64,000 nucleotides of DNA from Methylophaga thalassica MP (GTDB taxonomy: Bacteria; Pseudomonadota; Gammaproteobacteria; Nitrosococcales; Methylophagaceae): contig NZ_AFIG01000001.1 in NCBI RefSeq assembly GCF_000214595.1, forward strand, positions 2,150,382 through 2,214,381, read 5' to 3'. The translations under genes and the position numbers were made by a program. A model generated the notes under the pieces. It had not been told where the DNA came from and ran no database searches. It worked only from the letters and a program-made list of their open reading frames with translations. This document shows positions 1-64,000 of the stretch, in pieces (the stretch's first letter is position 1; every line of letters begins with the position of its first letter).

Positions 1-618
1 AATGATGAGTGGAATTAATTTTTCAGGAAACTGATAAGGTCCATAATTATTGGAACAATTGGTCATTACTACTGGCAAACCGTAGGTGTGATGCCATGCA
101 CGAACCAAATGATCACTGCCAGCTTTAGTAGCTGAATATGGAGAATTAGGTTGGTAAGGCGTAGTCTCTTCGAACAATCCCGTTTCACCTAATGTGCCAT
201 ACACCTCATCGGTGGAAATATGATGGAAACGAAATTGTGTCGCCGATTCTTTATCAAGCGTTTTCCAATATTGTCTTGCGGCTTCTAATAAAACGTAGGT
301 ACCCACTAAATTAGTTTGCACAAAATCAGCCGGACCATCAATCGAGCGATCGACATGGGATTCAGCGGCTAAGTGCATTATGGCTGTGGGTTGATGCTGT
401 GTGAATAATACCGCCATTTTTTCGGCATCGCATATATCAGCCTGTTCAAAGTGATAACGAGCGTTGTCTGCAACAGAAAGAAGTGATTCCAGATTACCTG
501 CGTAGGTCAATTTATCAATATTAACGATGTGGTAATCACTGACTTCGATAAGACGGCGAATTAAAGCTGAACCAATGAATCCAGCTCCCCCAGTAACAAA
601 AAGTGTTTTCCTTGACAC
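1..618 (-). CDS. rmlB: dTDP-glucose 4,6-dehydratase, 3' part missing (window edge)
   Basis: Converts dTDP-glucose to dTDP-4-keto-6-deoxyglucose in the dTDP-rhamnose/deoxysugar pathway feeding O-antigen or exopolysaccharide. The N-terminal 206 residues are visible. They show a Rossmann NAD-binding start ([10 protein letters not shown]), [13 protein letters not shown], the STDEVYG active-site segment, and the SDR YxxxK pair in [10 protein letters not shown] (Tyr near residue 161). [18 protein letters not shown] near the cut is typical of RmlB. I chose a GTG start at 618 because an AGAAGAG ribosome site lies 6 bases upstream and a stop codon closes the frame further upstream with no ATG between. 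The rest of the gene and any rml partners lie outside the window. Confidence 0.93.
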
Positions 619-736
619 AGATAGCTCTTCTATTTGAGTGAATTGAATATTTGCCAGCTAAAAGTAGCATTAGTCGGACTTGGAAGCAATGTGGAAGCCG
701 TCTTTTTACAGAACTCGACGCATTATTCTAGACAAT

Positions 737-771
737 AAAAAAACGCATCAAAAATAATCATGTTTGATTGC
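737..771 (-). terminator. Terminator of the tRNA transcript
   Basis: On the minus strand an imperfect stem (GCaATCAAA pairing with TTTGATGC, one bulged A) is followed by seven T. It lies 40 bases downstream of tRNA-Arg and upstream of rmlB, so it should end the tRNA transcript. Confidence 0.6.
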
Positions 772-810
772 TTTTTTAAAATGTCAGTAATTTAGGGAAG
801 AATAAGAATA

Positions 811-887
811 TGGTACGCCCGGCAGGACTCGAACCTGCTACCCTCGGCTTAGAAGGCCGATGCTCTATCCAGATGAGCTACGGGCGC
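811..887 (-). tRNA. tRNA-Arg (anticodon TCT)
   Basis: A 77-nt cloverleaf with the acceptor stem GCGCCCG paired to CGGGCGT, discriminator A and an encoded CCA end. The anticodon loop is CTTCTAA, with TCT at 851-853. The T-arm contains GGTTCGAGTCC. It reads AGA codons (and AGG by wobble). It is co-oriented with tRNA-Pro 37 bp upstream and is probably cotranscribed from the promoter at 1037-1065. Confidence 0.97.
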
Positions 888-924
888 ATATGATTTTTAC
901 TAAGCGAGGACATGGGTTAAGAAG

Positions 925-1001
<77 letters not shown>

Positions 1002-1036
1002 ACTTAATTCGAGAAGTCATCCCCGAAGAAGGCGAA

Positions 1037-1065
1037 ATAATACGTGGTTAGAATTTAAGAGTCAA
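1037..1065 (-). promoter_or_regulatory. Sigma-70 promoter of the tRNA-Pro/tRNA-Arg unit
   Basis: On the minus strand, -35 TTGACT (1060-1065) and -10 TATTAT (1037-1042) are separated by exactly 17 bp. The discriminator after the -10 is TTCGCC; GC-rich discriminators are typical of stringently controlled stable-RNA promoters. Start-point about 1030. Confidence 0.75.
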
Positions 1066-1142
1066 TCACTGTTTTGATATTTTTTGCTGTTCGGCTCACA
1101 TCATGCGATCATAGCGGCTTTTGCATAAGCGGGAATGATTGA

Positions 1143-2000
1143 ATGAGCGCAAAGATTATCGATGGCAAAGCAGTTGCAGCTGACCTCAAACAACAACTGA
1201 AATTAGCGACAACAGAACGACTAGCTGAAGGTAAACGTCGTCCAGGTCTTGCGGTCGTATTGATAGGTGCTAACCCGGCATCTCAGGTCTATGTAGGCAG
1301 TAAGCGGAAAAGCTGTGAAGAAATCGGATTTAAATCTGAAGCCTATGATCTTCCGGAAACAACATCCGAGGAAGAGTTACTATCTTTGATTGATACCTTA
1401 AATCAAGATGATGAGATTGATGGCATTCTCGTTCAACTTCCACTGCCACAACACATCTCTGCGGAAACCGTCATTGAGCGAATTGCGCCACATAAAGACG
1501 TCGATGGTTTCCATCCATACAATATTGGCCGTCTTGCTCAACGCAATCCACAACTCAGACCTTGCACCCCAAAAGGCGTGATTACCTTACTTCGCACTAC
1601 CGGTGTTGATCTCAAAGGACTCGAAGCAGTTGTGGTAGGTGCCTCAAATATTGTTGGTCGTCCTATGGCGTTGGAATTATTGCTGGCCGGTTGCACAACC
1701 ACAGTTTGTCATCGCTGGACGAATAATCTGGAAGAACAAGTTCGCCGCGCTGACTTATTAGTGGTTGCCGTAGGCAAACCCAACTTTATTCCAGGTGAAT
1801 GGATAAAACAGGGGGCTATTGTCATTGATGTGGGTATTAACCGCTTAGAGAATGGCAAACTGACTGGCGACGTTGAATTTGAAAAAGCAAAAGAAAAAGC
1901 CAGTTGGATAACCCCAGTACCTGGCGGTGTGGGACCAATGACCGTAGCGACATTGCTAGAAAATACCTTATTTGCCGCCGAAACATTACATAAAAACTAA
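1143..2000 (+). CDS. folD: Bifunctional methylenetetrahydrofolate dehydrogenase/cyclohydrolase
   Basis: Interconverts 5,10-methylene-, methenyl- and 10-formyl-tetrahydrofolate in the cytosol, supplying one-carbon units for purines and initiator formyl-Met. At 285 residues it matches the family (E. coli 288). Visible signatures are [14 protein letters not shown] with the catalytic Tyr/Lys region, [21 protein letters not shown], and the NADP-binding loop [11 protein letters not shown] in the C-terminal Rossmann half, ending in [11 protein letters not shown]. The ATG has a GGGA-type ribosome site about 8 bases upstream. It is a stand-alone gene converging on cysS. Confidence 0.97.
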
Positions 2001-2008
2001 AGATATAA

Positions 2009-2033
2009 GCGCCTGCGATAAAAAAGCAGGCGC
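2009..2033. terminator. Hairpin between convergent folD and cysS
   Basis: A perfect 8-bp stem (GCGCCTGC/GCAGGCGC) encloses a 9-nt loop, 8 bases past the folD stop and 8 bases past the cysS stop. Neither side carries a long T run, so termination may be modest, but placement suits a shared bidirectional terminator. Confidence 0.55.
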
Positions 2034-2041
2034 GCATGTTG

Positions 2042-3433
2042 TTATAGTCGACGCCAGCTCGTTTTACCGGCAGCGTCCTCAAGCACAATTCCCATTTCAG
2101 TCAATTGATCACGAATTTCATCGGCACGAGCCCAGTTTTTGTCAGCTCTGGCCTGATTACGTTCAGCGACTAAGCTATCGATATCAACCGCTAATTGATC
2201 GGATGAGCTATCTCCTGTCAGGAATTTATCGGCATCTTGCTGGAAAAGGCCTAGCACGTCACCAAAAGATGACAATAGACCTGCAAGATAAGCGACTGCT
2301 TCAGATTGTGCCTGCTCTCTCGCCTTATTTATCGCTTGTCTGACATCAGCCATCACCGACAATGCTAAAGCAGTATTAAAATCATCATCCATGGCGGCTT
2401 TAAAACGTCCACCAAACTCTTCATCATCCTGCCAGTTTACCTTCTGTGTTGTATCCACCTCACGCAAGGTTGTATAAAAACGTGTTAACGCTGCTTTGGC
2501 TTGTTCAAGCTGATCTTCCGCATAATTCAGCGGGCTACGGTAATGGCTCGACAGAATAAAATAACGGATAGCTTCTGCAGGGTACTGCTCAAGTACTTCA
2601 CGCACAGTGAAAAAATTACCCAAAGACTTGGACATTTTTTCATCATCAATACGCACAAAGCCATTATGCATCCAGTAATTCACTGACTGGCAACCATGGG
2701 CTCCCTCGGATTGAGCTATTTCATTTTCATGATGTGGAAACTGTAAATCCTGCCCGCCACCATGAATATCAAACTGCTCACCTAAGCAATGTGCTGACAT
2801 GGCAGAACATTCAATATGCCAACCAGGACGTCCCTCACCCCATGGAGATTCCCAAGCAGGTTCACCGGCCTTGGCAGCTTTCCATAAAACGAAATCCAAT
2901 GGATCTGTTTTTGCTTCATTGACAGCTATACGTTCGCCGGCCCGTAGATCTTCAATATTACGGCCCGATAATTTGCCATAACCGTTGAACTGGCTAACGT
3001 CGTAATACACATCACCATTATCAGCTTTATAAGCAAGCCCCTTACTGATGAGGGTCTCAATCATCGCCAATATTTCTGTCATTGACTCAGTGGCTTTAGG
3101 CTCAATATCTGGTCTAAGCACACCTAAGGCATCCGCATCCTTGTGCATTTCATCAATGTAACGTTCAGTCAATGCCTGAATTGATTCGCCATTTTCTGCA
3201 GCACGTTTAATGATTTTATCGTCGATATCGGTAATATTTCTGACGTAGGTAACGTCATAGCCTAATGCGCGTAAATAGCGTGTGACTACATCAAAAACCA
3301 CCATCACACGAGCATGACCAACATGACACAAGTCATACACCGTCATACCACAGACATACATATTGACCTTGCCTTCCTGCAAGGGTTTAAACACTTCTTT
3401 CTGTCGGGTGAGACTATTATAGATTTTTAGCAT
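2042..3433 (-). CDS. cysS: Cysteinyl-tRNA synthetase
   Basis: Class I synthetase that charges tRNA-Cys in the cytosol. It has 463 residues (E. coli 461). The HIGH motif is HVGH at residues 37-40, just after zinc ligand Cys28. KMSKS is intact in [10 protein letters not shown] near residue 268. The other expected zinc ligands fall in [10 protein letters not shown] and [15 protein letters not shown]-terminal anticodon-binding domain follows. The ATG lies one base downstream of the glnS stop, so the two synthetase genes are almost certainly cotranscribed and translationally coupled. Confidence 0.97.
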
Positions 3434-3434
3434 A

Positions 3435-5108
3435 TTAGTTATTTTTTGACGTATCTTCTTTTAAACCAATGGTCAGGTTAAATACCGGTGAATCAACGGT
3501 ATGGTCATAACGATCAGTGACAAAATAGCCTTCTCGTTCAAACTGGAAAGCCGTCTCTGGCTTGCAATTAACAATAGCGGGTTCCGCAACAGCCTTAATC
3601 ACCTTCAGAGAGTCAGGGTTCACATCGTCCAGATAGTTACCTGTTTCTTTTCCAGGTGCTTCAGCCAGGAACAACCTGTCATATAAACGCAGCTCAACTT
3701 CCTTACCTTCTGTTGCTGAAACCCAGTGAATCACACCGCGGGGTTTCATTTCAGCAGGTGGATTCTGACCGACAGTATTAGGCACTAACGAGGCAATTAC
3801 TTCAACCACATCGCCGCTATCATTCTTGATGACATCATCGGCTTTAATCACATAGGCACCACGTAAACGCACATAGTCGCCTATCACCAGACGTTTGAAT
3901 TTTTTCCGGCTCAGACTAGTGTCTTCAGTAAAGTCAGACGCATCGATATAAATCGCTTTTGTAAAAGGTACTGAGCGATGCCCCATAGACTCTTGTTGTG
4001 GATGATTAGCGACTTCGAGCCATTCAACGCCATCACTTGCATTAGTGATGGTCAGTTTTAAAGGATTGAGTACGCACATCGCTCGTGCTGCGTTTTCATT
4101 AAGATCATTACGAATCTCAAATTCCAACTGTGCAATATCGACCACACCATCGGTTTTTGCCACAGCAAGACCATTACAAAAAGCGCGTAAAGCCGCTGCG
4201 GTATAACCGCGTCTGCGCATACCGGAAATTGTCGGCATTCTGGGATCATTCCAACCAGCCACAATCTGCTCATCAACCAGTTGTTTGAGATTACGCTTAC
4301 TGGTCACCGTATAATTCAGATTTAGGCGTCCAAATTCGTATTGTTTTGGCTGTGATGGTACAGGCAGATTTTCGATAAACCATTCATATAAAGGACGGTG
4401 ATCCTGAAACTCCAGCGTACAGATACTGTGCGTCACACCTTCAATCGCATCGCCCTGCCCATGTGCAAAATCATAGCTCGGGTAGATACACCACTTGTCA
4501 CCGGTTTGATGATGCGCTTTTTTGCGAATGCGATACAAAATTGGATCACGCATATTCATATTAGGCGAGGCCATATCAATCTTCGCTCGCAGCACACAAA
4601 AACCTTCGTCAAACTCACCCTGCTTCATTTTTTCAAACAAAGTCAGGTTTTCTTCAACACTACGGTTGCGGAAGGGTGACTCTTTACCTGGCTTAGTTGC
4701 CCAGCCACGATACTCACTTGCTTGCTCAGCAGTCAGATCACAGACATAAGCTTTGCCTTGTTTGATCAGATGAATAGCCCAGTCATAAAACTGTTCAAAG
4801 TAGTTTGATGCATAACGCACATCGCCTGCCCATTGGAAGCCAAGCCACTGTACATCTTCTTTGATAGCTTCGATGAACTCCTGCTCTTCTTTTGCAGGGT
4901 TGGTATCATCAAAACGTAAATGACAATCTCCGCCAAATTCCTCGGCCAGACCAAAGTTCAGACAGATAGACTTGGCATGCCCAATATGCAGGTAGCCATT
5001 TGGCTCAGGTGGAAAACGTGTGACGATTTTTCCAGTCACCCTTCCAGTATCAAGATCTTCCTGAATAATAGGACGAATAAAATTATGATTAACAGCTGAT
5101 TCGGACAT
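3435..5108 (-). CDS. glnS: Glutaminyl-tRNA synthetase
   Basis: Class I synthetase that charges tRNA-Gln directly. [13 protein letters not shown] carries HIGH at residues 41-44, [14 protein letters not shown] follows, and [10 protein letters not shown] is the KMSKS-equivalent loop. The beta-barrel anticodon domain fills the C-terminus. I start at ATG 5108, giving 557 residues beginning [19 protein letters not shown], which aligns with the 554-residue E. coli enzyme. An upstream in-frame TTG would add 28 residues that look unlike the family. The ribosome site is weak. It is the first gene of glnS-cysS. Presence of GlnRS implies tRNA-Gln need not use the GatCAB amidation route. Confidence 0.96.
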
Positions 5109-5138
5109 ATCGAATGACAAATTTATATGAAAACGCGC

Positions 5139-5144
5139 ATTATA
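5139..5144 (-). promoter_or_regulatory. Probable -10 element of glnS-cysS
   Basis: A consensus TATAAT lies on the minus strand 31 bases upstream of the glnS ATG. No good -35 lies at 16-18 bp, so only the -10 is supported. The rest of the gap to the divergent cyclophilin gene (to 5383) shows nothing else I can name. Confidence 0.4.
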
Positions 5145-5383
5145 CGCTCTCCGCCGGGCTGGGTAATAGCGCTGTTTTGAATAGTGATTCAATAATGCTT
5201 TAAATACTGGTTGATTATTGCTTTGCTAGCAAACATTAAGTGGACTCATCAACTACCTTATATTTTTCTGTTTTATCGTGCAGGCTCTTCACAAAAGTCA
5301 TATCCATACCTATCACTTTGTTCCCATAAGAATGCATATTGCTCTATCATGTCGACTTTAAAATTGATCCTGGACATATCCTT

Positions 5384-5965
5384 ATGATCAGACGTTTTGT
5401 GCAAATGCTGTGTTGGCTATTTGCCATTTTTTCTTTTTCAATACAAGCAGATGGGACATCCAAAATGCCACAAGTTAAACTTGAAACCAGTCTTGGTGAT
5501 ATCGTTATCGAACTCAATGAAGATAAAGCACCAGTCACGGTTGCCAACTTCCTTGGTTATGTCAACGATGGTTTCTATGACGGTACGATTTTTCATCGCG
5601 TCATCAAAAATTTTATGATTCAAGGCGGTGGTTTTACTCAAGAATTTCAGCAAAAAACCACAAAAGCAGCGATTGAAAATGAAGCTGATAATGGTTTGAG
5701 CAATAAGCGTGGCGCAGTTGCTATGGCAAGAACTAATGACCCACACTCAGCTACAGCTCAGTTTTTTATTAATACCGTTGATAACGGTTTTCTCGATTTT
5801 CAGGCTAAAGTGCCCAGCGGTTGGGGCTATGCTGTATTTGGTGAAGTGATTGAAGGCATGGACGTCGTCGATGCCATAAGAGAAGTCGATACCACCATGC
5901 GAGGTCCTCATCAAGATGTACCTGCAGAAGATATCGTCATCATTAAAGCAACTGTTATCAATTAA
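5384..5965 (+). CDS. Peptidyl-prolyl cis-trans isomerase, cyclophilin type, probably periplasmic
   Basis: Accelerates proline isomerisation during protein folding. The cyclophilin core has [48 protein letters not shown] and [17 protein letters not shown], including the catalytic Arg of FHRV and the QGGG and FFIN binding-site residues. The core resembles cytoplasmic PpiB. From ATG 5384, however, there is a basic n-region (IRR), a hydrophobic stretch and a polar c-region around residues 20-25, which reads as a Sec signal peptide and suggests a PpiA-like periplasmic protein of 193 residues. An internal ATG at 5465 would give a cytoplasmic PpiB-length product. A hairpin follows the stop. Confidence 0.9.
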
Positions 5966-5972
5966 TCAGACA

Positions 5973-6002
5973 AAACCTGCTTGTTATTTTACAAGCAGGT
6001 TT
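5973..6002 (+). terminator. Strong hairpin between cyclophilin gene and lpxH
   Basis: A perfect 12-bp stem (AAACCTGCTTGT/ACAAGCAGGTTT) with a 6-nt loop, followed by TCTCTCCC rather than a T run. Its 3' arm contains AGCAGG, the only Shine-Dalgarno-like sequence before the lpxH ATG at 6010. It can therefore act as a weak terminator, as a ribosome-site lock on lpxH, or both. Confidence 0.6.
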
Positions 6003-6009
6003 CTCTCCC

Positions 6010-6765
6010 ATGACCAAACTGTTTATTTCCGATCTTCACTTAAACCCAGCCAGACCTGAATTAACCGCACTTGCCTGTCATTTTCTGCAACAGCAAGCTG
6101 ATACCGTCTCTGACGTTTTTATACTGGGTGATATTTTTAATACCTGGTTAGGTGATGATTTAGTTCCTGATGAATTTGCTGACTTTATCGAAACACTGCG
6201 ATCTTTAACGCAAGCAGGTGTAAAACTTTATCTTATGGTCGGCAATCGTGATTTCATGCTGGGAAAAAGATTTGCCGATTCAGTCAATGCCACTTTAATT
6301 CAGGATGGCTATCAATTAGAACTGGCAGGCCAACCAGCACTGTTATTACATGGTGATAGTTTATGTATCGATGATGTCGGCTATCAACGTTATCGCAGAG
6401 TGGTTAATAATCGTTTTTTGCAGTGGTGTTTTTTAAAACTACCCGCCCGCTTTCGTCAAAAAATATCAGATAAAATCAAACAGCAAAGCCAGCAAAAGAA
6501 ACAATATAAATCGAGCCAGATCATGGATGTGAATCAAGCTGAGGTTGAGAAAGTTATGCTTGAGAATAATGTCAAACTACTGATTCATGGCCATACCCAT
6601 CGTCCAGCCATTCATCAAGTCTCATTAACCAACAATAGCGATGCCTATCGAATTGTATTAGGTGATTGGGAAGATAAAGTCAGCTATCTATTAGTCGATG
6701 ATCAGCAACTTACCTTGCATGATCACCGACTTAATTATCAGCAACAATCTTTACGATTTTTTTGA
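6010..6765 (+). CDS. lpxH: UDP-2,3-diacylglucosamine pyrophosphatase (lipid A synthesis)
   Basis: Membrane-associated calcineurin-like phosphoesterase that hydrolyses UDP-2,3-diacylglucosamine to lipid X in the lipid A pathway. The metal-binding signature set is complete: SDLHLN, GDIFNTWLGDD, GNRDFMLG, LLHGDS and HGHTHRP. It has 251 residues (E. coli 240). The proposed Shine-Dalgarno is the AGCAGG buried in the hairpin at 5973-6002. The 3' end overlaps the convergent dsbC by 15 bp. Confidence 0.95.
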   Translation: MTKLFISDLHLNPARPELTALACHFLQQQADTVSDVFILGDIFNTWLGDDLVPDEFADFIETLRSLTQAGVKLYLMVGNRDFMLGKRFADSVNATLIQDGYQLELAGQPALLLHGDSLCIDDVGYQRYRRVVNNRFLQWCFLKLPARFRQKISDKIKQQSQQKKQYKSSQIMDVNQAEVEKVMLENNVKLLIHGHTHRPAIHQVSLTNNSDAYRIVLGDWEDKVSYLLVDDQQLTLHDHRLNYQQQSLRFF

Positions 6766-7464
6766 GTTCTCATCTAGCACCTGAATTAACTTTTCAGGTG
6801 GCAAATAGCCTGGCAGAATCTGACCTGATTCAAGGAAGATAGATGGTGTGCCCTGTACACCTAATTGTTGTCCAAGTTCAAATTCTGTTTTGACTGGATT
6901 AACACAAGTTTTGGTGGCAATTTCCTGTCCTTGCTTAGCCTTGGTCATGGCTTTTTGTCTATCTGCGGCACACCAAACATTAACAGCATCATCGTAAGAT
7001 TTAGAGCCTATCCCGCCTCTTGGGAAAGACATATAACGCACACGAATTCCCAAATCATTGTATTTTTCCATTTCCGAGTGCATCTTGCGGCAGTAGCCAC
7101 AATCAATATCGGTAAACACGGTAATCGTATATTTGGCCTTTTCAGGACCAAAAATAATCATGTCTTTTTCATCGAGCTTATCAAGCGCTTCTTTGCGTAA
7201 ACTGACACGGCGTTGCTCAGTTAGATTCGTTCTTGAATCCAATGAAACCATATCACCCTGAATCACATAACGACCATCTTTAGAAAAATACAAGATTTGT
7301 CCATTGATAACCGCTTCGTAAAGTCCAGTATCGTCTATCGCTTTGAGGCTGCTTACTTTCACATCCTGTAATGACTTTTCTATTTTTTTACGTAGCTCAT
7401 CATTATCGGCATGAACAACACTGACACCTAACAAGGACAGGACTAATATGGTGTATTTCAACAT
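6751..7464 (-). CDS. dsbC: Thiol:disulfide isomerase DsbC
   Basis: Periplasmic disulfide isomerase that reshuffles wrong disulfides and is kept reduced by DsbD. A signal peptide spans residues 1-19 (LVLSLLGVSVVHA). An N-terminal dimerisation domain is followed by a thioredoxin fold with the active site CGYC at residues 122-125, a second structural cysteine pair later, and the cis-proline loop GTPSIFL. It has 237 residues, family-typical. It lies 7 bases downstream of yajQ, and its last 15 bases overlap convergent lpxH. Confidence 0.95.
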   Translation of the reverse strand: MLKYTILVLSLLGVSVVHADNDELRKKIEKSLQDVKVSSLKAIDDTGLYEAVINGQILYFSKDGRYVIQGDMVSLDSRTNLTEQRRVSLRKEALDKLDEKDMIIFGPEKAKYTITVFTDIDCGYCRKMHSEMEKYNDLGIRVRYMSFPRGGIGSKSYDDAVNVWCAADRQKAMTKAKQGQEIATKTCVNPVKTEFELGQQLGVQGTPSIFLESGQILPGYLPPEKLIQVLDENSKKS

Positions 7465-7471
7465 GGGACTT

Positions 7472-7957
7472 TTAATCTCTAAAATTATTAAACTGCAGTG
7501 GCATATCGATTTTATCGTGACTTTTTAACATCGCAATAATCGTTTGTAACTCATCACGTTTTTTGCCTGTTACCCTGACACTTTCTCCCTGAACAGCGGC
7601 TTGCACTTTCACTTTACTTTCTTTGATGAGCTTGACGATAGTCCGGGATAACTCTTTATCAATACCTTCTCTAACTAATACATCCTGTTTACGCATTTTT
7701 CCATTGCCAACAGAATCTTTAACCTCTAAACAGCTCACATCGACACCGCGTTTAACTAACTTGAGTCGCAAAATATCGAGCAGTTGATCCAACTGAAAAT
7801 CACTTTCAGCATGCATAGTCAGTACTTTGTCAGACTGTTCCACTTTGGCGTCAGTTCCGCGAAAATCAAACCTGTTCTTCAATTCACGATTTGTCTGATC
7901 CACTGCATTGGCAAGCTCATGTTTATCCACTTCAGAAACGATATCAAAAGAAGGCAT
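7472..7957 (-). CDS. yajQ: YajQ family nucleotide-binding protein
   Basis: A cytosolic 161-residue protein starting [15 protein letters not shown], with [10 protein letters not shown] and [19 protein letters not shown] at the end, diagnostic of YajQ (UPF0234). The family has two RRM-like ferredoxin folds and binds nucleotides; some homologues are reported cyclic-di-GMP effectors. It sits between xerD and dsbC on the same strand. Confidence 0.93.
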
Positions 7958-8033
7958 CTGTTCACCTAAATTACGCTATAAAAATTCGAGTCAGTTTAGC
8001 ATTTGTGATTGATATCGTCAGTGCTATAAGCAC

Positions 8034-8933
8034 TTAACCACGGGGATGATGCTGACCATGTAATTGTTTTAACCGCTCTTTGGCTACATGGGTGTAGATT
8101 TGTGTCGTCGATAAATCAGAATGCCCCAGCAATAACTGAACTATCCTTAAATCAGCACCATGATTCAATAAATGTGTCGCAAATGCATGTCGTAAAGTAT
8201 GTGGCGACAAATGCTTTTCAATGCCCGCTTGACCAGCATAACGTTTGATTATGTACCAGAAGGCTTGTCTGGTCATTGCTTTACCTCGACGGGTGGGAAA
8301 TAAATCATCTGTTATTTGCCCATTTAATATAGCCGGTCGACTTTCGTATAAATATTGCTGTAACCAATCTAAAGCGATTTCACCGATAGGTATCAGGCGT
8401 TCTTTATTACCTTTACCAATACAACGAATTAAACCTTGGCGAAGATTCACCTGCTCAAACTGCAGTGACACCAACTCAGATACCCGTAATCCTGCTGCGT
8501 AGAGTAGTTCCAACATGGTTCTATCACGTAAACCCAGTGGCTCAGTGATATCAGGTTGTGCCAGCAAGGCCTCGACTTCGGCTTCTGTGAGACTATCAGG
8601 TAAGGAACGACCGAGTCGGGGTGAGTCAAGTTGCGCCGTTGGATCAGAGTCAAGTATGTCTTCACGAAATAAATAACGGTAAAAACGTCGTAATGAGGAC
8701 AGCAGCCTGGCTTCACTACGGACTTTTCTTCCTTCACGTAGGCGTTGGCTTTGGTAACGTTGGATATCCAGCTGGGTGGCTGAGACTAAATCTATATCAA
8801 ACTGAGCTAACCAAGCTGAAAAGGCTAATAAATCACGCCGGTAGGCATCGACTGTATGCTGACTCAAACCAGACTCAAGCCAAAGGCTGTCAAGGAAAGG
8901 CTCGAGATAATAAGATGTTTGTGACTCACTCAT
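8034..8933 (-). CDS. xerD: Site-specific tyrosine recombinase XerD
   Basis: With XerC it resolves chromosome dimers at dif under FtsK control. An N-terminal SAM-like core-binding domain is followed by the catalytic domain with Arg150 (AAGLRVSEL), Lys174 (GKGNKERL), His245 and Arg248 (SPHTLRHAFATHLL), His271 (LLGHSDLSTTQ) and nucleophile Tyr280 (QIYTHV). The ending LKQLHGQHHPRG is typical of XerD rather than XerC. I use ATG 8933 (299 residues); a TTG seven codons upstream is possible. Neither has a clear ribosome site. The housekeeping context (dsbC and rplS flank it) argues against a mobile-element integrase. Confidence 0.96.
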   Translation of the reverse strand: MSESQTSYYLEPFLDSLWLESGLSQHTVDAYRRDLLAFSAWLAQFDIDLVSATQLDIQRYQSQRLREGRKVRSEARLLSSLRRFYRYLFREDILDSDPTAQLDSPRLGRSLPDSLTEAEVEALLAQPDITEPLGLRDRTMLELLYAAGLRVSELVSLQFEQVNLRQGLIRCIGKGNKERLIPIGEIALDWLQQYLYESRPAILNGQITDDLFPTRRGKAMTRQAFWYIIKRYAGQAGIEKHLSPHTLRHAFATHLLNHGADLRIVQLLLGHSDLSTTQIYTHVAKERLKQLHGQHHPRG

Positions 8934-8980
8934 ATAACTATTGTTAGATATCAATTATTTAATAGTAACAAGTAAGCAAT

Positions 8981-9014
8981 AAAAAAGGGCAGTGTATAGA
9001 CACTGCCCTTTTTT
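8981..9014. terminator. Bidirectional terminator after rplS
   Basis: A perfect 15-bp stem (A6GGGCAGTGT/ACACTGCCCT6) with loop ATAG gives a U run in both directions. It lies 28 bases past the rplS stop and ends the rpsP-rimM-trmD-rplS transcript, isolating xerD. Confidence 0.92.
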
Positions 9015-9041
9015 TCCAATCGTCTGTTATGACAATTCGGA

Positions 9042-9386
9042 TTATAGCTTTTCTTTAATACGTGCTGCTTTACCAGTCAGATCACGTAAATAGTAAAGTT
9101 TAGAACGACGTACATCACCACGACGTTTTACTTCAACACTTGCAATGGCTGGGCTATGTGTTTGGAAAACACGCTCAACACCAACACCGCTAGAGATTTT
9201 ACGAACAGTGAATGCTGAGTGCAGACCACGGTTACGTTTAGCAATAACGATACCTTCAAACGCCTGTTCACGTTCACGGTCGCCTTCTTTGATTTTAACT
9301 TTAACAACAACAGTATCACCCGCTGAAAATTCAGGGATATCCTGTCTCACTTGTTCAGCGTTAAGCTGTTCGATAATGTTACTCAT
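9042..9386 (-). CDS. rplS: Ribosomal protein L19
   Basis: 50S subunit protein at the 30S-50S interface. Starting at ATG 9386 gives 114 residues ([20 protein letters not shown]), matching the family length of about 115. The body [23 protein letters not shown] and the ending [18 protein letters not shown] are canonical. The start is 13 bases after the trmD stop. An in-frame upstream extension of 12 codons overlaps trmD and is not family-like. Last gene of the operon, directly before the terminator. Confidence 0.97.
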
Positions 9387-9399
9387 TGTTAACTCCCAA

Positions 9400-10143
9400 C
9401 TAATCCTGCCCGCTCTCGGCAATAAACTCTTTTAATAGCGCAGCCTGTTCATTAGTCAAAGTCTCTTTGTCTAATAAGTCAGGTCGTCGCAACCATGTTC
9501 GTCCCAAGGACTGTTTGAGACGCCATTTACGAATCGCTTCATGGTCGCCTCCCAGCAATACCTCGGGTACTGACTGGTCATCTAAAACTTCTGGTCTGGT
9601 GTAATGAGGGTAGTCTAATAAGCCATCCACGAAAGAATCCTGCTCAGCAGACTGTTCATCACCTAACACACCGGGTATCAATCTGGACATACCATCAATC
9701 ATGACCATGGCTGCCAGTTCTCCACCACTGAGGACGTAGTCACCTATAGACCATTCCTCATCAATCTCTTTTTCTATCAGACGTTCATCAACGCCTTCAT
9801 AACGGCCGGCCAGTAAAATCAACTTCTGTTTACCCGCCAATTGTTCCAGACCTTTCTGGTCCAATTTTTTGCCTTGTGGTGACAAATAGATAACGGTTGC
9901 GTCATCCCCCAGCTTTTGCTTTGCTGCTGTGATGGCCTCTTTCAAAGGCGCAACTTTCATTACCATTCCAGGACCACCACCATATGGCCTGTCATCTACC
10001 GTTCGATGCCGATCATAGGCAAAATCACGCGGATTCCAATAGTCTAAATTGAGTAGACCATGTTTCACCGCCCGACCTGTTACTCCATATTGAGTAATCG
10101 CATCGAACATTTCAGGAAAAAGGGATATGACACCAAGGTGCAT
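9400..10143 (-). CDS. trmD: tRNA (guanine-N1)-methyltransferase
   Basis: Makes m1G37 in tRNAs next to the anticodon, preventing +1 frameshifts; SAM-dependent, SPOUT fold. Signatures are [37 protein letters not shown], the knot region [22 protein letters not shown] and [13 protein letters not shown]. The ATG at 10143 gives 247 residues and a canonical N-terminus ([12 protein letters not shown]). A GTG at 10170 would overlap rimM and is less likely. It sits between rimM and rplS. Confidence 0.97.
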
Positions 10144-10156
10144 TATCCGATTTCCA

Positions 10157-10675
10157 TCAATAATCTTCACTCCAATCTACCTGGATGATTTCTTCATCCA
10201 AATCGACCAGTTTAACAATCTCATCCACTACAAATGGAATCAATATTTCCGCTTTTTTACCGTCAGCTTTAACAACCAGCACATCATTTGCACCAGTTTC
10301 AAGCAGATGGTCGACTTTTCCTAAAACCTGATTCTGGAGATTAATCACTGTCAGACCTTCAAGATCATTCCAGTAAAACTCGTCTTCATCAACAGGTTCC
10401 AGTTGCGATTTTTTAATCGCTAAGTCAGCTCCAACCAACGGCTGAACCTGATCACGGTCAGTGACGTTTTCAATCCCCATCACCACACCTTTACCTTGCA
10501 ATCGACCACCAGACACTTTGATTTCAATCCAATCGCCACGTCTGGATAAAAATAACGGTGAATATTGCAAAATATTGGTACGAGGTTCGGTAAAAGAATA
10601 CACCTTCACCCAACCTTTGACACCAAAGGCACCGGATATTTTACCTACCGGGATAAACTCCTCGGATGTTGACAT
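10157..10675 (-). CDS. rimM: Ribosome maturation factor RimM
   Basis: Assists maturation of the 30S head by binding S19 near helix 31/33b. 172 residues: an N-terminal RimM barrel ([22 protein letters not shown]) and a C-terminal PRC barrel ([14 protein letters not shown] through EIIQVDW). Second gene of the rpsP operon, 21 bases after rpsP. Confidence 0.96.
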
Positions 10676-10696
10676 AATACCCTGACAACCTAATTA

Positions 10697-10945
10697 TTAA
10701 GCGGCTTTTTGAGCTTCTGCAATCAATTTAGCAACGCGTTCTGATGTTTGTGCGCCTTGGCTAATCCAATGTGCAACGCGGTCTAAATCAACACGAAGTT
10801 TTTCTTCTTGGCCACGAGCAATCGGGTTGAAGAAACCAACGCGTTCGATATAACGACCATCACGTTTGCTGCGTGAATCAGTTACTACGATACCGTAAAA
10901 AGGGCGTTTTTTAGCGCCACTGCGAGTCAATCTAATTGTTACCAT
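10697..10945 (-). CDS. rpsP: Ribosomal protein S16
   Basis: 30S assembly protein of 82 residues. The start [23 protein letters not shown] is canonical, followed by [12 protein letters not shown] and a basic/amphipathic C-terminus. It heads rpsP-rimM-trmD-rplS; a promoter candidate lies in the 83-bp gap after ffh. Confidence 0.97.
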
Positions 10946-10983
10946 AATTTAGCCCGTTGAAAACTGGATCGGAAAACCGTCGT

Positions 10984-11012
10984 ATTCTACGCAAGTCTCC
11001 GAAGTTTGAAAA
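10984..11012 (-). promoter_or_regulatory. Candidate promoter of the rpsP operon
   Basis: On the minus strand, -10 TAGAAT (10984-10989) and a weak -35 TTTTCA (11007-11012) are 17 bp apart, about 40 bp upstream of the rpsP ATG and downstream of the ffh stop. Confidence 0.45.
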
Positions 11013-11028
11013 GTCCTTTCGACACTTA

Positions 11029-12396
11029 TTAGAAAGGCAGGCCTCCGCCCATAGGAAATTTGCCGCCCAAACCTCTCATCAATTTAGCCATTCCGCCTTT
11101 TGATCCCATCTTCTTCATCATTTTCTGCATTTGACTAAATTGTTTCAGCAGACGATTCACATCCTGGATTTGGGTTCCGCTACCAGCCGCAATTCTTTTT
11201 TTGCGCGAACCTTTAATAATTTCAGGCTTCTGACGCTCTTTTTTTGTCATCGAATTAATGATGGCTTCCAATTTGGCCAATTCTTTATCATTCACCTGCT
11301 GTTTTGCAGCAGCGGGAATATTGCCCATCCCCGGCATTTTGTCTAATAGTGAACCGATGCCACCCATTTTACCCATTTGACGTAATTGTTCCTGAAAATC
11401 TTCCAGGTCAAATCCTTTGCCTTTTTTCAGTTTATTAGCCAGTTTCTCGGCTGAGCCAACATCCATTTTCCGTTGTGCTTCTTCAACCAGTGACAGCACA
11501 TCGCCCATCCCCAGAATCCGAGAGACCACACGATCAGGATGGAAGGGTTCAAGGGCAGCTGTTTTTTCACCTACCCCCATAAACTTAATGGGTTTACCAG
11601 TAATATGTCTTATTGATAAAGCGGCCCCGCCCCGCGCATCACCATCGGTTTTAGTCAGAATGATACCGGTAAGCGGTAAAGCCTCATTGAATGCTTTGGC
11701 CGTATTCGCCGCATCCTGGCCCGTCATACTATCAACAGTGAATAAGGTTTCTATGGGATTGATCGCCGCATGAATCTGCTTGATCTCAGCCATCATGTCA
11801 TCGTCTATATGTAAACGACCCGCAGTATCGATAATAACCACATCCACATAATCACGTTTAGCCTGTTCAACCGCATTACGCGCGATATCAACAGGATTTT
11901 GTGAAGACTGGCTGGGGAAAAAACGTGCATCAACTTCTTTTGCTAAGGTTTCTAACTGATCAATCGCAGCAGGTCGGTAAACATCGGCACTCGCGACCAT
12001 AACGGATTTACGTTCCCGCTCTTTTAGCCATCTTGCCAATTTCGCTACGCTGGTTGTTTTACCTGCCCCTTGTAGACCTGCCATTAAAATGACCGCTGGA
12101 GGTTGGGTGCTCAGATTTAGTGAGTTTGAGTCATCCCCCATCACCGCAACAAGTTCGTCATTGACGATTTTGACCAACACCTGACCGGGGGTTAGACTGC
12201 GCAAAACATCCTGTCCCATCGCGCGTTCTTTAACATTATCGATAAATTCACGCACTACTGGTAAAGCGACGTCGGCTTCAAGTAACGCCATTCGCACTTC
12301 TCGAAGTGTCTCTTTGACGTTATCTTCGGTAATACGGCCCTGGCCACGGATTTTTTTGAGAGTACTGCCGAGTCTATCGCTTAAGCTATCAAACAT
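11029..12396 (-). CDS. ffh: Signal recognition particle protein Ffh
   Basis: SRP54 GTPase that, with 4.5S RNA, targets nascent inner-membrane proteins to FtsY. It has 455 residues: an N domain, a G domain with G1 GLQGAGKTT (residues 107-115), DTAGR and TKTDGDARGG, and a methionine-rich M domain whose C-terminus (MQKMMKKMGSKGGMAKLMRG) binds RNA and signal peptides. It is divergent from ypjD across a 154-bp gap; the same ffh/ypjD arrangement is found in E. coli. Confidence 0.97.
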   Translation of the reverse strand: MFDSLSDRLGSTLKKIRGQGRITEDNVKETLREVRMALLEADVALPVVREFIDNVKERAMGQDVLRSLTPGQVLVKIVNDELVAVMGDDSNSLNLSTQPPAVILMAGLQGAGKTTSVAKLARWLKERERKSVMVASADVYRPAAIDQLETLAKEVDARFFPSQSSQNPVDIARNAVEQAKRDYVDVVIIDTAGRLHIDDDMMAEIKQIHAAINPIETLFTVDSMTGQDAANTAKAFNEALPLTGIILTKTDGDARGGAALSIRHITGKPIKFMGVGEKTAALEPFHPDRVVSRILGMGDVLSLVEEAQRKMDVGSAEKLANKLKKGKGFDLEDFQEQLRQMGKMGGIGSLLDKMPGMGNIPAAAKQQVNDKELAKLEAIINSMTKKERQKPEIIKGSRKKRIAAGSGTQIQDVNRLLKQFSQMQKMMKKMGSKGGMAKLMRGLGGKFPMGGGLPF

Positions 12397-12550
12397 AGAT
12401 CACCTTGTTAGCTAATGATGTCCTAATTTCAAAATTTAGGATTAGTAATTAATTCATCATTATAACTGATATATTGTTTCGGTCATTGCTACATCGTTAT
12501 ATTATTGATGTATTAAGGTAAAAAAACAGGTTCAAGGATCACACACCATT

Positions 12551-13348
12551 ATGGCAATTGCGAATGCTTTAGCATTTCTACTTTATCTCTGCAGTAGCGT
12601 TATTCTTATTCGGCGTTTTGTACAAAAAGATCCAACCAGCGTAAATGCCAGCATCCCGGTTGGGATTTTAATTATCATGGCACTGTTGTTTCACGCGACA
12701 GATATCTTTTTCACGATGAAAAATGCCGGGGGCTGGGAGCTGGGTTTATTCACCACCTTTTCGCTTACTACATGGTTGATGGCTTTAATCGCATTATTAG
12801 TCGGTATGCGTTTACCTAATGCTCATCCGGGCATTATCGTCTACCCACTGGTCGCGATGAGTTTGATGCTCAAAGTAGAACTTCCATCTCCCGAGCCCCC
12901 CTCTTTAGCTGAACCCGCATTAGAATGGCATGTTTTATTATCTCTGGCTGCTTATAGCTTTTTTATGCTTGCCGCAATACAAGCGATTATTCTGGCGATA
13001 CAAGAAAAGCAGCTTCATCAGCGTCATATCAATGGCTTATTACGTAAACTCCCCCCTTTGCAGACGATGGAACGCGCTTTATTCCAGCTCCTGACCAGCG
13101 GTTTTATATTACTTACCTTAGGTTTAATTACTGGTCTGATGTTTGTTGATGATTTATTTGCCCAGCATCTGGTGCATAAGACGGTGTTGTCCATTATCGC
13201 CTGGTGTGTATTCGCTAGCTTGTTGTGGGGGCGTGTACGTTATGGCTGGCGTGGACAAACTGCTGTCAAGTGGACCTTAGCTGGATTCGTCGTTTTATTA
13301 CTGGCTTATATGGGCAGTAAATTCGTTCTTGAATATTTGATGAGCTAA
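12551..13348 (+). CDS. ypjD: YpjD-type inner membrane protein (CcsA/CcmC-like)
   Basis: A polytopic protein of 265 residues with about eight hydrophobic segments. It belongs to the cytochrome c assembly (CcsA/HemX-like) superfamily; WHVLLSLAAYSFFMLAAIQA carries the conserved His in a helix. Its biochemical role is not established, although haem-handling relatives are known. An AAGGA ribosome site precedes the ATG at a rather long spacing. It is followed by corB 6 bases later, as in E. coli (ypjD-yfjD). Confidence 0.85.
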   Translation: MAIANALAFLLYLCSSVILIRRFVQKDPTSVNASIPVGILIIMALLFHATDIFFTMKNAGGWELGLFTTFSLTTWLMALIALLVGMRLPNAHPGIIVYPLVAMSLMLKVELPSPEPPSLAEPALEWHVLLSLAAYSFFMLAAIQAIILAIQEKQLHQRHINGLLRKLPPLQTMERALFQLLTSGFILLTLGLITGLMFVDDLFAQHLVHKTVLSIIAWCVFASLLWGRVRYGWRGQTAVKWTLAGFVVLLLAYMGSKFVLEYLMS

Positions 13349-13354
13349 TCGCTT

Positions 13355-14635
13355 ATGTTAGAAGAAACCTCTTTATTGGTTCTGTTTCTTATCCTGTTTT
13401 TTTTACTGTTTCTCTCTGCTTTTTTCTCAAGCTCTGAAACAGCCTTGATGTCACTGAACCGCTACCGACTGAGACACCTGGAACAAGAAGGCCACCGTGG
13501 TGCGATCATCGCCAGTCAGCTACTGAGTCGACCCGATCGACTGATTGGTTTGATTCTGTTAGGCAATAACTTTGTCAATATTCTGGCCTCAGCAATCGCC
13601 ACCGTTATTGGCATCAAACTGCTGGGAGAAAACGGTATTGTCGCTGCCACATTCGCTCTCACGTTGGTTGTTTTGCTTTTTGCCGAAGTGACCCCAAAAA
13701 CACTAGCCGCACTGCATCCGGAAAAAGTGGCCTTTCCAGCCAGCTTTATCCTTAAGCCATTGTTATTCATACTCTACCCACTGGTATGGTTTACTAATAG
13801 CATCACCAATAATATGGTGAGGTTATTTGGTGTATCACCAGAGCAAGCAGCAACATCGGCCATCAATACTGAAGAACTGAAAGTCGCCCTGATGGAAGCT
13901 GGCAGTATGATCCCAACGCGCCACAAGGATATGTTGATGAGTATCCTTGATTTAGAAAAAGTGACCGTCAATGACGTCATGGTGCCAAGGAATGAAATTG
14001 AAGGATTGGATATTAATGCGCCCTTTCCGGAAATTGTTCAGCAATTATCCCATTGTGGTCATACCAGACTGCCAGTCTATGAAGAGAGTATGGATAATAT
14101 TGTTGGGATACTGCATCTGCGTAAAGCCCTACATCTTATCTCACAGAATAATCTGACGCTGGAAAGTCTTCGCAGCATTATAAAAGGCGCTTATTTTGTC
14201 CCCGAAGGCACACCATTAAATACGCAACTTATCAATTTCCAAAGAAATCGCCGTCGAACGGGTTTAGTCGTTGATGAGTATGGTGATCTGCTCGGCCTGA
14301 TCACTCTGGAAGATATTTTTCGAGAAATCGTAGGTGAATTCACAGCCGATACTATCGACGAAGATAAAGATATTCACCCTCAAAATGATGGTAGTTACTT
14401 AATTAATGGTACGGCTAATATTCGTGAAATTAACCGAAATAATAGCTGGAATTTGCCTACTGACGGACCAAAGACCATTAATGGCCTTGTACTTGAGTAT
14501 CTGGAAAGCATTCCGGATCCCGGAGTCAGTGTCCGTATGGGTGACTATGTTATTGAAGTCATTCAGACGTCAGACAACGCCATCAAGACTGTTCGTATCA
14601 GACATTTACAGCCTGAGTTGGAACGGGAAGAATAA
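13355..14635 (+). CDS. corB: CNNM/CorB-type transporter (DUF21 + CBS pair + CorC_HlyC)
   Basis: An inner-membrane protein of 426 residues, of the family linked to Mg2+ transport or efflux. The N-terminal DUF21 domain has about four membrane segments (residues 5-145), including SAFFSSSETALMSLN and LLGNNFVNILASA. Two CBS domains follow (around 200-320: NDVMVPRNEIEGLD, GHTRLPVYEESMDNIVGILH, GLVVDEYGDLLGLITLEDI), then a C-terminal CorC_HlyC domain. It is transcribed with ypjD and the PilZ-like gene, whose TTG start comes two bases after the corB stop. Confidence 0.9.
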   Translation: MLEETSLLVLFLILFFLLFLSAFFSSSETALMSLNRYRLRHLEQEGHRGAIIASQLLSRPDRLIGLILLGNNFVNILASAIATVIGIKLLGENGIVAATFALTLVVLLFAEVTPKTLAALHPEKVAFPASFILKPLLFILYPLVWFTNSITNNMVRLFGVSPEQAATSAINTEELKVALMEAGSMIPTRHKDMLMSILDLEKVTVNDVMVPRNEIEGLDINAPFPEIVQQLSHCGHTRLPVYEESMDNIVGILHLRKALHLISQNNLTLESLRSIIKGAYFVPEGTPLNTQLINFQRNRRRTGLVVDEYGDLLGLITLEDIFREIVGEFTADTIDEDKDIHPQNDGSYLINGTANIREINRNNSWNLPTDGPKTINGLVLEYLESIPDPGVSVRMGDYVIEVIQTSDNAIKTVRIRHLQPELEREE

Positions 14636-14637
14636 TC

Positions 14638-16575
14638 TTGTCGCTCAGATATCTAAAACTATTAGGTCTGAGCGAGAGCGAAAGTCGCTCGTTAAAATCC
14701 ATGCTTCGTATAGCTTCTCCACTACTCACCAGTCAGTGGAGCATTACAGATAGTAACGAAGCTGATTTAGTGATTTATAGCTTTGATTCAATCGCAGGCC
14801 GTAAAGCCTGGCAAAAACGCTCGGCGAGTCTGACAGGCTTATTAACCCATCATGCAGATTCTCATGAGCCTGTCGACATCATCTTCCAAAAGCCACTGCA
14901 TAAAACGCAGTTTGCTGAAACGCTTAATCTGGCTGAGCAAAAATTATCAAGCCATCAGTCTGTTAAGAAATCAAACAGCCAGCTAATTCCTCAAACCAAA
15001 GCAAGTTGGTTAAATACATTTCATCATCTTGTCGGCTTTTCAAAAAAGCCTGCGGATAATCTGCCGGCCTTAAATCTGCAGGCGGTTTCCCATGATGAAA
15101 ATGCCGTTTCCACTATTAAAGATCCGGCCTTGTTACTGGTTTGGTTAAACCAGCTACCTAACGATACATATCAGCGTGTTCCCTCATTACTCGCTAATCT
15201 TAAAGCGCTTACTCAGCAAAAAATCAAGCCGGGTCTGTTACTGCCATTACTGGAAATGTATCGCTCTCAGGTAAACGAGTTGTTGTTCACCCGTGATATT
15301 GCCGCAGTAAAACGGGATCTGTACATGAACACTGAAAGTTTACGTACGATAAGTTTAATCAATGAGCTTATTGGCTTACTGTCAGTCGCTTACCAGCAAA
15401 TTGTCCGTTTCTTTTATCAGCGTGGGAAAACGCCACTTTCACAGCCGCTCATGTTGCTGGCAATTAATCGAACAGCAGAAATGCTCGGCTTACAACTCTT
15501 ACACAGCTTCCAGTATTACCGGGTTGCTCCCGCTGGTATCTGGCAATTACTGCATGAACTTTTTCTGTATCAGGAGAAAGCACAAACGCTGCATCAGGAA
15601 GTCACTGTTAAACCTTATTATCAGAGTCGCAGTTTTTTTGAGATTTATGGGCAGATAGTTTTGACTGCACTCACCGATCCCTACAGCCAAATGCGGTTTG
15701 ACGTATTACGCTTATTCAGGCTGATGTCGCAGTTTACTGACAAAATCGTCATTGTCAGGCTTTCAGAACAACAAAGTAAAGTGAACAGTCGCTTCTTACT
15801 TCTCGGACATTTTTGTATCAATGCTCAGCAGGATCACTGTCCACAACCGATGCATAACATACCAAAAGAAATCAGATCAGCAGAAACAAGCCGCTTATTT
15901 GATGCTCAAGCGGTGTTAAAGTCTATCGAAACCACATTACGAGAAGCTAAAAGCCATCGTACTCATACAGTTATGTCGGCCGAATTAAGGCTGGTCAGAC
16001 ACATTCTTCCGCAACTTAATACAAGCTATGAAAGACGGTTTGAGCGCATAAAACAAGAAACAGACGAACACATCCAAATCACACTAGGCTTAGAATCTGT
16101 CCACCAGAGCTTACAAGGTAATCTGGTCAACGCATTAGACTGGCAACTGGTGAACCTGAGTAATGGCGGCATGATGGCTAAACGTGCGCATACAGATTGT
16201 TATCATCTGAATATTGGTGACTTTGTTGGCTTGTTTGATACCAATCAGAAGGTCACACTTGCTGTCATCAAATGGTTACAAATTGACATCCATAATGATG
16301 TGCAAATCGGGCTGGAACGCATTATCGGTAAACCAGAGCCAGTGATGTGTCAGCCTGCTGATGAACAAGAAGAACATCCTGCTTTACTGTTACAGACTGA
16401 TAACGTGACACAAGCGAATACAAAGATAATATTGACAGAAAAAGGGATCTTTTCACCTAACCGTAAAATTCAGATAAGCGGACAGTCTACACCCTACTCA
16501 ATCCTTGCTAATGGACTTATCGACAGTAGCCTGGACTATGAAATTTTCAACTACAACCTTAATCTCGGTTCATAA
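14638..16575 (+). CDS. Large protein of unknown function with a C-terminal PilZ-like segment
   Basis: I do not recognise the full-length family. The 645-residue protein lacks a signal peptide and membrane helices. Residues 1-60 read like a degenerate receiver-like alpha/beta domain (LKLLGLSESESRSLKSML, ADLVIYSFDS). The middle 160-450 is helical. Near the C-terminus RRFER (466-470, RxxxR) and NLSNGG (506-511, [D/N]xSxxG) match the two halves of the PilZ cyclic-di-GMP-binding signature, with a barrel-like strand pattern after them (GDFVGLFD, VTLAVIKWLQ, VQIGLERI). The start is TTG, preceded by GGGAAG within corB. Close coupling to corB suggests one operon. Inference: a cyclic-di-GMP effector; ligand binding is unproven. 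Confidence 0.6.
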   Translation: MSLRYLKLLGLSESESRSLKSMLRIASPLLTSQWSITDSNEADLVIYSFDSIAGRKAWQKRSASLTGLLTHHADSHEPVDIIFQKPLHKTQFAETLNLAEQKLSSHQSVKKSNSQLIPQTKASWLNTFHHLVGFSKKPADNLPALNLQAVSHDENAVSTIKDPALLLVWLNQLPNDTYQRVPSLLANLKALTQQKIKPGLLLPLLEMYRSQVNELLFTRDIAAVKRDLYMNTESLRTISLINELIGLLSVAYQQIVRFFYQRGKTPLSQPLMLLAINRTAEMLGLQLLHSFQYYRVAPAGIWQLLHELFLYQEKAQTLHQEVTVKPYYQSRSFFEIYGQIVLTALTDPYSQMRFDVLRLFRLMSQFTDKIVIVRLSEQQSKVNSRFLLLGHFCINAQQDHCPQPMHNIPKEIRSAETSRLFDAQAVLKSIETTLREAKSHRTHTVMSAELRLVRHILPQLNTSYERRFERIKQETDEHIQITLGLESVHQSLQGNLVNALDWQLVNLSNGGMMAKRAHTDCYHLNIGDFVGLFDTNQKVTLAVIKWLQIDIHNDVQIGLERIIGKPEPVMCQPADEQEEHPALLLQTDNVTQANTKIILTEKGIFSPNRKIQISGQSTPYSILANGLIDSSLDYEIFNYNLNLGS

Positions 16576-16640
16576 ATGCGGCTCGATCGCATATCATGAA
16601 TGCAATTTCTCAGGATAAGAGTTCAAAACGGAATACCAAT

Positions 16641-19103
16641 ATGCGTACTGTTATAAAAATTATCATTTTCCTCATCGTTCTGGTTGTAGCCGCTTTAATC
16701 GCACTGCCATTCTTTATCAATCCTAACGACTACAAAGATGAAATTTCGCATGAAGTAGAAAAAGCCACTGGCCGTAACCTGACTCTGCAAGGTGATATTG
16801 GCCTGTCAGTATTTCCCTGGATTGCCTTAGATCTCGGTCCTTTAACACTCAGCAATGCTGAAGGTTTTAAAGCCGACTCATTTGCTAAGGTTCAAGCCGC
16901 CGAAATTCGCATTAAACTTATTCCTCTGCTCAAAAAACAGTTAGAAATGGACACCATCGTTCTCGATGGGTTAGTACTGAACTTAGAGACCGATAAAAAT
17001 GGCAAAACCAACTGGGATGATTTAATTAACAAAACGGAAGAACAAGATTCAACACCGGCAACAGAGTCGACAAGTCAGCCTGAAGATGCATCTGAACCTG
17101 CTTTACAAACCATCACTGTAGCGGGTGTCAAGCTGACCAATGCCAATATTCTCTGGTCCGATGCATCAAAAGGAGAAAGTTACCAGTTACGTAATCTTAA
17201 CCTGACAACAGATCCTCTTGAACCGGGTGTACCAACTGCGGTTGATATGGACTTTGATCTAATCAGCACCAAACCAGAAGCCAAAGCACATGTTACGCTG
17301 AAAACCAATGCCGCTGTGGATATGGAAAAACAACAATATGCACTTCAAGGACTATCATTCTCAGCCATTGCTGAGGGTAAAGAGCTCGCTTTCAATCAAG
17401 CAGATTTATCTTTGAAGGGAGACATCAAAGCAGATATGGCTAAACAATGGCTGGAAGTGAGTGATTTAGTTCTTTCTGCCAAAGCGTCGAATAACCAGCA
17501 AACGATTGATGCAAAATTAACAGGACAACTTACCTCCAACCTGGCCACACAACAGTCCAATATTGATAACCTGGACCTTACTGCCACTATCGAAGATCCC
17601 AGTTTGCCGAATGAAAAAGCCGAACTTCACCTGACTAGCGGCATCAAAGCGGATCTCAAACAGCAAACCCTCACCGTTTCCGCTCTTGCGCTAAAACTGC
17701 AGGATTTACTCCTTGAAGGCGATATTCAGGCGAAAGATATTCTGAAAGAAAAACCGACTTTTGCAGGCAGCATTCATATCCAGCCTTTCAGTTTAAGAAA
17801 GCTGGCATCAGATATGAAAATTGAACTGCCAGAAATGAGTGATGAATCGACTCTGGAGAAAGTCGAACTTCGTTCAGAACTCAGTGGTTCAACCAATCAA
17901 ATCAATTTAAATCAACTGGCTTTAACACTGGACCAAAGCAATCTGACTGGCCAATTTTCTGTCAGCAATTTTGCCAAGCCAGCATTCAACTTCAAATTGA
18001 AACTGGATCAGATTGATGCTGATCGCTATATGCCTCCAGTTAAAGAAAACAAAGACACTACTGAAGCACCAGCTTCAACAGAACAAGATAACAAAGCCAA
18101 ACCCGAGGAAGCATTACCTGTTGAAGCTTTACGTCAAATCAACGCTAAAGGCACCATTGATATAGGAAAAATGAAAGCCACTGGACTGACCAGTGAAAAT
18201 ATCCATATCACCATTGATGCCGCCGATGGTCTAGTTAAGCTCACCCCTATGAGTGCAAACTTATATCAAGGCCAATATAACGGTAATGTCATCTTGGATG
18301 CACGCCAAGATGCCCTTAAATTATCGTTGAATGAACAGATCAAAAATGTTCAGGCTGGTCCCTTACTTAAAGATATGACTGGTGATGCCAAAATCAGTGG
18401 TACCGCTAATGCTAACGCCAAGTTGACAGGTAGCGGCGCCACTGTCTCACAAATCAAACAAACGTTAACGGGCAATGGTGGCTTTGCTTTTACTGATGGT
18501 GCTTTGCAAGGTATCAATATCGCAGAAATCATTCGTAAAGCAAAAGCGGCTTTAAAAGGCGAAAAATTGCCTGAATCAGATGCGCCAGTCCAAACTGACT
18601 TTTCCAGCATGTCAGGCACATTTACAGCAAACAATGGGGTAATTAACAATCAAGATCTCGCTGTTAAGTCCCCCTTGCTGCGCATTGACGGTGCCGGTAA
18701 GGCAAATTTAGCTAATGAAGCACTTGATTACGGCTTAAAAGTTGGGATTGTCGGTACCAGCAAAGGTCAAGGTGGAAAAGAGCTTGAAGACCTGAAAGGT
18801 GTCACTATCCCTATCAAAATTACGGGCACATTTTCAGAACCGAAACCCACCGTTGATCTTGCTAATCTTGTGAAAGATAAAGCCAAAGAAGAGCTGAAAT
18901 CAAAAGCAGAAGAAAAACTCAAAGAAAAACTGGGTGATGATTTGGGCGGTCTTCTTAGTGGTAAGTTGGGTGGTTCAGAAACCAAATCTGAAGCCAGCTC
19001 AACAGATGCTGAGAAAGCGACTGACGCTGAGTCGCAAGAAGAAAAATCCTCTGATAAAAAATTAGAAGATGCCGTCAAAGATAAATTAAAGAACTTCTTC
19101 TAA
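16641..19103 (+). CDS. AsmA family protein
   Basis: An envelope protein of 820 residues with one N-terminal membrane anchor (IIIFLIVLVVAALIALPFFI) followed by NPNDYKDEISHEVEKATGRNL and LSVFPWIALDLGPLTLSNAEGF, diagnostic of AsmA. A long beta-rich periplasmic region and an AsmA_2 domain (residues about 560-770) follow. The C-terminus is a Lys/Glu-rich charged tail. AsmA-like proteins are thought to form lipid-transfer grooves between the membranes. I prefer ATG 16641 (CGGAA seven bases upstream); an ATG 45 bases earlier lacks a ribosome site. A terminator follows. Confidence 0.9.
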   Translation: MRTVIKIIIFLIVLVVAALIALPFFINPNDYKDEISHEVEKATGRNLTLQGDIGLSVFPWIALDLGPLTLSNAEGFKADSFAKVQAAEIRIKLIPLLKKQLEMDTIVLDGLVLNLETDKNGKTNWDDLINKTEEQDSTPATESTSQPEDASEPALQTITVAGVKLTNANILWSDASKGESYQLRNLNLTTDPLEPGVPTAVDMDFDLISTKPEAKAHVTLKTNAAVDMEKQQYALQGLSFSAIAEGKELAFNQADLSLKGDIKADMAKQWLEVSDLVLSAKASNNQQTIDAKLTGQLTSNLATQQSNIDNLDLTATIEDPSLPNEKAELHLTSGIKADLKQQTLTVSALALKLQDLLLEGDIQAKDILKEKPTFAGSIHIQPFSLRKLASDMKIELPEMSDESTLEKVELRSELSGSTNQINLNQLALTLDQSNLTGQFSVSNFAKPAFNFKLKLDQIDADRYMPPVKENKDTTEAPASTEQDNKAKPEEALPVEALRQINAKGTIDIGKMKATGLTSENIHITIDAADGLVKLTPMSANLYQGQYNGNVILDARQDALKLSLNEQIKNVQAGPLLKDMTGDAKISGTANANAKLTGSGATVSQIKQTLTGNGGFAFTDGALQGINIAEIIRKAKAALKGEKLPESDAPVQTDFSSMSGTFTANNGVINNQDLAVKSPLLRIDGAGKANLANEALDYGLKVGIVGTSKGQGGKELEDLKGVTIPIKITGTFSEPKPTVDLANLVKDKAKEELKSKAEEKLKEKLGDDLGGLLSGKLGGSETKSEASSTDAEKATDAESQEEKSSDKKLEDAVKDKLKNFF

Positions 19104-19125
19104 GCAATAAGCATTATTTTTACAT

Positions 19126-19157
19126 GCCCGTCTTGATAACATGTCAGGCGGGCTTTT
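19126..19157 (+). terminator. Terminator after the AsmA gene
   Basis: A GCCCG/CGGGC stem extended by weaker pairs, ending in TTTT, 23 bases past the stop. It almost touches the mutY start, so mutY must be transcribed by read-through or from a promoter inside the AsmA gene. Confidence 0.65.
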
Positions 19158-19169
19158 ACGTTGAAAAAC

Positions 19170-20210
19170 ATGACAACATCGTTCAACTTCGCTGACGCAT
19201 TACTCGACTGGTTTGATCATCACGGTCGTAAAAATCTGCCGTGGCAACAAAATCCAACGCCCTATCATGTCTGGCTATCGGAGATCATGCTGCAACAAAC
19301 GCAGGTTGCTACTGTCATCGATTACTACAACCGGTTTATTCATCGGTTTCCTGACGTTCAATCATTAGCAAAAGCAAAACAAGATGATGTGTTAGCGTAT
19401 TGGTCTGGTTTAGGCTATTACGCCCGTGCTCGCAATTTGCACAAAACCGCACAAATAGTCAGCGAAGAATATACTGGACGTTTCCCAAAAACATTAGAGG
19501 AGCTCATCAATTTACCCGGTATTGGACGCTCTACAGCCGGCGCTATACTGACACTGGGCTATCATCAGAAATATCCCATCTTAGACGGTAATGTGAAACG
19601 CGTCCTGACACGTTTTTTTGCTATTAGTGGCTGGCCTGGAAATAAAAAAGTCGAAGATAATTTATGGCAAAAAGCAGAGTCGTTACTCCCCGACAAACGT
19701 ATTGCTAATTATATTCAGGCACAAATGGATTTAGGGGCAACCCTTTGCACACGCAGTAAACCAGACTGCCCAGATTGCCCGCTGCAGAGCCATTGTTTAG
19801 CCTATAACACGGCTAGCCCAACCGATTATCCTGAGAAAAAACCCAAAAAAACTATTCCGACCAGAACATGTTACTGGCTTGTCTGTCAGAATGGTGATGA
19901 GCTATTTCTGGAACAAAGACCCTCAGCGGGTATCTGGGGGGGCTTGTGGAGCTTTCCAGAAAGACAGGAAAAAGAGGAGCTGATTGCTTATTGTGAACGG
20001 ACTTTCCATTTTTCTGTCGATAATATCGAACAGTTACCCGAGCTGACTCACGTTTTCAGTCACTTCAAATTAACGATCCGACCGTTATTGATAACGTCAC
20101 GACCAAAGGGTGTGACCGACAAGAGTGTCGGCAACTGGTATAAAATAGACGACATTATGCAACTGGGTCTTCCGGCACCAGTGCGTTCTTTTTTACACAC
20201 TTTACAATAG
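19170..20210 (+). CDS. mutY: A/G-specific adenine DNA glycosylase
   Basis: Removes adenine mispaired with 8-oxoguanine or G (GO repair system). 346 residues. The catalytic Glu lies in [14 protein letters not shown], the helix-hairpin-helix in [13 protein letters not shown], and the catalytic Asp in [10 protein letters not shown]. The 4Fe-4S ligands fit Cys-X6-Cys-X2-Cys-X5-Cys in [19 protein letters not shown]-terminal NUDIX-like 8-oxoG recognition domain includes WGGLWSFPE and [11 protein letters not shown] 19170 is used; a TTG three codons earlier is possible. yggX follows 8 bases later, as in E. coli. Confidence 0.97.
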
Positions 20211-20218
20211 AGGCAAAT

Positions 20219-20488
20219 ATGGCACGCACAATACACTGTGTAAAACTCAACAAAGAAGCCGAAGGTTTAGACTTCCCGCCTTACCCAGGTGATATGGGAA
20301 AAACCCTTTATGAATCTGTTTCAAAAGAAGCATGGCAAATGTGGTTAAGTCAGCAAACCATGCTGATTAACGAATATAGACTGTCACTTGCCGATCCCAA
20401 GTCACAGGCATTTCTGAAAACTGAAATGGAAAAATTCTTCTTTGGCGAAGGCTCTGCTCCTCCAGCGGATTTTGTTCCAAAAGGTTAA
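20219..20488 (+). CDS. yggX: Oxidative damage protection / Fe(II)-trafficking protein
   Basis: A small cytosolic protein of 89 residues starting [24 protein letters not shown], with the conserved Cys7. It protects iron-sulfur clusters against oxidants in enterics. [20 protein letters not shown] and MEKFFFG are family-typical. Operon with mutY, a 4Fe-4S enzyme it could plausibly protect. A strong terminator follows. Confidence 0.95.
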
Positions 20489-20520
20489 AACCCAGATAAA
20501 ATAGCGCAGTTTCATCAAAA

Positions 20521-20556
20521 AATAAGGGATAGTTAAATTTAACTATCCTTTTTTTT
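20521..20556 (+). terminator. Terminator after mutY-yggX
   Basis: A perfect 22-base palindrome (arms GGATAGTTAAA/TTTAACTATCC) at 20527-20548 is followed directly by eight T. Confidence 0.92.
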
Positions 20557-20791
20557 GTAATATGGAAATGTTTAATTTTTACGATAAATATATAAAAAAC
20601 AAAATAATAAAAGAGGAAACACTCATCATCGTTAAATTAAACTGGGATGTATAACAAAAAAAATATTGCTTTTTATTCTAAAGAGAGTGTCCTTTTTCTA
20701 TTTTATGTGGTTACAATGCGGATAAGCTTCTCAGAAGTGTAGATCGGGCAACAAGGAGTTGTGCCGATGTAGTTATTAAATTGAGGTTGAT
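20557..20791 (+). promoter_or_regulatory. AT-rich upstream region and probable long leader of the cold-shock gene
   Basis: No gene is visible in this 235-bp gap. A -10-like TACAAT lies at 20712-20717 without a clear -35. A hairpin at 20743-20768 (ATCGG/CCGAT and CAAC/GTTG) exposes AAGGA in its loop. The likely true ribosome site is GAGGTTG just before the ATG. AGGA(aa)CACTC near 20615 can pair with GAGTGTCCT near 20690, directly before T5C. Long structured leaders are known for cspA-type mRNAs; here that is inference. Confidence 0.4.
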
Positions 20792-21001
20792 ATGGCAGAG
20801 CAAGTTACAGGTAAAGTTAAATGGTTCAATGATGCAAAAGGATTCGGTTTTATTGAGCAGGTTGATGGTCCAGATGTATTTGTCCATCACTCGGCGATTA
20901 AGTCAGAAGGCTTTAGAACATTGAAAGAAGGTCAATCAGTTACCATGGAGGTAACTCAGGGTCAAAAAGGTCCACAAGCAGAAAATGTGATTCCTGGTTA
21001 A
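20792..21001 (+). CDS. Cold-shock domain protein (CspA family)
   Basis: A 69-residue OB-fold RNA/DNA chaperone. RNP1 is KGFGFI and RNP2 is [24 protein letters not shown] and QKGPQAENV are typical. It acts on mRNA secondary structure in the cytosol. It is monocistronic between two terminators. Which paralogue (CspA, CspD or CspE type) cannot be told from sequence. Confidence 0.96.
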
Positions 21002-21026
21002 TTTTAACCATACTACGCAACATCAG

Positions 21027-21064
21027 AGGCCGTTCAGATATAACTGTTCGGCCTTTTTCTTTTC
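21027..21064 (+). terminator. Terminator after the cold-shock gene
   Basis: An AGGCCG/CGGCCT stem with an inner CAG/CTG pairing, followed by TTTTCTTTTC, 25 bases past the stop. Confidence 0.88.
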
Positions 21065-21141
21065 TGTACTACTATCTATGCGTTAAAAACAGACGAACAA
21101 ACTGATAGCAGCACACATCTCACTTCCCAGAGGATATTGTT

Positions 21142-21909
21142 ATGAAGATAAAAGCAACTGCCATTACCCTTGGTATAGCGTTAACTCTTGGCACTGCAAA
21201 TGTCATGGCAGATTGGGGCGGTTTACTGAAAGACATTCAAGAAAATAGTAAAACCTTATTAAACTCATCGCTTTCCGAAGCCACTTCTGACAAAACCTCA
21301 ACAAACCTGGATATTGCCACCATCGTTTCCGGCTTAAAAGAAGCGTTGGTGGTTGGCAGCCAACGGGCTGTTTCCAGTGTTAGTCAAACGGATGGGTATT
21401 TAAAAAATGCCGCCATTCGTATCCCCCTCCCGCCTCAAATAGAGAAAGCTGGCTCATTAATGCGCCAGTATGGAATGGGCAGTCTGGCGGATGAATTTGA
21501 AACAAGTATTAACAGAGCCGCTGAGAAAGCAGCACCACAAGCAACAGATATTCTCGTCAATGCCATCAAAACCATGAGTATTGATGATGCGAAAAACATA
21601 TTGAATGGCGCTGATAATGCCGCAACAGAATACTTCAGGAAACACACCAGCGATCAACTAAGAACCTTATTTAAACCGACCATTGATGAAAGTCTGGATA
21701 AAGTAGGATCTACCCAGTATTACAATCAACTAACAGACAAAATCGCTGATATCCCTGTGGTGGGAAAAAATATCAACATCAATCTACCCGATTATGTAAC
21801 AGAGCAGGCGCTTGATGGGCTATTCACCATGTTAGCCTCAGAAGAGAAAAAAATTCGGGAAAACCCAGCTGCTCGTACAACAGAGTTGCTCAAAACAGTA
21901 TTTCAATAA
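21142..21909 (+). CDS. DUF4197 family exported protein
   Basis: A 255-residue protein with a Sec signal peptide (KATAITLGIALTLGTANVMA, cleavage near residue 23). The mature part is helical, starting DWGGLLKDIQENSK, with LKEALVVGSQRAVSSVSQTDGYLKN and IRIPLPPQIEKAGSLMRQYG, which match DUF4197 as I know it. The function is unknown; the family is periplasmic and common in proteobacteria. A GAGG ribosome site precedes the ATG. The membrane cytochrome follows 78 bases downstream on the same strand, with no terminator visible between. Confidence 0.8.
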   Translation: MKIKATAITLGIALTLGTANVMADWGGLLKDIQENSKTLLNSSLSEATSDKTSTNLDIATIVSGLKEALVVGSQRAVSSVSQTDGYLKNAAIRIPLPPQIEKAGSLMRQYGMGSLADEFETSINRAAEKAAPQATDILVNAIKTMSIDDAKNILNGADNAATEYFRKHTSDQLRTLFKPTIDESLDKVGSTQYYNQLTDKIADIPVVGKNININLPDYVTEQALDGLFTMLASEEKKIRENPAARTTELLKTVFQ

Positions 21910-21987
21910 TGAATCTTTCTCAATAGCTACTATTGAACGATTGAATGTAATAACATAACGCTTACATAGAAAATAAAGGAAAAATTC

Positions 21988-22752
21988 ATGGCTCAATCGC
22001 ACAAGCTGAACCTCGCCAGTCAAGGCACTTCATTAAAAGCTTTGTTTAGTGGATACCTGATGGTGGTCGCTGTTGGCTATCTGATGGCGCTGGTTCAGAT
22101 TCAACTCACACATGGCTTGGCTGATGGTAAATATGGTCTTTCTGTTGATGATATTGTCTACAGTTACTACGGCAACAGAAATAATTCTTTATTAGAAAAT
22201 AAATTAAGTGGCTCAATGAAGCCAATGGCAAGTGATGAAGATCGTGCTGCCATTGTTACCTGGGTCCATCAGGGAGCAACTGAAGCTGCCTATGAAGGTA
22301 CAGGTATTAAACAAATCTTTGAAGCAAACTGTATTCCTTGCCATAACGCCGATTCAGGTATGCCAATCCCTGATTACACTGACTTCAAAAACATTAAAGA
22401 GCGTGCTGTTGTAGACACCGGGGCTTCATTTCAGTCTCTAGCCCGCGTTTCACATATCCACTTATTTGGTATCGCTTTTATCTTTATGTTTGTCGGTTTG
22501 ATATTCAGTTTGGCTTCAGGTGTGCCAAAACCATTAAAAGTCACGGCCATTGTTACGCCTTATGTTTTCCTCATCGTCGATATTAGCTCATGGTGGCTGA
22601 CAAAACTTAACCCCAACTTTGCTTGGATGGTCATCATAGCTGGTGGTGCCATGGCTATGTCATTTGCCTTTATGTGGTGTGTATCGATGTATGAAATGTG
22701 GATTATGCCACGCCGTCACAATGATGACCGTGATGCCTTGTTAGATGAATAA
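21988..22752 (+). CDS. Membrane-anchored c-type cytochrome, PuuD-like
   Basis: 254 residues. An N-terminal membrane helix (about 18-38) is followed by a periplasmic haem domain with a single CxxCH (Cys115, Cys118, His119) and a nearby possible axial Met125. Three or four more helices follow (about 152-240), the first starting SRVSHIHLFGIAF with two His that could ligate a further haem. Helical layout and motif resemble the cytochrome part of PuuD-like urate oxidases or uncharacterised electron carriers. The donor, the acceptor and urate activity are unknown. An AAAGGA ribosome site is present, and a strong terminator follows. Confidence 0.7.
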   Translation: MAQSHKLNLASQGTSLKALFSGYLMVVAVGYLMALVQIQLTHGLADGKYGLSVDDIVYSYYGNRNNSLLENKLSGSMKPMASDEDRAAIVTWVHQGATEAAYEGTGIKQIFEANCIPCHNADSGMPIPDYTDFKNIKERAVVDTGASFQSLARVSHIHLFGIAFIFMFVGLIFSLASGVPKPLKVTAIVTPYVFLIVDISSWWLTKLNPNFAWMVIIAGGAMAMSFAFMWCVSMYEMWIMPRRHNDDRDALLDE

Positions 22753-22772
22753 TTAAACCATCTATCTCGAAT

Positions 22773-22815
22773 AAAAAAGCCATTTACCCACTTAGGGAAA
22801 TGGCTTTTTTGTTTT
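22773..22815 (+). terminator. Terminator after the cytochrome gene
   Basis: The stem A6GCCATTT(A)CCC/GGGAAATGGCT6 (one bulged A, short loop) has A and T runs on both sides and ends with a T tract on the plus strand. Confidence 0.92.
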
Positions 22816-22941
22816 AGCCCTATCACAATAAACTCTCGTCAATCGGGAAACTCTTCCATTTCGTCATATAACGTATGGATTTATTTTCTGAAATATCGTA
22901 AAAAAATACATAAATCTCACTTTATATAGGCGACACTGATT

Positions 22942-25900
22942 GTGGATACTTTATGGTTACTTTGTTCTGCTTGCCTCGTATTTACCATGCAAGCAGGTTT
23001 TCTTTGTTTAGAAAGTGGCCTTGTCCGCAGTAAAAATAGCATTAACGTTGCAGCAAAAAACATCACTGACTTTACGATTTCCAGCGCTATTTTCTGGCTA
23101 ATTGGTTTTGGCATTATGTTTGGTGACAGTGTTTCCGGTTTTTTCGGTATTAGTCATTTTATGTTTGGCGAGAAGCCAACAGCCAGCGTAACCACTTTTT
23201 TTATTTTCCAAATGATGTTCTGTGGCACTGCAGCCACGCTTGTATCAGGTGCGGTTGCTGAACGCACCAGCTATATCGGTTATGTCATTATTACCATCAC
23301 TATTACACTGCTTATCTACCCTGTTATTGGACATTGGGCATGGGCAGGCATTCATGATGGTACACCAACCGGCTGGCTGGAACAGTTAGGTTTTGTTGAC
23401 TTTGCTGGCTCCACGGTTGTCCACTCGGTAGGTGGTTGGGTTGCCTTTGCTGCCATTTTGATTATTGGGCCACGTATCGGCCGTTATGATGTAGATGATC
23501 GTCGTATTCCTGGCAGTAACCTGCCCATGGCCGTTTTAGGTGCAATGCTTATCTGGTTTGGCTGGTTTGGATTCAATGGCGGCAGTACGCTTGCCTGGTC
23601 TGATAATGTGCCCAGTATCTTGCTTAACACCCTTGTTGCAGCAGTCTGGGGCGGCATTTCAACAACGCTTTTGAAATACTTCTCTGATGGTTATGTTGAT
23701 GTATTAATGATCATCAATGGCGTATTAGGCGGCTTAGTGTCTATTACAGCAAACTGCCATGCGGTGAGCAGTGACCAGGCCTTTTTAATCGGCATTATCG
23801 GTGGGGTTATTGTTTTCTACGGTGACAAACTGCTTGAATGGAAAAAGATTGATGATGCGATCAGTGTTATTCCGGTTCACCTGTTCGCTGGCATATGGGG
23901 CACCATCGCTCTGGCGTTATTAGGTGATCCAACAAAAATTGGGACGGGGCTTAGCCGACTGGCTCAATTAGAAGTTCAATTATTAGGGATTGCAACTATC
24001 GGTATTTACAGTTTTGTCATTGCCTATGTGGTATTCAAACTTATTAACCGGTTTTATCCACTTCGTGTTGATGCCAATGCCGAACTAATCGGCCTTAACG
24101 TGGCTGAACACCGTGTCAGTACCGAGGTCTTTGATTTGCTGGCTGCCATGCATCATCAGCAACAAAAGTCTGATTTTTCATCTACTGTTCCCGTTGAACC
24201 GTTCACAGAAGTGGGTCAAATTGCCCAACAGTACAATCGCGTTATTGATAAGGTTAATCAGGAAATAAAACAACGCGATCAGGCTTTCTCTGCTTATAAG
24301 GAAAGTGAGTTCCGCAAAGGCGCTATTTTACAAGCGGCAATGGATTGTATCGTCACCATCAATGAACGCGGTGAAATCATCGAATTTAATCCTGCTGCCG
24401 AACAGTGTTTTGGTATGTCAAAACGCTCCGTACTTGGACAAAACTTTTTTGTTTTATTTATCACCGAACAATCGCGTTCAGCAGCAATGAGTAACCTGTC
24501 ACATGGCTTTGTCAGTGGTGATGGTCTGGTACTCAAGCGCCATAATATTGCTGAACTTACACGCAGTGATGGTGAGGAATTCCCTGCTGAAGTGGTGATC
24601 ACTCAAACCACTGATACAACACAGCCTCGTGTCGAATATACCTTACATATTCGTGATATTACTCAGCAAATAAAACTGCAAAATCGTCTAAAACAACTGG
24701 CATATAACGATCCTCTCACTGGCCTCTACAACCGTACCTATTTCATGAGTCATTTAAAACAGCTCATTCAATATCATCAGCAAACGCCTGGTTCCGTCGT
24801 TTTAATGTTCTTGGATTTAGACCAATTTAAAAAGATAAATGACAATCTGGGACATAAGGCTGGTGATGAACTGCTATGTGAGGTTGCTAATCGTCTTGGC
24901 AAAGTCACACGTGAACTGGATATGGTCGGACGCTGGGGTGGTGATGAGTTTGTCATCGTATTATCTGGCGATATCACGCTCGAGAACGCTGAAAGCAAGG
25001 CAATGGATATCCTCGGCGTGATGCGTGCGCCGGTGACGCTTGCTCAACAAAACCTGGTTGTGCCGACCAGTATCGGCATTGCTATATCAGAAAATGGACA
25101 GATACAAGCTGAGCAGTTGTTACAACACGCAGATATTGCAATGTATAAAGCAAAACAGGCAGGTCGAAACACCTATCGTGTTTTCCTGGAAGAAATGAGT
25201 GAGAAATCCTTACAACATTTTCAACTGGAACACGCACTGCCTGATGCCATCAAAGGTGATCAATTATTTCTTGAATATCAGCCTAAGGTCTCCTGTGAAA
25301 CCAGTGAAGTCGTTGGTTTTGAAGCGTTATTACGCTGGCAGCATCCAGAGCACGGCTTAATCATGCCTGACGACTTTATTCCCGTTATCGATGAATCCAA
25401 TATGATCATCGACGTCGGTGAATGGGTGATTGAAAATGTCATCAAACAGTTATCAGCCTGGCGTGATGCCGGTGCAACATTATTACCCATCGCCATTAAT
25501 ATTTCTGGTCATCATCTGCACTCCAACACATTAACGGCCTATGTTGAAAAATTGATGACGCAGTATGGCATCAGTGGCGAATTGCTGGAGTTTGAAATTA
25601 CTGAAGGTGTGCTAACCGGCAATACAGAAGAGAGCATCGCTGCATTAACAGCCTTGAAAAAAACCCGTATCCGCTTATCCATAGATGACTTTGGTACCGG
25701 CTATTCATCATTAAGCTACTTGAAGAAATTCCCAGTGGATGTGCTGAAAATCGATCAGGCCTTTATCAGAGAGTGCAGTGTTAATATTGAAGATGCCGCT
25801 ATTTGTAAAGCAATTATTACATTAGCCAAAAGTCTTGGCCTGGAAGTCATCGCAGAAGATGTTGAAAATCAGGAACAACTACAGTTCCTTAAACAACACC

Positions 25901-25992
25901 ACTGCGATGTGTATCAGGGGTATTATTTCAGCCGACCGATAGCAGCTAAACATGCTATGACTTTATTAGAACAAAATCTGTCTGTCAGCTGA
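22942..25992 (+). CDS. Ammonium transporter/sensor fused to PAS-GGDEF-EAL
   Basis: 1016 residues. Residues 1-375 are a complete Amt domain of about 11 helices with both pore histidines (His161 in STVVHSVGG, His313 in PVHLFAG). A short HAMP-like helical linker (about 395-450) leads to a PAS domain (about 455-575), a GGDEF domain with intact GGDEF (666-670) and product-inhibition RxxD (657-660), and an EAL domain with EALLR (794-798), DDFGTGYSS and QGYYFSRP. All key catalytic motifs look intact, so both cyclic-di-GMP synthesis and hydrolysis are possible. The start is GTG with AGGCGA upstream. Inference: ammonium occupancy or flux tunes cyclic-di-GMP. No glnK is adjacent. Converges on uup with a 7-bp gap. 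Confidence 0.93.
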   Translation: MDTLWLLCSACLVFTMQAGFLCLESGLVRSKNSINVAAKNITDFTISSAIFWLIGFGIMFGDSVSGFFGISHFMFGEKPTASVTTFFIFQMMFCGTAATLVSGAVAERTSYIGYVIITITITLLIYPVIGHWAWAGIHDGTPTGWLEQLGFVDFAGSTVVHSVGGWVAFAAILIIGPRIGRYDVDDRRIPGSNLPMAVLGAMLIWFGWFGFNGGSTLAWSDNVPSILLNTLVAAVWGGISTTLLKYFSDGYVDVLMIINGVLGGLVSITANCHAVSSDQAFLIGIIGGVIVFYGDKLLEWKKIDDAISVIPVHLFAGIWGTIALALLGDPTKIGTGLSRLAQLEVQLLGIATIGIYSFVIAYVVFKLINRFYPLRVDANAELIGLNVAEHRVSTEVFDLLAAMHHQQQKSDFSSTVPVEPFTEVGQIAQQYNRVIDKVNQEIKQRDQAFSAYKESEFRKGAILQAAMDCIVTINERGEIIEFNPAAEQCFGMSKRSVLGQNFFVLFITEQSRSAAMSNLSHGFVSGDGLVLKRHNIAELTRSDGEEFPAEVVITQTTDTTQPRVEYTLHIRDITQQIKLQNRLKQLAYNDPLTGLYNRTYFMSHLKQLIQYHQQTPGSVVLMFLDLDQFKKINDNLGHKAGDELLCEVANRLGKVTRELDMVGRWGGDEFVIVLSGDITLENAESKAMDILGVMRAPVTLAQQNLVVPTSIGIAISENGQIQAEQLLQHADIAMYKAKQAGRNTYRVFLEEMSEKSLQHFQLEHALPDAIKGDQLFLEYQPKVSCETSEVVGFEALLRWQHPEHGLIMPDDFIPVIDESNMIIDVGEWVIENVIKQLSAWRDAGATLLPIAINISGHHLHSNTLTAYVEKLMTQYGISGELLEFEITEGVLTGNTEESIAALTALKKTRIRLSIDDFGTGYSSLSYLKKFPVDVLKIDQAFIRECSVNIEDAAICKAIITLAKSLGLEVIAEDVENQEQLQFLKQHHCDVYQGYYFSRPIAAKHAMTLLEQNLSVS

Positions 25993-25999
25993 TTCGGGA

Positions 26000-27895
26000 C
26001 TAGCTGTTGGCCTTTTCTTCCAACAGCTCCCAACGCTCAAAGGCTTCTGCCATTTTGGCTTCTAATTCAGACAGCGCTTGCTGTACCTGACTGACTTTTT
26101 TGGGGTCCTGCTGATAAAAATCCGGTTCAGACATCTTTGCGGTTAAGGTTTCCTGTTCCATTTCCAGCTTTTCAATAATGGCTGGCAAGGCTTCCAGGTC
26201 TAACTTCTCCTGATAGGTCAACGTGGATTTTTTTGCAGGCTTATTAGCCGGCTTTTCTGCAGTTGTTTTAGCTGCCGGCTTGGGATTGCTCTTTTGAGTA
26301 TCCGCACGCTGCCTTAACCAGTCATCATAACCACCGACATACTCACGGAGCTGACCATCCGTATCAAACACAATACTGCTGGTCACGACATTATTGATAA
26401 ATGAACGGTCATGGCTCACTAACAGTAAGGTACCAGAGTAATTCAGTAATAAATCTTCCAGTAGTTCCAATGTTTCAGCGTCCAAGTCATTGGTCGGTTC
26501 GTCCATCACCAATAAGTTAGCTGGTTGTGTAAACAGTTTCGCCAACAAGAGCCGGTTTCTTTCACCACCGGATAATGCTTTCACCGGTGTGCGTGCTCTG
26601 TCAGGCGTAAACAGAAAATCCTGCAGATAACCAATGATATGTTTACGACTACCATTAATTTCGACGTGATCACTGCCCTGCCCGACATTCTCAACCACCG
26701 ATTCTTCTTCATTAAGCTGACTGCGTAATTGATCAAAAAAGGCAATGTCCAGATTAGTACCTAATTTCACTGAGCCATGCTCAGGTTCGATCCGTTTCAA
26801 TAAAATGGATAACAGTGTACTTTTACCGCAGCCATTCGGACCGATAATGCCAATACGATCACCACGCTGAATAACAATAGAAAAATCTTCAAACAGCATT
26901 TTACCGTCGTAACTCTGGCTAATATGCTCGGCTTCTAATACCAGCTTGCCGCTTCTGTCAGATTCTTGTAACTGAATGTTGGCTGTTCCCTGACGTTCAC
27001 GTCGTTGACTACGCTCTTTACGTAAGGCTTCCAATGCTCTGACACGACCCTCATTACGTGTACGACGCGCTTTGATACCCTGACGTATCCACACTTCTTC
27101 CTGAGCCAGTTTTTTATCAAATTGGGCATTTTGCTCCGCCTCAGCCGCCAGCAATTCTTCGCGTTTTTTCAGGTAGTTTTCATAATCACCGGGGAAGCTG
27201 ACCAGATTGCCACGATCCAATTGCACAATGCGTGTAGCCAGAGCCTGTAAAAATGTTCGATCATGGGTGATAAACAGCACGGTGCCGCCATAGCTTTTCA
27301 AAAAGCCCTCAAGCCAGGTGATCGATTCAATATCCAGATGGTTAGTCGGCTCATCAAGTAAGAGAATGTCTGGCTGTTTGACCAATGCCTGTGCCAGTAA
27401 AACACGACGTTTCTTCCCGCCGGATAAGCTATCAAACTCGGTATCTGCATCCAGCGATAATTTGGAAATGACAGTTTCGACACGCTGCTCTAAAGACCAG
27501 CCATCAGCCGCTTCAATTTTATGCTGCGCTTTTTCCAGTTTATCTAACAGAGCCTGTGAGCTGTCTGTTTGTAGTTGATGAATAATATCGTGATATTCCA
27601 CCAGCAGAGGCGCTAACTGACCTAAACCCGCTGCCACCACATCAAATACTTTGCCATGCGTACCACTCGGGACTTCCTGCTCCAGTCGTGAAATGACCAA
27701 ATCCTGAATACCGACCATTTCACCAGAGTCAGCAGTGACTTCGCCGGCAATTAATTTCATCAGTGTCGATTTGCCAGCACCATTGCGTCCGACTAAACAG
27801 ACACGTTCACCACGATCTAATTGAAAATCGACTTTATTTAATAAATTCGGGCCGCCGAAACTGACGGTAATTTGTTTTAATGACAGTAATGCCAC
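26000..27895 (-). CDS. uup: ABC-F ATPase Uup
   Basis: A soluble ABC-F protein of 631 residues with two ABC domains. Walker A GRNGAGKS and GPNGCGKS, signatures LSGGKKRR and LSGGERNR, Walker [12 protein letters not shown] and [11 protein letters not shown] are all present. The inter-domain linker is charged (RRTRNEGRVRALEALRKER). A Lys-rich C-terminal extension ends in a coiled coil (about 560-630), the DNA-binding tail expected of Uup. Uup acts on ribosomes/translation and limits transposon precise excision. It starts 2 bases after the yheS stop. Confidence 0.93.
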   Translation of the reverse strand: MALLSLKQITVSFGGPNLLNKVDFQLDRGERVCLVGRNGAGKSTLMKLIAGEVTADSGEMVGIQDLVISRLEQEVPSGTHGKVFDVVAAGLGQLAPLLVEYHDIIHQLQTDSSQALLDKLEKAQHKIEAADGWSLEQRVETVISKLSLDADTEFDSLSGGKKRRVLLAQALVKQPDILLLDEPTNHLDIESITWLEGFLKSYGGTVLFITHDRTFLQALATRIVQLDRGNLVSFPGDYENYLKKREELLAAEAEQNAQFDKKLAQEEVWIRQGIKARRTRNEGRVRALEALRKERSQRRERQGTANIQLQESDRSGKLVLEAEHISQSYDGKMLFEDFSIVIQRGDRIGIIGPNGCGKSTLLSILLKRIEPEHGSVKLGTNLDIAFFDQLRSQLNEEESVVENVGQGSDHVEINGSRKHIIGYLQDFLFTPDRARTPVKALSGGERNRLLLAKLFTQPANLLVMDEPTNDLDAETLELLEDLLLNYSGTLLLVSHDRSFINNVVTSSIVFDTDGQLREYVGGYDDWLRQRADTQKSNPKPAAKTTAEKPANKPAKKSTLTYQEKLDLEALPAIIEKLEMEQETLTAKMSEPDFYQQDPKKVSQVQQALSELEAKMAEAFERWELLEEKANS

Positions 27896-27897
27896 GG

Positions 27898-29793
27898 TTA
27901 TTCCTCAGCAGCTTGAGCTGCTTCTAATTGTTCGCTGGCATCAAACCACTGCATTTCGGTCTGTTCCAGCTGTGTTTTAAGATCCGCCTGCTGTTGTAAT
28001 AAGTGTTTTAACTTATCTTTATTGGCATCGGTATAAAGTGCTGTATCGGCAAGCTGCATTTCCAATGAGGACAGAGCTTCATTAAGCTTATCCATCTGCT
28101 GTTCCGCTTTTTTCACGCTATTTCGTAATGGCTGTAGCTTTTGCCGCTGTTGGGCGGCATTTTGTCTGTCCTGCTTTTTATTGTTCACAGCAGACGATGA
28201 TTCTGTGGTTTTTTCAGGTTTATCTTTATTCAACAACCACTGACGATAATCATCCAAATCACCATCAAACACTGTCGCTTGTCCATTAGACACCAGCCAT
28301 AAATCATCAGTCACCGTACGTAGCAAATGTCTGTCATGCGAGACAACAACCAGCGCACCTTCAAAATCCTGCAAAGCGACCGTTAAGGCTAAACGCATTT
28401 CCAGATCAAGGTGATTGGTCGGTTCATCCAGTAACAACACAGCAGGTTTCTGATAGACCAGAATAGCGAGTACCAACCTGGCTTTTTCACCACCCGAAAA
28501 AGGGGCTACAGGTTCTAATGCTTTGTCACCATGAAAACCAAAACCACCGAGAAAGTTTCGGCATTCCTGTTCTGAAGCCAGCTTATTCAATCGTTGAATA
28601 TGTTTTAACGGACTGTCATCTGGTCGAAGTTGTTCCAGTTGATGCTGGGCAAAATAGCCAATGCGAATATCTTTGCCTTCTTTACGTTTACCACTCAGGG
28701 GCTCCAATACACCGGCAATCAGTTTAATCAGTGTCGACTTACCCGCCCCATTCGGCCCCAACAGACCGATTCGGTCTCCAGGTGCCAGACGCATTTTAAT
28801 ATTACTGATCAGTGGCTTGTTTTCATCATAACCTACTGAGGCTTTATCTAAATCTAATAAAGGTGTAGCGAGGCGACTTGGTGGAAAAAATTCAAAATGA
28901 AACGGTGAATCCACATGAGCTGGGGCGATTAACTCCATACGTTCCAGGGCTTTAATACGACTTTGAGCTTGTCGGGCTTTGGTTGCCTTTGCTTTAAAAC
29001 GTGTCACAAAACTGCGCATATGGGCAATTTCGCGTTGTTGCTTTTGGTGAGCCGCTTGTTGATTGGCCAGATGCTCGGCACGAGCCAGCTCGAAATCAGA
29101 ATAGCTACCCGTATAAAGTTTCACTCGCTGTTGTTCGATATGTGCGATGTGGGTGACCACGCGATCGAGAAAATCGCGATCATGCGAAATCACAATTAAT
29201 GTGCCGGGATAAGCACGTAACCATTCTTCCAGCCAATATACCGCTTCCAAATCAAGGTGATTGGTGGGCTCATCCAATAATAAAAGATCAGAGCGACACA
29301 TTAATGCCTGCGCCAGATTGAGCCGCATCCGCCAGCCACCGGAGAACGCATTCACTGGCCAGCTTTCCTGCTCAGCGGTAAACCCCAGACCATGCAACAA
29401 TTTTCCTGCCCGACTATTAGCCGTGTAGGCATCAATTGCCGCCAACTTATCATGTAATACACCCACTAAGTGACCATCATGATTCGCTTCTGCGTCAGCC
29501 AGCTGTTGGTTCAACTCAGTTAATTCGGCATCGCCTTCCAGCACGTAGTCCAGTGCAGACGTGTTTACAGCCGGTGTTTCCTGAGCCACATGCGCAATGG
29601 TCCAGACATCAGGAATCGATACTTCACCGGTATCCGCATGAAGTTGTTGCCGTAACATCGCAAATAAACTGGATTTACCGGTACCGTTTGCACCGGTCAA
29701 ACCCACACGTTGTCCGGGATGAACAATAAGATTGGCCGATTCAAACAGTAATTGAGTGCCACGACGGAGAGAGACTTGATTGAACTTTATCAT
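27898..29793 (-). CDS. yheS: ABC-F ATPase YheS
   Basis: A 631-residue ABC-F protein: Walker A GANGTGKSS and GPNGAGKST, signatures FSGGWRMR and FSGGEKAR, two DEPTNHLD Walker B motifs, and a linker containing RSFVTRFKAKATKARQAQSR that reaches the ribosomal E site in the family. The C-terminus is a Gln-rich coiled coil. It matches YheS by N-terminus (MIKFNQVSLRRGTQLLFE). Tandem with uup (2-bp gap), so coordinated translation-rescue roles are likely. ung lies 43 bp upstream on the same strand. Confidence 0.92.
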   Translation of the reverse strand: MIKFNQVSLRRGTQLLFESANLIVHPGQRVGLTGANGTGKSSLFAMLRQQLHADTGEVSIPDVWTIAHVAQETPAVNTSALDYVLEGDAELTELNQQLADAEANHDGHLVGVLHDKLAAIDAYTANSRAGKLLHGLGFTAEQESWPVNAFSGGWRMRLNLAQALMCRSDLLLLDEPTNHLDLEAVYWLEEWLRAYPGTLIVISHDRDFLDRVVTHIAHIEQQRVKLYTGSYSDFELARAEHLANQQAAHQKQQREIAHMRSFVTRFKAKATKARQAQSRIKALERMELIAPAHVDSPFHFEFFPPSRLATPLLDLDKASVGYDENKPLISNIKMRLAPGDRIGLLGPNGAGKSTLIKLIAGVLEPLSGKRKEGKDIRIGYFAQHQLEQLRPDDSPLKHIQRLNKLASEQECRNFLGGFGFHGDKALEPVAPFSGGEKARLVLAILVYQKPAVLLLDEPTNHLDLEMRLALTVALQDFEGALVVVSHDRHLLRTVTDDLWLVSNGQATVFDGDLDDYRQWLLNKDKPEKTTESSSAVNNKKQDRQNAAQQRQKLQPLRNSVKKAEQQMDKLNEALSSLEMQLADTALYTDANKDKLKHLLQQQADLKTQLEQTEMQWFDASEQLEAAQAAEE

Positions 29794-29836
29794 GGCGCGA
29801 ATTGTATCAAGGCCGGGGCCGGTCTAGCAGAATTTC

Positions 29837-30523
29837 TTATGACACCGTGTCTGGTAATTGCCAGTTAATCGGTGATTTCCCGTGCTGGACAAGATAATCA
29901 TTCGCCTGACTAAAATGACGACACCCGAGAAAGCCACGATGCGCTGATAAAGGCGAAGGATGCGGAGCTTTTAGAACCAAATGTCTCTGCAGGTCAATCA
30001 CGCTGCCTTTTTTCTGTGCATAACTGCCCCACAACATAAACACGACATGCTCACACCGCTCATTAATAGTTTCGATCACTTTATCCGTAAACTGTTCCCA
30101 GCCTTTTCCCTGATGTGCGTTAGCATTTGAATCTTCTACAGTTAATACGGCGTTGAGTAACAATACGCCCTGCTTCGCCCATGATTCCAGATAACCGTGT
30201 TTAACAGGGGTCACACCCAGATCGGATTCCAGCTCTTTATAAATATTGACCAGCGATGGCGGCACTTTGACGCCAGGTTTGACGGAAAAGCATAAACCAT
30301 GCGCTTGTCCAGGCTGATGATACGGGTCCTGGCCCAGGATAACGACTTTAACCTCATCAAGCGGCGTCGTTTCCAGAGCATGAAACCAATCCGCAGAATG
30401 AGGGTAAATTTTCTTCTGCTGGTCTTTCTCCTGACGCAGAAAAGCTTTCAAGTCTTGCATATAAGGTGCATTAAACTCTGCAGCCAGGACGGCCTGCCAA
30501 CTTGGCGCGTGTTCCAGAACCAT
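29837..30523 (-). CDS. ung: Uracil-DNA glycosylase
   Basis: Excises uracil from DNA to start base-excision repair. 228 residues, family 1. The water-activating Asp66 is in [18 protein letters not shown], the minor-groove intercalation loop in [17 protein letters not shown], and [27 protein letters not shown] is typical. First of ung-yheS-uup on the minus strand; a 182-bp gap separates it from the divergent lipoprotein gene. Confidence 0.97.
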
Positions 30524-30705
30524 GTTTATTCCCTACTAGAAAATCAGAACTATGATACCGAATCCGTTTATTGAATAGCCAAATCCGGGGCATAAAATCA
30601 CCCGCTGGAAAAATTTCCTAAAATAAATCAGGAGAATATCCGATAGGGTGATGTTTACTCTGATGCTAGCCTACGAGTATTTAGTCACATACATGGTGTT
30701 CAGAA

Positions 30706-31200
30706 GTGAAAACACGTATCCGGTTTATTCTCTGCCTTCTTTTTATTAGTCTGTTAAGCGCCTGTGGTGACAATGAGGAAGAATATGATCTCACCGCATC
30801 TGACAGCACGGTGCCATCCCCCATAGAAAAAGACGATATTCCTCAATGGCTGGAACCCTATGATAGTCTTGCGCCTGAAGACTGGTTGATTCTTCGTAGT
30901 GCAGCGGCATTAAGAGGTGAAGTGACCGATCGTGAACATCGGATTGAGATTTTACAGCATGCCTCACATCACTTCCGTGAGAGCCCACGTATGATTGCTA
31001 ACCGAGCAGTTCAGCTAGAAGACATGTTATTAGAAATTGGGATCGAAGAAAGCGCTGTCAGTCTGATTGATATGTTTACTCATTTACCGACCGAAGGCAC
31101 GCCACATAATTTCTCAGCGTATTGTCAGTACTACTTTAATATCCGCGCCAAGGGATATCATCAGGGCTATGCCTTGACCCAACTCTCCAAACTGAAATAA
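30706..31200 (+). CDS. Small lipoprotein of unknown function
   Basis: A 164-residue protein with a type II signal peptide and lipobox LLSAC (Cys20). The residue after the Cys is Gly, so outer-membrane sorting is expected. The mature part is acidic after the lipobox, then contains LEPYDSLAPEDWLILRSAAALRGE and a helical domain. I know no family. The start is GTG without a clear ribosome site. In the upstream gap ATCACCC (30597) and GGGTGAT (30646) form a spaced inverted repeat of unknown meaning. It converges on the CpxP-like gene through a GC-rich structured spacer. Confidence 0.75.
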   Translation: MKTRIRFILCLLFISLLSACGDNEEEYDLTASDSTVPSPIEKDDIPQWLEPYDSLAPEDWLILRSAAALRGEVTDREHRIEILQHASHHFRESPRMIANRAVQLEDMLLEIGIEESAVSLIDMFTHLPTEGTPHNFSAYCQYYFNIRAKGYHQGYALTQLSKLK

Positions 31201-31201
31201 A

Positions 31202-31260
31202 TGCAGCAGCTCTCCCCATCACTGGGATGGGAGAGAGGATTGGTCGGGGAGAGCCGTGCA
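31202..31260. repeat. GC-rich inverted-repeat element between convergent genes
   Basis: The outer arms TGCA...GCTCTCCCC (31202-31217) pair with GGGGAGAGC...TGCA (31246-31260). The same CTCTCCC can instead pair with GGGAGAG at 31229-31235, giving two mutually exclusive hairpins. No T run follows on either strand. It fills the 70-bp gap between the lipoprotein and CpxP-like stops and may be a terminator or a REP-like element. Confidence 0.55.
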
Positions 31261-31270
31261 TATTCTTTAA

Positions 31271-31735
31271 TTAACCGGGGAATGGCGTATTAAAACTCAA
31301 CATCTTAAGTTTTAAAGCCTGTCGTTGCTGCTTATCCAGAACCGCATAAAGCTCATGGGAAAATTCGGCTTTTTTGAGTGCATAACGCTTATGAAGCTTC
31401 AGGGACTTATCAATTAACTTTTCCAGTTTTTCCTTATCAAAATCATCCGAGAGTGTCATTTCCTCTATATCGCGTCTGACTTTACGCGCTTCATCCCGAT
31501 CTTCCTCCATCAAATCACGTTCTTTTTCCAATAAGATCAGTATTTTGGCATTCTGTGCCGTCGTTAAATTGAGGTCATGTAAGAAAAAGCCTACATCATC
31601 AGGTTTAGGTAACATATGCATCGACGGTGATGGCATTTTATTATCACTATGTGGTGGCGAAACATCTCTATCCATCATCGGATTGGCGATAGCCACTATT
31701 GGTAATAACATTATCAAAAACATTAGCTTCTTCAT
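31271..31735 (-). CDS. CpxP/Spy-like periplasmic protein (LTxxQ type)
   Basis: 154 residues. A signal peptide (LMFLIMLLPIVAIA, cleavage near residue 17) is followed by a Met/His/Pro-rich segment (MMDRDVSPPHSDNKMP, PSMHMLPKP) that could bind metal. Then comes a helical domain with LTTAQ, a match to the LTxxQ motif of the CpxP/Spy/CnrX group, and a long charged helix ending in LDKQQRQALKLKML. It is divergent from the cpxRA-like pair, with an exact CpxR-type repeat between (31842-31856), the arrangement of E. coli cpxP-cpxRA. Inferred role: periplasmic chaperone or feedback sensor for the kinase. Confidence 0.82.
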   Translation of the reverse strand: MKKLMFLIMLLPIVAIANPMMDRDVSPPHSDNKMPSPSMHMLPKPDDVGFFLHDLNLTTAQNAKILILLEKERDLMEEDRDEARKVRRDIEEMTLSDDFDKEKLEKLIDKSLKLHKRYALKKAEFSHELYAVLDKQQRQALKLKMLSFNTPFPG

Positions 31736-31841
31736 TAGCTACCTCCATATACAAACCAGGTCTTTATTCTTTAGGCCTATTTAGGCTCTAAACTTAGGAT
31801 GTAGTATCCGGCATCTGGATGTTAATGAGGGTTAGCCAAAG

Positions 31842-31856
31842 GTAAAAACGAGTAAA
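31842..31856 (+). promoter_or_regulatory. CpxR-type operator, exact GTAAA-N5-GTAAA
   Basis: GTAAA at 31842-31846 and 31852-31856 with 5 bases between, the consensus reported for E. coli CpxR. It sits 107 bp upstream of the CpxP-like start (minus) and 75 bp upstream of the response-regulator start (plus), so it can serve both. On the cpxP side three TTAGG repeats (31771, 31781, 31794) lie downstream in the leader. Binding by this regulator is inferred. Confidence 0.72.
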
Positions 31857-31930
31857 GATAGTCGTTTAACTCTGGAGCAGACAACAAGTAAGCACTATCA
31901 TGACAACATCAATAGCATAAGGAGCTTAAT

Positions 31931-32617
31931 GTGGCTAATGTACTCATCATTGATGATGATGCTGAACTGGTTGAACTATTCCAGGAATATTTACAACAAG
32001 AGCAATTTCAGGTCAGTGCCAGCTTGACAGGCAAAGCGGGTTTAGAAATGGCATTAACAGGTGATTACGATTTAATCATTCTGGATATGATGTTACCGGA
32101 CATTACCGGGACAGAAATACTGTTACAAATTCGTCAAAAAAGTTTGATACCGGTACTGATGTTTACAGCCAAGGGCGATGATATTGATCGAATTATTGGA
32201 TTAGAATCTGGCGCTGATGACTATGTGCCAAAACCTTGTACGCCAAGAGAACTCGTTGCCCGAATTCGCGCCATTCTGCGTCGAATGGATGCTCTGATGG
32301 TCGATATGCAGACTCAGGATATTCAGATAGGTCCCTTGCAATTAAGCGCTCAAAAACGTCAGGTTTTATGGTTTGATAAACCGCTTGACCTTACCAGTAC
32401 TGAATTTAATTTACTCGAAACTTTAGTCCGTAAAGCAGGCCATGTTGTCAGCAAAGACGAACTCTCTCAGCGCGCTTTAGGTCGGCCTTTAGTCAGATTT
32501 GACCGCAGTATTGATGTGCATATGAGTAGTATTCGTCAAAAACTGGGAAATCAGCAGGATGGACAATCGTATATCCAAACCATTCGTGGTAAGGGTTATC
32601 AGTTCATTCGAGACTAA
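31931..32617 (+). CDS. cpxR: CpxR-like response regulator (OmpR/PhoB family)
   Basis: 228 residues. A receiver domain with the acidic pocket IIDDD, phospho-acceptor Asp52 (LIILDMMLPD), Thr79 and Lys101 (VPKPCTPRELVARI) precedes a winged-helix DNA-binding domain (LDLTSTEFNLLETLVRKAG, VDVHMSSIRQKLG, IQTIRGKGYQF). The GTG start at 31931 has AAGGAG seven bases upstream; the ATG overlapping it is in another frame. A TATCAT -10-like hexamer lies at 31896-31901. The kinase gene starts 3 bases after its stop. The CpxR name rests on synteny with a CpxP-like gene, on kinase type and on the operator sites; an RstA or another OmpR member is not excluded. Confidence 0.88.
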   Translation: MANVLIIDDDAELVELFQEYLQQEQFQVSASLTGKAGLEMALTGDYDLIILDMMLPDITGTEILLQIRQKSLIPVLMFTAKGDDIDRIIGLESGADDYVPKPCTPRELVARIRAILRRMDALMVDMQTQDIQIGPLQLSAQKRQVLWFDKPLDLTSTEFNLLETLVRKAGHVVSKDELSQRALGRPLVRFDRSIDVHMSSIRQKLGNQQDGQSYIQTIRGKGYQFIRD

Positions 32618-32620
32618 CTG

Positions 32621-34078
32621 ATGAGAATGAGTAAATTATTCTGGAAATTCTTTATCGTATTCTGGCTAGCACTTTTAGTTGCTGGTATCAGCGTTGGCAC
32701 TGTCGTCTGGTTACACCATAAATCTATTCAAGATCAGGCAAATAAAACCGATCCTGAAATTGATGTCCATGCGCACGCGTTTGTGTCCGTTGCAGCAGAT
32801 ATCTTTAGTTATGGCGGCGAGGCTGCGCTAATCACGTTTCTGGAAAAAGCCCAACAAGCCCCGTTTCCTAAAGTGTATGCCATCAATGATAATGGCAATG
32901 AAATCCTTGGTCGCTCAATCGATCCCAAAGTTGTTGCTTATGCGAGAGCCTTATTTCTGCAAGGAGAGTTTCCATTAGCGATCCGTTATGTCACCGATAA
33001 TGAAGGCCATTCATTACTCCTTTTCTCACCGATGAAGAGAGGGATTTCCGAAACATTATTTATTGGTCCACCTCATGAACGACGTGAGTTTGGACCAGCG
33101 CCAATGCTAAATGAACCTTTTCCTTCACCACCATTTGAAGCCATGCATCTGCCTCCACCACCCAATGAGGCCGTCCCCTATCCTTTAATATTATTGATTG
33201 GTTCAGGGTTAATTGCCGCTATCTTTTTTAGTGCTTTATTAGCCTGGTACTTCACCAAACCCATTGGTTTATTGCGCCAGTCATTTGCAAAACTTGCCGA
33301 AGGCCAATTGCAGACTCGTATTGGTGAAAAAATGGGACGGCGCCGCGATGAATTGGTGGAGTTGGGCAAAAATTTTGATGATATGGCCGGAAAAATTGGG
33401 CATCTGATGTCAGCACAACAACGCCTGCTGCATGACGTATCCCATGAACTTCGCTCCCCATTAGCTCGCATGCAAGCGGCAATAGGTATCGCCGAACAAC
33501 AACCAGAAAAAACCCATGAAATACTGAAGCGTATTGAACGTGAATCACAACGGATGAGTGATCTGGTCGGCGAGCTACTCGTCTTATCTCGTTTAGAAAC
33601 AGGGGTCACAGATAATGTACAAACCGAAATTTGCTTGAATGATCTTCTTAACGAAATCATCAGTGATGCACGCTTTGAAGCAAGTAGTAAAGAAATCAAG
33701 ATTCATTACTCAGCCATTGAAGATATCTTTATCACAGTACGAAGTGAATTAATTCATCGTGCTATTGAAAATATTCTGCGAAATGCCATCAAGTTCTCCC
33801 CGTTAAATTCCGAAGTTAAACTGACAGTATCGACAGATAGTGAAAAACACCGCCTATCTATAGTAATTGAAGATAATGGTCCGGGCGTTGCTGAAGCGGA
33901 TTTAGAATCCATATTTAAACCATTCTTCCGTGGTCACCTGACTGAGCGAAACGATAGCATTGGGTTAGGATTAGCTATTGCCTACCGTGCCATTGATACA
34001 CATGGCGGTGAAATAAAAGCATCTAATAGAGAAAATGGCGGACTTCGTGTCGAAGTCAATTTACCTTATAAGAAATAA
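32621..34078 (+). CDS. cpxA: CpxA-like sensor histidine kinase
   Basis: An inner-membrane kinase of 485 residues: TM1 (about 7-31), a periplasmic sensor (32-186) with a proline-rich end (ERREFGPAP to HLPPPPNEAVP), TM2 (187-211), HAMP (212-263), HisKA with phospho-acceptor His275 in HDVSHELRSPLARM, and HATPase_c with N box IENILRNAIKF, DNGPGV and GLGLAIAYR. Longer than E. coli CpxA (457), mainly because of the proline-rich segment. Coupled to the regulator gene (3-bp gap). The stop codon is part of a 30-base palindrome. Confidence 0.88.
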   Translation: MRMSKLFWKFFIVFWLALLVAGISVGTVVWLHHKSIQDQANKTDPEIDVHAHAFVSVAADIFSYGGEAALITFLEKAQQAPFPKVYAINDNGNEILGRSIDPKVVAYARALFLQGEFPLAIRYVTDNEGHSLLLFSPMKRGISETLFIGPPHERREFGPAPMLNEPFPSPPFEAMHLPPPPNEAVPYPLILLIGSGLIAAIFFSALLAWYFTKPIGLLRQSFAKLAEGQLQTRIGEKMGRRRDELVELGKNFDDMAGKIGHLMSAQQRLLHDVSHELRSPLARMQAAIGIAEQQPEKTHEILKRIERESQRMSDLVGELLVLSRLETGVTDNVQTEICLNDLLNEIISDARFEASSKEIKIHYSAIEDIFITVRSELIHRAIENILRNAIKFSPLNSEVKLTVSTDSEKHRLSIVIEDNGPGVAEADLESIFKPFFRGHLTERNDSIGLGLAIAYRAIDTHGGEIKASNRENGGLRVEVNLPYKK

Positions 34079-34105
34079 CCACTCCGATGATCATCGGAGT
34101 GGTTA
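34076..34105. terminator. 30-base perfect palindrome between convergent cpxA-like and EF-hand genes
   Basis: Arms TAACCACTCCGATGA and its exact complement meet with no spacer, beginning in the kinase stop codon and ending 7 bases before the EF-hand stop. As RNA it makes a stable hairpin in both directions but lacks U tracts. It probably protects 3' ends or separates the convergent units; a dyad protein-binding site is an alternative. Confidence 0.6.
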
Positions 34106-34112
34106 CAGTTAG

Positions 34113-34964
34113 TTAAGCGGAAACAGATAATGCTGGTTCACGCTCAAGATAGCTCATGTCATTCAGCTTGGCATATTCCATCACCTCACTTTGTGTCACA
34201 ACGCCATCACCATCAGCATCTGCATTCTCAAAATTATCTGCCAGAGCACTGAATAGATCACTCAGCGGTGACTCTTCAGATGACATATCAGATAACTGCT
34301 TCTGTGTCAGACCTTCGTCAGACATTGCACCACCACCTTGAGGTGGCACAGGCATAGCAATGTCATTATCTTTTGCGTAAGCCATTGCCTCAGCTTGACT
34401 GACAACACCGTCTTCATTGGCATCAGCTTCATCGAAATTTTCGGCTAATGCACTAAACAGGCTACTCATTGGTGAATCTTCAGATGACATCTCGGAAAGC
34501 TGACCTTGTGTCAGCCCCTGTTCTGCCATTGCTACTGGTCCCTGTTCACCTGGTGGCGGTGCTACATCGATATCATTGGCTTCAGCAAAACTCATGGCTT
34601 CATCACGCGTAATAACACCATCACTATCCATATCGGCTTCATCAAAATTATCCGCCAATGCGCTGAATAATTCGCTCATAGGCGAGTCATCAGATGCCAT
34701 TTCAGATAATTGAGATTGGCTAAAACCATTATCTTCTTCAGGTGGTGGAGGCATTCTGGCTCGTACCCCAGTCTCATTCGCCGCCAATCCACTTTCGTAA
34801 GAACCTGATCCAATACTTGTAGATGATAATGTTGAGCTTGCAGTACTCAATGCTGTTTGTAACAGAGAAGACTCGTCTGAACCTGATGAACCCGACTTTT
34901 TCAGATTGTTCAGATACGAGTACAGCATACTGCCATTACTGGCACTTATCCCGTTAATACTCAT
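34113..34964 (-). CDS. Triple EF-hand repeat protein
   Basis: 283 residues, no cysteine, no signal peptide. A Ser-rich N-terminus (MSINGISASNGSM) is followed by three tandem repeats of about 70 residues. Each repeat has LSxMxSxxSPxSxLFSALAxNF, then a canonical EF-hand calcium loop: DMDSDGVITRDE (111-122), DANEDGVVSQAE (181-192) and DADGDGVVTQSE (249-260), with all chelating positions filled. Repeats are joined by Pro/Gly linkers. ATG 34964 has AAGGA eight bases upstream; a GTG one codon earlier is possible. An exact CpxR-type repeat lies 131 bp upstream. Inferred: a calcium-binding envelope or exported protein of the local stress regulon. Confidence 0.85.
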   Translation of the reverse strand: MSINGISASNGSMLYSYLNNLKKSGSSGSDESSLLQTALSTASSTLSSTSIGSGSYESGLAANETGVRARMPPPPEEDNGFSQSQLSEMASDDSPMSELFSALADNFDEADMDSDGVITRDEAMSFAEANDIDVAPPPGEQGPVAMAEQGLTQGQLSEMSSEDSPMSSLFSALAENFDEADANEDGVVSQAEAMAYAKDNDIAMPVPPQGGGAMSDEGLTQKQLSDMSSEESPLSDLFSALADNFENADADGDGVVTQSEVMEYAKLNDMSYLEREPALSVSA

Positions 34965-35017
34965 CACATATTTCCTTATGTTAAAAACAAAAGTAGCTCT
35001 AAATAAATAAAGAACTA

Positions 35018-35054
35018 CAAGGCCTATTGAGCAATATATCGGCCACAGGCCTTG
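35018..35054 (-). promoter_or_regulatory. Leader hairpin upstream of the EF-hand gene
   Basis: CAAGGCCT (35018-35025) and AGGCCTTG (35047-35054) form a perfect 8-bp stem with a 21-nt loop, about 54 bp before the EF-hand start. It would fall in the mRNA leader if transcription begins near the operator. Role unknown. Confidence 0.35.
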
Positions 35055-35073
35055 GTATTAAAGGGTTTAGCCA

Positions 35074-35109
35074 GTAAAGTTAAGTTAAATATGTGTAAAT
35101 TTTTGTAAA
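35074..35109 (+). promoter_or_regulatory. CpxR-type operator of the EF-hand gene
   Basis: Exact GTAAA-N5-GTAAA at 35095-35109. A degenerate copy (GTAAA-N5-GTTAA) lies at 35074-35088. The exact site begins 131 bp upstream of the EF-hand start, in the same relative orientation as at the CpxP-like gene. Confidence 0.68.
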
Positions 35110-35190
35110 AAAGAATATGGCAATGATTATCGCAAAACATTTTAAATATCAAAAACAAACTTGATCATAGTTTCATGATATGTAGATATA

Positions 35191-35215
35191 GATGACGGCA
35201 ATAATTGCCGCCATC
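35191..35215. repeat. Compact inverted repeat in the EF-hand upstream region
   Basis: GATG-A-CGGCAAT around a single A with ATTGCCG-C-CATC. It has no T run on either side. It lies between the terminator of the upstream minus-strand gene and the CpxR-type site; possibly an operator for another regulator. I see nothing else in the remaining bases of the 34965-35293 gap. Confidence 0.35.
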
Positions 35216-35234
35216 TAATAAACTGATTTTAAAC

Positions 35235-35274
35235 AAAAAACCCCTGACAAACACAATTGAATCTTTGTCAGGGG
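35235..35274 (-). terminator. Terminator of the unknown 162-residue protein gene
   Basis: On the minus strand, CCCCTGACAAA pairs with TTTGTCAGGGG (11 bp, 12-nt loop) and is followed by TTTTTTG, 20 bases past the stop at 35294. Confidence 0.9.
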
Positions 35275-35293
35275 AATAGGATGAAAATTGTCA

Positions 35294-35782
35294 CTATGCA
35301 ATAATCGTGATGTGTGGCTGATTATTGTCTATAGCATTAAATGCTTGCCGGTAACCTTCAGTTCTATTGTTTGACGACGAATTCGTCTTTTTGTCCTTAT
35401 CAGCTGAGTCATCTTTCATCACCGTTCGCACTAAGACACCGCTGTCATCTATACTCAAATTCAGAGGTCGTTGCTGTTTTCCGATCTGGTTTTCATTTCC
35501 CTTCAATCGTATAGCAAGTTCAGCGGCCAGCTCGTATTGACTCGTTGATGTTTGTTTTTGGCTATCTATAGATTCTGGAGTAGAACTATCCAAAGAAAAT
35601 TGTTCCTGGTTTCTTAACTCAATAACAGAAATATCCTGGAGCGCTTTTTCTACGGTGTCTTTATCGAGAAAATTTTGTTCACCTTCATTCAACTTTTTAT
35701 AAATAGCATTGGCCTTCTCAGTAATATTCGACTGTCGTGTGTACTGAGACTTCAGACTGTTAGATGTACCATTTATAGTCAT
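35294..35782 (-). CDS. Unknown protein under a triple CpxR-type operator
   Basis: I do not recognise this 162-residue protein. It is hydrophilic, cysteine-free and has no signal peptide or membrane helix. The start MTINGTSNS resembles that of the neighbouring EF-hand protein (MSINGISAS). NITEKANAIYKKLNEGEQNF is helical; the middle is Ser/Thr/Gln-rich; a short strand region (PLNLSIDDSGVLVRTVM) is followed by an Asp/Lys/Asn/Ser-rich linker and GYRQAFNAIDNNQPHITIIA. ATG 35782 has GGTGGAG upstream; a start seven codons earlier is less likely. It has its own promoter region and terminator, supporting a real gene. Confidence 0.72.
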   Translation of the reverse strand: MTINGTSNSLKSQYTRQSNITEKANAIYKKLNEGEQNFLDKDTVEKALQDISVIELRNQEQFSLDSSTPESIDSQKQTSTSQYELAAELAIRLKGNENQIGKQQRPLNLSIDDSGVLVRTVMKDDSADKDKKTNSSSNNRTEGYRQAFNAIDNNQPHITIIA

Positions 35783-35869
35783 AACTCCACCCTTATCAAT
35801 CAAAGGATGACGATAGTCTTCCAGCTATGCCACCAATTTAGCCAACACTATATTTCTTTTAACTCATTG

Positions 35870-35911
35870 ATAATAGATAGAAAAAAGTAAACCTATGTAA
35901 AAGCATGTAAA
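35870..35911 (-). promoter_or_regulatory. Promoter with three in-register CpxR half-sites
   Basis: GTAAA occurs at 35887, 35897 and 35907 (plus-strand sense), each separated by exactly 5 bases, giving two overlapping exact CpxR boxes. On the minus strand a -10 TATTAT (35870-35875) lies 11 bp downstream, placing the repeats over the -35 position, where no -35 consensus exists. That is the layout of an activator-dependent promoter. It drives the unknown gene starting at 35782. Confidence 0.7.
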
Positions 35912-36060
35912 GACCATAACGCTACCAGGCAAACTAATTCATAAAACGCAAAATTGATCGATAATTTAATCGGGCACTCAAATAAAACCTGCCAAGATTC
36001 ATAGTAACAACATGAATTTATTATAAAAAACTGATAGCAGAAAATTAATCCAACAAATAC

Positions 36061-36089
36061 TTGATAATTTAAATAATAATCATTATCAT
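36061..36089 (+). promoter_or_regulatory. Sigma-70 promoter overlapped by a Fur box
   Basis: -35 TTGATA (36061-36066), a 17-bp spacer and -10 TATCAT (36084-36089), each 5 of 6 to consensus. TAATAATCATTATCA at 36074-36088 matches the Fur 7-1-7 consensus at 13 of 14 informative positions and covers the spacer and -10, so iron-loaded Fur would block the promoter. No protein gene follows for over 200 bp. Confidence 0.72.
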
Positions 36090-36095
36090 TTGTAA

Positions 36096-36202
36096 CCGAT
36101 GGAGTTGATAGGAATTTGTATTAACAAAGACTGACCTGCTCCCTCTCTCTTAAATCTGAAAACCGAGTTTGTTGCCAGTCTTTCGGCTGGCAACTTTTTT
36201 TT
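36096..36202 (+). ncRNA. Candidate iron-regulated small RNA (RyhB/PrrF-like function)
   Basis: Predicted transcript of about 105 nt from a Fur-box promoter to a strong intrinsic terminator, in a 522-bp gap without a credible reading frame. A small 5' hairpin is possible (TTTGT/ACAAA, 36115-36128). A C/U-rich unstructured stretch (ACCTGCTCCCTCTCTC, 36134-36149) is complementary to Shine-Dalgarno-like sequence and would be a natural seed. The terminator stem with eight U resembles an Hfq-binding tail. I see no primary-sequence match to RyhB. Alternative: a terminated leader of msrB. The rest of the gap (35912-36060 and 36203-36304) shows only AT-rich DNA and a possible msrB -10 (TACAAT, 36266). 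Confidence 0.6.
36171..36202 (+). terminator. Intrinsic terminator of the candidate small RNA
   Basis: A perfect 8-bp stem GTTGCCAG/CTGGCAAC with an 8-nt loop, followed directly by eight T. It ends about 100 bp upstream of msrB. Confidence 0.92.
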
Positions 36203-36304
36203 CTCTGATTTCACTCCCCCTTCTTCAAAAAATTCAGTTAGGCTGATTTTTCAGCATGTTTTGCCTACAATAGTCAGCTTCGTAGGTACGACTTCAAAAA
36301 TAAA

Positions 36305-36703
36305 ATGCCCAACAAACTTCTAAAATCCGATGCTGAGTGGCGGCAAGAACTCAGTGAAGAGCAGTTTTATGTGACTCGTCAATCTGGAACCGAGCCCGCA
36401 TTTTCTGGCATCTACGTCGATCATGATGATGAAGGTGTATACCGATGTATATGTTGTAAGCAGCCTTTATTTTCATCCGACAATAAATTTGATTCAGGTT
36501 GTGGCTGGCCAAGTTTTTCTGCACAGATATCGCATGGTGTGGTGAATCATCTGGCAGATCACAGTCATGGTATGGATCGTACAGAAGTACGCTGTCAGTC
36601 CTGCGACGCACATTTAGGTCATATCTTTGATGATGGACCGGCTCCGACAGGGCTGCGTTATTGTATTAATTCGGTCGCTCTCGATTTTGACGACAAAAAC
36701 TGA
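36305..36703 (+). CDS. msrB: Peptide-methionine (R)-S-oxide reductase
   Basis: Repairs oxidised methionine (R-sulfoxide) using thioredoxin. 132 residues. The zinc site comes from two CxxC pairs ([10 protein letters not shown] and [12 protein letters not shown]), the core is [10 protein letters not shown], and the catalytic Cys lies in RYCINSVAL. The ribosome site is weak. The following GIY-YIG gene overlaps its 3' end. Confidence 0.96.
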
Positions 36704-36947
36704 CTGGACGGTTTATATTATCGAAGCGGAGAACGGTCATCTTTATACCGGCATCACCACCGATATTTCCCGCCGCTTTCAGCAACATCAGCAAGGCAAA
36801 GGCGGCGCCAGGTTCTTTCATACCAGTCAGGCAAAAAAAATTGTCTATCAGGAAACCCACCCTGATAGGAGCACAGCCTCCAAACGCGAAGCAGCCATAA
36901 AAAAACTAAGTCGTCAGGCGAAATTAGCCCTTATCGCTTCACGCTAA
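36687..36947 (+). CDS. GIY-YIG nuclease-fold protein, YhbQ-like
   Basis: A small single-domain protein of about 86 residues with [37 protein letters not shown], the GIY-YIG core (VYI and LYTG with the downstream Arg), and a conserved Glu in [10 protein letters not shown]. Similar in length to E. coli YhbQ (UPF0213), a putative DNA nuclease. The start is unsure: TTG 36687 overlaps msrB by 17 bp and gives the family-like N-terminus; ATGs near 36630 would add about 20 residues encoded inside msrB. Confidence 0.85.
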
Positions 36948-36954
36948 CAATCTG

Positions 36955-36960
36955 TATAAT
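36955..36960 (+). promoter_or_regulatory. Probable -10 of ybiT
   Basis: A consensus TATAAT lies 53 bp before the ybiT start and 8 bp past the GIY-YIG stop. No strong -35 is visible. Confidence 0.4.
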
Positions 36961-37012
36961 GGCACTTTTTTTCAGCGTCATTCTCGTCGCACTTAAATAA
37001 CAGGATATTCCC

Positions 37013-38614
37013 TTGCTTAGTACCGCAAATATCACCATGCAATTTGGTGCCAAACCCCTATTTGAAAATGTGTCCGTCAAATTTGGCGACGGCAACCGTT
37101 ATGGTCTTATTGGCGCTAATGGTTGTGGTAAATCCACCTTTATGAAAATTCTTGCTAAACAACTGGAGCCAACATCAGGCAACGTGATGCGTGATGTGAA
37201 TGAGTCCTTTGCTATATTAAAGCAGGATCAGTTTGCCTACGAAAATGAACGCGTCATCGATGTGGTGATCATGGGCCAACCTGAACTGTATGAAGTCCAT
37301 ATTGAACGTGACCGTATCTACAACCTGCCAGAAATGAGCGAAGAAGATGGCCTCAAAGTAGCCGAACTGGAAGGCCAATATGCTGAGATGGATGGCTATA
37401 CCGCTGAGTCCCGTGCAGGCGAACTGTTATTAGGTGTCGGCATTCCTGTCGAACAACACTACGGTCCGATGAGTGAAGTCGCACCGGGTTGGAAGTTACG
37501 TATTTTGCTGGCCCAGGTGCTGTTTGCCGACCCAGACATCATGCTGTTGGATGAGCCGACTAACCACTTGGACATCAATACTATCCGTTGGTTGGAAGAT
37601 ACCCTTAATCAGCGTAACAGCACCATGATTATTATTTCGCATGACCGCCATTTCCTGAACAGTATTTGTACGCATATGGCCGATATGGATTATGGTGAGC
37701 TGCGAATCTACCCGGGTAATTATGATGAATATATGCTGGCATCAACACAGGCCCGCGAACGTCTGATGGCTGATAACGCCAAGAAAAAAGCCCAGATAAA
37801 AGAACTACAAGGCTTTGTCGCTCGCTTCTCAGCAAACGCATCCAAAGCCAAACAAGCGACATCTCGCCAGAAACAAATGGAAAAAATCCAGCTGGAAGAT
37901 ATCAAACCTTCCAGCCGGGTCAATCCCTTTATTCGTTTTGATCAGGAAAAGAAATTATTCCGTAATGCCTTAGAAGTCAGCAAAATCACCCAGTTCTATG
38001 AATCGGATGAATCCTCGTTGTTTAAAGACTTTAGTTTCATGACAGAAGTCGGTGAAAAAATTGCGATCATCGGACCCAACGGTATTGGTAAAACCAGTTT
38101 AGTCAAAACACTGGTAGGTGAGCTGCCACCTAAAGCCGGTGAAGTAAAATGGTCAGAAAATGCCAATATTGGTTATTACGCACAAGATCATGATCACCTG
38201 TTTAAAGACGATTTGACACTGTTTGAATGGATGTCTCAATGGGCAGGTCCAGAAGATGATGAACAAGTCATCAGAGGCACGTTAGGTCGTTTACTTTTTT
38301 CTGGTCACAGCATTGATAAAAAAGCCAACGTCTTATCCGGTGGTGAAAAAGGTCGTATGTTATTCGGTAAATTGATTTTGCAACGACCTAACATCCTGGT
38401 CATGGACGAACCTACTAACCATATGGATATGGAATCGATTGAATCGTTAAATATGGCATTGGAACAGTTTGAAGGCACACTGATTTTTGTCAGCCATGAT
38501 CGTGAATTTGTCTCTTCATTAGCAACACGTGTGTTTGATATGGAAGCCGATGGCATCACCGATTTCCGCGGCAGCTATGATGAATACCTGAAAAGCCTCG
38601 GTGTCACCAACTAG
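37013..38614 (+). CDS. ybiT: ABC-F ATPase YbiT
   Basis: A soluble ABC-F protein of 533 residues. The N-terminus ([18 protein letters not shown]) and [22 protein letters not shown] match YbiT closely. Two ABC domains have Walker [10 protein letters not shown] and GPNGIGKTS, the second signature LSGGEKGR, and Walker [12 protein letters not shown] and [11 protein letters not shown]. The first signature is the divergent MSEVAPGWK, which is normal in this subfamily. It gates or rescues stalled ribosomes. The start is TTG with AGGAT seven bases upstream. It is the third ABC-F gene in the window. Confidence 0.95.
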
Positions 38615-38632
38615 TTAGTTCATATTCAGTTC

Positions 38633-38656
38633 AGCTGAGGCGCTAATGCCTCAGCT
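38633..38656. terminator. Terminator between convergent ybiT and the lipoamide-dehydrogenase gene
   Basis: A perfect 9-bp stem AGCTGAGGC/GCCTCAGCT with a 6-nt loop, 18 bases past the ybiT stop and 10 bases past the convergent stop. AT-rich but without a clean T run. Confidence 0.65.
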
Positions 38657-38666
38657 AAACTTAACT

Positions 38667-40091
38667 TTAATCCAAGGCTTCTGCCTGAAAAGCATCACAG
38701 CGCGATAAATCAAAGCCATGTGAAGCTTGTAATTGTTTATTCGCGTGTCGCAAGGCCGTCCGCATTCCCTCTTCCAGCACCGGATGATAAATCGGCATCG
38801 CCAGCACCTGAGTTGCCGTCAGTTCCTGACTGATTGCTAAAGCCAAGGTATGTGCCATATGTTCTGCGGCAGGACAGGCCATTTCAGCACCAAGAAGCTT
38901 GCCAGACTCTTTATCCAGGTATATTCGCATCAATCCCTTATTACGTTGTGCCGCCCGTGCCCTTCCCTGATCAGCATAATCCACTTCACCAATCACGATA
39001 TTCTGCTCTTCAAGCTCAGCATGAGATAAACCAACGACCGCAGCTCCCGGCTCACTGAACACCACACTTAAAGGAGTTCGTCGACAATAGGCATTGATAC
39101 CGTCGCTCACAACATTATGACCCGCTATGCGGCCCTCATCGGCAACTTCATGCAACAGCATTTTATTCGCACCGGCATCACCGGCAATAAAGACAGCCGT
39201 TCCCTCAACTTGCGTTGAATTTGGGTTAATTTCTGGCATGCCTTTGTCGTCAAGACTCACATCCAGCGTATTCAATCCCATCCCATCTAGGTTAGGGCGA
39301 CGACCTACAGCGACCAAAACCTGATCCACCTCGACTTCATTATGCTCACTAACCACTTTCACACCAGTTTCCGTCTCAATAAGATCGGCCTTGGCCTCAG
39401 TGAAAATATCAAACTCTTCAGCCAAAGCTTGCTTTAGCACATCACTGACCTTTTTATCTGTTAGTCCTGCCAATAAAGATTCTGCGCCAAAGGCGGTCAC
39501 TTTGATGCCTAATCGTGACAAAGCCTGCGCCATTTCAATACCGATTGCCCCGAGACCTATCACCGCCATTCTGGGTTTTAAGTTTTTTTGTTCAAACAAG
39601 GTATTTGTTGTCAGTATTTTTTTGTTGCCTATCTGTTCCCAGTCAGCCGGCACTATCGGTCTGGAACCCGTAGCGATGATTATTTTTTTTGTGGTGATTA
39701 ACTGATCATTAACACTGATCGTGTTCGGCCCCTTAAGACAGGCGCGTCCGGTAATGACCTTATCTTCAATATCACGAATGGATGATAATGTGCTTGATAC
39801 AAAATAATCTCGCAGATGACGAACCCGCTCGAATACAGCAGCGATATCAATCGTCAGTTGATCGGCGTGTTGAATACCGAACTCAGCAAAAGTATGACGA
39901 TGATGATACGCATTGGCCGCTTCGATAAGCAGCTTGGATGGCATACAGCCGACTCGGGCACAGGTAGTGCCGTACTCGCCTTCGTTAATTAACAAAAAAT
40001 TATCAGTCTCTTTCTGTACTTGTTTGAGGGCTGCTAAGCCGGCCGTACCTGCCCCAATGATAATGACATCGGTCTGGGTTGCTTGTGTCAT
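38667..40091 (-). CDS. Dihydrolipoamide dehydrogenase homologue
   Basis: An FAD-dependent pyridine nucleotide-disulfide oxidoreductase of 474 residues. It shows the FAD-binding VIIIGAGTAGLAA, a redox disulfide Cys44/Cys49 in TTCARVGCMPSK, an NAD-binding fold (AVIGLGAIGIEMA), FAD segment VFIAGDAG, and the active-site His-Glu pair in IYHPVLEEGM. It differs from PDH-type E3 in the acid spacing (HPVLEE) and stands alone without pdh or ogdh genes, so the electron acceptor is unknown. Dodecin, a flavin-binding protein, lies 23 bp upstream on the same strand, suggesting a flavin-linked pair. Confidence 0.85.
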   Translation of the reverse strand: MTQATQTDVIIIGAGTAGLAALKQVQKETDNFLLINEGEYGTTCARVGCMPSKLLIEAANAYHHRHTFAEFGIQHADQLTIDIAAVFERVRHLRDYFVSSTLSSIRDIEDKVITGRACLKGPNTISVNDQLITTKKIIIATGSRPIVPADWEQIGNKKILTTNTLFEQKNLKPRMAVIGLGAIGIEMAQALSRLGIKVTAFGAESLLAGLTDKKVSDVLKQALAEEFDIFTEAKADLIETETGVKVVSEHNEVEVDQVLVAVGRRPNLDGMGLNTLDVSLDDKGMPEINPNSTQVEGTAVFIAGDAGANKMLLHEVADEGRIAGHNVVSDGINAYCRRTPLSVVFSEPGAAVVGLSHAELEEQNIVIGEVDYADQGRARAAQRNKGLMRIYLDKESGKLLGAEMACPAAEHMAHTLALAISQELTATQVLAMPIYHPVLEEGMRTALRHANKQLQASHGFDLSRCDAFQAEALD

Positions 40092-40114
40092 GATTATCCT
40101 TTTTGGAGCAATGT

Positions 40115-40324
40115 TTAATCTTCGATTCTAAATCCGACTTTGATCGTGACCTGCCAGTATTTCACACCATCGTTTTCAATATAGCCACGTGTTTCAATCA
40201 CTTCAAACCAGTGCATATGCTTGACGGTTTCGCCAGCTTTTTTGATAGCATTTTGAATAGCCTGATCTGAACTTTCACTGGAACTACCGGTTAACTCAAT
40301 CAGTTTGTATGTATGTTCACTCAT
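40115..40324 (-). CDS. Dodecin (flavin storage protein)
   Basis: A 69-residue protein that forms dodecameric shells binding flavins. MSEHTYKLIELTGSSSESSDQAIQNAI, the flavin-stacking Trp in HMHWFEV and YWQVTIKVGF are canonical. An AGGAG ribosome site is well placed. It immediately precedes the flavoenzyme gene. Confidence 0.95.
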   Translation of the reverse strand: MSEHTYKLIELTGSSSESSDQAIQNAIKKAGETVKHMHWFEVIETRGYIENDGVKYWQVTIKVGFRIED

Positions 40325-40449
40325 CTCTCGCTCCTTTCTGTGATAGATAACGTTCTAAGCCATCATAAAACCTAAAACCTGACATTACCAGAAATGCGCC
40401 ATATCACATTAAACAAATGATTTTTCTATCTTTTGCTTGTTCAGGATTG

Positions 40450-40455
40450 TATAAT
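40450..40455 (+). promoter_or_regulatory. Probable -10 of the DEAD-box helicase gene
   Basis: A consensus TATAAT lies 61 bp before the helicase ATG. No good -35 at 16-18 bp. Nothing else stands out in the 192-bp divergent gap with dodecin. Confidence 0.4.
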
Positions 40456-40516
40456 ATGCTGTTTATCATCCCGCTCCTCAGTTTTGCGTTCAAAACTGAC
40501 ATTCACAGGTTTTTGC

Positions 40517-42352
40517 ATGTCCACAGAACAACTTGACTCGATCCCCTCATTTAGTGAGTTGGGTATCGCTCCCGCTATTGTCAAAGCAATCAAAGAAGCC
40601 GGTTACGAAACACCGTCACCCATTCAAGCACAAAGTATTACGCCTTTATTAGAAGGTCGTGATTTACTGGGCCAGGCCCAAACCGGTACAGGTAAAACTG
40701 CCGCGTTTTCTCTGCCGCTATTAAGTCGTTTGAATGACCGTCAAAAAACACCTCAAATTCTGGTACTCACCCCAACACGTGAGTTAGCTATTCAAGTCGC
40801 AGAAGCGATGCAAGGCTACGGCCGCCATATGAAAAATTTCCATGTTTTACCCGTTTACGGTGGTCAAAGCATGGGGATTCAACTACGCCAGTTACAACGT
40901 AGCCCACAGGTTATCGTCGGCACGCCTGGTCGTATTCTTGATTTGATCCGTCGTGGCAAATTACCACTCGAAGATCTGAAAGCACTTGTGCTGGACGAAG
41001 CTGATGAAATGCTGCGCATGGGTTTTATTGATGATGTTGAAACCATACTGAAAGAAACGCCAGAAAATCGTCAGGTTGCGCTGTTCTCAGCAACAATGCC
41101 AAAACCGATCCATCGGGTAGCTCAGCGTTATTTAAAAGATCCAGTGGATGTCCACATCCAGTCAAAAACATCGACGGTTGACACGATCACACAACGTTAC
41201 TGGCAAGTCACCGGTTTACATAAACTGGATGCGCTTACCCGTATTCTGGAAGTCGAAAACTTCGATGGCATGATCATCTTTGTCCGTACCAAAAATGCGA
41301 CCGTTGATCTGTCTGAAAAGCTTGAAGCTCGCGGTTATGCCAGCTCACCATTAAATGGTGATATGAATCAGGCTTTACGTGAAAAAACCATCGAAAGAAT
41401 GAAAGCCGGCAAGATTGATATTCTGGTCGCCACCGATGTGGCTGCACGTGGTCTGGATATTGAGCGTATGAGTCATGTCGTCAATTACGATATTCCTTAC
41501 GACACTGAATCTTACGTACACCGTATCGGCAGAACAGGTCGTGCTGGTCGTAAAGGTGAAGCCATTTTATTTGTCTCACCACGTGAAAAACGCATGTTGG
41601 GCGCGATTGAAAAAGCGACCAAACAAACCATCACCCGCATGCAATTGCCAAGCAGCGAAGATATTGCTGATCGCCGTGTCATGGCTTTCAAACAAGACTT
41701 AACGGAAACTATCGAGTCACAAGATTTGGCCTTTTTTGAGAACCTGATTCGTCAGTATCAGGAAGAACATAATGCAGATCCGATTGAAATGGCTGCAGCA
41801 TTAGCCTTTCAAGTGCAAAAAGCGCGTCCATTAAATCCTCCTGTTGTCCATTCAGAGCGTAAGCAACCCAGAGAGCGTGCTGAGCGTAGTGACCGTCCTG
41901 AAAGAGCGAATCGTGGTGAACGTGGTATGCGTTCAGAAAGACCACCCAGAGCAGAACGTAGTCCTCGTCGTCAAACGTCTCATCAAGCTGAAGAAGGCAT
42001 GAAGACGTACCGGATTGAAGTCGGTACAGAACAAAATGTTGAGCCTAAACACATTGTCGGCGCTATTGCCAATGAAGCTGGCATGGATAGTCGCATGATT
42101 GGTCGTATTACGATTAATCAGGATCACAGTCTTGTTGATTTACCAGATGGTATGCCAAAAGATATTTTTCAGCATTTAAGAAAAGTCTGGGTCAACAATA
42201 AACAGCTTGAAATTAGTCTGCCTGATTCAGATGCTGATACTTCTTCAGCAAGAGCTGAAAGAAAACCACGCCGCGCCGGACCACCGCCAGCAAAAACAAA
42301 AAAACGTCCAGCCATAGCCGCAAAAAAGCAAAGAAAAGCGAATCGCGACTAA
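40517..42352 (+). CDS. deaD: DEAD-box RNA helicase, DeaD/CsdA type
   Basis: An ATP-dependent RNA helicase of 611 residues acting in ribosome assembly and mRNA decay, often cold-induced. It has motif Q (TPSPIQAQSI), motif I AQTGTGKT, Ia PTRELAIQ, DEAD (LDEADEML), SAT, and motif VI HRIGRTGRAGR. A basic Arg/Glu-rich spacer (about 470-530) leads to the C-terminal DbpA/CsdA-type RNA-binding domain (MKTYRIEVGTEQ to WVNNKQLEIS) and a Lys/Arg tail. ATG 40517 (ACAGG upstream) is chosen over a 28-codon upstream extension unlike the family. A terminator follows. Confidence 0.94.
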   Translation: MSTEQLDSIPSFSELGIAPAIVKAIKEAGYETPSPIQAQSITPLLEGRDLLGQAQTGTGKTAAFSLPLLSRLNDRQKTPQILVLTPTRELAIQVAEAMQGYGRHMKNFHVLPVYGGQSMGIQLRQLQRSPQVIVGTPGRILDLIRRGKLPLEDLKALVLDEADEMLRMGFIDDVETILKETPENRQVALFSATMPKPIHRVAQRYLKDPVDVHIQSKTSTVDTITQRYWQVTGLHKLDALTRILEVENFDGMIIFVRTKNATVDLSEKLEARGYASSPLNGDMNQALREKTIERMKAGKIDILVATDVAARGLDIERMSHVVNYDIPYDTESYVHRIGRTGRAGRKGEAILFVSPREKRMLGAIEKATKQTITRMQLPSSEDIADRRVMAFKQDLTETIESQDLAFFENLIRQYQEEHNADPIEMAAALAFQVQKARPLNPPVVHSERKQPRERAERSDRPERANRGERGMRSERPPRAERSPRRQTSHQAEEGMKTYRIEVGTEQNVEPKHIVGAIANEAGMDSRMIGRITINQDHSLVDLPDGMPKDIFQHLRKVWVNNKQLEISLPDSDADTSSARAERKPRRAGPPPAKTKKRPAIAAKKQRKANRD

Positions 42353-42372
42353 ATTAAGAAAAACCGATTAAG

Positions 42373-42407
42373 AGCCCGCGTATGTGACACATGCGTGGGC
42401 TTTTTTT
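42373..42407 (+). terminator. Terminator after the helicase gene
   Basis: A 13-bp stem AGCCCGCGTATGT/ACATGCGTGGGCT with two G-U pairs and a 3-nt loop, followed by seven T. Confidence 0.9.
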
Positions 42408-42461
42408 ATTGCTTCAACACACTCGCTTCCGCAAACAATTCACTCATGCCACAATAGCGCT

Positions 42462-43691
42462 ATGCTGAATATCATCTGGATGGCTTTTTTCCTTATCGCC
42501 TTTGTTGTCGCACTGATTAAATTATTAGTGCTGGGCGACCAGTTGATATTTACTCAACTGATGCAAGCCATGTTTGAACTGGCTAAAACCGCCTTTGAAA
42601 TAGCATTAGGACTCACCGGCGTGCTTGCCTTGTGGCTCGGCATTATGAAGATTGGCGAACGCAGCGGCTTTATACAATTACTGACCTATGCCCTAACGCC
42701 ATTATTCCAGCGCCTCATGCCGGATGTTCCCAAAAACCATCCCGCTATCGGTGCGATGGTAATGAATATTTCTGCTAATGCATTGGGCTTAGATAATGCA
42801 GCAACCCCGCTTGGCATCAAAGCCATGAAAGAATTGCAGACGTTAAATCCTTTTAAGGATACCGCCAGTAATGCACAAATACTTTTTCTGGTCATCAACA
42901 CATCTGCGGTGACGTTATTCCCAGTCACCATATTTACCTACCGGGCACAAATGGGCGCCGCCAACCCAACCGATGTGTTTATTCCAATTCTGATCGCAAC
43001 CTATATTTCAACCCTGGTTGGATTACTCAGTGTGGCCTGGGTGCAGAAGATTAATCTGTTGGATCGGGTTGTTCTGGCCTATCTTGGCGGGTTCACAGCC
43101 GTCGTTTTTGCTTTATTGTTGTACTTTTCGAACTTGTCGCAACAGGACATGGTGAACCAATCATCGTTAATCAGTAATGTAATTTTATTTTCTCTGGTGA
43201 TTGTCTTTATTACTGCAGCATGGATAAAAAAAGTAAATGCTTATGACGCCTTTATTGACGGAGCGAGAGAAGGTTTTGAAACAGCCATTACCATCATTCC
43301 CTATCTTGTGGCTATGCTGGTAGCCATTGGTGTTTTCCGGGCCAGTGGTGCAATGGATATGCTGGCAGAAGGATTACGCCATCTAGTGCTTAGTCTGGGA
43401 TTGGATGATCGTTTTATAGAAGCACTGCCCACGGCATTAATGAAACCCTTCAGTGGCAGTGGTGCCAGAGCCATGATGGTCGATACCATGCAAACCTATG
43501 GTGCCGACTCGTTTGCTGGACGTCTGTCTTCCATTGTTCAAGGCAGCACCGAAACGACTTTTTACGTATTAGCCGTGTATTTTGGTTCGGTCGGTATCAA
43601 ACATATTCGCCACGCAATTGGCTGTGGACTTGCCGCAGATTTTGCTGGCATTTTAGCGGCTATCACTGTGGCCTATTGGTTTTTCGGCTAA
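42462..43691 (+). CDS. SpmA-SpmB-type nucleoside-recognition (Gate) membrane protein
   Basis: A 409-residue inner-membrane protein with about ten helices and two Gate domains. The N-terminal half resembles SpmA (IGAMVMNISANALGLDNAATPLGIKAMKEL) and the C-terminal half SpmB (PTALMKPFSGSGARAMMVDTM, GSTETTFYVLAVYFGSVGI), fused in one chain. The names come from Bacillus spore maturation, but proteobacterial homologues do not imply sporulation. Substrate unknown. ATG 42462 is chosen; the upstream extension overlaps the terminator. Confidence 0.85.
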   Translation: MLNIIWMAFFLIAFVVALIKLLVLGDQLIFTQLMQAMFELAKTAFEIALGLTGVLALWLGIMKIGERSGFIQLLTYALTPLFQRLMPDVPKNHPAIGAMVMNISANALGLDNAATPLGIKAMKELQTLNPFKDTASNAQILFLVINTSAVTLFPVTIFTYRAQMGAANPTDVFIPILIATYISTLVGLLSVAWVQKINLLDRVVLAYLGGFTAVVFALLLYFSNLSQQDMVNQSSLISNVILFSLVIVFITAAWIKKVNAYDAFIDGAREGFETAITIIPYLVAMLVAIGVFRASGAMDMLAEGLRHLVLSLGLDDRFIEALPTALMKPFSGSGARAMMVDTMQTYGADSFAGRLSSIVQGSTETTFYVLAVYFGSVGIKHIRHAIGCGLAADFAGILAAITVAYWFFG

Positions 43692-43845
43692 GCAGAAAAA
43701 AATCATACCTAAATAGCAAAAATTTGCTAAATTTTGCTGCCTGCTCAACCCCTTACCTCAATGGAACCAGCCGGTCATTAGACTCCCAAGCTCTCCATCT
43801 AAAGTAATCGGTCTGGTCTTATTTGTCCGTTTGGAGATTGCATGC

Positions 43846-44484
43846 TTGAAGCCGTTAATTCACCCCACAGAAGCCACCTATGATTACATTGCTGATGCCA
43901 TAGCTGATAAAGGCTATTGCGTCCTGCCACAGCTTCTCCATGCTAATTTGAATAATGCATTACAACAACGTGTGATGAACCTAGATGAAGATGACTTCAA
44001 ACGTGCAGGTATTGGCCGTGAACAGGACTTTCAACTGAATAACACTGTTCGTCGTGATGAAACCCGCTGGCTAACGTTGGACAACAGTATTGATAAAGCT
44101 TATCTCGATCAGATGGCTGAGTTTCGTCTGGCTATGAACCGTCGCTTGTTTATGGGCTTGTTTGATTACGAAGCCCATTATGCGCATTACGCACCGGGGG
44201 CTTTTTATAAAAAACATGTCGATGCATTCAAAGGTGAATCTAACCGGGTATTAACCACCGTGCTCTATCTCAATCCTGAATGGCAAGAAGCTGATGGTGG
44301 TCAGTTATTCATTTATGCAGCTGATTCAGATACCGTCATTGAAAGCGTGAACCCAAACTTTGGCTGTTTTGTGATTTTTCTCAGTGAGCAATTTCCACAT
44401 GAAGTAGTCAAAAGCTACCGAGATCGTTACAGTATTGCAGGTTGGTTCCGATTACATGATCCGTTGCAAGCACCTTTAATATGA
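43846..44484 (+). CDS. 2-oxoglutarate/Fe(II)-dependent oxygenase (prolyl 4-hydroxylase-like)
   Basis: About 212 residues with a jelly-roll oxygenase core. The Fe(II) ligands are His and Asp in KKHVDAF and the distal His in QFPHEVV; the 2-oxoglutarate Arg is probably in DRYSIAGWFR. GGQLFIY and GCFVIFLSEQFPHEV are typical of the P4Hc/SM-20 group. The protein substrate is unknown. I prefer TTG 43846 because TTGGAG lies nine bases upstream; TTG 43831 would add five residues. The stop overlaps the def ATG (ATGA). An AT-rich inverted repeat (AGCAAAA/TTTTGCT, 43714-43738) lies in the upstream gap. Confidence 0.85.
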   Translation: MKPLIHPTEATYDYIADAIADKGYCVLPQLLHANLNNALQQRVMNLDEDDFKRAGIGREQDFQLNNTVRRDETRWLTLDNSIDKAYLDQMAEFRLAMNRRLFMGLFDYEAHYAHYAPGAFYKKHVDAFKGESNRVLTTVLYLNPEWQEADGGQLFIYAADSDTVIESVNPNFGCFVIFLSEQFPHEVVKSYRDRYSIAGWFRLHDPLQAPLI

Positions 44485-45023
44485 CAAAACTTTTCGACAT
44501 TTTTCAGTTAGGCCATCCGATACTACGTCAACCTACTGAAAAAGTTGAAGACATTATGAATCCCGCCTTCCAGTCACAACTGGATAAGCTGATGGATTTT
44601 GTGATGGAAAAAGGCGGCATGGGTATCGCCGCACCACAAGTAGGGATTTCGCAGCGTTTTTTTATCATGTCATCCCATCCGAATGCCCGTTATCCTCATG
44701 CGCCGGATGTGCCTGCTTTTTTTGTTATTAACCCAGAAATCATTTCCACCTCAAATACACAAGAAAAAGACTGGGAAGGTTGCCTTAGCCTACCCGGTAT
44801 CCGTGGATTAGTGCCTCGTCATACTAAGATTCACGTTCGTTATCAAACCCGCCAGGCTGAATGGGTTGAAACTCGCTATGATGGTTTCCTTGCCCGTGTT
44901 TTTCAGCATGAGTTTGATCATCTGCAAGGTCATGTTTTTCTTGATCGGGTGGAATCGACTTATGAGGTGATGATGGAACACGAATGGCAAAAACAAATCG
45001 TCGAAAACAGAAAAGGCTTATAA
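44481..45023 (+). CDS. def: Peptide deformylase
   Basis: Removes N-formyl groups from nascent proteins. 180 residues with all three motifs: GMGIAAPQVG, EGCLSLPG (metal Cys) and HEFDHLQG (metal His pair and catalytic Glu). Overlaps the oxygenase stop by 4 bp and is 6 bp before the PPOX gene, so translationally coupled. It is not next to fmt, so this may be a second deformylase. Confidence 0.95.
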   Translation: MTKLFDIFQLGHPILRQPTEKVEDIMNPAFQSQLDKLMDFVMEKGGMGIAAPQVGISQRFFIMSSHPNARYPHAPDVPAFFVINPEIISTSNTQEKDWEGCLSLPGIRGLVPRHTKIHVRYQTRQAEWVETRYDGFLARVFQHEFDHLQGHVFLDRVESTYEVMMEHEWQKQIVENRKGL

Positions 45024-45029
45024 ACGAAT

Positions 45030-45584
45030 ATGGGACAGAAATTTGATGCGTTATCTGATCGCTTAATCGAATTTATTCAGCAACAACATCTCTTTTTTGT
45101 TGGCACAGCGACGGAACATAGTCGTGTGAATATTTCACCAAAAGGTATGGACTCACTTCGCGTTCTGACCCCGAACAGAGTCATTTGGCTCAATGTAACC
45201 GGCAGCGGTAATGAAACAGCAGGCCATATTCAGCAACATCCCCGAATGACCATTATGTTCTGTGCCTTTAGCGGTAAGCCCATGATTTTGCGTCTGTATG
45301 GTACTGCCAGCGTGATTCATCAAAATGATGCCGAATGGCATGAATTATTCCATTTGTTTGACCCACTACCAGGTGCCCGACAAATATTTGATCTGAACAT
45401 TGATTTAGTCCAAACCTCTTGTGGCATGGCAGTTCCTTTTTTCGACTATAACGGTGAACGTGAGCAGCTCAATAATTGGGCTGAAAAAAAAGGGACTACA
45501 GGGATTGAAGACTATTGGCGAGAAAAAAATAGCAAAACAATTGATGGTATTACCACACATATTGAAGATAAGAATCTAAGCTAA
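45030..45584 (+). CDS. Pyridoxamine 5'-phosphate oxidase-family protein
   Basis: A 184-residue split-barrel flavin-binding-type protein: FFVGTATEHSRVNISPKGMDSLRVL, VIWLNVTGSGNETAGHIQQHPRMTIMFCAF, PMILRLYGTASVI. The family binds FMN or F420-like cofactors; the substrate here is unknown, and it is not PdxH itself by length and motif. Third gene of oxygenase-def-PPOX-marC; marC starts 2 bases after its stop. Confidence 0.85.
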   Translation: MGQKFDALSDRLIEFIQQQHLFFVGTATEHSRVNISPKGMDSLRVLTPNRVIWLNVTGSGNETAGHIQQHPRMTIMFCAFSGKPMILRLYGTASVIHQNDAEWHELFHLFDPLPGARQIFDLNIDLVQTSCGMAVPFFDYNGEREQLNNWAEKKGTTGIEDYWREKNSKTIDGITTHIEDKNLS

Positions 45585-45586
45585 TC

Positions 45587-46216
45587 ATGCTCGACTATAC
45601 TGAATATACAAAATTTCTGGTGTCCTTAATCGCCATTGTTAATCCACTAGGGATTATTCCCATTTACATCAGTCTGACGGCAGATTACAGCAGTGCTGAG
45701 CGTGCAAAAATAGCACGGACTGTGATTATCGCTGCCACAACCATTCTTTTAGTCACAGCCTTTTTAGGGCAGTGGATTTTAGAGTTTTTTGGCATCAGTA
45801 TTAACTCGTTTCGTGTTGGTGGTGGCATCATGCTGTTACTGATGGGTATTGGCATGCTTCATAACACCAGTAAAGGCCTGAAACAAAATCATGAACTAGC
45901 CCAGCAGTCAGGTGAGTCCATTGCTGTTGTTCCTCTTGCCATGCCTCTTCTTGCCGGCCCGGGTGCAATCAGTACCGTCATCATTAATGCTTATAAAGGT
46001 CATGGCGTTGCCCATTACAGTATTATCGCCCTGGATATCATCCTGCTGGGTTTGTTGTTATGGATTTTATTATTGCTGGTGCCATGGATAGCTCGCCGTA
46101 TGTCTACAAATGGTATCAATATCGCTACACGTATTATGGGGCTTATTCTGGCTGCTATTGCGGTCGAGTTTATTGCGAATGGTTTAAAGGGCCTGTTCCC
46201 TGCCTTGGCAGGGTAA
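45587..46216 (+). CDS. MarC family integral membrane protein (UPF0056)
   Basis: A 209-residue protein with about six membrane helices. IVNPLGIIPIYISL, FRVGGGIMLLLMGIGML, VVPLAMPLLAGPGAISTVI and GLILAAIAVEFIANGLKG are the family signatures. MarC proteins were once linked to multidrug resistance, but that is not supported experimentally; function open. Ends the four-gene unit and converges on the GT9 gene with a 6-bp gap. Confidence 0.9.
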   Translation: MLDYTEYTKFLVSLIAIVNPLGIIPIYISLTADYSSAERAKIARTVIIAATTILLVTAFLGQWILEFFGISINSFRVGGGIMLLLMGIGMLHNTSKGLKQNHELAQQSGESIAVVPLAMPLLAGPGAISTVIINAYKGHGVAHYSIIALDIILLGLLLWILLLLVPWIARRMSTNGINIATRIMGLILAAIAVEFIANGLKGLFPALAG

Positions 46217-46222
46217 AAAAAT

Positions 46223-47248
46223 TTATTGCACTTTATCTTTGTCATTAAAGAAGTTTTTCACCTGCTGCACAATAAGATCTGGTTTGATATCCATACAGGC
46301 AAATGGCGTATCCAAATGACACTTACTTTGTGCGCAATACTGACAATCAATATGTTTCTCTGCTGAGACTTCTGCTCCGAGAATGGATGGAGGCAAAGGG
46401 CCAGTGATCATATAAGATGGACAATCAACCAGCCTGGCTAACCACTGTGTCGCTGTTGCTACGGTAATTAATAAGTCCGTTTTCGCCAAACGCCCGAGCG
46501 TGACATCCATGCTCACTTCACCATTAAACTCGCTCCACACATAATAACCTTCATCTTCCAGTAAACGCTTCAATTCGTCCTTATAGGGATATTGTTTACT
46601 GGCAATACGTCCAGAAGTCGATAAAGCAATAACTCTTTGCCGCTCACCGCATGGAAAAGTCACGGTTTTATCAAAGTTATCCAAAGAAATATCGATAGTT
46701 TCAGGGAACTGACAACACTGATTTAAGTAAAACTGTGGATAGGCCATTTCAGCATATTCAGGCTTATCCCACCAACGCTCAAACCACTGGGCCATATTAG
46801 GAAAGGTACTTTCTATGTATTGCCATGGCTGTTGAACATATGATTGTTGAATTTCAAAGGTTAACAATGATGAAAATAGCTCTTGCATCGACATTTGCAG
46901 ATAGTTACCCGCGATGGGCAGCCCCATATCTTTAAGACATCTAGCCAGCACACAAGGCATAAACCAAGTATCAAGATTAATAATCTGATCGTATTCTTCG
47001 TAAGCAAGATATTCGGCCAAATCAATAAAGCGAGGTAAGGCTTCCTGCATTTCAGACGGCCACTGTTCTGACGTCACCATATGCACTTTATCAATTTCGG
47101 GCATCAAGCCCATCAGTTCAGCGCCAACATTAAATGTCATCACGTCCAGCTCGGCATCAGGGTAGAGTTGTCGCATTATCTTGGCTGCAGGTAATAATAT
47201 GGAAGCCACATCACCTAAGCCCATCATCCTTAATAATAAGATTTTCAT
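46223..47248 (-). CDS. Glycosyltransferase family 9-like protein
   Basis: A 341-residue protein starting KILLLRMMGLGDVASILLPAAKIMRQLYPDAELD, the heptosyltransferase-type (GT9) N-terminus. The C-terminal half has LGRLAKTDLLITVATATQWLARLVDCPSYMITGP, the nucleotide-sugar-binding region. A Cys cluster (CQYCAQSKCHLDTPFACM) near the end is common in GT9 members. Acceptor and sugar unknown; possibly lipopolysaccharide core or protein glycosylation. It is not next to other lipopolysaccharide-core genes. Confidence 0.8.
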   Translation of the reverse strand: MKILLLRMMGLGDVASILLPAAKIMRQLYPDAELDVMTFNVGAELMGLMPEIDKVHMVTSEQWPSEMQEALPRFIDLAEYLAYEEYDQIINLDTWFMPCVLARCLKDMGLPIAGNYLQMSMQELFSSLLTFEIQQSYVQQPWQYIESTFPNMAQWFERWWDKPEYAEMAYPQFYLNQCCQFPETIDISLDNFDKTVTFPCGERQRVIALSTSGRIASKQYPYKDELKRLLEDEGYYVWSEFNGEVSMDVTLGRLAKTDLLITVATATQWLARLVDCPSYMITGPLPPSILGAEVSAEKHIDCQYCAQSKCHLDTPFACMDIKPDLIVQQVKNFFNDKDKVQ

Positions 47249-47373
47249 ACTAGTATTCTGTCATTTAAGAAACCTAATACTAACAATCCTTTGAGCATAG
47301 GGTGTAATAAGTTGTACTTGATAGTACATAGTAGTGAAACGTCAGTAAGTCAGAAAAAATCTTATGCTAGAAC

Positions 47374-48426
47374 TCAAGAGCCAAACATTGTACCCACTTG
47401 CTGGGTCAACTCGGCTGAACGGTTTGGGTTGCGTAATGCTGTCATCACTAATTCACGCATACCAGGCATAAACATTAAATCTGCCAGTATATGGCTAAAG
47501 CCTTCATAACCAGCTTCATTAACAGCGAGTTTTTCAACAAATAGCTGACACAGTTCTGAAGACTCAAGTACTTTCCAGCAACGACCGGCAATCACGGCTA
47601 ACACTTCAATATGACGACTGATATCAGACACAAGCGTCTGCTTGACCATACTCTCAACCATGCCCTGAGCAGAGGTATTAGAGACAGCCCTCAGACAAGC
47701 ACAAACCTCAGTTATATCAGGCTGATTTTGCTCTAACTCATTTTTAAGCCGCCACTGCAAAGCCTCAACCATATTATTCGCTGGTTCAGCATTTTCCATA
47801 AATGAAGTCAGCATATGAAAGGGTTGAGGTGGAAGCTGGGGTAAGGTTTGAATTAACGCTTTTGTCAGCGTTTTATCATCAGTTCTCACCGCAATATCGG
47901 CAACGCCCTGCATGCCAAGAACTTGCCAACTATCAAACGGTTTCTGCCCAGTAAAGTAGTCGTATGCTGCCTCGTAAAATGACGAAGGTCTTAAGCTAAG
48001 ACTTTTGGTTGCCTGTGCATTAAAAGCCGCCATCCGATCTTCGCGTGGATTGAAGCTATAAGGACTATCTTTTAATGCGCCTTCAATATACTTGCCATCA
48101 GCAGCAGCGAGTAAATACTCACCTACCCTATCCAGCACCATTACCAGAAACTCGTCACGAGCGGCCTGAATTAATAGGCCCTGTTCATCGAGAGGAAACT
48201 TGAGAAACCAGACATAGTGTCTGTCTGTGAATTGTGGATGCCAAAAGATAATGCCAAATAGAGCGGTACGTTGGAATGGATACGGATAAGGTACTTCAGC
48301 CGCTTCAAAACGAGTAAATTTCTTAGCACTCAGTTTGGTGACTCTACGCCCCATATCAAAGACACGATAATGGGCGCCACTCTGCTCCAGAAACTCACTC
48401 AGGGTGGTAATAGTATTTTCGCTCAT
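47374..48426 (-). CDS. DUF3549 family protein
   Basis: A 350-residue cytosolic-looking protein starting ENTITTLSEFLEQSGAHYRVFDMGRRVTKLS, which I associate with DUF3549 of gammaproteobacteria. The middle has an aromatic-rich strand region (FQRTALFGIIFWHPQ, HYVWFLKFPLDEQG); the C-terminal half is alpha-helical and repeat-like (residues 170-345). Function unknown. It lies 13 bp after argJ, so it is probably the last gene of secA-argJ-DUF3549. No terminator is evident in the 125-bp gap to the next gene. Confidence 0.8.
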   Translation of the reverse strand: MSENTITTLSEFLEQSGAHYRVFDMGRRVTKLSAKKFTRFEAAEVPYPYPFQRTALFGIIFWHPQFTDRHYVWFLKFPLDEQGLLIQAARDEFLVMVLDRVGEYLLAAADGKYIEGALKDSPYSFNPREDRMAAFNAQATKSLSLRPSSFYEAAYDYFTGQKPFDSWQVLGMQGVADIAVRTDDKTLTKALIQTLPQLPPQPFHMLTSFMENAEPANNMVEALQWRLKNELEQNQPDITEVCACLRAVSNTSAQGMVESMVKQTLVSDISRHIEVLAVIAGRCWKVLESSELCQLFVEKLAVNEAGYEGFSHILADLMFMPGMRELVMTALRNPNRSAELTQQVGTMFGS

Positions 48427-48439
48427 TGTTTGCTCTAAT

Positions 48440-49666
48440 TCAGGTGCGATACTCAGCGTTAATTTTTACGTAGTCGTAAGAAAAGTCACAGGTCCAGACT
48501 TGATCATAGGCATCACCTCGGTTCAATTTCACCGTGATAGTAATTTCTGGCTCAGCCATCACAGCCTGGCCTTTTTCTTCAGTATAACTATTCTCAGGTT
48601 GACCAGATTCAACAATACAGACATCACCAATAAAAATAGACACGCCTGATAAATCAAAATCTATTAGACCACTTCGGCCAACGGCCGCCAGGATTCGTCC
48701 CCAGTTTGGATCAGACGCAAACGATGCGGTTTTTACTAATGGCGAATGGGCAATGGTATAAGCCACTTGACGACACTCTTCCTGACTTTGGCCTTGTTCA
48801 ACATTGATGGTAATAAACTTGGTGGCACCTTCACCGTCACGCACAATCGCTTGAGCCAGATAACGACACACATCAGTAATCGCTTCCTGCAAAGTTTCAC
48901 CTTCAGCGGTGCTGATTTGTTTAATTTCTGCATTGCCAGCCTGGCAGGTTGCCATTAATACACAAGCATCATTGGTTGATGTATCACCATCTACCGTGAT
49001 GCGATTGAATGACTGTCCCATGGCATTATTAAGCATTGTCTTTAATACTGCAGGTTCAATATTGGCATCAGTCGCAATATACGCCAGCATGGTGGCCATA
49101 TCAGGCCGGATCATGCCGGATCCTTTTGATATGCCTGTAATCGTGATGGTTTTGCCATCAAGCTTTAACTGAACAGATTTTGCTTTAGCAATGGTATCAG
49201 TGGTCATTATGCCCTGGGCGGCAGCTAGCCAATTATCTTCAGATAAACGACTATAGGCTTCCGGCAATACTGCACTGATTTTATCAACAGGTAGCGGCTG
49301 ACCAATGACGCCTGTAGAGAAAGGTAAAACGCTGGCCTCATTGACATTGGCTACATCGGCGACAGCCTGACAACAGGATTTTGCGGCTAAAAGGCCTACA
49401 TCCCCGGTACCGGCATTAGCATTGCCAGAATTGATCAGTAAATAGCGTGACGCTTCACTGCTTTGATGTTGTTTAGCCACAATAACAGGGGCGGCACAAA
49501 ACGCATTTTTTGTATAAACAGCTGCTGTTTGTGTACCTTCGGCCAGTTCAATCAAAACAACATCTTGTCGACCAGGCTTTTTTATTCCTGCACTTGCTGT
49601 GGCAAGCCGGATACCTTTAACAGCTAATAATGCTTCTGCAGTAGGTGCTGACAAATTCACTGCCAT
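48440..49666 (-). CDS. argJ: Glutamate N-acetyltransferase / amino-acid acetyltransferase
   Basis: Transfers acetyl from N-acetylornithine to glutamate in the arginine acetyl cycle; a bifunctional form also uses acetyl-CoA. 408 residues. The self-cleavage site is Ala191-Thr192 in MIRPDMATMLAYIATD, with Thr192 the nucleophile. NSGNANAGTG and DGDTSTNDACVLMA are family motifs, and the C-terminus ends CDFSYDYVKINAEYRT. The ATG overlaps the secA stop (TAATG), a translational-coupling arrangement. Confidence 0.96.
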   Translation of the reverse strand: MAVNLSAPTAEALLAVKGIRLATASAGIKKPGRQDVVLIELAEGTQTAAVYTKNAFCAAPVIVAKQHQSSEASRYLLINSGNANAGTGDVGLLAAKSCCQAVADVANVNEASVLPFSTGVIGQPLPVDKISAVLPEAYSRLSEDNWLAAAQGIMTTDTIAKAKSVQLKLDGKTITITGISKGSGMIRPDMATMLAYIATDANIEPAVLKTMLNNAMGQSFNRITVDGDTSTNDACVLMATCQAGNAEIKQISTAEGETLQEAITDVCRYLAQAIVRDGEGATKFITINVEQGQSQEECRQVAYTIAHSPLVKTASFASDPNWGRILAAVGRSGLIDFDLSGVSIFIGDVCIVESGQPENSYTEEKGQAVMAEPEITITVKLNRGDAYDQVWTCDFSYDYVKINAEYRT

Positions 49667-52386
49667 TAACTAATCGCTCCGTGACACTGTTTAAACTTCT
49701 TACCACTGCCACAAGGGCAAGGATCATTACGTCCCACTTTATTACCTTCACGTGTGTAAGGCTGATGTGCCGCTAAATCTTCTTGTTGATTGTCTTCACT
49801 GCTGGCTAATTGCTGAGCCTGCTCATGTTGATATTCCATTTCAGCCGTTTGTCGGCGTTGTTCTTCAACAGCTTCCACATCTTCTTCGGCACGAACCTGA
49901 ACACGTGAAATCAACTTGATTACTTCATGTTTAATATTATCCAGCATGGTTTTAAACAGACTGAACGATTCACGTTTATATTCTTGCTTAGGATCTTTTT
50001 GCGCATAACCACGTAAGTTGATACCGGTACGTAAATAATCCATCTGCGCCAGATGATCTTTCCATTGCGAATCCAGCGTCTGCAACATGATGGCTTTTTC
50101 AAAATGACGCATCAATTCTTCACCAACCGCCTGTTCTTTCTGTTTATAGGCTTTTTCAGCTTCTTCTACGATACGTTCACGTAATGATTCTTCATGCAGT
50201 GAATCATCTTGTTCTAACCACGTTCTAACCGGCGCATCTAAAGCAAACTCTTCACGCAGCGCTTCTTCAAGACCAGCAGTATCCCACTGTTCATCAATGC
50301 TATTAGGCGGAATATACAAACTGATAACATCATTAATTACACTACTGCGCATTGATGTGATGGTTTCTGACACATCATCAGCCGCCATTAATTCATTACG
50401 TTGCTCATAAACGACTTTACGCTGGTCATTGGCGACATCATCAAACTCAAGTAACTGTTTACGAATATCAAAGTTATGACCTTCAACTTTACGCTGCGCA
50501 TTTTCAATCGCACGGGATACCCAAGGATGCTCAATGGCTTCACCCTCTTCCATACCTAATTTCTGCATCAAACCAGCCATACGCTCTGACGCAAAAATAC
50601 GCATTAAATTATCTTCAAGCGATAAGTAAAAACGTGTTGAACCAGGATCACCCTGACGGCCAGAACGACCACGCAACTGATTATCAATACGACGAGACTC
50701 ATGACGCTCTGTACCGATGATATGCAAGCCACCTGCTGCTAACACAGCTTCATGACGGTTCATCCACTCCTGACGAATTTTTTGTTTTTGTTCTTCACTG
50801 GTGTCTTCCGGTAACGCCTCTAATTCTGCTTCCAGGCTGCCACCCAGTACGATATCAGTACCGCGACCAGCCATATTTGTTGCAATAGTCACCGCTGAAG
50901 GCATACCCGCATTGGCAATAATATGCGCTTCTTTTTCGTGAAACTTCGCGTTGAGCACTTCATGCGGAATTTTGGCTTTTTTAAGCAAACTATGAAGGTA
51001 TTCTGAACTTTCAATCGATGCGGTACCCACTAACACAGGTTGGCCACGTTTCACACAATCTTTCACATCTTCCAGAATAGCGTCGTACTTTTCTTTCGCC
51101 GTTAGGTAAATACGGTCCGCTTCATCCTTACGCAGCATTTCTTTATGTGTCGGAATAACCACCACTTCCAAACCATAAATAGACTGAAGCTCATAAGCTT
51201 CGGTATCAGCCGTACCGGTCATACCTGACAATTTGTTATACAAACGGAAGTAGTTCTGGAATGTAATTGACGCTAATGTTTGATTCTCATTTTGAATCTT
51301 CACATTTTCCTTAGCTTCAACAGCTTGATGCAGACCTTCAGACCACCGACGGCCCGGCATACTTCTACCCGTGAACTCGTCAACAATCACAATTTGATTA
51401 TCTTGCACAATATAATCGACATCTCGTTGGAACAGCACATGTGCACGCAGTGCGGCTGTTACGTGATGCATCAGGCCGATATTTGCCGCGTCGTACAAAC
51501 TGGCATCAGCAGATAACAAACCGATATCGGTCAGCATGGATTCAATTTTTTCATGACCCGATTCAGTAAAATGAACCTGCTTATTTTTCTCATCCAGGGT
51601 GAAATCACCAGGCACAGTGACATCATCACCCTCACCTTCTTGTTTGCTCAGGCTTGGAATGAGTGTATTAATTTTCTGATATAACTCAGAGCTGTCTTCC
51701 GCGGGACCAGAGATAATGAGCGGTGTTCTTGCTTCATCGATTAGGATCGAGTCAACTTCATCGATAACAGCAAAATGTAATTCTCGTTGAACCTTCTCTT
51801 CAAGACGGAACGCCATATTGTCTCGAAGATAATCAAAGCCAAATTCATTATTGGTGCCGTATGTAATATCACAGGCATAGGCTTCGCGTCGGTCATCATT
51901 AGACAGACCGCCAACAATTACGCCAGTTGTCAGTCCGAGAAAGCCATACAGTTTGCCCATTTGGGTAGCATCACGTTTTGCCAGATAATCATTAACTGTG
52001 ATGACATGAACACCTTTACCTTCAAGTGCATTCAAATAGACGGCGAGTGTCGCCACCAGGGTTTTACCTTCACCGGTTTTCATCTCAGCGACTTTGCCAT
52101 CATTCAGCACCATACCGCCGATCAACTGCACATCGAAATGACGCATGCCAAGCACACGTTTACTGGCTTCACGTACCACGGCAAACGCTTCGGTCAATAA
52201 ATCATCCGTAGTCTGTCCATCGGCAAGGCGTTGTTTGAATTCTTGCGTTTTAGCCTGTAATGCCGGGTCATCAAGTTGCTCTATTTCGGTCTCAAACTTG
52301 GCAATCTCATCTATGTACTTACGCATTTTTTTTAATACGCGCTCGTTACGACTACCAAAAATTTTACTGAAAAACTTGCTAACCAT
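49666..52386 (-). CDS. secA: Preprotein translocase ATPase SecA
   Basis: Motor ATPase driving export through SecYEG. 906 residues with Walker [25 protein letters not shown], Walker B region [31 protein letters not shown], and [20 protein letters not shown]. The C-terminal zinc finger [19 protein letters not shown] binds SecB and phospholipid. The neighbour order secA, M23 peptidase, DUF721, lpxC matches Pseudomonas. No secM-like arrest peptide is visible upstream. Confidence 0.98.
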
Positions 52387-52451
52387 TTTTTCGCCTTACA
52401 CTGTGTTGACTTCGGCGTGAACGAACACCGATAAAAAGTAATAAATTTGTG

Positions 52452-52457
52452 ATTATA
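52452..52457 (-). promoter_or_regulatory. Probable -10 of secA-argJ
   Basis: A consensus TATAAT lies on the minus strand 66 bp upstream of the secA ATG, inside the 151-bp gap after the M23 gene. The -35 is not convincing. Confidence 0.4.
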
Positions 52458-52537
52458 ACGCGGACAAAGTCAGCGTTTGTAGATCACACTGTTTCATGTG
52501 GAGACTTCCCACGGATAAAACAAGAGCTAAAAAGAAT

Positions 52538-53449
52538 TTACTTGATAAAACTATAAGGATTGATATGTTGACCGTCTCGCAATACTTCATAGTGAACATG
52601 TGGCCCGGTTGATCGGCCTGTAGAGCCCATCAGTGCTACTATCTCACCTTTGGTTACACGCTCACCCTTGCTTACTTTGATCGTTTTATTGTGCGCGTAT
52701 CGTGTGACATAACCATTGCCATGATCGATTTCAACTAAACCGCCGTAACCTCCACGATCACCTACCCAACTCACAATACCATCAGCAACAGCCATAACCG
52801 GACTATTTTCTTTTGCTGCGATATCAATTCCTTCATGAAAGGTTTTTTTACCATTAAAGGGATCAATACGATTACCATAGAATGATGATACCCAGCCATT
52901 CTTGACGGGTTTACCTTCAGGGATACCCGCTGCAATGTTTTCCTTTGTTATCAGGTATTCCTCAAGCGCGTTTAGTGTGTCGCTCTGACCACGTAATTGA
53001 CTGGAAAGCTGTTGTATCCCACGATCTAATGCTTCACTACCCAGTGGTGAACCATCATGCTCAATGCCGCCCTGCCCCGGATGTTCATCTAACGAAAAGT
53101 CTTCTGTATCGAATCCGGCAATTTGCGCTAAGCGTTCGCTGAACATCTTCAAACGAATCGTTTCCGCCTGCAAGCCACCTAATTGCTTTGCATAAAATTC
53201 TTGCAGATTTTCTTCTTGATTATTGCTAGCCAGAGTCTGATTCGTATCGGTTGGCTTTGGAGTTGAAGTGAGAGGAGGTACAGGAAGAGGATTTTCAATA
53301 ACGCGATCGGTATAAAGCCATTTAGCGAGGCTATAACTGCTCACACTGATCAAACACGTTAACATCAGCATGAGTATCAACAACGTCGATCGCGTCAAAT
53401 GCCAATGCTTATGGGTCTTGCTGTTTGAGGATATAATGATAACCTGCAT
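52538..53449 (-). CDS. M23 family metallopeptidase, inner-membrane anchored
   Basis: A 303-residue protein with one N-terminal membrane helix (about 19-43), a periplasmic coiled-coil region (about 85-165), and a C-terminal LytM/M23 domain with zinc ligands in FHEGIDIAA (His, Asp) and GPHVHYEV (His) and catalytic His in RYAHN. All catalytic residues are present, so an active peptidoglycan endopeptidase is expected. An AAGGAT ribosome site is good. It is divergent from dciA with only 27 bp between starts. Confidence 0.9.
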   Translation of the reverse strand: MQVIIISSNSKTHKHWHLTRSTLLILMLMLTCLISVSSYSLAKWLYTDRVIENPLPVPPLTSTPKPTDTNQTLASNNQEENLQEFYAKQLGGLQAETIRLKMFSERLAQIAGFDTEDFSLDEHPGQGGIEHDGSPLGSEALDRGIQQLSSQLRGQSDTLNALEEYLITKENIAAGIPEGKPVKNGWVSSFYGNRIDPFNGKKTFHEGIDIAAKENSPVMAVADGIVSWVGDRGGYGGLVEIDHGNGYVTRYAHNKTIKVSKGERVTKGEIVALMGSTGRSTGPHVHYEVLRDGQHINPYSFIK

Positions 53450-53476
53450 TGTTATCCTTTTTCAGTCACTTAAAAT

Positions 53477-53929
53477 ATGTCAAAAAAACCTGAGCGCATA
53501 AACCAACTCTATCAAAACGATAACCAGATGAAATGGTTATCAATTCGCGCCCAAAAACTGAACAAGCTTAACACCATTTTGCAAAAAAGCCTGCCTTTAA
53601 AATTTAGTAATCATTGCACATTGGCAAACATCACGGAAGACAAAATTGTCATCCTCACCGACAAAGCCAATTATGCCAGTCTATTGCGCTTTCAAGCTGC
53701 CTTTATTTGCAGTACTTTATCAGCGCATTTACCTAAACCAATCAAAAAACTTGAAGTAAAAGTTCGACCACAGTCTGAACCACTGAAACAGAAAACACTT
53801 CCGAATACACTTCGTGTTTCTGCAAAAACAGCAGACCTTCTCGAAAGTACAGCCGCTGAAATGCAAGACGGCCCGTTAAAGGCCGCCTTGAATAAATTAG
53901 CTAAACGTCAAGCCCAGAAAAAGGATTAA
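53477..53929 (+). CDS. dciA: DUF721 protein, DciA-type helicase operator
   Basis: A 150-residue basic protein. DUF721 proteins in this syntenic position (between M23/secA and lpxC) correspond to Pseudomonas DciA, which helps load the replicative helicase DnaB in bacteria lacking DnaC. The KH-like DUF721 core is [31 protein letters not shown]; the C-terminal tail is Lys-rich and disordered. It is the only plus-strand gene in the 46-64 kb block and overlaps the convergent lpxC stop by 4 bp. Its ribosome site is weak. Confidence 0.82.
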
Positions 53930-54843
53930 CCTGAGATAGAAGCTGCAGGTCGACTGAAAAGAATGGGGGCATCTTTATCGTCTTCAAAGCTTACTAATTC
54001 CCAAGCATCTTCTTGAGCTAATAATTTCCGTAACAATTTATTATTCACTTCATGGCCTGATTTATGACCTTTAAAGGCACCAATCAGACTATGTCCAAGT
54101 AAATATAAATCACCGATGGCATCCAAGACTTTATGACGAACAAATTCGTCTTCGTAGCGTAAACCATCTTCATTTAAGACACGGTAATCATCAACCACAA
54201 TGGCATTGTCCATACTGCCACCTAACGCCAGATTATTTTCGCGTAACTTTTCGATATCTTTCATAAAACCAAAGGTACGAGCACGGCTTACTTCACGGAC
54301 AAACGATGTGGAGGAGAAATCAACATCGACTTGTTGGGGACGTCCGGTAAAAGCTGGATGCTCAAAATCAATAGTGAAAGACACTTTGAAGCCATCAAAT
54401 GGCTCAAACTTCGCCCATTTATCACCATCTTCCATCATCACTGGTTTTTTGATTCGAATAAACTGTTTAGCAACATTCTGCTCTTCGATACCTGCTGACT
54501 GTACCAAGAAAACAAATGGACCAGCACTGCCGTCCATAATAGGTACTTCAGCCGCATTCAGATCAATATAAGCATTATCGATACCTAATCCGGCAAACGC
54601 AGATAATAAATGCTCTACTGTCGAAACGCGCTGACCATGTTCAATCAGCGTGGTTGATAAGGCTGTTTCACCGACATTCTCAACTTTCGCCTGAATCTCA
54701 ACTACAGGGTCGAGATCAACTCTACGAAAAATGATGCCTGTATTAGGGGCAGCAGGACGCAGGGTCAGATAAACCATCTCACCACTATGCAAACCGACAC
54801 CGGTCGCACGAATCACATTCTTCAATGTTCGTTGCTTTATCAC
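53926..54843 (-). CDS. lpxC: UDP-3-O-acyl-N-acetylglucosamine deacetylase
   Basis: Zinc enzyme for the committed step of lipid A synthesis. 305 residues. The zinc ligands fall in STVEHLLSA (His78) and [10 protein letters not shown] (His and Asp near 237-241); the catalytic His is in [10 protein letters not shown]. The C-terminal hydrophobic tail recognised by FtsH in enterics is not obvious (ends [11 protein letters not shown]). It lies 73 bp downstream of ftsZ at the end of the dcw cluster, as in E. coli. Confidence 0.97.
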
Positions 54844-54916
54844 GGTGTATTACCCCCTTAAACAGTTACAGATCAAAGCATAATATCATAAGCACAATAT
54901 TAGCAGCTACACTAAA

Positions 54917-56071
54917 TTAATCAGCCTGGCGACGCAGGAAAGCCGGAATATCCAAATAATCCATATTGACATCACCATTGGCCACTTGTTTCTGCTGGCT
55001 ATCTTTACCATTGCGAATCACTGTTGGTTCATCATAATCAATTTCAACAGGCTTTTTCACAATTTCAATTTGTGGCGCAGCTTCTTCAGGCGCTTTTGCA
55101 ACGACGGCTCTAGGAGCTCCTAAACCAGTCGCGACAACGGTGACTCTCAATTCATCCGTCATATCCGGATCAATGACCGTTCCTACTACTACTGTGGCGT
55201 CATCTGAAGCAAATTCTTTAATGGTGTTACCCACTTCTTCGAATTCACCAATACTCATATCCAGACCAGCAGTAATATTAACTAACACACCACGAGCACC
55301 CGCTAAATCCACATCTTCCAATAATGGGCTTGAAACTGCGAGTTTCGCTGCTTCACGCGCGCGATGTTCACCTTTAGCATGACCTGTTCCCATCATCGCC
55401 ATACCCATTTCTGACATCACAGTTCTCACGTCAGCAAAGTCGACGTTAATCATACCTTCGCGAGTAATTAACTCTGCAATACCTTGTACTGCACCTAATA
55501 AGACGTCATTTGCTGATTTAAACGCATTCAGCAAGGTCATGTCCTTCCCTAATACTTTTAATAATTTTTCGTTAGGAATAGTGATAAGTGAATCAACATG
55601 TTGCCCTAACTCTTCAATACCCGCCTGCGCAATTTTCATACGCTTAGCACCTTCAAATGGGAAAGGTTTTGTGACAACTGCCACAGTTAAAATCCCCATT
55701 TCTTTAGCTACTTGTGCCACCACTGGTGCAGCACCTGTTCCTGTACCACCACCCATGCCTGCAGTGATGAACACCATATCAGCACCATCAATCACTTCCA
55801 TGATGCGTTCTCTGTCTTCCAATGCTGCCTGACGGCCTACATCAGGATTAGCACCTGCCCCCAGGCCTTTGGTGATATCACCACCAAGTTGTAACTGGGT
55901 AGTGGCAGAACTTTTACGTAATGCCTGTGCATCCGTATTAGCACTGATGAAATCCACCCCTTCAATTTGGTTGATGACCATATGCTCAAGCGCATTACCG
56001 CCACCACCACCAACACCAATCACTTTAATGATGGCATTCTCACTGTATGTATCAATTAATTCAAAAGTCAT
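54917..56071 (-). CDS. ftsZ: Cell division protein FtsZ
   Basis: Tubulin-like GTPase forming the Z-ring. 384 residues. The tubulin signature is [13 protein letters not shown], the N-terminus [25 protein letters not shown], and the T7-loop [11 protein letters not shown]. The conserved C-terminal peptide [15 protein letters not shown] binds FtsA and ZipA. 50-bp gap after ftsA. Confidence 0.98.
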
Positions 56072-56121
56072 AACTTCTCCCCCAAAAAAATGTGTAAAAC
56101 AAACATGCTTAATTACTTAGC

Positions 56122-57375
56122 TTAAAAATTCCCCTGGAACCAGCTTTTCATTCTTGCCAGCATGCCTTTTAAGCCGTCACTTACTTTAATTTCACCATGC
56201 CCTGGGGCATGCTCCTGATTGCCGAATAACAGCAACCCAACACCTGTTGCATGAATTGGGTTACGCACCACATCCACAAGTCCCCCGACATGTTGTGGTA
56301 CTCCCAAACGCACAGGAAGGTGGAAGACCTCTTCAGCAAGCTCAATAGCGCCTTCCATTTTCGAACTACCGCCTGTCAGCACAATGCCGGCAGCCAATAA
56401 TTCTTCAAACCCACTCCGACGTAGTTCAGCCTGAACTAACATCAATAATTCTTCATAACGTGGCTCTACCACTTCAGCGAGTGTTTGTCTGGCAAGCTGA
56501 CGTGGAGGCCTGTCACCAACACTTGGTACTTCAATGGTTTCGTCTTCACGAGCCAGTTGAGTCAAAGCGCAGGCATATTTAATCTTGATTTCTTCGGCAT
56601 ATTGCGTTGGTGTACGTAATGCCACAGCGATGTCATTGGTGACCTGATCACCTGCAATAGGAATCACAGCAGTGTGTCGAATAGCACCATCAACAAACAC
56701 AGCAATATCCGTTGTGCCACCACCGATATCGACCAAACAAACACCTAATTCTTTTTCATCCTGGTCTAAGACGGAATAACTGGATGCCATTTGCTCAAGC
56801 ACAATGCCATCGACAGTCAAGCCACAACGCTCAATACATTTAGTAATGTTCTGTGCCGCACTCACTGCACCTGTGATCAAATGGACTTTGGCTTCCAGAC
56901 GTACGCCTGACATACCAATGGGTTCGCGAATGCCTTCCTGATTATCAATAATGTATTCCTGCGGCAAAACATGCAGTAACTGCTGGTCACCGGGGAAATG
57001 AACAGCACGTGCCGCATCCATGACACGGTCGAGATCACCTTGTGTCACTTCTTTATCGCGAATCGCCACGGTGCCATGTGAATTTAAACTGCGTATGTGG
57101 CTACCGGCAATCCCGGCATAAACAGAATAAATCTGGCAACCTGCCATCAGTTCAGCTTCTTCGATGGCACGCTGAATCGATTGTACGGTCGATTCGATAT
57201 TGACGACGACCCCTTTTTTCATACCTCTGGCTGGGTGAGAGCCAATGCCAATAATTTCGAGCGCATTATCATTTGGACCGGCATCAGGAACGGGAGCAGC
57301 GACGATAGCCACTACCTTTGATGTTCCGATATCCAATCCAACGATAAGTTCTCTTTCAGTTCGTTTCGACATCAT
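56122..57375 (-). CDS. ftsA: Cell division protein FtsA
   Basis: Actin-like ATPase that tethers FtsZ to the membrane. 417 residues. Phosphate loops LIVGLDIGTSKV and VDIGGGTTDIAVF, adenosine motif LTGGSSKMEG, and a C-terminal amphipathic membrane-targeting helix (GMLARMKSWFQGNF). The ATG overlaps the ftsQ stop by 4 bp. Confidence 0.97.
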   Translation of the reverse strand: MMSKRTERELIVGLDIGTSKVVAIVAAPVPDAGPNDNALEIIGIGSHPARGMKKGVVVNIESTVQSIQRAIEEAELMAGCQIYSVYAGIAGSHIRSLNSHGTVAIRDKEVTQGDLDRVMDAARAVHFPGDQQLLHVLPQEYIIDNQEGIREPIGMSGVRLEAKVHLITGAVSAAQNITKCIERCGLTVDGIVLEQMASSYSVLDQDEKELGVCLVDIGGGTTDIAVFVDGAIRHTAVIPIAGDQVTNDIAVALRTPTQYAEEIKIKYACALTQLAREDETIEVPSVGDRPPRQLARQTLAEVVEPRYEELLMLVQAELRRSGFEELLAAGIVLTGGSSKMEGAIELAEEVFHLPVRLGVPQHVGGLVDVVRNPIHATGVGLLLFGNQEHAPGHGEIKVSDGLKGMLARMKSWFQGNF

Positions 57376-58157
57376 ACTGTTCCATTAAAATCAGGTTGCT
57401 GGCCGGATTTCCATACCACTGCCAGCCCATTGGTGTAACGCATATCAATTTCTTTAATCAGTTCTTTAAAGGTACCTAAGCCACCGAGGTACACCGTAAC
57501 AAATCGGTCTAATCGCTGTTCATCATCAGTTCGGCCTAATTTCAGGTGCAGGCCGTCTTTAAAATCCACTTGCCAGGCGCGACGTTTATCCATGCTCATA
57601 CTGATGACTCGCAAGCCCAGTACATTGACCTTTTGCTGAACATCGACCAGACGACGAGACATCATCTCGCTCATACCATCTGGCCCGTTTAACTGAATCA
57701 ATCCATCAGGCATGGTGTCTTTACTCGGTTTAAACACCTTCCCGTGGCGATTCACCAGACCATCATCATTCCAGCGGGCAACCGCTTCATGCTCAGCCAC
57801 AATGAGGTGTAGCGTATCTGGCCAAACCCGTCTTACTTGTATCTGTTCTACCCAAGGCAAGGTTTCACCGGCTTTTTGAATGCTGGCCACGTCCACATTT
57901 AAAAAGCTGCCCCTGACATAAGGCATAACCGCTTTAACCAATTCATTCCTGTCGGTATGAAGCAAGCTGCCATCCACCGTGACATGTTTTACAGGCAAGG
58001 TGTCGGCTTCACGCAGGTATACGCCACCAGCCACTAATAAAACGACTATCAACAAAGCCGCAGAGTGTTTAAACACACTTTTCCATGGCACAGGCGGTCT
58101 AGGCTGTTTCACCTTAGGTGCTTGTTGCATCACAGCGCCTCTGCGTGGTTTAGCCAT
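57372..58157 (-). CDS. ftsQ: Cell division protein FtsQ
   Basis: Bitopic divisome protein linking FtsB/FtsL to the ring. 261 residues: a basic cytosolic tail (about 1-30), one membrane helix (ALLIVVLLVAGGVYL), a POTRA domain (VKHVTVDGSLLHTDRNELVKAVMP) and a beta domain ending in WKSGQQPDFNGTV. The start overlaps the ddl stop by one base (TGATG). Confidence 0.95.
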   Translation of the reverse strand: MAKPRRGAVMQQAPKVKQPRPPVPWKSVFKHSAALLIVVLLVAGGVYLREADTLPVKHVTVDGSLLHTDRNELVKAVMPYVRGSFLNVDVASIQKAGETLPWVEQIQVRRVWPDTLHLIVAEHEAVARWNDDGLVNRHGKVFKPSKDTMPDGLIQLNGPDGMSEMMSRRLVDVQQKVNVLGLRVISMSMDKRRAWQVDFKDGLHLKLGRTDDEQRLDRFVTVYLGGLGTFKELIKEIDMRYTNGLAVVWKSGQQPDFNGTV

Positions 58158-59095
58158 CAGTTCTCATCCTTAAAACTGGTTTCTAAAATACGCCAGACAA
58201 GGTCTTCAAAAGACAGGCCTGCCTGCTTAGCTGCCATAGGGACTAAACTGTGATCGGTCATCCCAGGGACACTATTTGCTTCCAACAGAAATAAATTACC
58301 CTGGCTGTCCCGCATAAAATCAATACGTCCCCAGCCTTTCATACCTAAGGCATTAAATGCTTTTACGGCAATATCCTGCATACCTTGCTCAACATCAGCA
58401 TCCAGACCACATGGGCATAAATATTCGGTATCGTTAGCATGATATTTCGCATCAAAATCATAAAATTCATGTGGCGTTTTTAAGCGAATCGCTGGCAGTG
58501 CTTCACCATCTAAAATCGCCACGGTATATTCCTCACCATGAATCCATTGCTCAGCAATAACGTCAGCGTCATACTTCAATGCCAAATCAATTGCCTGTTG
58601 CAATTCAGTAATATCATTGACCTTTGACATGCCAATACTGGAGCCTTCATTCACAGGTTTGATAATAAGCGGCAGCCCTAATTCATCCACCAATGGTTGC
58701 GTATCCGTCTGCTCCGTCACAGGCATAAAAATCGCTGTGGGTAAGCCCTGCTGAATCCACGCCAGTTTGCTCAGTCGTTTATTCATCGATAAAACGGAAG
58801 CAGTAATTGCACTGCCTGTATACGGCAAATTAACCGCCTGCAAAAAGCCTTGAATCTCGCCATCTTCACCGCCTCTTCCATGCAATACGATAAAGGCACG
58901 ATCAAACTCGCCGCTGGCTATCTTCTGACAAATATCAAAACTGACATCAATGCCATAAGCATCAATACCCTTACGCTGTAATCCGGCTAATACGGCATTA
59001 CCGCTTATCAGTGAAATCTCACGTTCAGCTGAACGTCCGCCCATCAGCACAGCAACTCGACCAAAATCAGCAGCAGAACTTATGCGTTTTGTCAT
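58157..59095 (-). CDS. ddlB: D-alanine--D-alanine ligase
   Basis: ATP-grasp enzyme making the D-Ala-D-Ala dipeptide of peptidoglycan. 312 residues: VAVLMGGRSAEREISLISG, HGRGGEDGEIQGFLQAVNLPYTGS, LPLIIKPVNEGSSIGM, EANSVPGMTDHSLVP. The Ser-Tyr context (PYTGSAITAS) suggests the normal D-Ala rather than a D-lactate ligase. Overlaps murB by 4 bp. Confidence 0.97.
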   Translation of the reverse strand: MTKRISSAADFGRVAVLMGGRSAEREISLISGNAVLAGLQRKGIDAYGIDVSFDICQKIASGEFDRAFIVLHGRGGEDGEIQGFLQAVNLPYTGSAITASVLSMNKRLSKLAWIQQGLPTAIFMPVTEQTDTQPLVDELGLPLIIKPVNEGSSIGMSKVNDITELQQAIDLALKYDADVIAEQWIHGEEYTVAILDGEALPAIRLKTPHEFYDFDAKYHANDTEYLCPCGLDADVEQGMQDIAVKAFNALGMKGWGRIDFMRDSQGNLFLLEANSVPGMTDHSLVPMAAKQAGLSFEDLVWRILETSFKDEN

Positions 59096-59982
59096 AGTTG
59101 CTCTCCAATAATATGTACTTCTGGAATTAACTTGACGCCGTGCTCGTGTTCCACTCGTTGTTGCACATCAGCAATCAGTGTTTCGATGTCTGCCGCAGTC
59201 GCTTCACCGTTGTTGACGATAAAGTTAGCATGTTTATCTGAAACACTGGCGCCACCGACTGTCAGCCCTTTTAGACCGCTGACTTCAATTAAACGTCCAG
59301 AAAAATCACCTGGCGGGTTACGGAATACCGAACCGGCACAAGGCTGATTTGTTGGTTGGCTGGTATTTCGTTTTTTCAATAACTCACGAATCAGTTCAAG
59401 CTCAGCATCACTGTCACCACGTTCAAACTGCATTTTTGCCGCTACAAACCATTGGTTCTCAGGCAAACTGACATGGCGATAATGCACATCAAACGCTTCA
59501 GCCGGGTAGTGATGCAGCTCACCCTGTTTATCTATTGTGGTCACTTCGACTACCGAGTCCCATGTTTCCGTACCATGAGCACCTGCATTCATTGCTAAAG
59601 CACCACCCAGCGTACCGGGAATGCCTGCCCAGAAAGCCGCGCCTTTCAAGCCCGCCTTAGCCGCTTGTTTAGCCAGCTTGCTGCAATAGAGTCCCACTTC
59701 AGCCGTAATTTCATTATCACGGATATCAATTGTTTGTAACGTCCCTGCGGTCACAATAACGGTACCGGCAAAACCACCGTCACGAATCAGTAAGTTACTG
59801 CCTAGCCCCACCCATAAAACGGGCTCGTTTTCCGGCAGTTGTTGTAAAAACAGGGCAAGATCATGTCTATCTGTAGGGCGATATAGTTGTTTTGCCGGAC
59901 CACCTACTCGCCATGAGTTATAACGAGACAAGGGTTCGTTTATTTTCAATTCACCTTTCAGCGTTTGTGGCAGCGCCATCAT
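59092..59982 (-). CDS. murB: UDP-N-acetylenolpyruvoylglucosamine reductase
   Basis: FAD enzyme reducing UDP-GlcNAc-enolpyruvate to UDP-MurNAc. 296 residues with [40 protein letters not shown] and [20 protein letters not shown], in which the Ser is the proton donor; the length and SVFRNP motif fit type II MurB. Overlaps murC and ddlB by 4 bp each. Confidence 0.97.
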
Positions 59983-61403
59983 TCAGCACCCCCATCATTT
60001 AATATCTCGGGCAAGGCCTGCGCCATACGACCAATATCACCGGCACCTAAGGTCAACAACACATCACCGTCTTCCAATAAGCCTGGTAATAAGCTGTATA
60101 AAGCCTCTTTATCTTCTGCAAAAACCGGCTCAACCTGACCACGTAAACGAATAGCACGGCATAAACTACGAGAGTCCGCACCAGCAATTTTTGCTTCACC
60201 AGCGGGATACACTTCTAATACCACCAGGACATCCACACTGGACAATACGTGGGCAAAATCTTCAAATAAATCGCGTGTACGTGTGTAACGGTGAGGTTGG
60301 AATACCAACACCAAACGATTATTTGGCCAACCACCACGGGTAGCTGCCAACGTAGCGGCAATCTCCGTTGGATGATGCCCATAATCATCAATAAGCATGG
60401 CCTGACCTTGTCCGGCTTTGACCTGACCTAATAAATTGAAGCGACGGCCAACACCATCAAATTTCAATAAGGCTCTTTGGCAATCGTTGACGCTGACATC
60501 AAGGTTACGCGCCACAGCCATAGCTGCCGTTGCGTTTAGCGCATTATGTAAACCAGGCATATTCAGCGTCACAGGGAAGCTCTGCCCTGAGCGTTTCTCA
60601 ACAACGGTGAAAAAGCTTTGGCCCTGATGCTGAGTGAGTTCAACTAACTGATAATCAGCCTCTTCATTCTGGCCGTAGGTAATGAACGGTCTGGTAACAT
60701 CGGCTAATAAAGATTGAATGACGGGATCGTCCAGACACAAAACAGCCAAACCATAGAATGGCAAATGATGCAGAAATTCAATAAAGGTGGCTTTTAACTT
60801 GCCAAAGTCGCCGTCATACGTCGCCATATGATCTTCATCAATATTGGTAACAACAGCAATCATCGGTTGCAGATATAGGAATGAGGCATCACTTTCATCT
60901 GCCTCAGCCACCAGATAACGCCCAGTGCCTAATCGGGCATTACTGCCTGCACTGTTTAAACGTCCGCCAATAACAAATGTGGGATCCAGTTCGCCTTCAC
61001 TTAACAAAGCAGCGATCAAACTGGTTGTTGTGGTTTTACCATGCGTGCCGGCCACCGCGATGCCATAACTGAACCGCATCAGCTCAGCCAGCATTTCAGC
61101 TCTTGGCACGACAGGAATTAACTGCTCTCTCGCCGCAATCAGCTCAACATTGTCTGAATTGACGGCGGTAGTCACCACCACCACATCAGCGCCTTCAAGA
61201 TAGGATGCATCATGACCAATCATAATGGTCGCGCCCAGACTACGAAGGTGTTTGATCAGGCTGTTTTCAGCTAAATCACTACCACTCACCTGATAGCCAA
61301 GGTTTAACAAGACTTCGGCAATACCACCCATGCCTACCCCACCGATACCGATGAAGTGGATATGCTTCACGCGACTTTGCATAGCTGAGGTCAGTCTATC
61401 CAT
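59979..61403 (-). CDS. murC: UDP-N-acetylmuramate--L-alanine ligase
   Basis: Adds L-Ala to UDP-MurNAc. 474 residues: N-terminal [20 protein letters not shown] loop [12 protein letters not shown], central [30 protein letters not shown] and [16 protein letters not shown]. Start 8 bp inside murG's 3' end. Confidence 0.97.
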
Positions 61404-62472
61404 TTGCGGCCTCCATACATAAATCTGCGATATAAGCCGCTGTACCCATTTTTGCGACTTGTCTTGCCGCGTTTGCCATGTTCAACAATCCTTCTCTATC
61501 GCCATCCAGTCGGCGGATGGTGTTGGCAATCACATCAGCATCTAAGCTGTGATCAGCCATTAAAATGGCCGCATTAGCATCAACCAGAACAGCGGCATTG
61601 TGGGTTTGGTGATCATCTACGGCGTGCGGATAAGGCACTAAAATTGATGCAATACCTGCTGCAGCGACTTCAGCAACAGTCAGTGCGCCAGCACGACATA
61701 TCACTAAATCAGCCCAGGCATAGGCTTCGGCCATATCTTCAATAAATTCTTTAACGTCCGCCTCGACACCCGCGTCTTTATATGACTGACGGCAATCATC
61801 GCTGTGTTTGCTACCACATTGATGAATCACTTCTGGACGATGTTCAGCCGATATTTTGGCTAAGGCTTTCGGTACATAAGTATTCAATGAGCGTGCGCCC
61901 AGGCTTCCGCCTAATACTAAGAGTTTTAAGCGGCCTGTTTTTTCTGTCTGACGAAGATGAGGCATTGGCAAATCTTCAATCATTTTTCTCACCGGATTAC
62001 CCACCCATTCAGCATCGATTTTTTTATCAAAACTATCAGGGAAACCCGTCAGCACTTTGTCTGCCAGTTTTGCTAATAAACGATTAGTCAGGCCCGGGAT
62101 CGCATTTTGTTCATGGATAATTAACGGTTTACCCATCAGCCATGCAGCCAGACCACCTGGGCCAGAGGCAAAGCCACCCAAGCCCATTACCACATCCGGT
62201 TTTAACTCACGGATAAGCGAACGGGCTTCCAGAACAGCTTTGACAACTTTAAATGGTGCCATCAACCAACCCAACGCACCGTTTCCACGTAAGCCTTTGA
62301 CTTTAATTTCAGATAATAAATAACCGGCAGCGGGCACTAATTTCGCCTCAATACCATGAGCAGTGCCAATCCATGACACTTCAACATCTCTTTGACGCAA
62401 TTCATCTGCCACCGCGAGCGCCGGGAAAACATGCCCACCTGTACCGCCTGCCATGATCATGACTCTTTTCAT
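61396..62472 (-). CDS. murG: UDP-GlcNAc:lipid I N-acetylglucosaminyltransferase
   Basis: Peripheral inner-membrane GT28 enzyme converting lipid I to lipid II. 358 residues: glycine loops [16 protein letters not shown] and [26 protein letters not shown], and [34 protein letters not shown] for UDP-GlcNAc binding. Overlaps ftsW by 4 bp. Confidence 0.97.
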
Positions 62473-63608
62473 CGTCTGATCCTCGCTGAGGCTTTTTCAG
62501 GTACTCGTGTTTCCATATCTACACGGAATAACAATGCAATCGCTGCACAGACAATCACTAAACTACTACCGCCATAACTCATCAAAGGCAGTGTTAGTCC
62601 TTTTGTCGGTAAAGCTCCCATATTGACGCCAATATTGACGCAAGCCTGTAAACCTAACCAAATACCGATTCCATAAGCGATCTGTGCACCAAAAACTTGT
62701 CCAGCCTGCTCTGCTGCACGACCAATCGCTAAAGCTCGCCAGATAAAGACAAAAAACAGCACGATCACTGTTAATGCCCCTACTAAGCCCAATTCTTCAG
62801 CAATGATCGAATAGAGAAAGTCGGTATGCGCTTCTGGTAAATAAAATAATTTCTGCATACTGCTGCCAAGACCAACGCCGAACCAATCGCCACGGCCGAA
62901 TGCGATCAACGCCTGTGTTAACTGAAAACCGCTGCCGAAGGGATCAGCCCATGGGTCCATAAAACTCTGTAAACGTTCAAGCCGATAAGGTGCAATCCAC
63001 ACCAGCATCGCAAACAGCATGCCCATCACACCAATCAAGGTGGCGAATACATCCAGTCGTGCACCACCCAAAAACAACATAGCCAAAACGGTAGACATAA
63101 TGACCACCATTGAGCCCATATCTGGCTGTAATAAAAGTAACAATGCAGCAACGCCCAAAAGTGTAAGTGGCGCTAAGACTTTTAAGAATGACACATGCAA
63201 CTGACCATGGTGACGCTGTAAATAGTCAGCGATATAGATAATCGCAAACAATTTAATCAATTCTGCTACCTGTAAATTCACAGGTCCCAACGGTAACCAA
63301 CGAGAGCTACCATTCACTTCACGACCAATGCCAGGGATTAATACCATGATCAGCATCGCTACCCCGGCCATCAACAGTTGTGGTGCAATACGCTGCCACA
63401 CGGCTAAACGCACAGAAATAAACGCCCAGGCCACAGCCAGTCCCACCATCGCAAATGCAAACTGACGAATAAAAAAGTAAAGCGGTTGTTCGAGGCGACT
63501 ATCTGCAACCGTGATAGAGGCTGAACAGACCATCACCAGACCGATAAACAGCAAAGCGCCTGTGGCAAACAGTAAGCTTTTATCGAATTGCAGTGATGAA
63601 TCACTCAT
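62469..63608 (-). CDS. ftsW: Peptidoglycan glycosyltransferase FtsW
   Basis: SEDS-family septal glycan polymerase acting with FtsI. 379 residues and about ten membrane helices. Conserved segments are EVNGSSRWLPLGPVNLQVAELIKLFAIIY, LLLLQPDMGSM, LPEAHTDFLYSIIAEELGLVG and LPTKGLTLPLMSYGGSS. Overlaps murD and murG by 4 bp each. Confidence 0.97.
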   Translation of the reverse strand: MSDSSLQFDKSLLFATGALLFIGLVMVCSASITVADSRLEQPLYFFIRQFAFAMVGLAVAWAFISVRLAVWQRIAPQLLMAGVAMLIMVLIPGIGREVNGSSRWLPLGPVNLQVAELIKLFAIIYIADYLQRHHGQLHVSFLKVLAPLTLLGVAALLLLLQPDMGSMVVIMSTVLAMLFLGGARLDVFATLIGVMGMLFAMLVWIAPYRLERLQSFMDPWADPFGSGFQLTQALIAFGRGDWFGVGLGSSMQKLFYLPEAHTDFLYSIIAEELGLVGALTVIVLFFVFIWRALAIGRAAEQAGQVFGAQIAYGIGIWLGLQACVNIGVNMGALPTKGLTLPLMSYGGSSLVIVCAAIALLFRVDMETRVPEKASARIRR

Positions 63609-64000
63609 GCTGCAATCTCCCTGACGGCTTGTTCAAATGAATTGCCACGGTCGGCATAACTGCTGAACATATCAAAGCTGGCACAAGCCGGTGAAAGCAG
63701 AACATTGTCACCCTCACTGGCGATCGACTGTGCGATTTTTACTGCATCAGCCATGTCGCTTGCTTGAATTTGCTCAACACCAGGCGGAATCACTTTTGCA
63801 ATCTTATCGGCATCAACCCCCATCAACACCACGGCTTTAACCGACTGTTTTAAGGCTGACGTCAGCTCTGAAAAGTCCTGATCTTTACCTACACCACCAG
63901 CAATAAGAATAATATTGCCTGATCCGGCAAGCCCATTAATGGCTGCCACACAGGCACCCACATTGGTTGCTTTAGAATCATTAAACCAACGAATACCATT
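63605..64000 (-). CDS. murD: UDP-N-acetylmuramoylalanine--D-glutamate ligase, 5' part missing (window edge)
   Basis: The C-terminal 131 residues of MurD are visible. The frame is open to the edge and reads RWFNDSKATNVGACVAAI, a MurD hallmark, then IILIAGGVGKDQDFSEL, the helical C-terminal domain and LLSPACASFDMFSSYADRGNSFEQAV. It adds D-Glu to UDP-MurNAc-L-Ala. The true start lies beyond 64000. Overlaps ftsW by 4 bp. Confidence 0.96.
   Translation of the reverse strand, partial: NGIRWFNDSKATNVGACVAAINGLAGSGNIILIAGGVGKDQDFSELTSALKQSVKAVVLMGVDADKIAKVIPPGVEQIQASDMADAVKIAQSIASEGDNVLLSPACASFDMFSSYADRGNSFEQAVREIAA

Follow-up and report, generated by a model that had tools for sequence, protein, structure and literature searches.

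Does the short stretch that follows a histidine kinase region and precedes msrB in Methylophaga thalassica MP encode an iron-responsive small RNA, and if so, what would that RNA regulate? A preliminary description of the locus had proposed a Fur-responsive analogue of RyhB and PrrF, possibly of an undescribed family. We followed this up in the window (the whole 64,000-nt stretch of DNA that was analysed), in the genome that it comes from (G000; 3.26 Mb, 3 contigs) and in related genomes. We put the probability at roughly three in four that positions 36061–36202 are a free-standing, Fur-repressed and probably Hfq-dependent sRNA gene whose product would repress sodB under iron starvation. The locus is very probably a real gene for a Fur-controlled, trans-acting sRNA, with sodB as the best-supported target, and it is best read as RyhB- and PrrF-like in its predicted function, yet as a separate, undescribed family. 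The features referred to below are as follows.

36061–36066, + strand: −35 hexamer TTGATA, its TTG kept in 8 of 9 aligned genomes
36074–36088, + strand: Fur box of the 7-1-7 type, TAATAATCATTATCA, over the spacer and the −10, with one mismatch to TGATAATNATTATCA
36084–36089, + strand: −10 hexamer TATCAT, separated from TTGATA by a 17-nt spacer
36096–36202, + strand: predicted small RNA of ~107 nt, its start inferred from the −10 and its end from the U-tract; orthologues in nine other genomes
36098–36104, + strand: 5′ arm GAUGGAG, pairing with CUCCCUC (36139–36145) and so closing a variable hairpin
36105–36138, + strand: variable inside of the 5′ hairpin, 66% mean column identity, changing in length
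36139–36167, + strand: conserved core CTCCCTCTCTCTTAAATCTGAAAACCGAG, 99% mean column identity, 26 of 29 columns invariant in nine genomes
36146–36168, + strand: part of the RNA that is predicted to bind the sodB leader, with 22 bp and one unpaired base in the co-fold with the G000 leader
36171–36194, + strand: terminator stem-loop GTTGCCAGTC-TTTC-GGCTGGCAAC, 10 pairs including a U-G
36195–36202, + strand: U-tract T8, directly after the terminator stem-loop
36266–36271, + strand: separate −10-like TACAAT of a presumed msrB promoter, before msrB in all nine sRNA-carrying genomes examined
36305–36703, + strand: msrB (TIGR00357), a neighbour outside the RNA

The promoter TTGATA-17-TATCAT is present as first described, is sigma-70-like and matches 10 of 12 hexamer positions. 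Hexamer pairs of this kind occur at chance frequency between 35000 and 37400 (7 found, 6.5 expected), and the case for the promoter is therefore made by the combination of elements and their conservation. The Fur site that had been claimed over the spacer and −10 is also there. Fur-type sites with at most three mismatches number 12 in the window against 5.95 expected, and TAATAATCATTATCA is the sole one with a single mismatch (one has two, ten have three); the box has a mean column identity of 88% in nine genomes, and AATCATTA is present in every one of the nine alignment rows. At the level of sequence, the locus has what would be a Fur operator overlapping its promoter, as in the class of Fur-repressed iron-sparing sRNAs. 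BLAST found similar boxes elsewhere in G000: at L003 both a TonB receptor and an ECF sigma gene are adjacent, at L006 a TonB receptor and at L007 a further ECF sigma gene, and the box at L002 is flanked by a ferritin-domain gene on one side and a response regulator on the other. These gene neighbours support the motif at 36074–36088 as a likely iron operator in this species, and they fit the initial reading of the locus. As separate observations, around position 1500 of L111 in G018 a strong hairpin close to a T-run lies ~90 bp behind a Fur-like palindrome, possibly a further short transcript under Fur control or else a terminator that works in both directions; and next to the candidate gene the window holds a 169-aa ORF (35294–35803, − strand) without a Pfam match, which is 44–52% identical in three near relatives where neighbouring genes are 85–99% identical and has no tblastn match in the more distant sRNA-carrying loci. 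Further on lies an EF-hand repeat protein with internal segments that are alike (34113–34967, − strand).

The preliminary description had pointed to the gap upstream of msrB in relatives, and it is there that the unit recurs: we found it in 10 of 24 Methylophaga genomes, in all ten upstream of msrB. The arrangement is beyond chance because it and the same core are found at the same place in nine genomes other than the window's own. BLAST with the window DNA against 58 genomes, its own included, gave eight relatives at E-values of 6e-61 to 2e-13, and the ninth, G058, which is of the same species and has a 100% identical MsrB, was recovered by a covariance model. This model (R1), run on 63 genomes of the order, matched ten genomes at 3e-20 to 5e-14; it was built from nine units, so that nine of the ten strong matches are there by construction and G058 is new, and its E-values are rough. 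A weak eleventh match fell in G010 (E 0.01), and those in G007 and G009 (E 0.08–0.19) are chance-like. Within the alignment of nine genomes, mean column identity is 56% upstream of the unit, 85% in the promoter, 85% in the terminator and 60% between terminator and msrB. The core, at 99%, is better conserved than the first 60 nt of msrB, at 82%, and the C/U-rich segment whose conservation had been in question lies within it. By its pattern of conservation, then, the locus appears to be a discrete terminated unit maintained independently of the neighbouring gene, which is another trait of the class.

The distribution is narrow. The exact 23-nt core pattern occurs in seven records among 84,980 species genomes, all of them Methylophaga and including M. 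sulfidovorans DSM 11578, in a search that may leave out records near the window's own. The 14 other genomes of the genus comprise G010 with a diverged unit, G002 with a contig edge at msrB, ten with another sequence and no unit upstream of msrB, and G001 and G003, in which only a distant msrB paralogue was found and whose assemblies are 55% and 85% complete. A tree of MsrB and SodB unites all ten carriers and G002 in a single clade (support 0.998), and G002 groups with the carriers except G015 (0.963); from this place and from its sodB leader (−23.7 kcal/mol, see below) we predict a unit in G002 as well. A covariance model that includes the promoter gave 47 weak matches (E 0.1–1) beside the ten strong ones, and the 26 that were inspected held no comparable unit; these were five leaders that by eye are bfd-like, other Fur-box promoters and chance-like matches. 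The core pattern with up to two mismatches occurs at 99 places in G012, G019, G011, G002 and G009, and none of the 30 inspected has a Fur-like box upstream (the best has 5 mismatches). In G007 (L235) and G021 (L236) we also noted a short frame that starts with MANGLA, has AGGAG in front and ICNKSIGMFSFYSLIFLSPS inside, and runs into a hairpin resembling an intrinsic terminator; it is alike in both genomes and could be a small gene or an RNA.

The unit of G010 (L095:1463–1576) appears to be a diverged homologue. Its promoter is similar, with a Fur-like site in which two mismatches were counted by eye, and is followed by a GAUGGU...ACCAUC hairpin, CUCUCUCUGA and a terminator. By eye, the closing helix has U-A in place of an A-U pair of the window. 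It directly precedes the gene for an ABC-F ATPase, which follows msrB in most other genomes. A second covariance model matches it at E 6e-13, by construction since G010 was included.

Turning to the RNA itself, the predicted transcript folds at −29.9 kcal/mol (z −3.74), and the part preceding the core, taken alone, is unremarkable (z −0.27). Terminator-like sites in the examined region number 5 against 1.9 expected. The preliminary description was right about the T8 tract, and the stem before it, given there as 8 bp, has the 10 pairs listed above. The helix between GAUGGAG and CUCCCUC forms in all nine folds, one pair shorter in G015; five of its six pairs are invariant and the sixth is kept in eight of nine genomes, and because it is almost invariant this helix says nothing by itself. 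In the terminator 94.4% of cells are paired and two pairs are altered on both sides. Over the whole structure 95.8% of cells are paired, which no shuffle matched; its number of double-sided changes was equalled by 30 of 500 shuffles and by a slide of −3 columns, so that covariation lends weak support. The C/U-rich stretch and the 5′ hairpin of the first account both exist, but the half CUCCCUC is sequestered by GAUGGAG and the exposed pairing segment is UCUCUUAAAUCUGAAAACCGAGU, which is mostly open between hairpin and terminator in all nine folds. Mean unpaired probabilities in all nine are 0.62–0.86 for the open parts of the core and 0.17–0.33 for CUCCCUC. As the stretch complementary to Shine-Dalgarno sequence is partly hidden, the adjoining UCUCUUAAAUCUGAAAACCGAGU is the likelier seed.

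The exposed core is antisense to the leader of sodB, which in the sRNA-carrying species holds ACTCGGTT and, 10–15 nt on, AGGAGA. Pairing between core and sodB leader is predicted in all nine carriers tested, at −19.9 to −24.6 kcal/mol and z −3.2 to −5.4 relative to shuffled leaders, of which 0–2 in 300 did as well; for G000 the value was reached by 7 of 1000 shuffled cores and 1 of 1000 shuffled leaders. This bears out sodB among the targets that had been suggested, and a conserved antisense pairing with the start region of an iron protein is, as a prediction, what the class would have. The window's core was used for all species, and the 29-nt core differs from it by one base in G008 and by two in G015. 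At the pairing site, the sodB leaders of carriers are unlike those of relatives without the RNA: in the G007 clade, where no sRNA was detected, all six genomes give −11.0 to −12.5 kcal/mol (z +0.05 to −0.9), and intermediate leaders occur in G009 (−17.9), G012 (−17.6) and G010 (−16.8). ACTCGGTT is also preserved in the sodB leader of G012, which belongs to the neighbouring group and has no detected sRNA. When the core of G010 is matched with the sodB leader of that genome, the pairing is not significant (shuffled leaders do as well in 51 of 500 cases, shuffled cores in 100 of 500). The association between sRNA and sodB leader amounts to few independent events because the carriers fall in one clade, and four of the sodB leaders of carriers are nearly identical. 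In a co-fold, the two RNAs reach −57.1 kcal/mol against −39.0 apart, the duplex includes the Shine-Dalgarno sequence and both sRNA hairpins are retained; for this the sodB mRNA was taken, by eye, to begin 9 nt before CTCGGTT. By itself the sodB leader is partly folded in the nine carriers, with unpaired probabilities of 0.41–0.57 for CTCGGTT and 0.21–0.51 for AGGAG.

We also compared sodB with other genes. Across eight of the ten carriers, sodB averages −21.5 kcal/mol (weakest −19.9), and 26 other orthologous leaders average −10.7 (sd 2.8, best −15.9); these were the 26 of 53 window genes with usable orthologues in at least three of seven relatives (4–8 genomes each), their starts chosen automatically by start codon and Shine-Dalgarno sequence. 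A single genome does not prove the target, since among the 53 other leaders of the window genome ung (−22.1) beats sodB. We rejected ung as a target, as it is strong only there and weaker in seven relatives (−10.5 to −17.4; mean −14.6). A search for CTCGGTT-N6-28-AGGA gave 7 places in G000 and 15 each in G004, G005 and G014 (reversed control pattern: 23, 24, 11 and 5), with the sodB leader among them in all four. In G000 sodB is the only one of the seven with a start codon and a frame of at least 60 codons just behind; among the 23 of 45 places inspected in the other three, the sodB genes of G004 and G014 qualify together with five others by a loose rule, of which one alone, L232 in G004, starts with ATG. 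This second CTCGGTT...AGGA site stands directly before a 381-codon frame beginning MSFRPRYTGLIERYRDRLPVANDTKLISLGEGNTPL, whose product may be a threonine synthase.

The sodB gene was matched in 19 of the 20 genomes searched (G058, G001, G003 and G011 were outside the search), and the profile search gave no match in G019. Its product is an Fe-type enzyme (NF007832, 355 bits against a cut-off of 348) and is the only PF02777 protein in 18 of the 19 genomes that have one. The exception is G022 with two copies (C1:10010 and C1:3063171), which share the same 70 nt before the start and lie close to opposite ends of a single 3.1 Mb contig; they are probably overlapping assembly ends. With SodB switched off, a cell would thus have no manganese enzyme from this family to fall back on, and to repress the sole superoxide dismutase of the family would be odd unless another such enzyme exists. 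Two further targets that had been suggested fared less well. Leaders of acnB showed no pairing signal (z −1.9 to +0.95 in ten leaders; the start picked in G000 differs and may be wrong), and acnB was rejected. For sdh, the sdhC model TIGR02970 had no match in any of 20 genomes of the genus, in a search whose positive control matched 6 of 14 known genomes, so that a divergent sdhC is possible; sdh too was set aside. Taken for itself, this lack of matches to the cytochrome b of succinate dehydrogenase would fit an incomplete TCA cycle.

The evidence must also be weighed against other accounts of the same transcript. It could be a real Fur-controlled sRNA for which sodB is not the main target, its core serving many mRNAs by way of the C/U half or the start of leuC. 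RNAs of this kind have many targets, as the accessible part of one report states (PMC7377471), and the start regions of leuC do pair well with the core in G000, G004 and G005 (−16.8 to −17.6, z −3.5 to −5.0). But this pairing is absent in G014 (−7.0) and G015 (−5.2) and strong in G016 (−20.4) and G007 (−16.7), where no sRNA was found and where it may reflect another RNA or chance, and the C/U half is sequestered. Because the leuC pairing is inconsistent with the presence of the sRNA we do not claim leuC as a target, and we regard this account as unlikely. For the record, the leuC complementarity lies just before the start at L179, L183, L185, L186 and L187. Less probable still is that transcription from 36096 yields a 5′ leader or attenuator of msrB with conditional read-through of the terminator. 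The unit does lie upstream of msrB on the same strand in ten genomes, its terminator ending 80–108 nt before the gene in the nine measured; yet a hairpin and T-run follow the core in all nine aligned units, and the stretch from the terminator to msrB contains TACAAT, which is also present in 9 of the 11 genomes that have no sRNA there (the two exceptions are G009 and G010). Moreover, the homologous unit of G010 precedes the ABC-F gene and not msrB, and a leader role leaves the antisense match between core and sodB unexplained. The separate promoter-like element and the placement in G010 led us to reject this reading, and an ordinary msrB leader, which the preliminary description had named as an outcome that would speak against an sRNA, is disfavored.

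We give equally little credence to a Fur-regulated micro-ORF, in which the RNA would encode a small peptide, whether or not it also works as an sRNA. In G005, G006 and G014, GGAG precedes a frame of 13 codons that begins with ATG and ends in TLPLS-stop inside the core (L061, L064 and L067, with the peptides MTCITQALTLPLS, MRCDSGALTLPLS and MPCQARALTLPLS, respectively), and G004 has an analogue started by TTG. Against this, a 2-nt difference shifts the frame in the window's own clade, whose only ATG lies inside GAUGGAG at the 5′ end with no room for a Shine-Dalgarno sequence. The frame of the window, MELIGICINKD, stops before the core, and in G008 and G022 it continues through it; the conservation of the core extends beyond the stop codon, and GGAG is itself engaged in pairing with the core. 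The initial statement that there is no credible coding frame agrees with our finding of no conserved frame, the frame leading into the core differing between species. A micro-ORF as the main product was rejected, as it exists in three or four species and is frame-shifted in the window's clade; in G005, G006 and G014 a dual-function RNA is possible.

We thus favor a Fur-repressed sRNA acting on sodB, and suggest that it would work in the following way. With iron at hand, iron-loaded Fur on the box over the promoter would keep transcription off. When iron falls, the ~107-nt RNA would be made, ending at the terminator at 36202. Its 5′ hairpin would hold CUCCCUC and leave the next 23 nt single-stranded, and these, probably on Hfq (a family matched in all 24 genomes, in 23 above the cut-off), would pair with the short sodB leader and cover its Shine-Dalgarno sequence. 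Translation of Fe superoxide dismutase would then stop, and the sodB mRNA would likely be degraded. More speculatively, this could be a young RNA family of one clade that is a near-full antisense of the sodB leader alone, a dedicated switch for what seems to be the sole Fe/Mn-type superoxide dismutase of the cell, independent in origin of RyhB, PrrF, NrrF and HrrF, with the G010 unit as an early form with other targets and the micro-ORF possibly read in three species. If that tentative scenario were true, the switch arose in bacteria in which no succinate dehydrogenase, usually the main client, was found. In the literature searched, which left most subscription papers outside its coverage, there was no iron-responsive sRNA of Methylophaga (PMC11526790 and PMC3840354, as far as examined, deal with other subjects), and by that measure the RNA would be the first iron-responsive RNA regulator known from this marine methanol user. 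It would add an RNA without detectable sequence kinship to those that converge on silencing sodB, would make the recurrence of sodB as a target testable in an organism with one superoxide dismutase of that family, and would provide a clade-restricted case for the joint origin of a small RNA and its target site.

How does the unit compare with the iron-responsive sRNAs already known? The absence of primary-sequence kinship to RyhB and PrrF, noted at the outset, is upheld by a covariance search in which no Rfam family reaches its threshold at 36061–36202. The best match over the whole unit is PrrF (RF00444) at 24 bits and E 0.024–0.042, against a gathering score of 90 bits. The PrrF model covers the promoter too, like the unit 36061–36202, and the match is gone when only 36095–36215 is scanned. 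It rests, therefore, on the −35/Fur box and the terminator and not on the body, and we rejected membership in this family. The G010 unit gave two weak matches, PrrF with the higher score (25 bits, E 0.26) and ncS54 with the better E-value (0.12). RyhB, for which we take Rfam to include a model, is absent both from the two gathering matches of the window and from the six matches at E up to 10 for 36000–36310. RyhB is ~90 nt long, ends in an intrinsic terminator and pairs over the start region of sodB with the help of Hfq. In Escherichia coli its gene has a Fur binding site directly in front and sdhC is one of its targets, according to the accessible part of PMC7377471. The Methylophaga unit resembles it in the Fur site directly in front, the terminator and the predicted pairing at the sodB start, and differs in its core and in that sdhC was not found in the 20 genomes of the genus that were searched.

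In the literature examined, and as far as the accessible parts of the two reports go, the closest parallels are HrrF and BrrF. BrrF of Burkholderia, an analogue of RyhB and PrrF from dRNA-Seq, is likewise described as unlike the known Fur-regulated sRNAs in sequence, and sodB drops under iron depletion only with BrrF present (PMC7377471). By the same partial account no Fur box stands directly before BrrF, which probably shares its expression with hemP; most BrrF pairings leave the Shine-Dalgarno sequence free, whereas the Methylophaga RNA is predicted to cover that of sodB. HrrF, a ~97-nt Fur-regulated RNA limited to one family, the Pasteurellaceae, and unlike RyhB, PrrF and NrrF, has an invariant internal segment (positions 29–64), Fur boxes in front and a conserved genomic place at pmbA-hpt, its regulon being left to future work in the part of PMC4144887 available. 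As far as that description allows the comparison, HrrF and the Methylophaga unit occupy different loci and are alike in being bound to one clade and in having a Fur box, an invariant segment and a fixed place in the genome.
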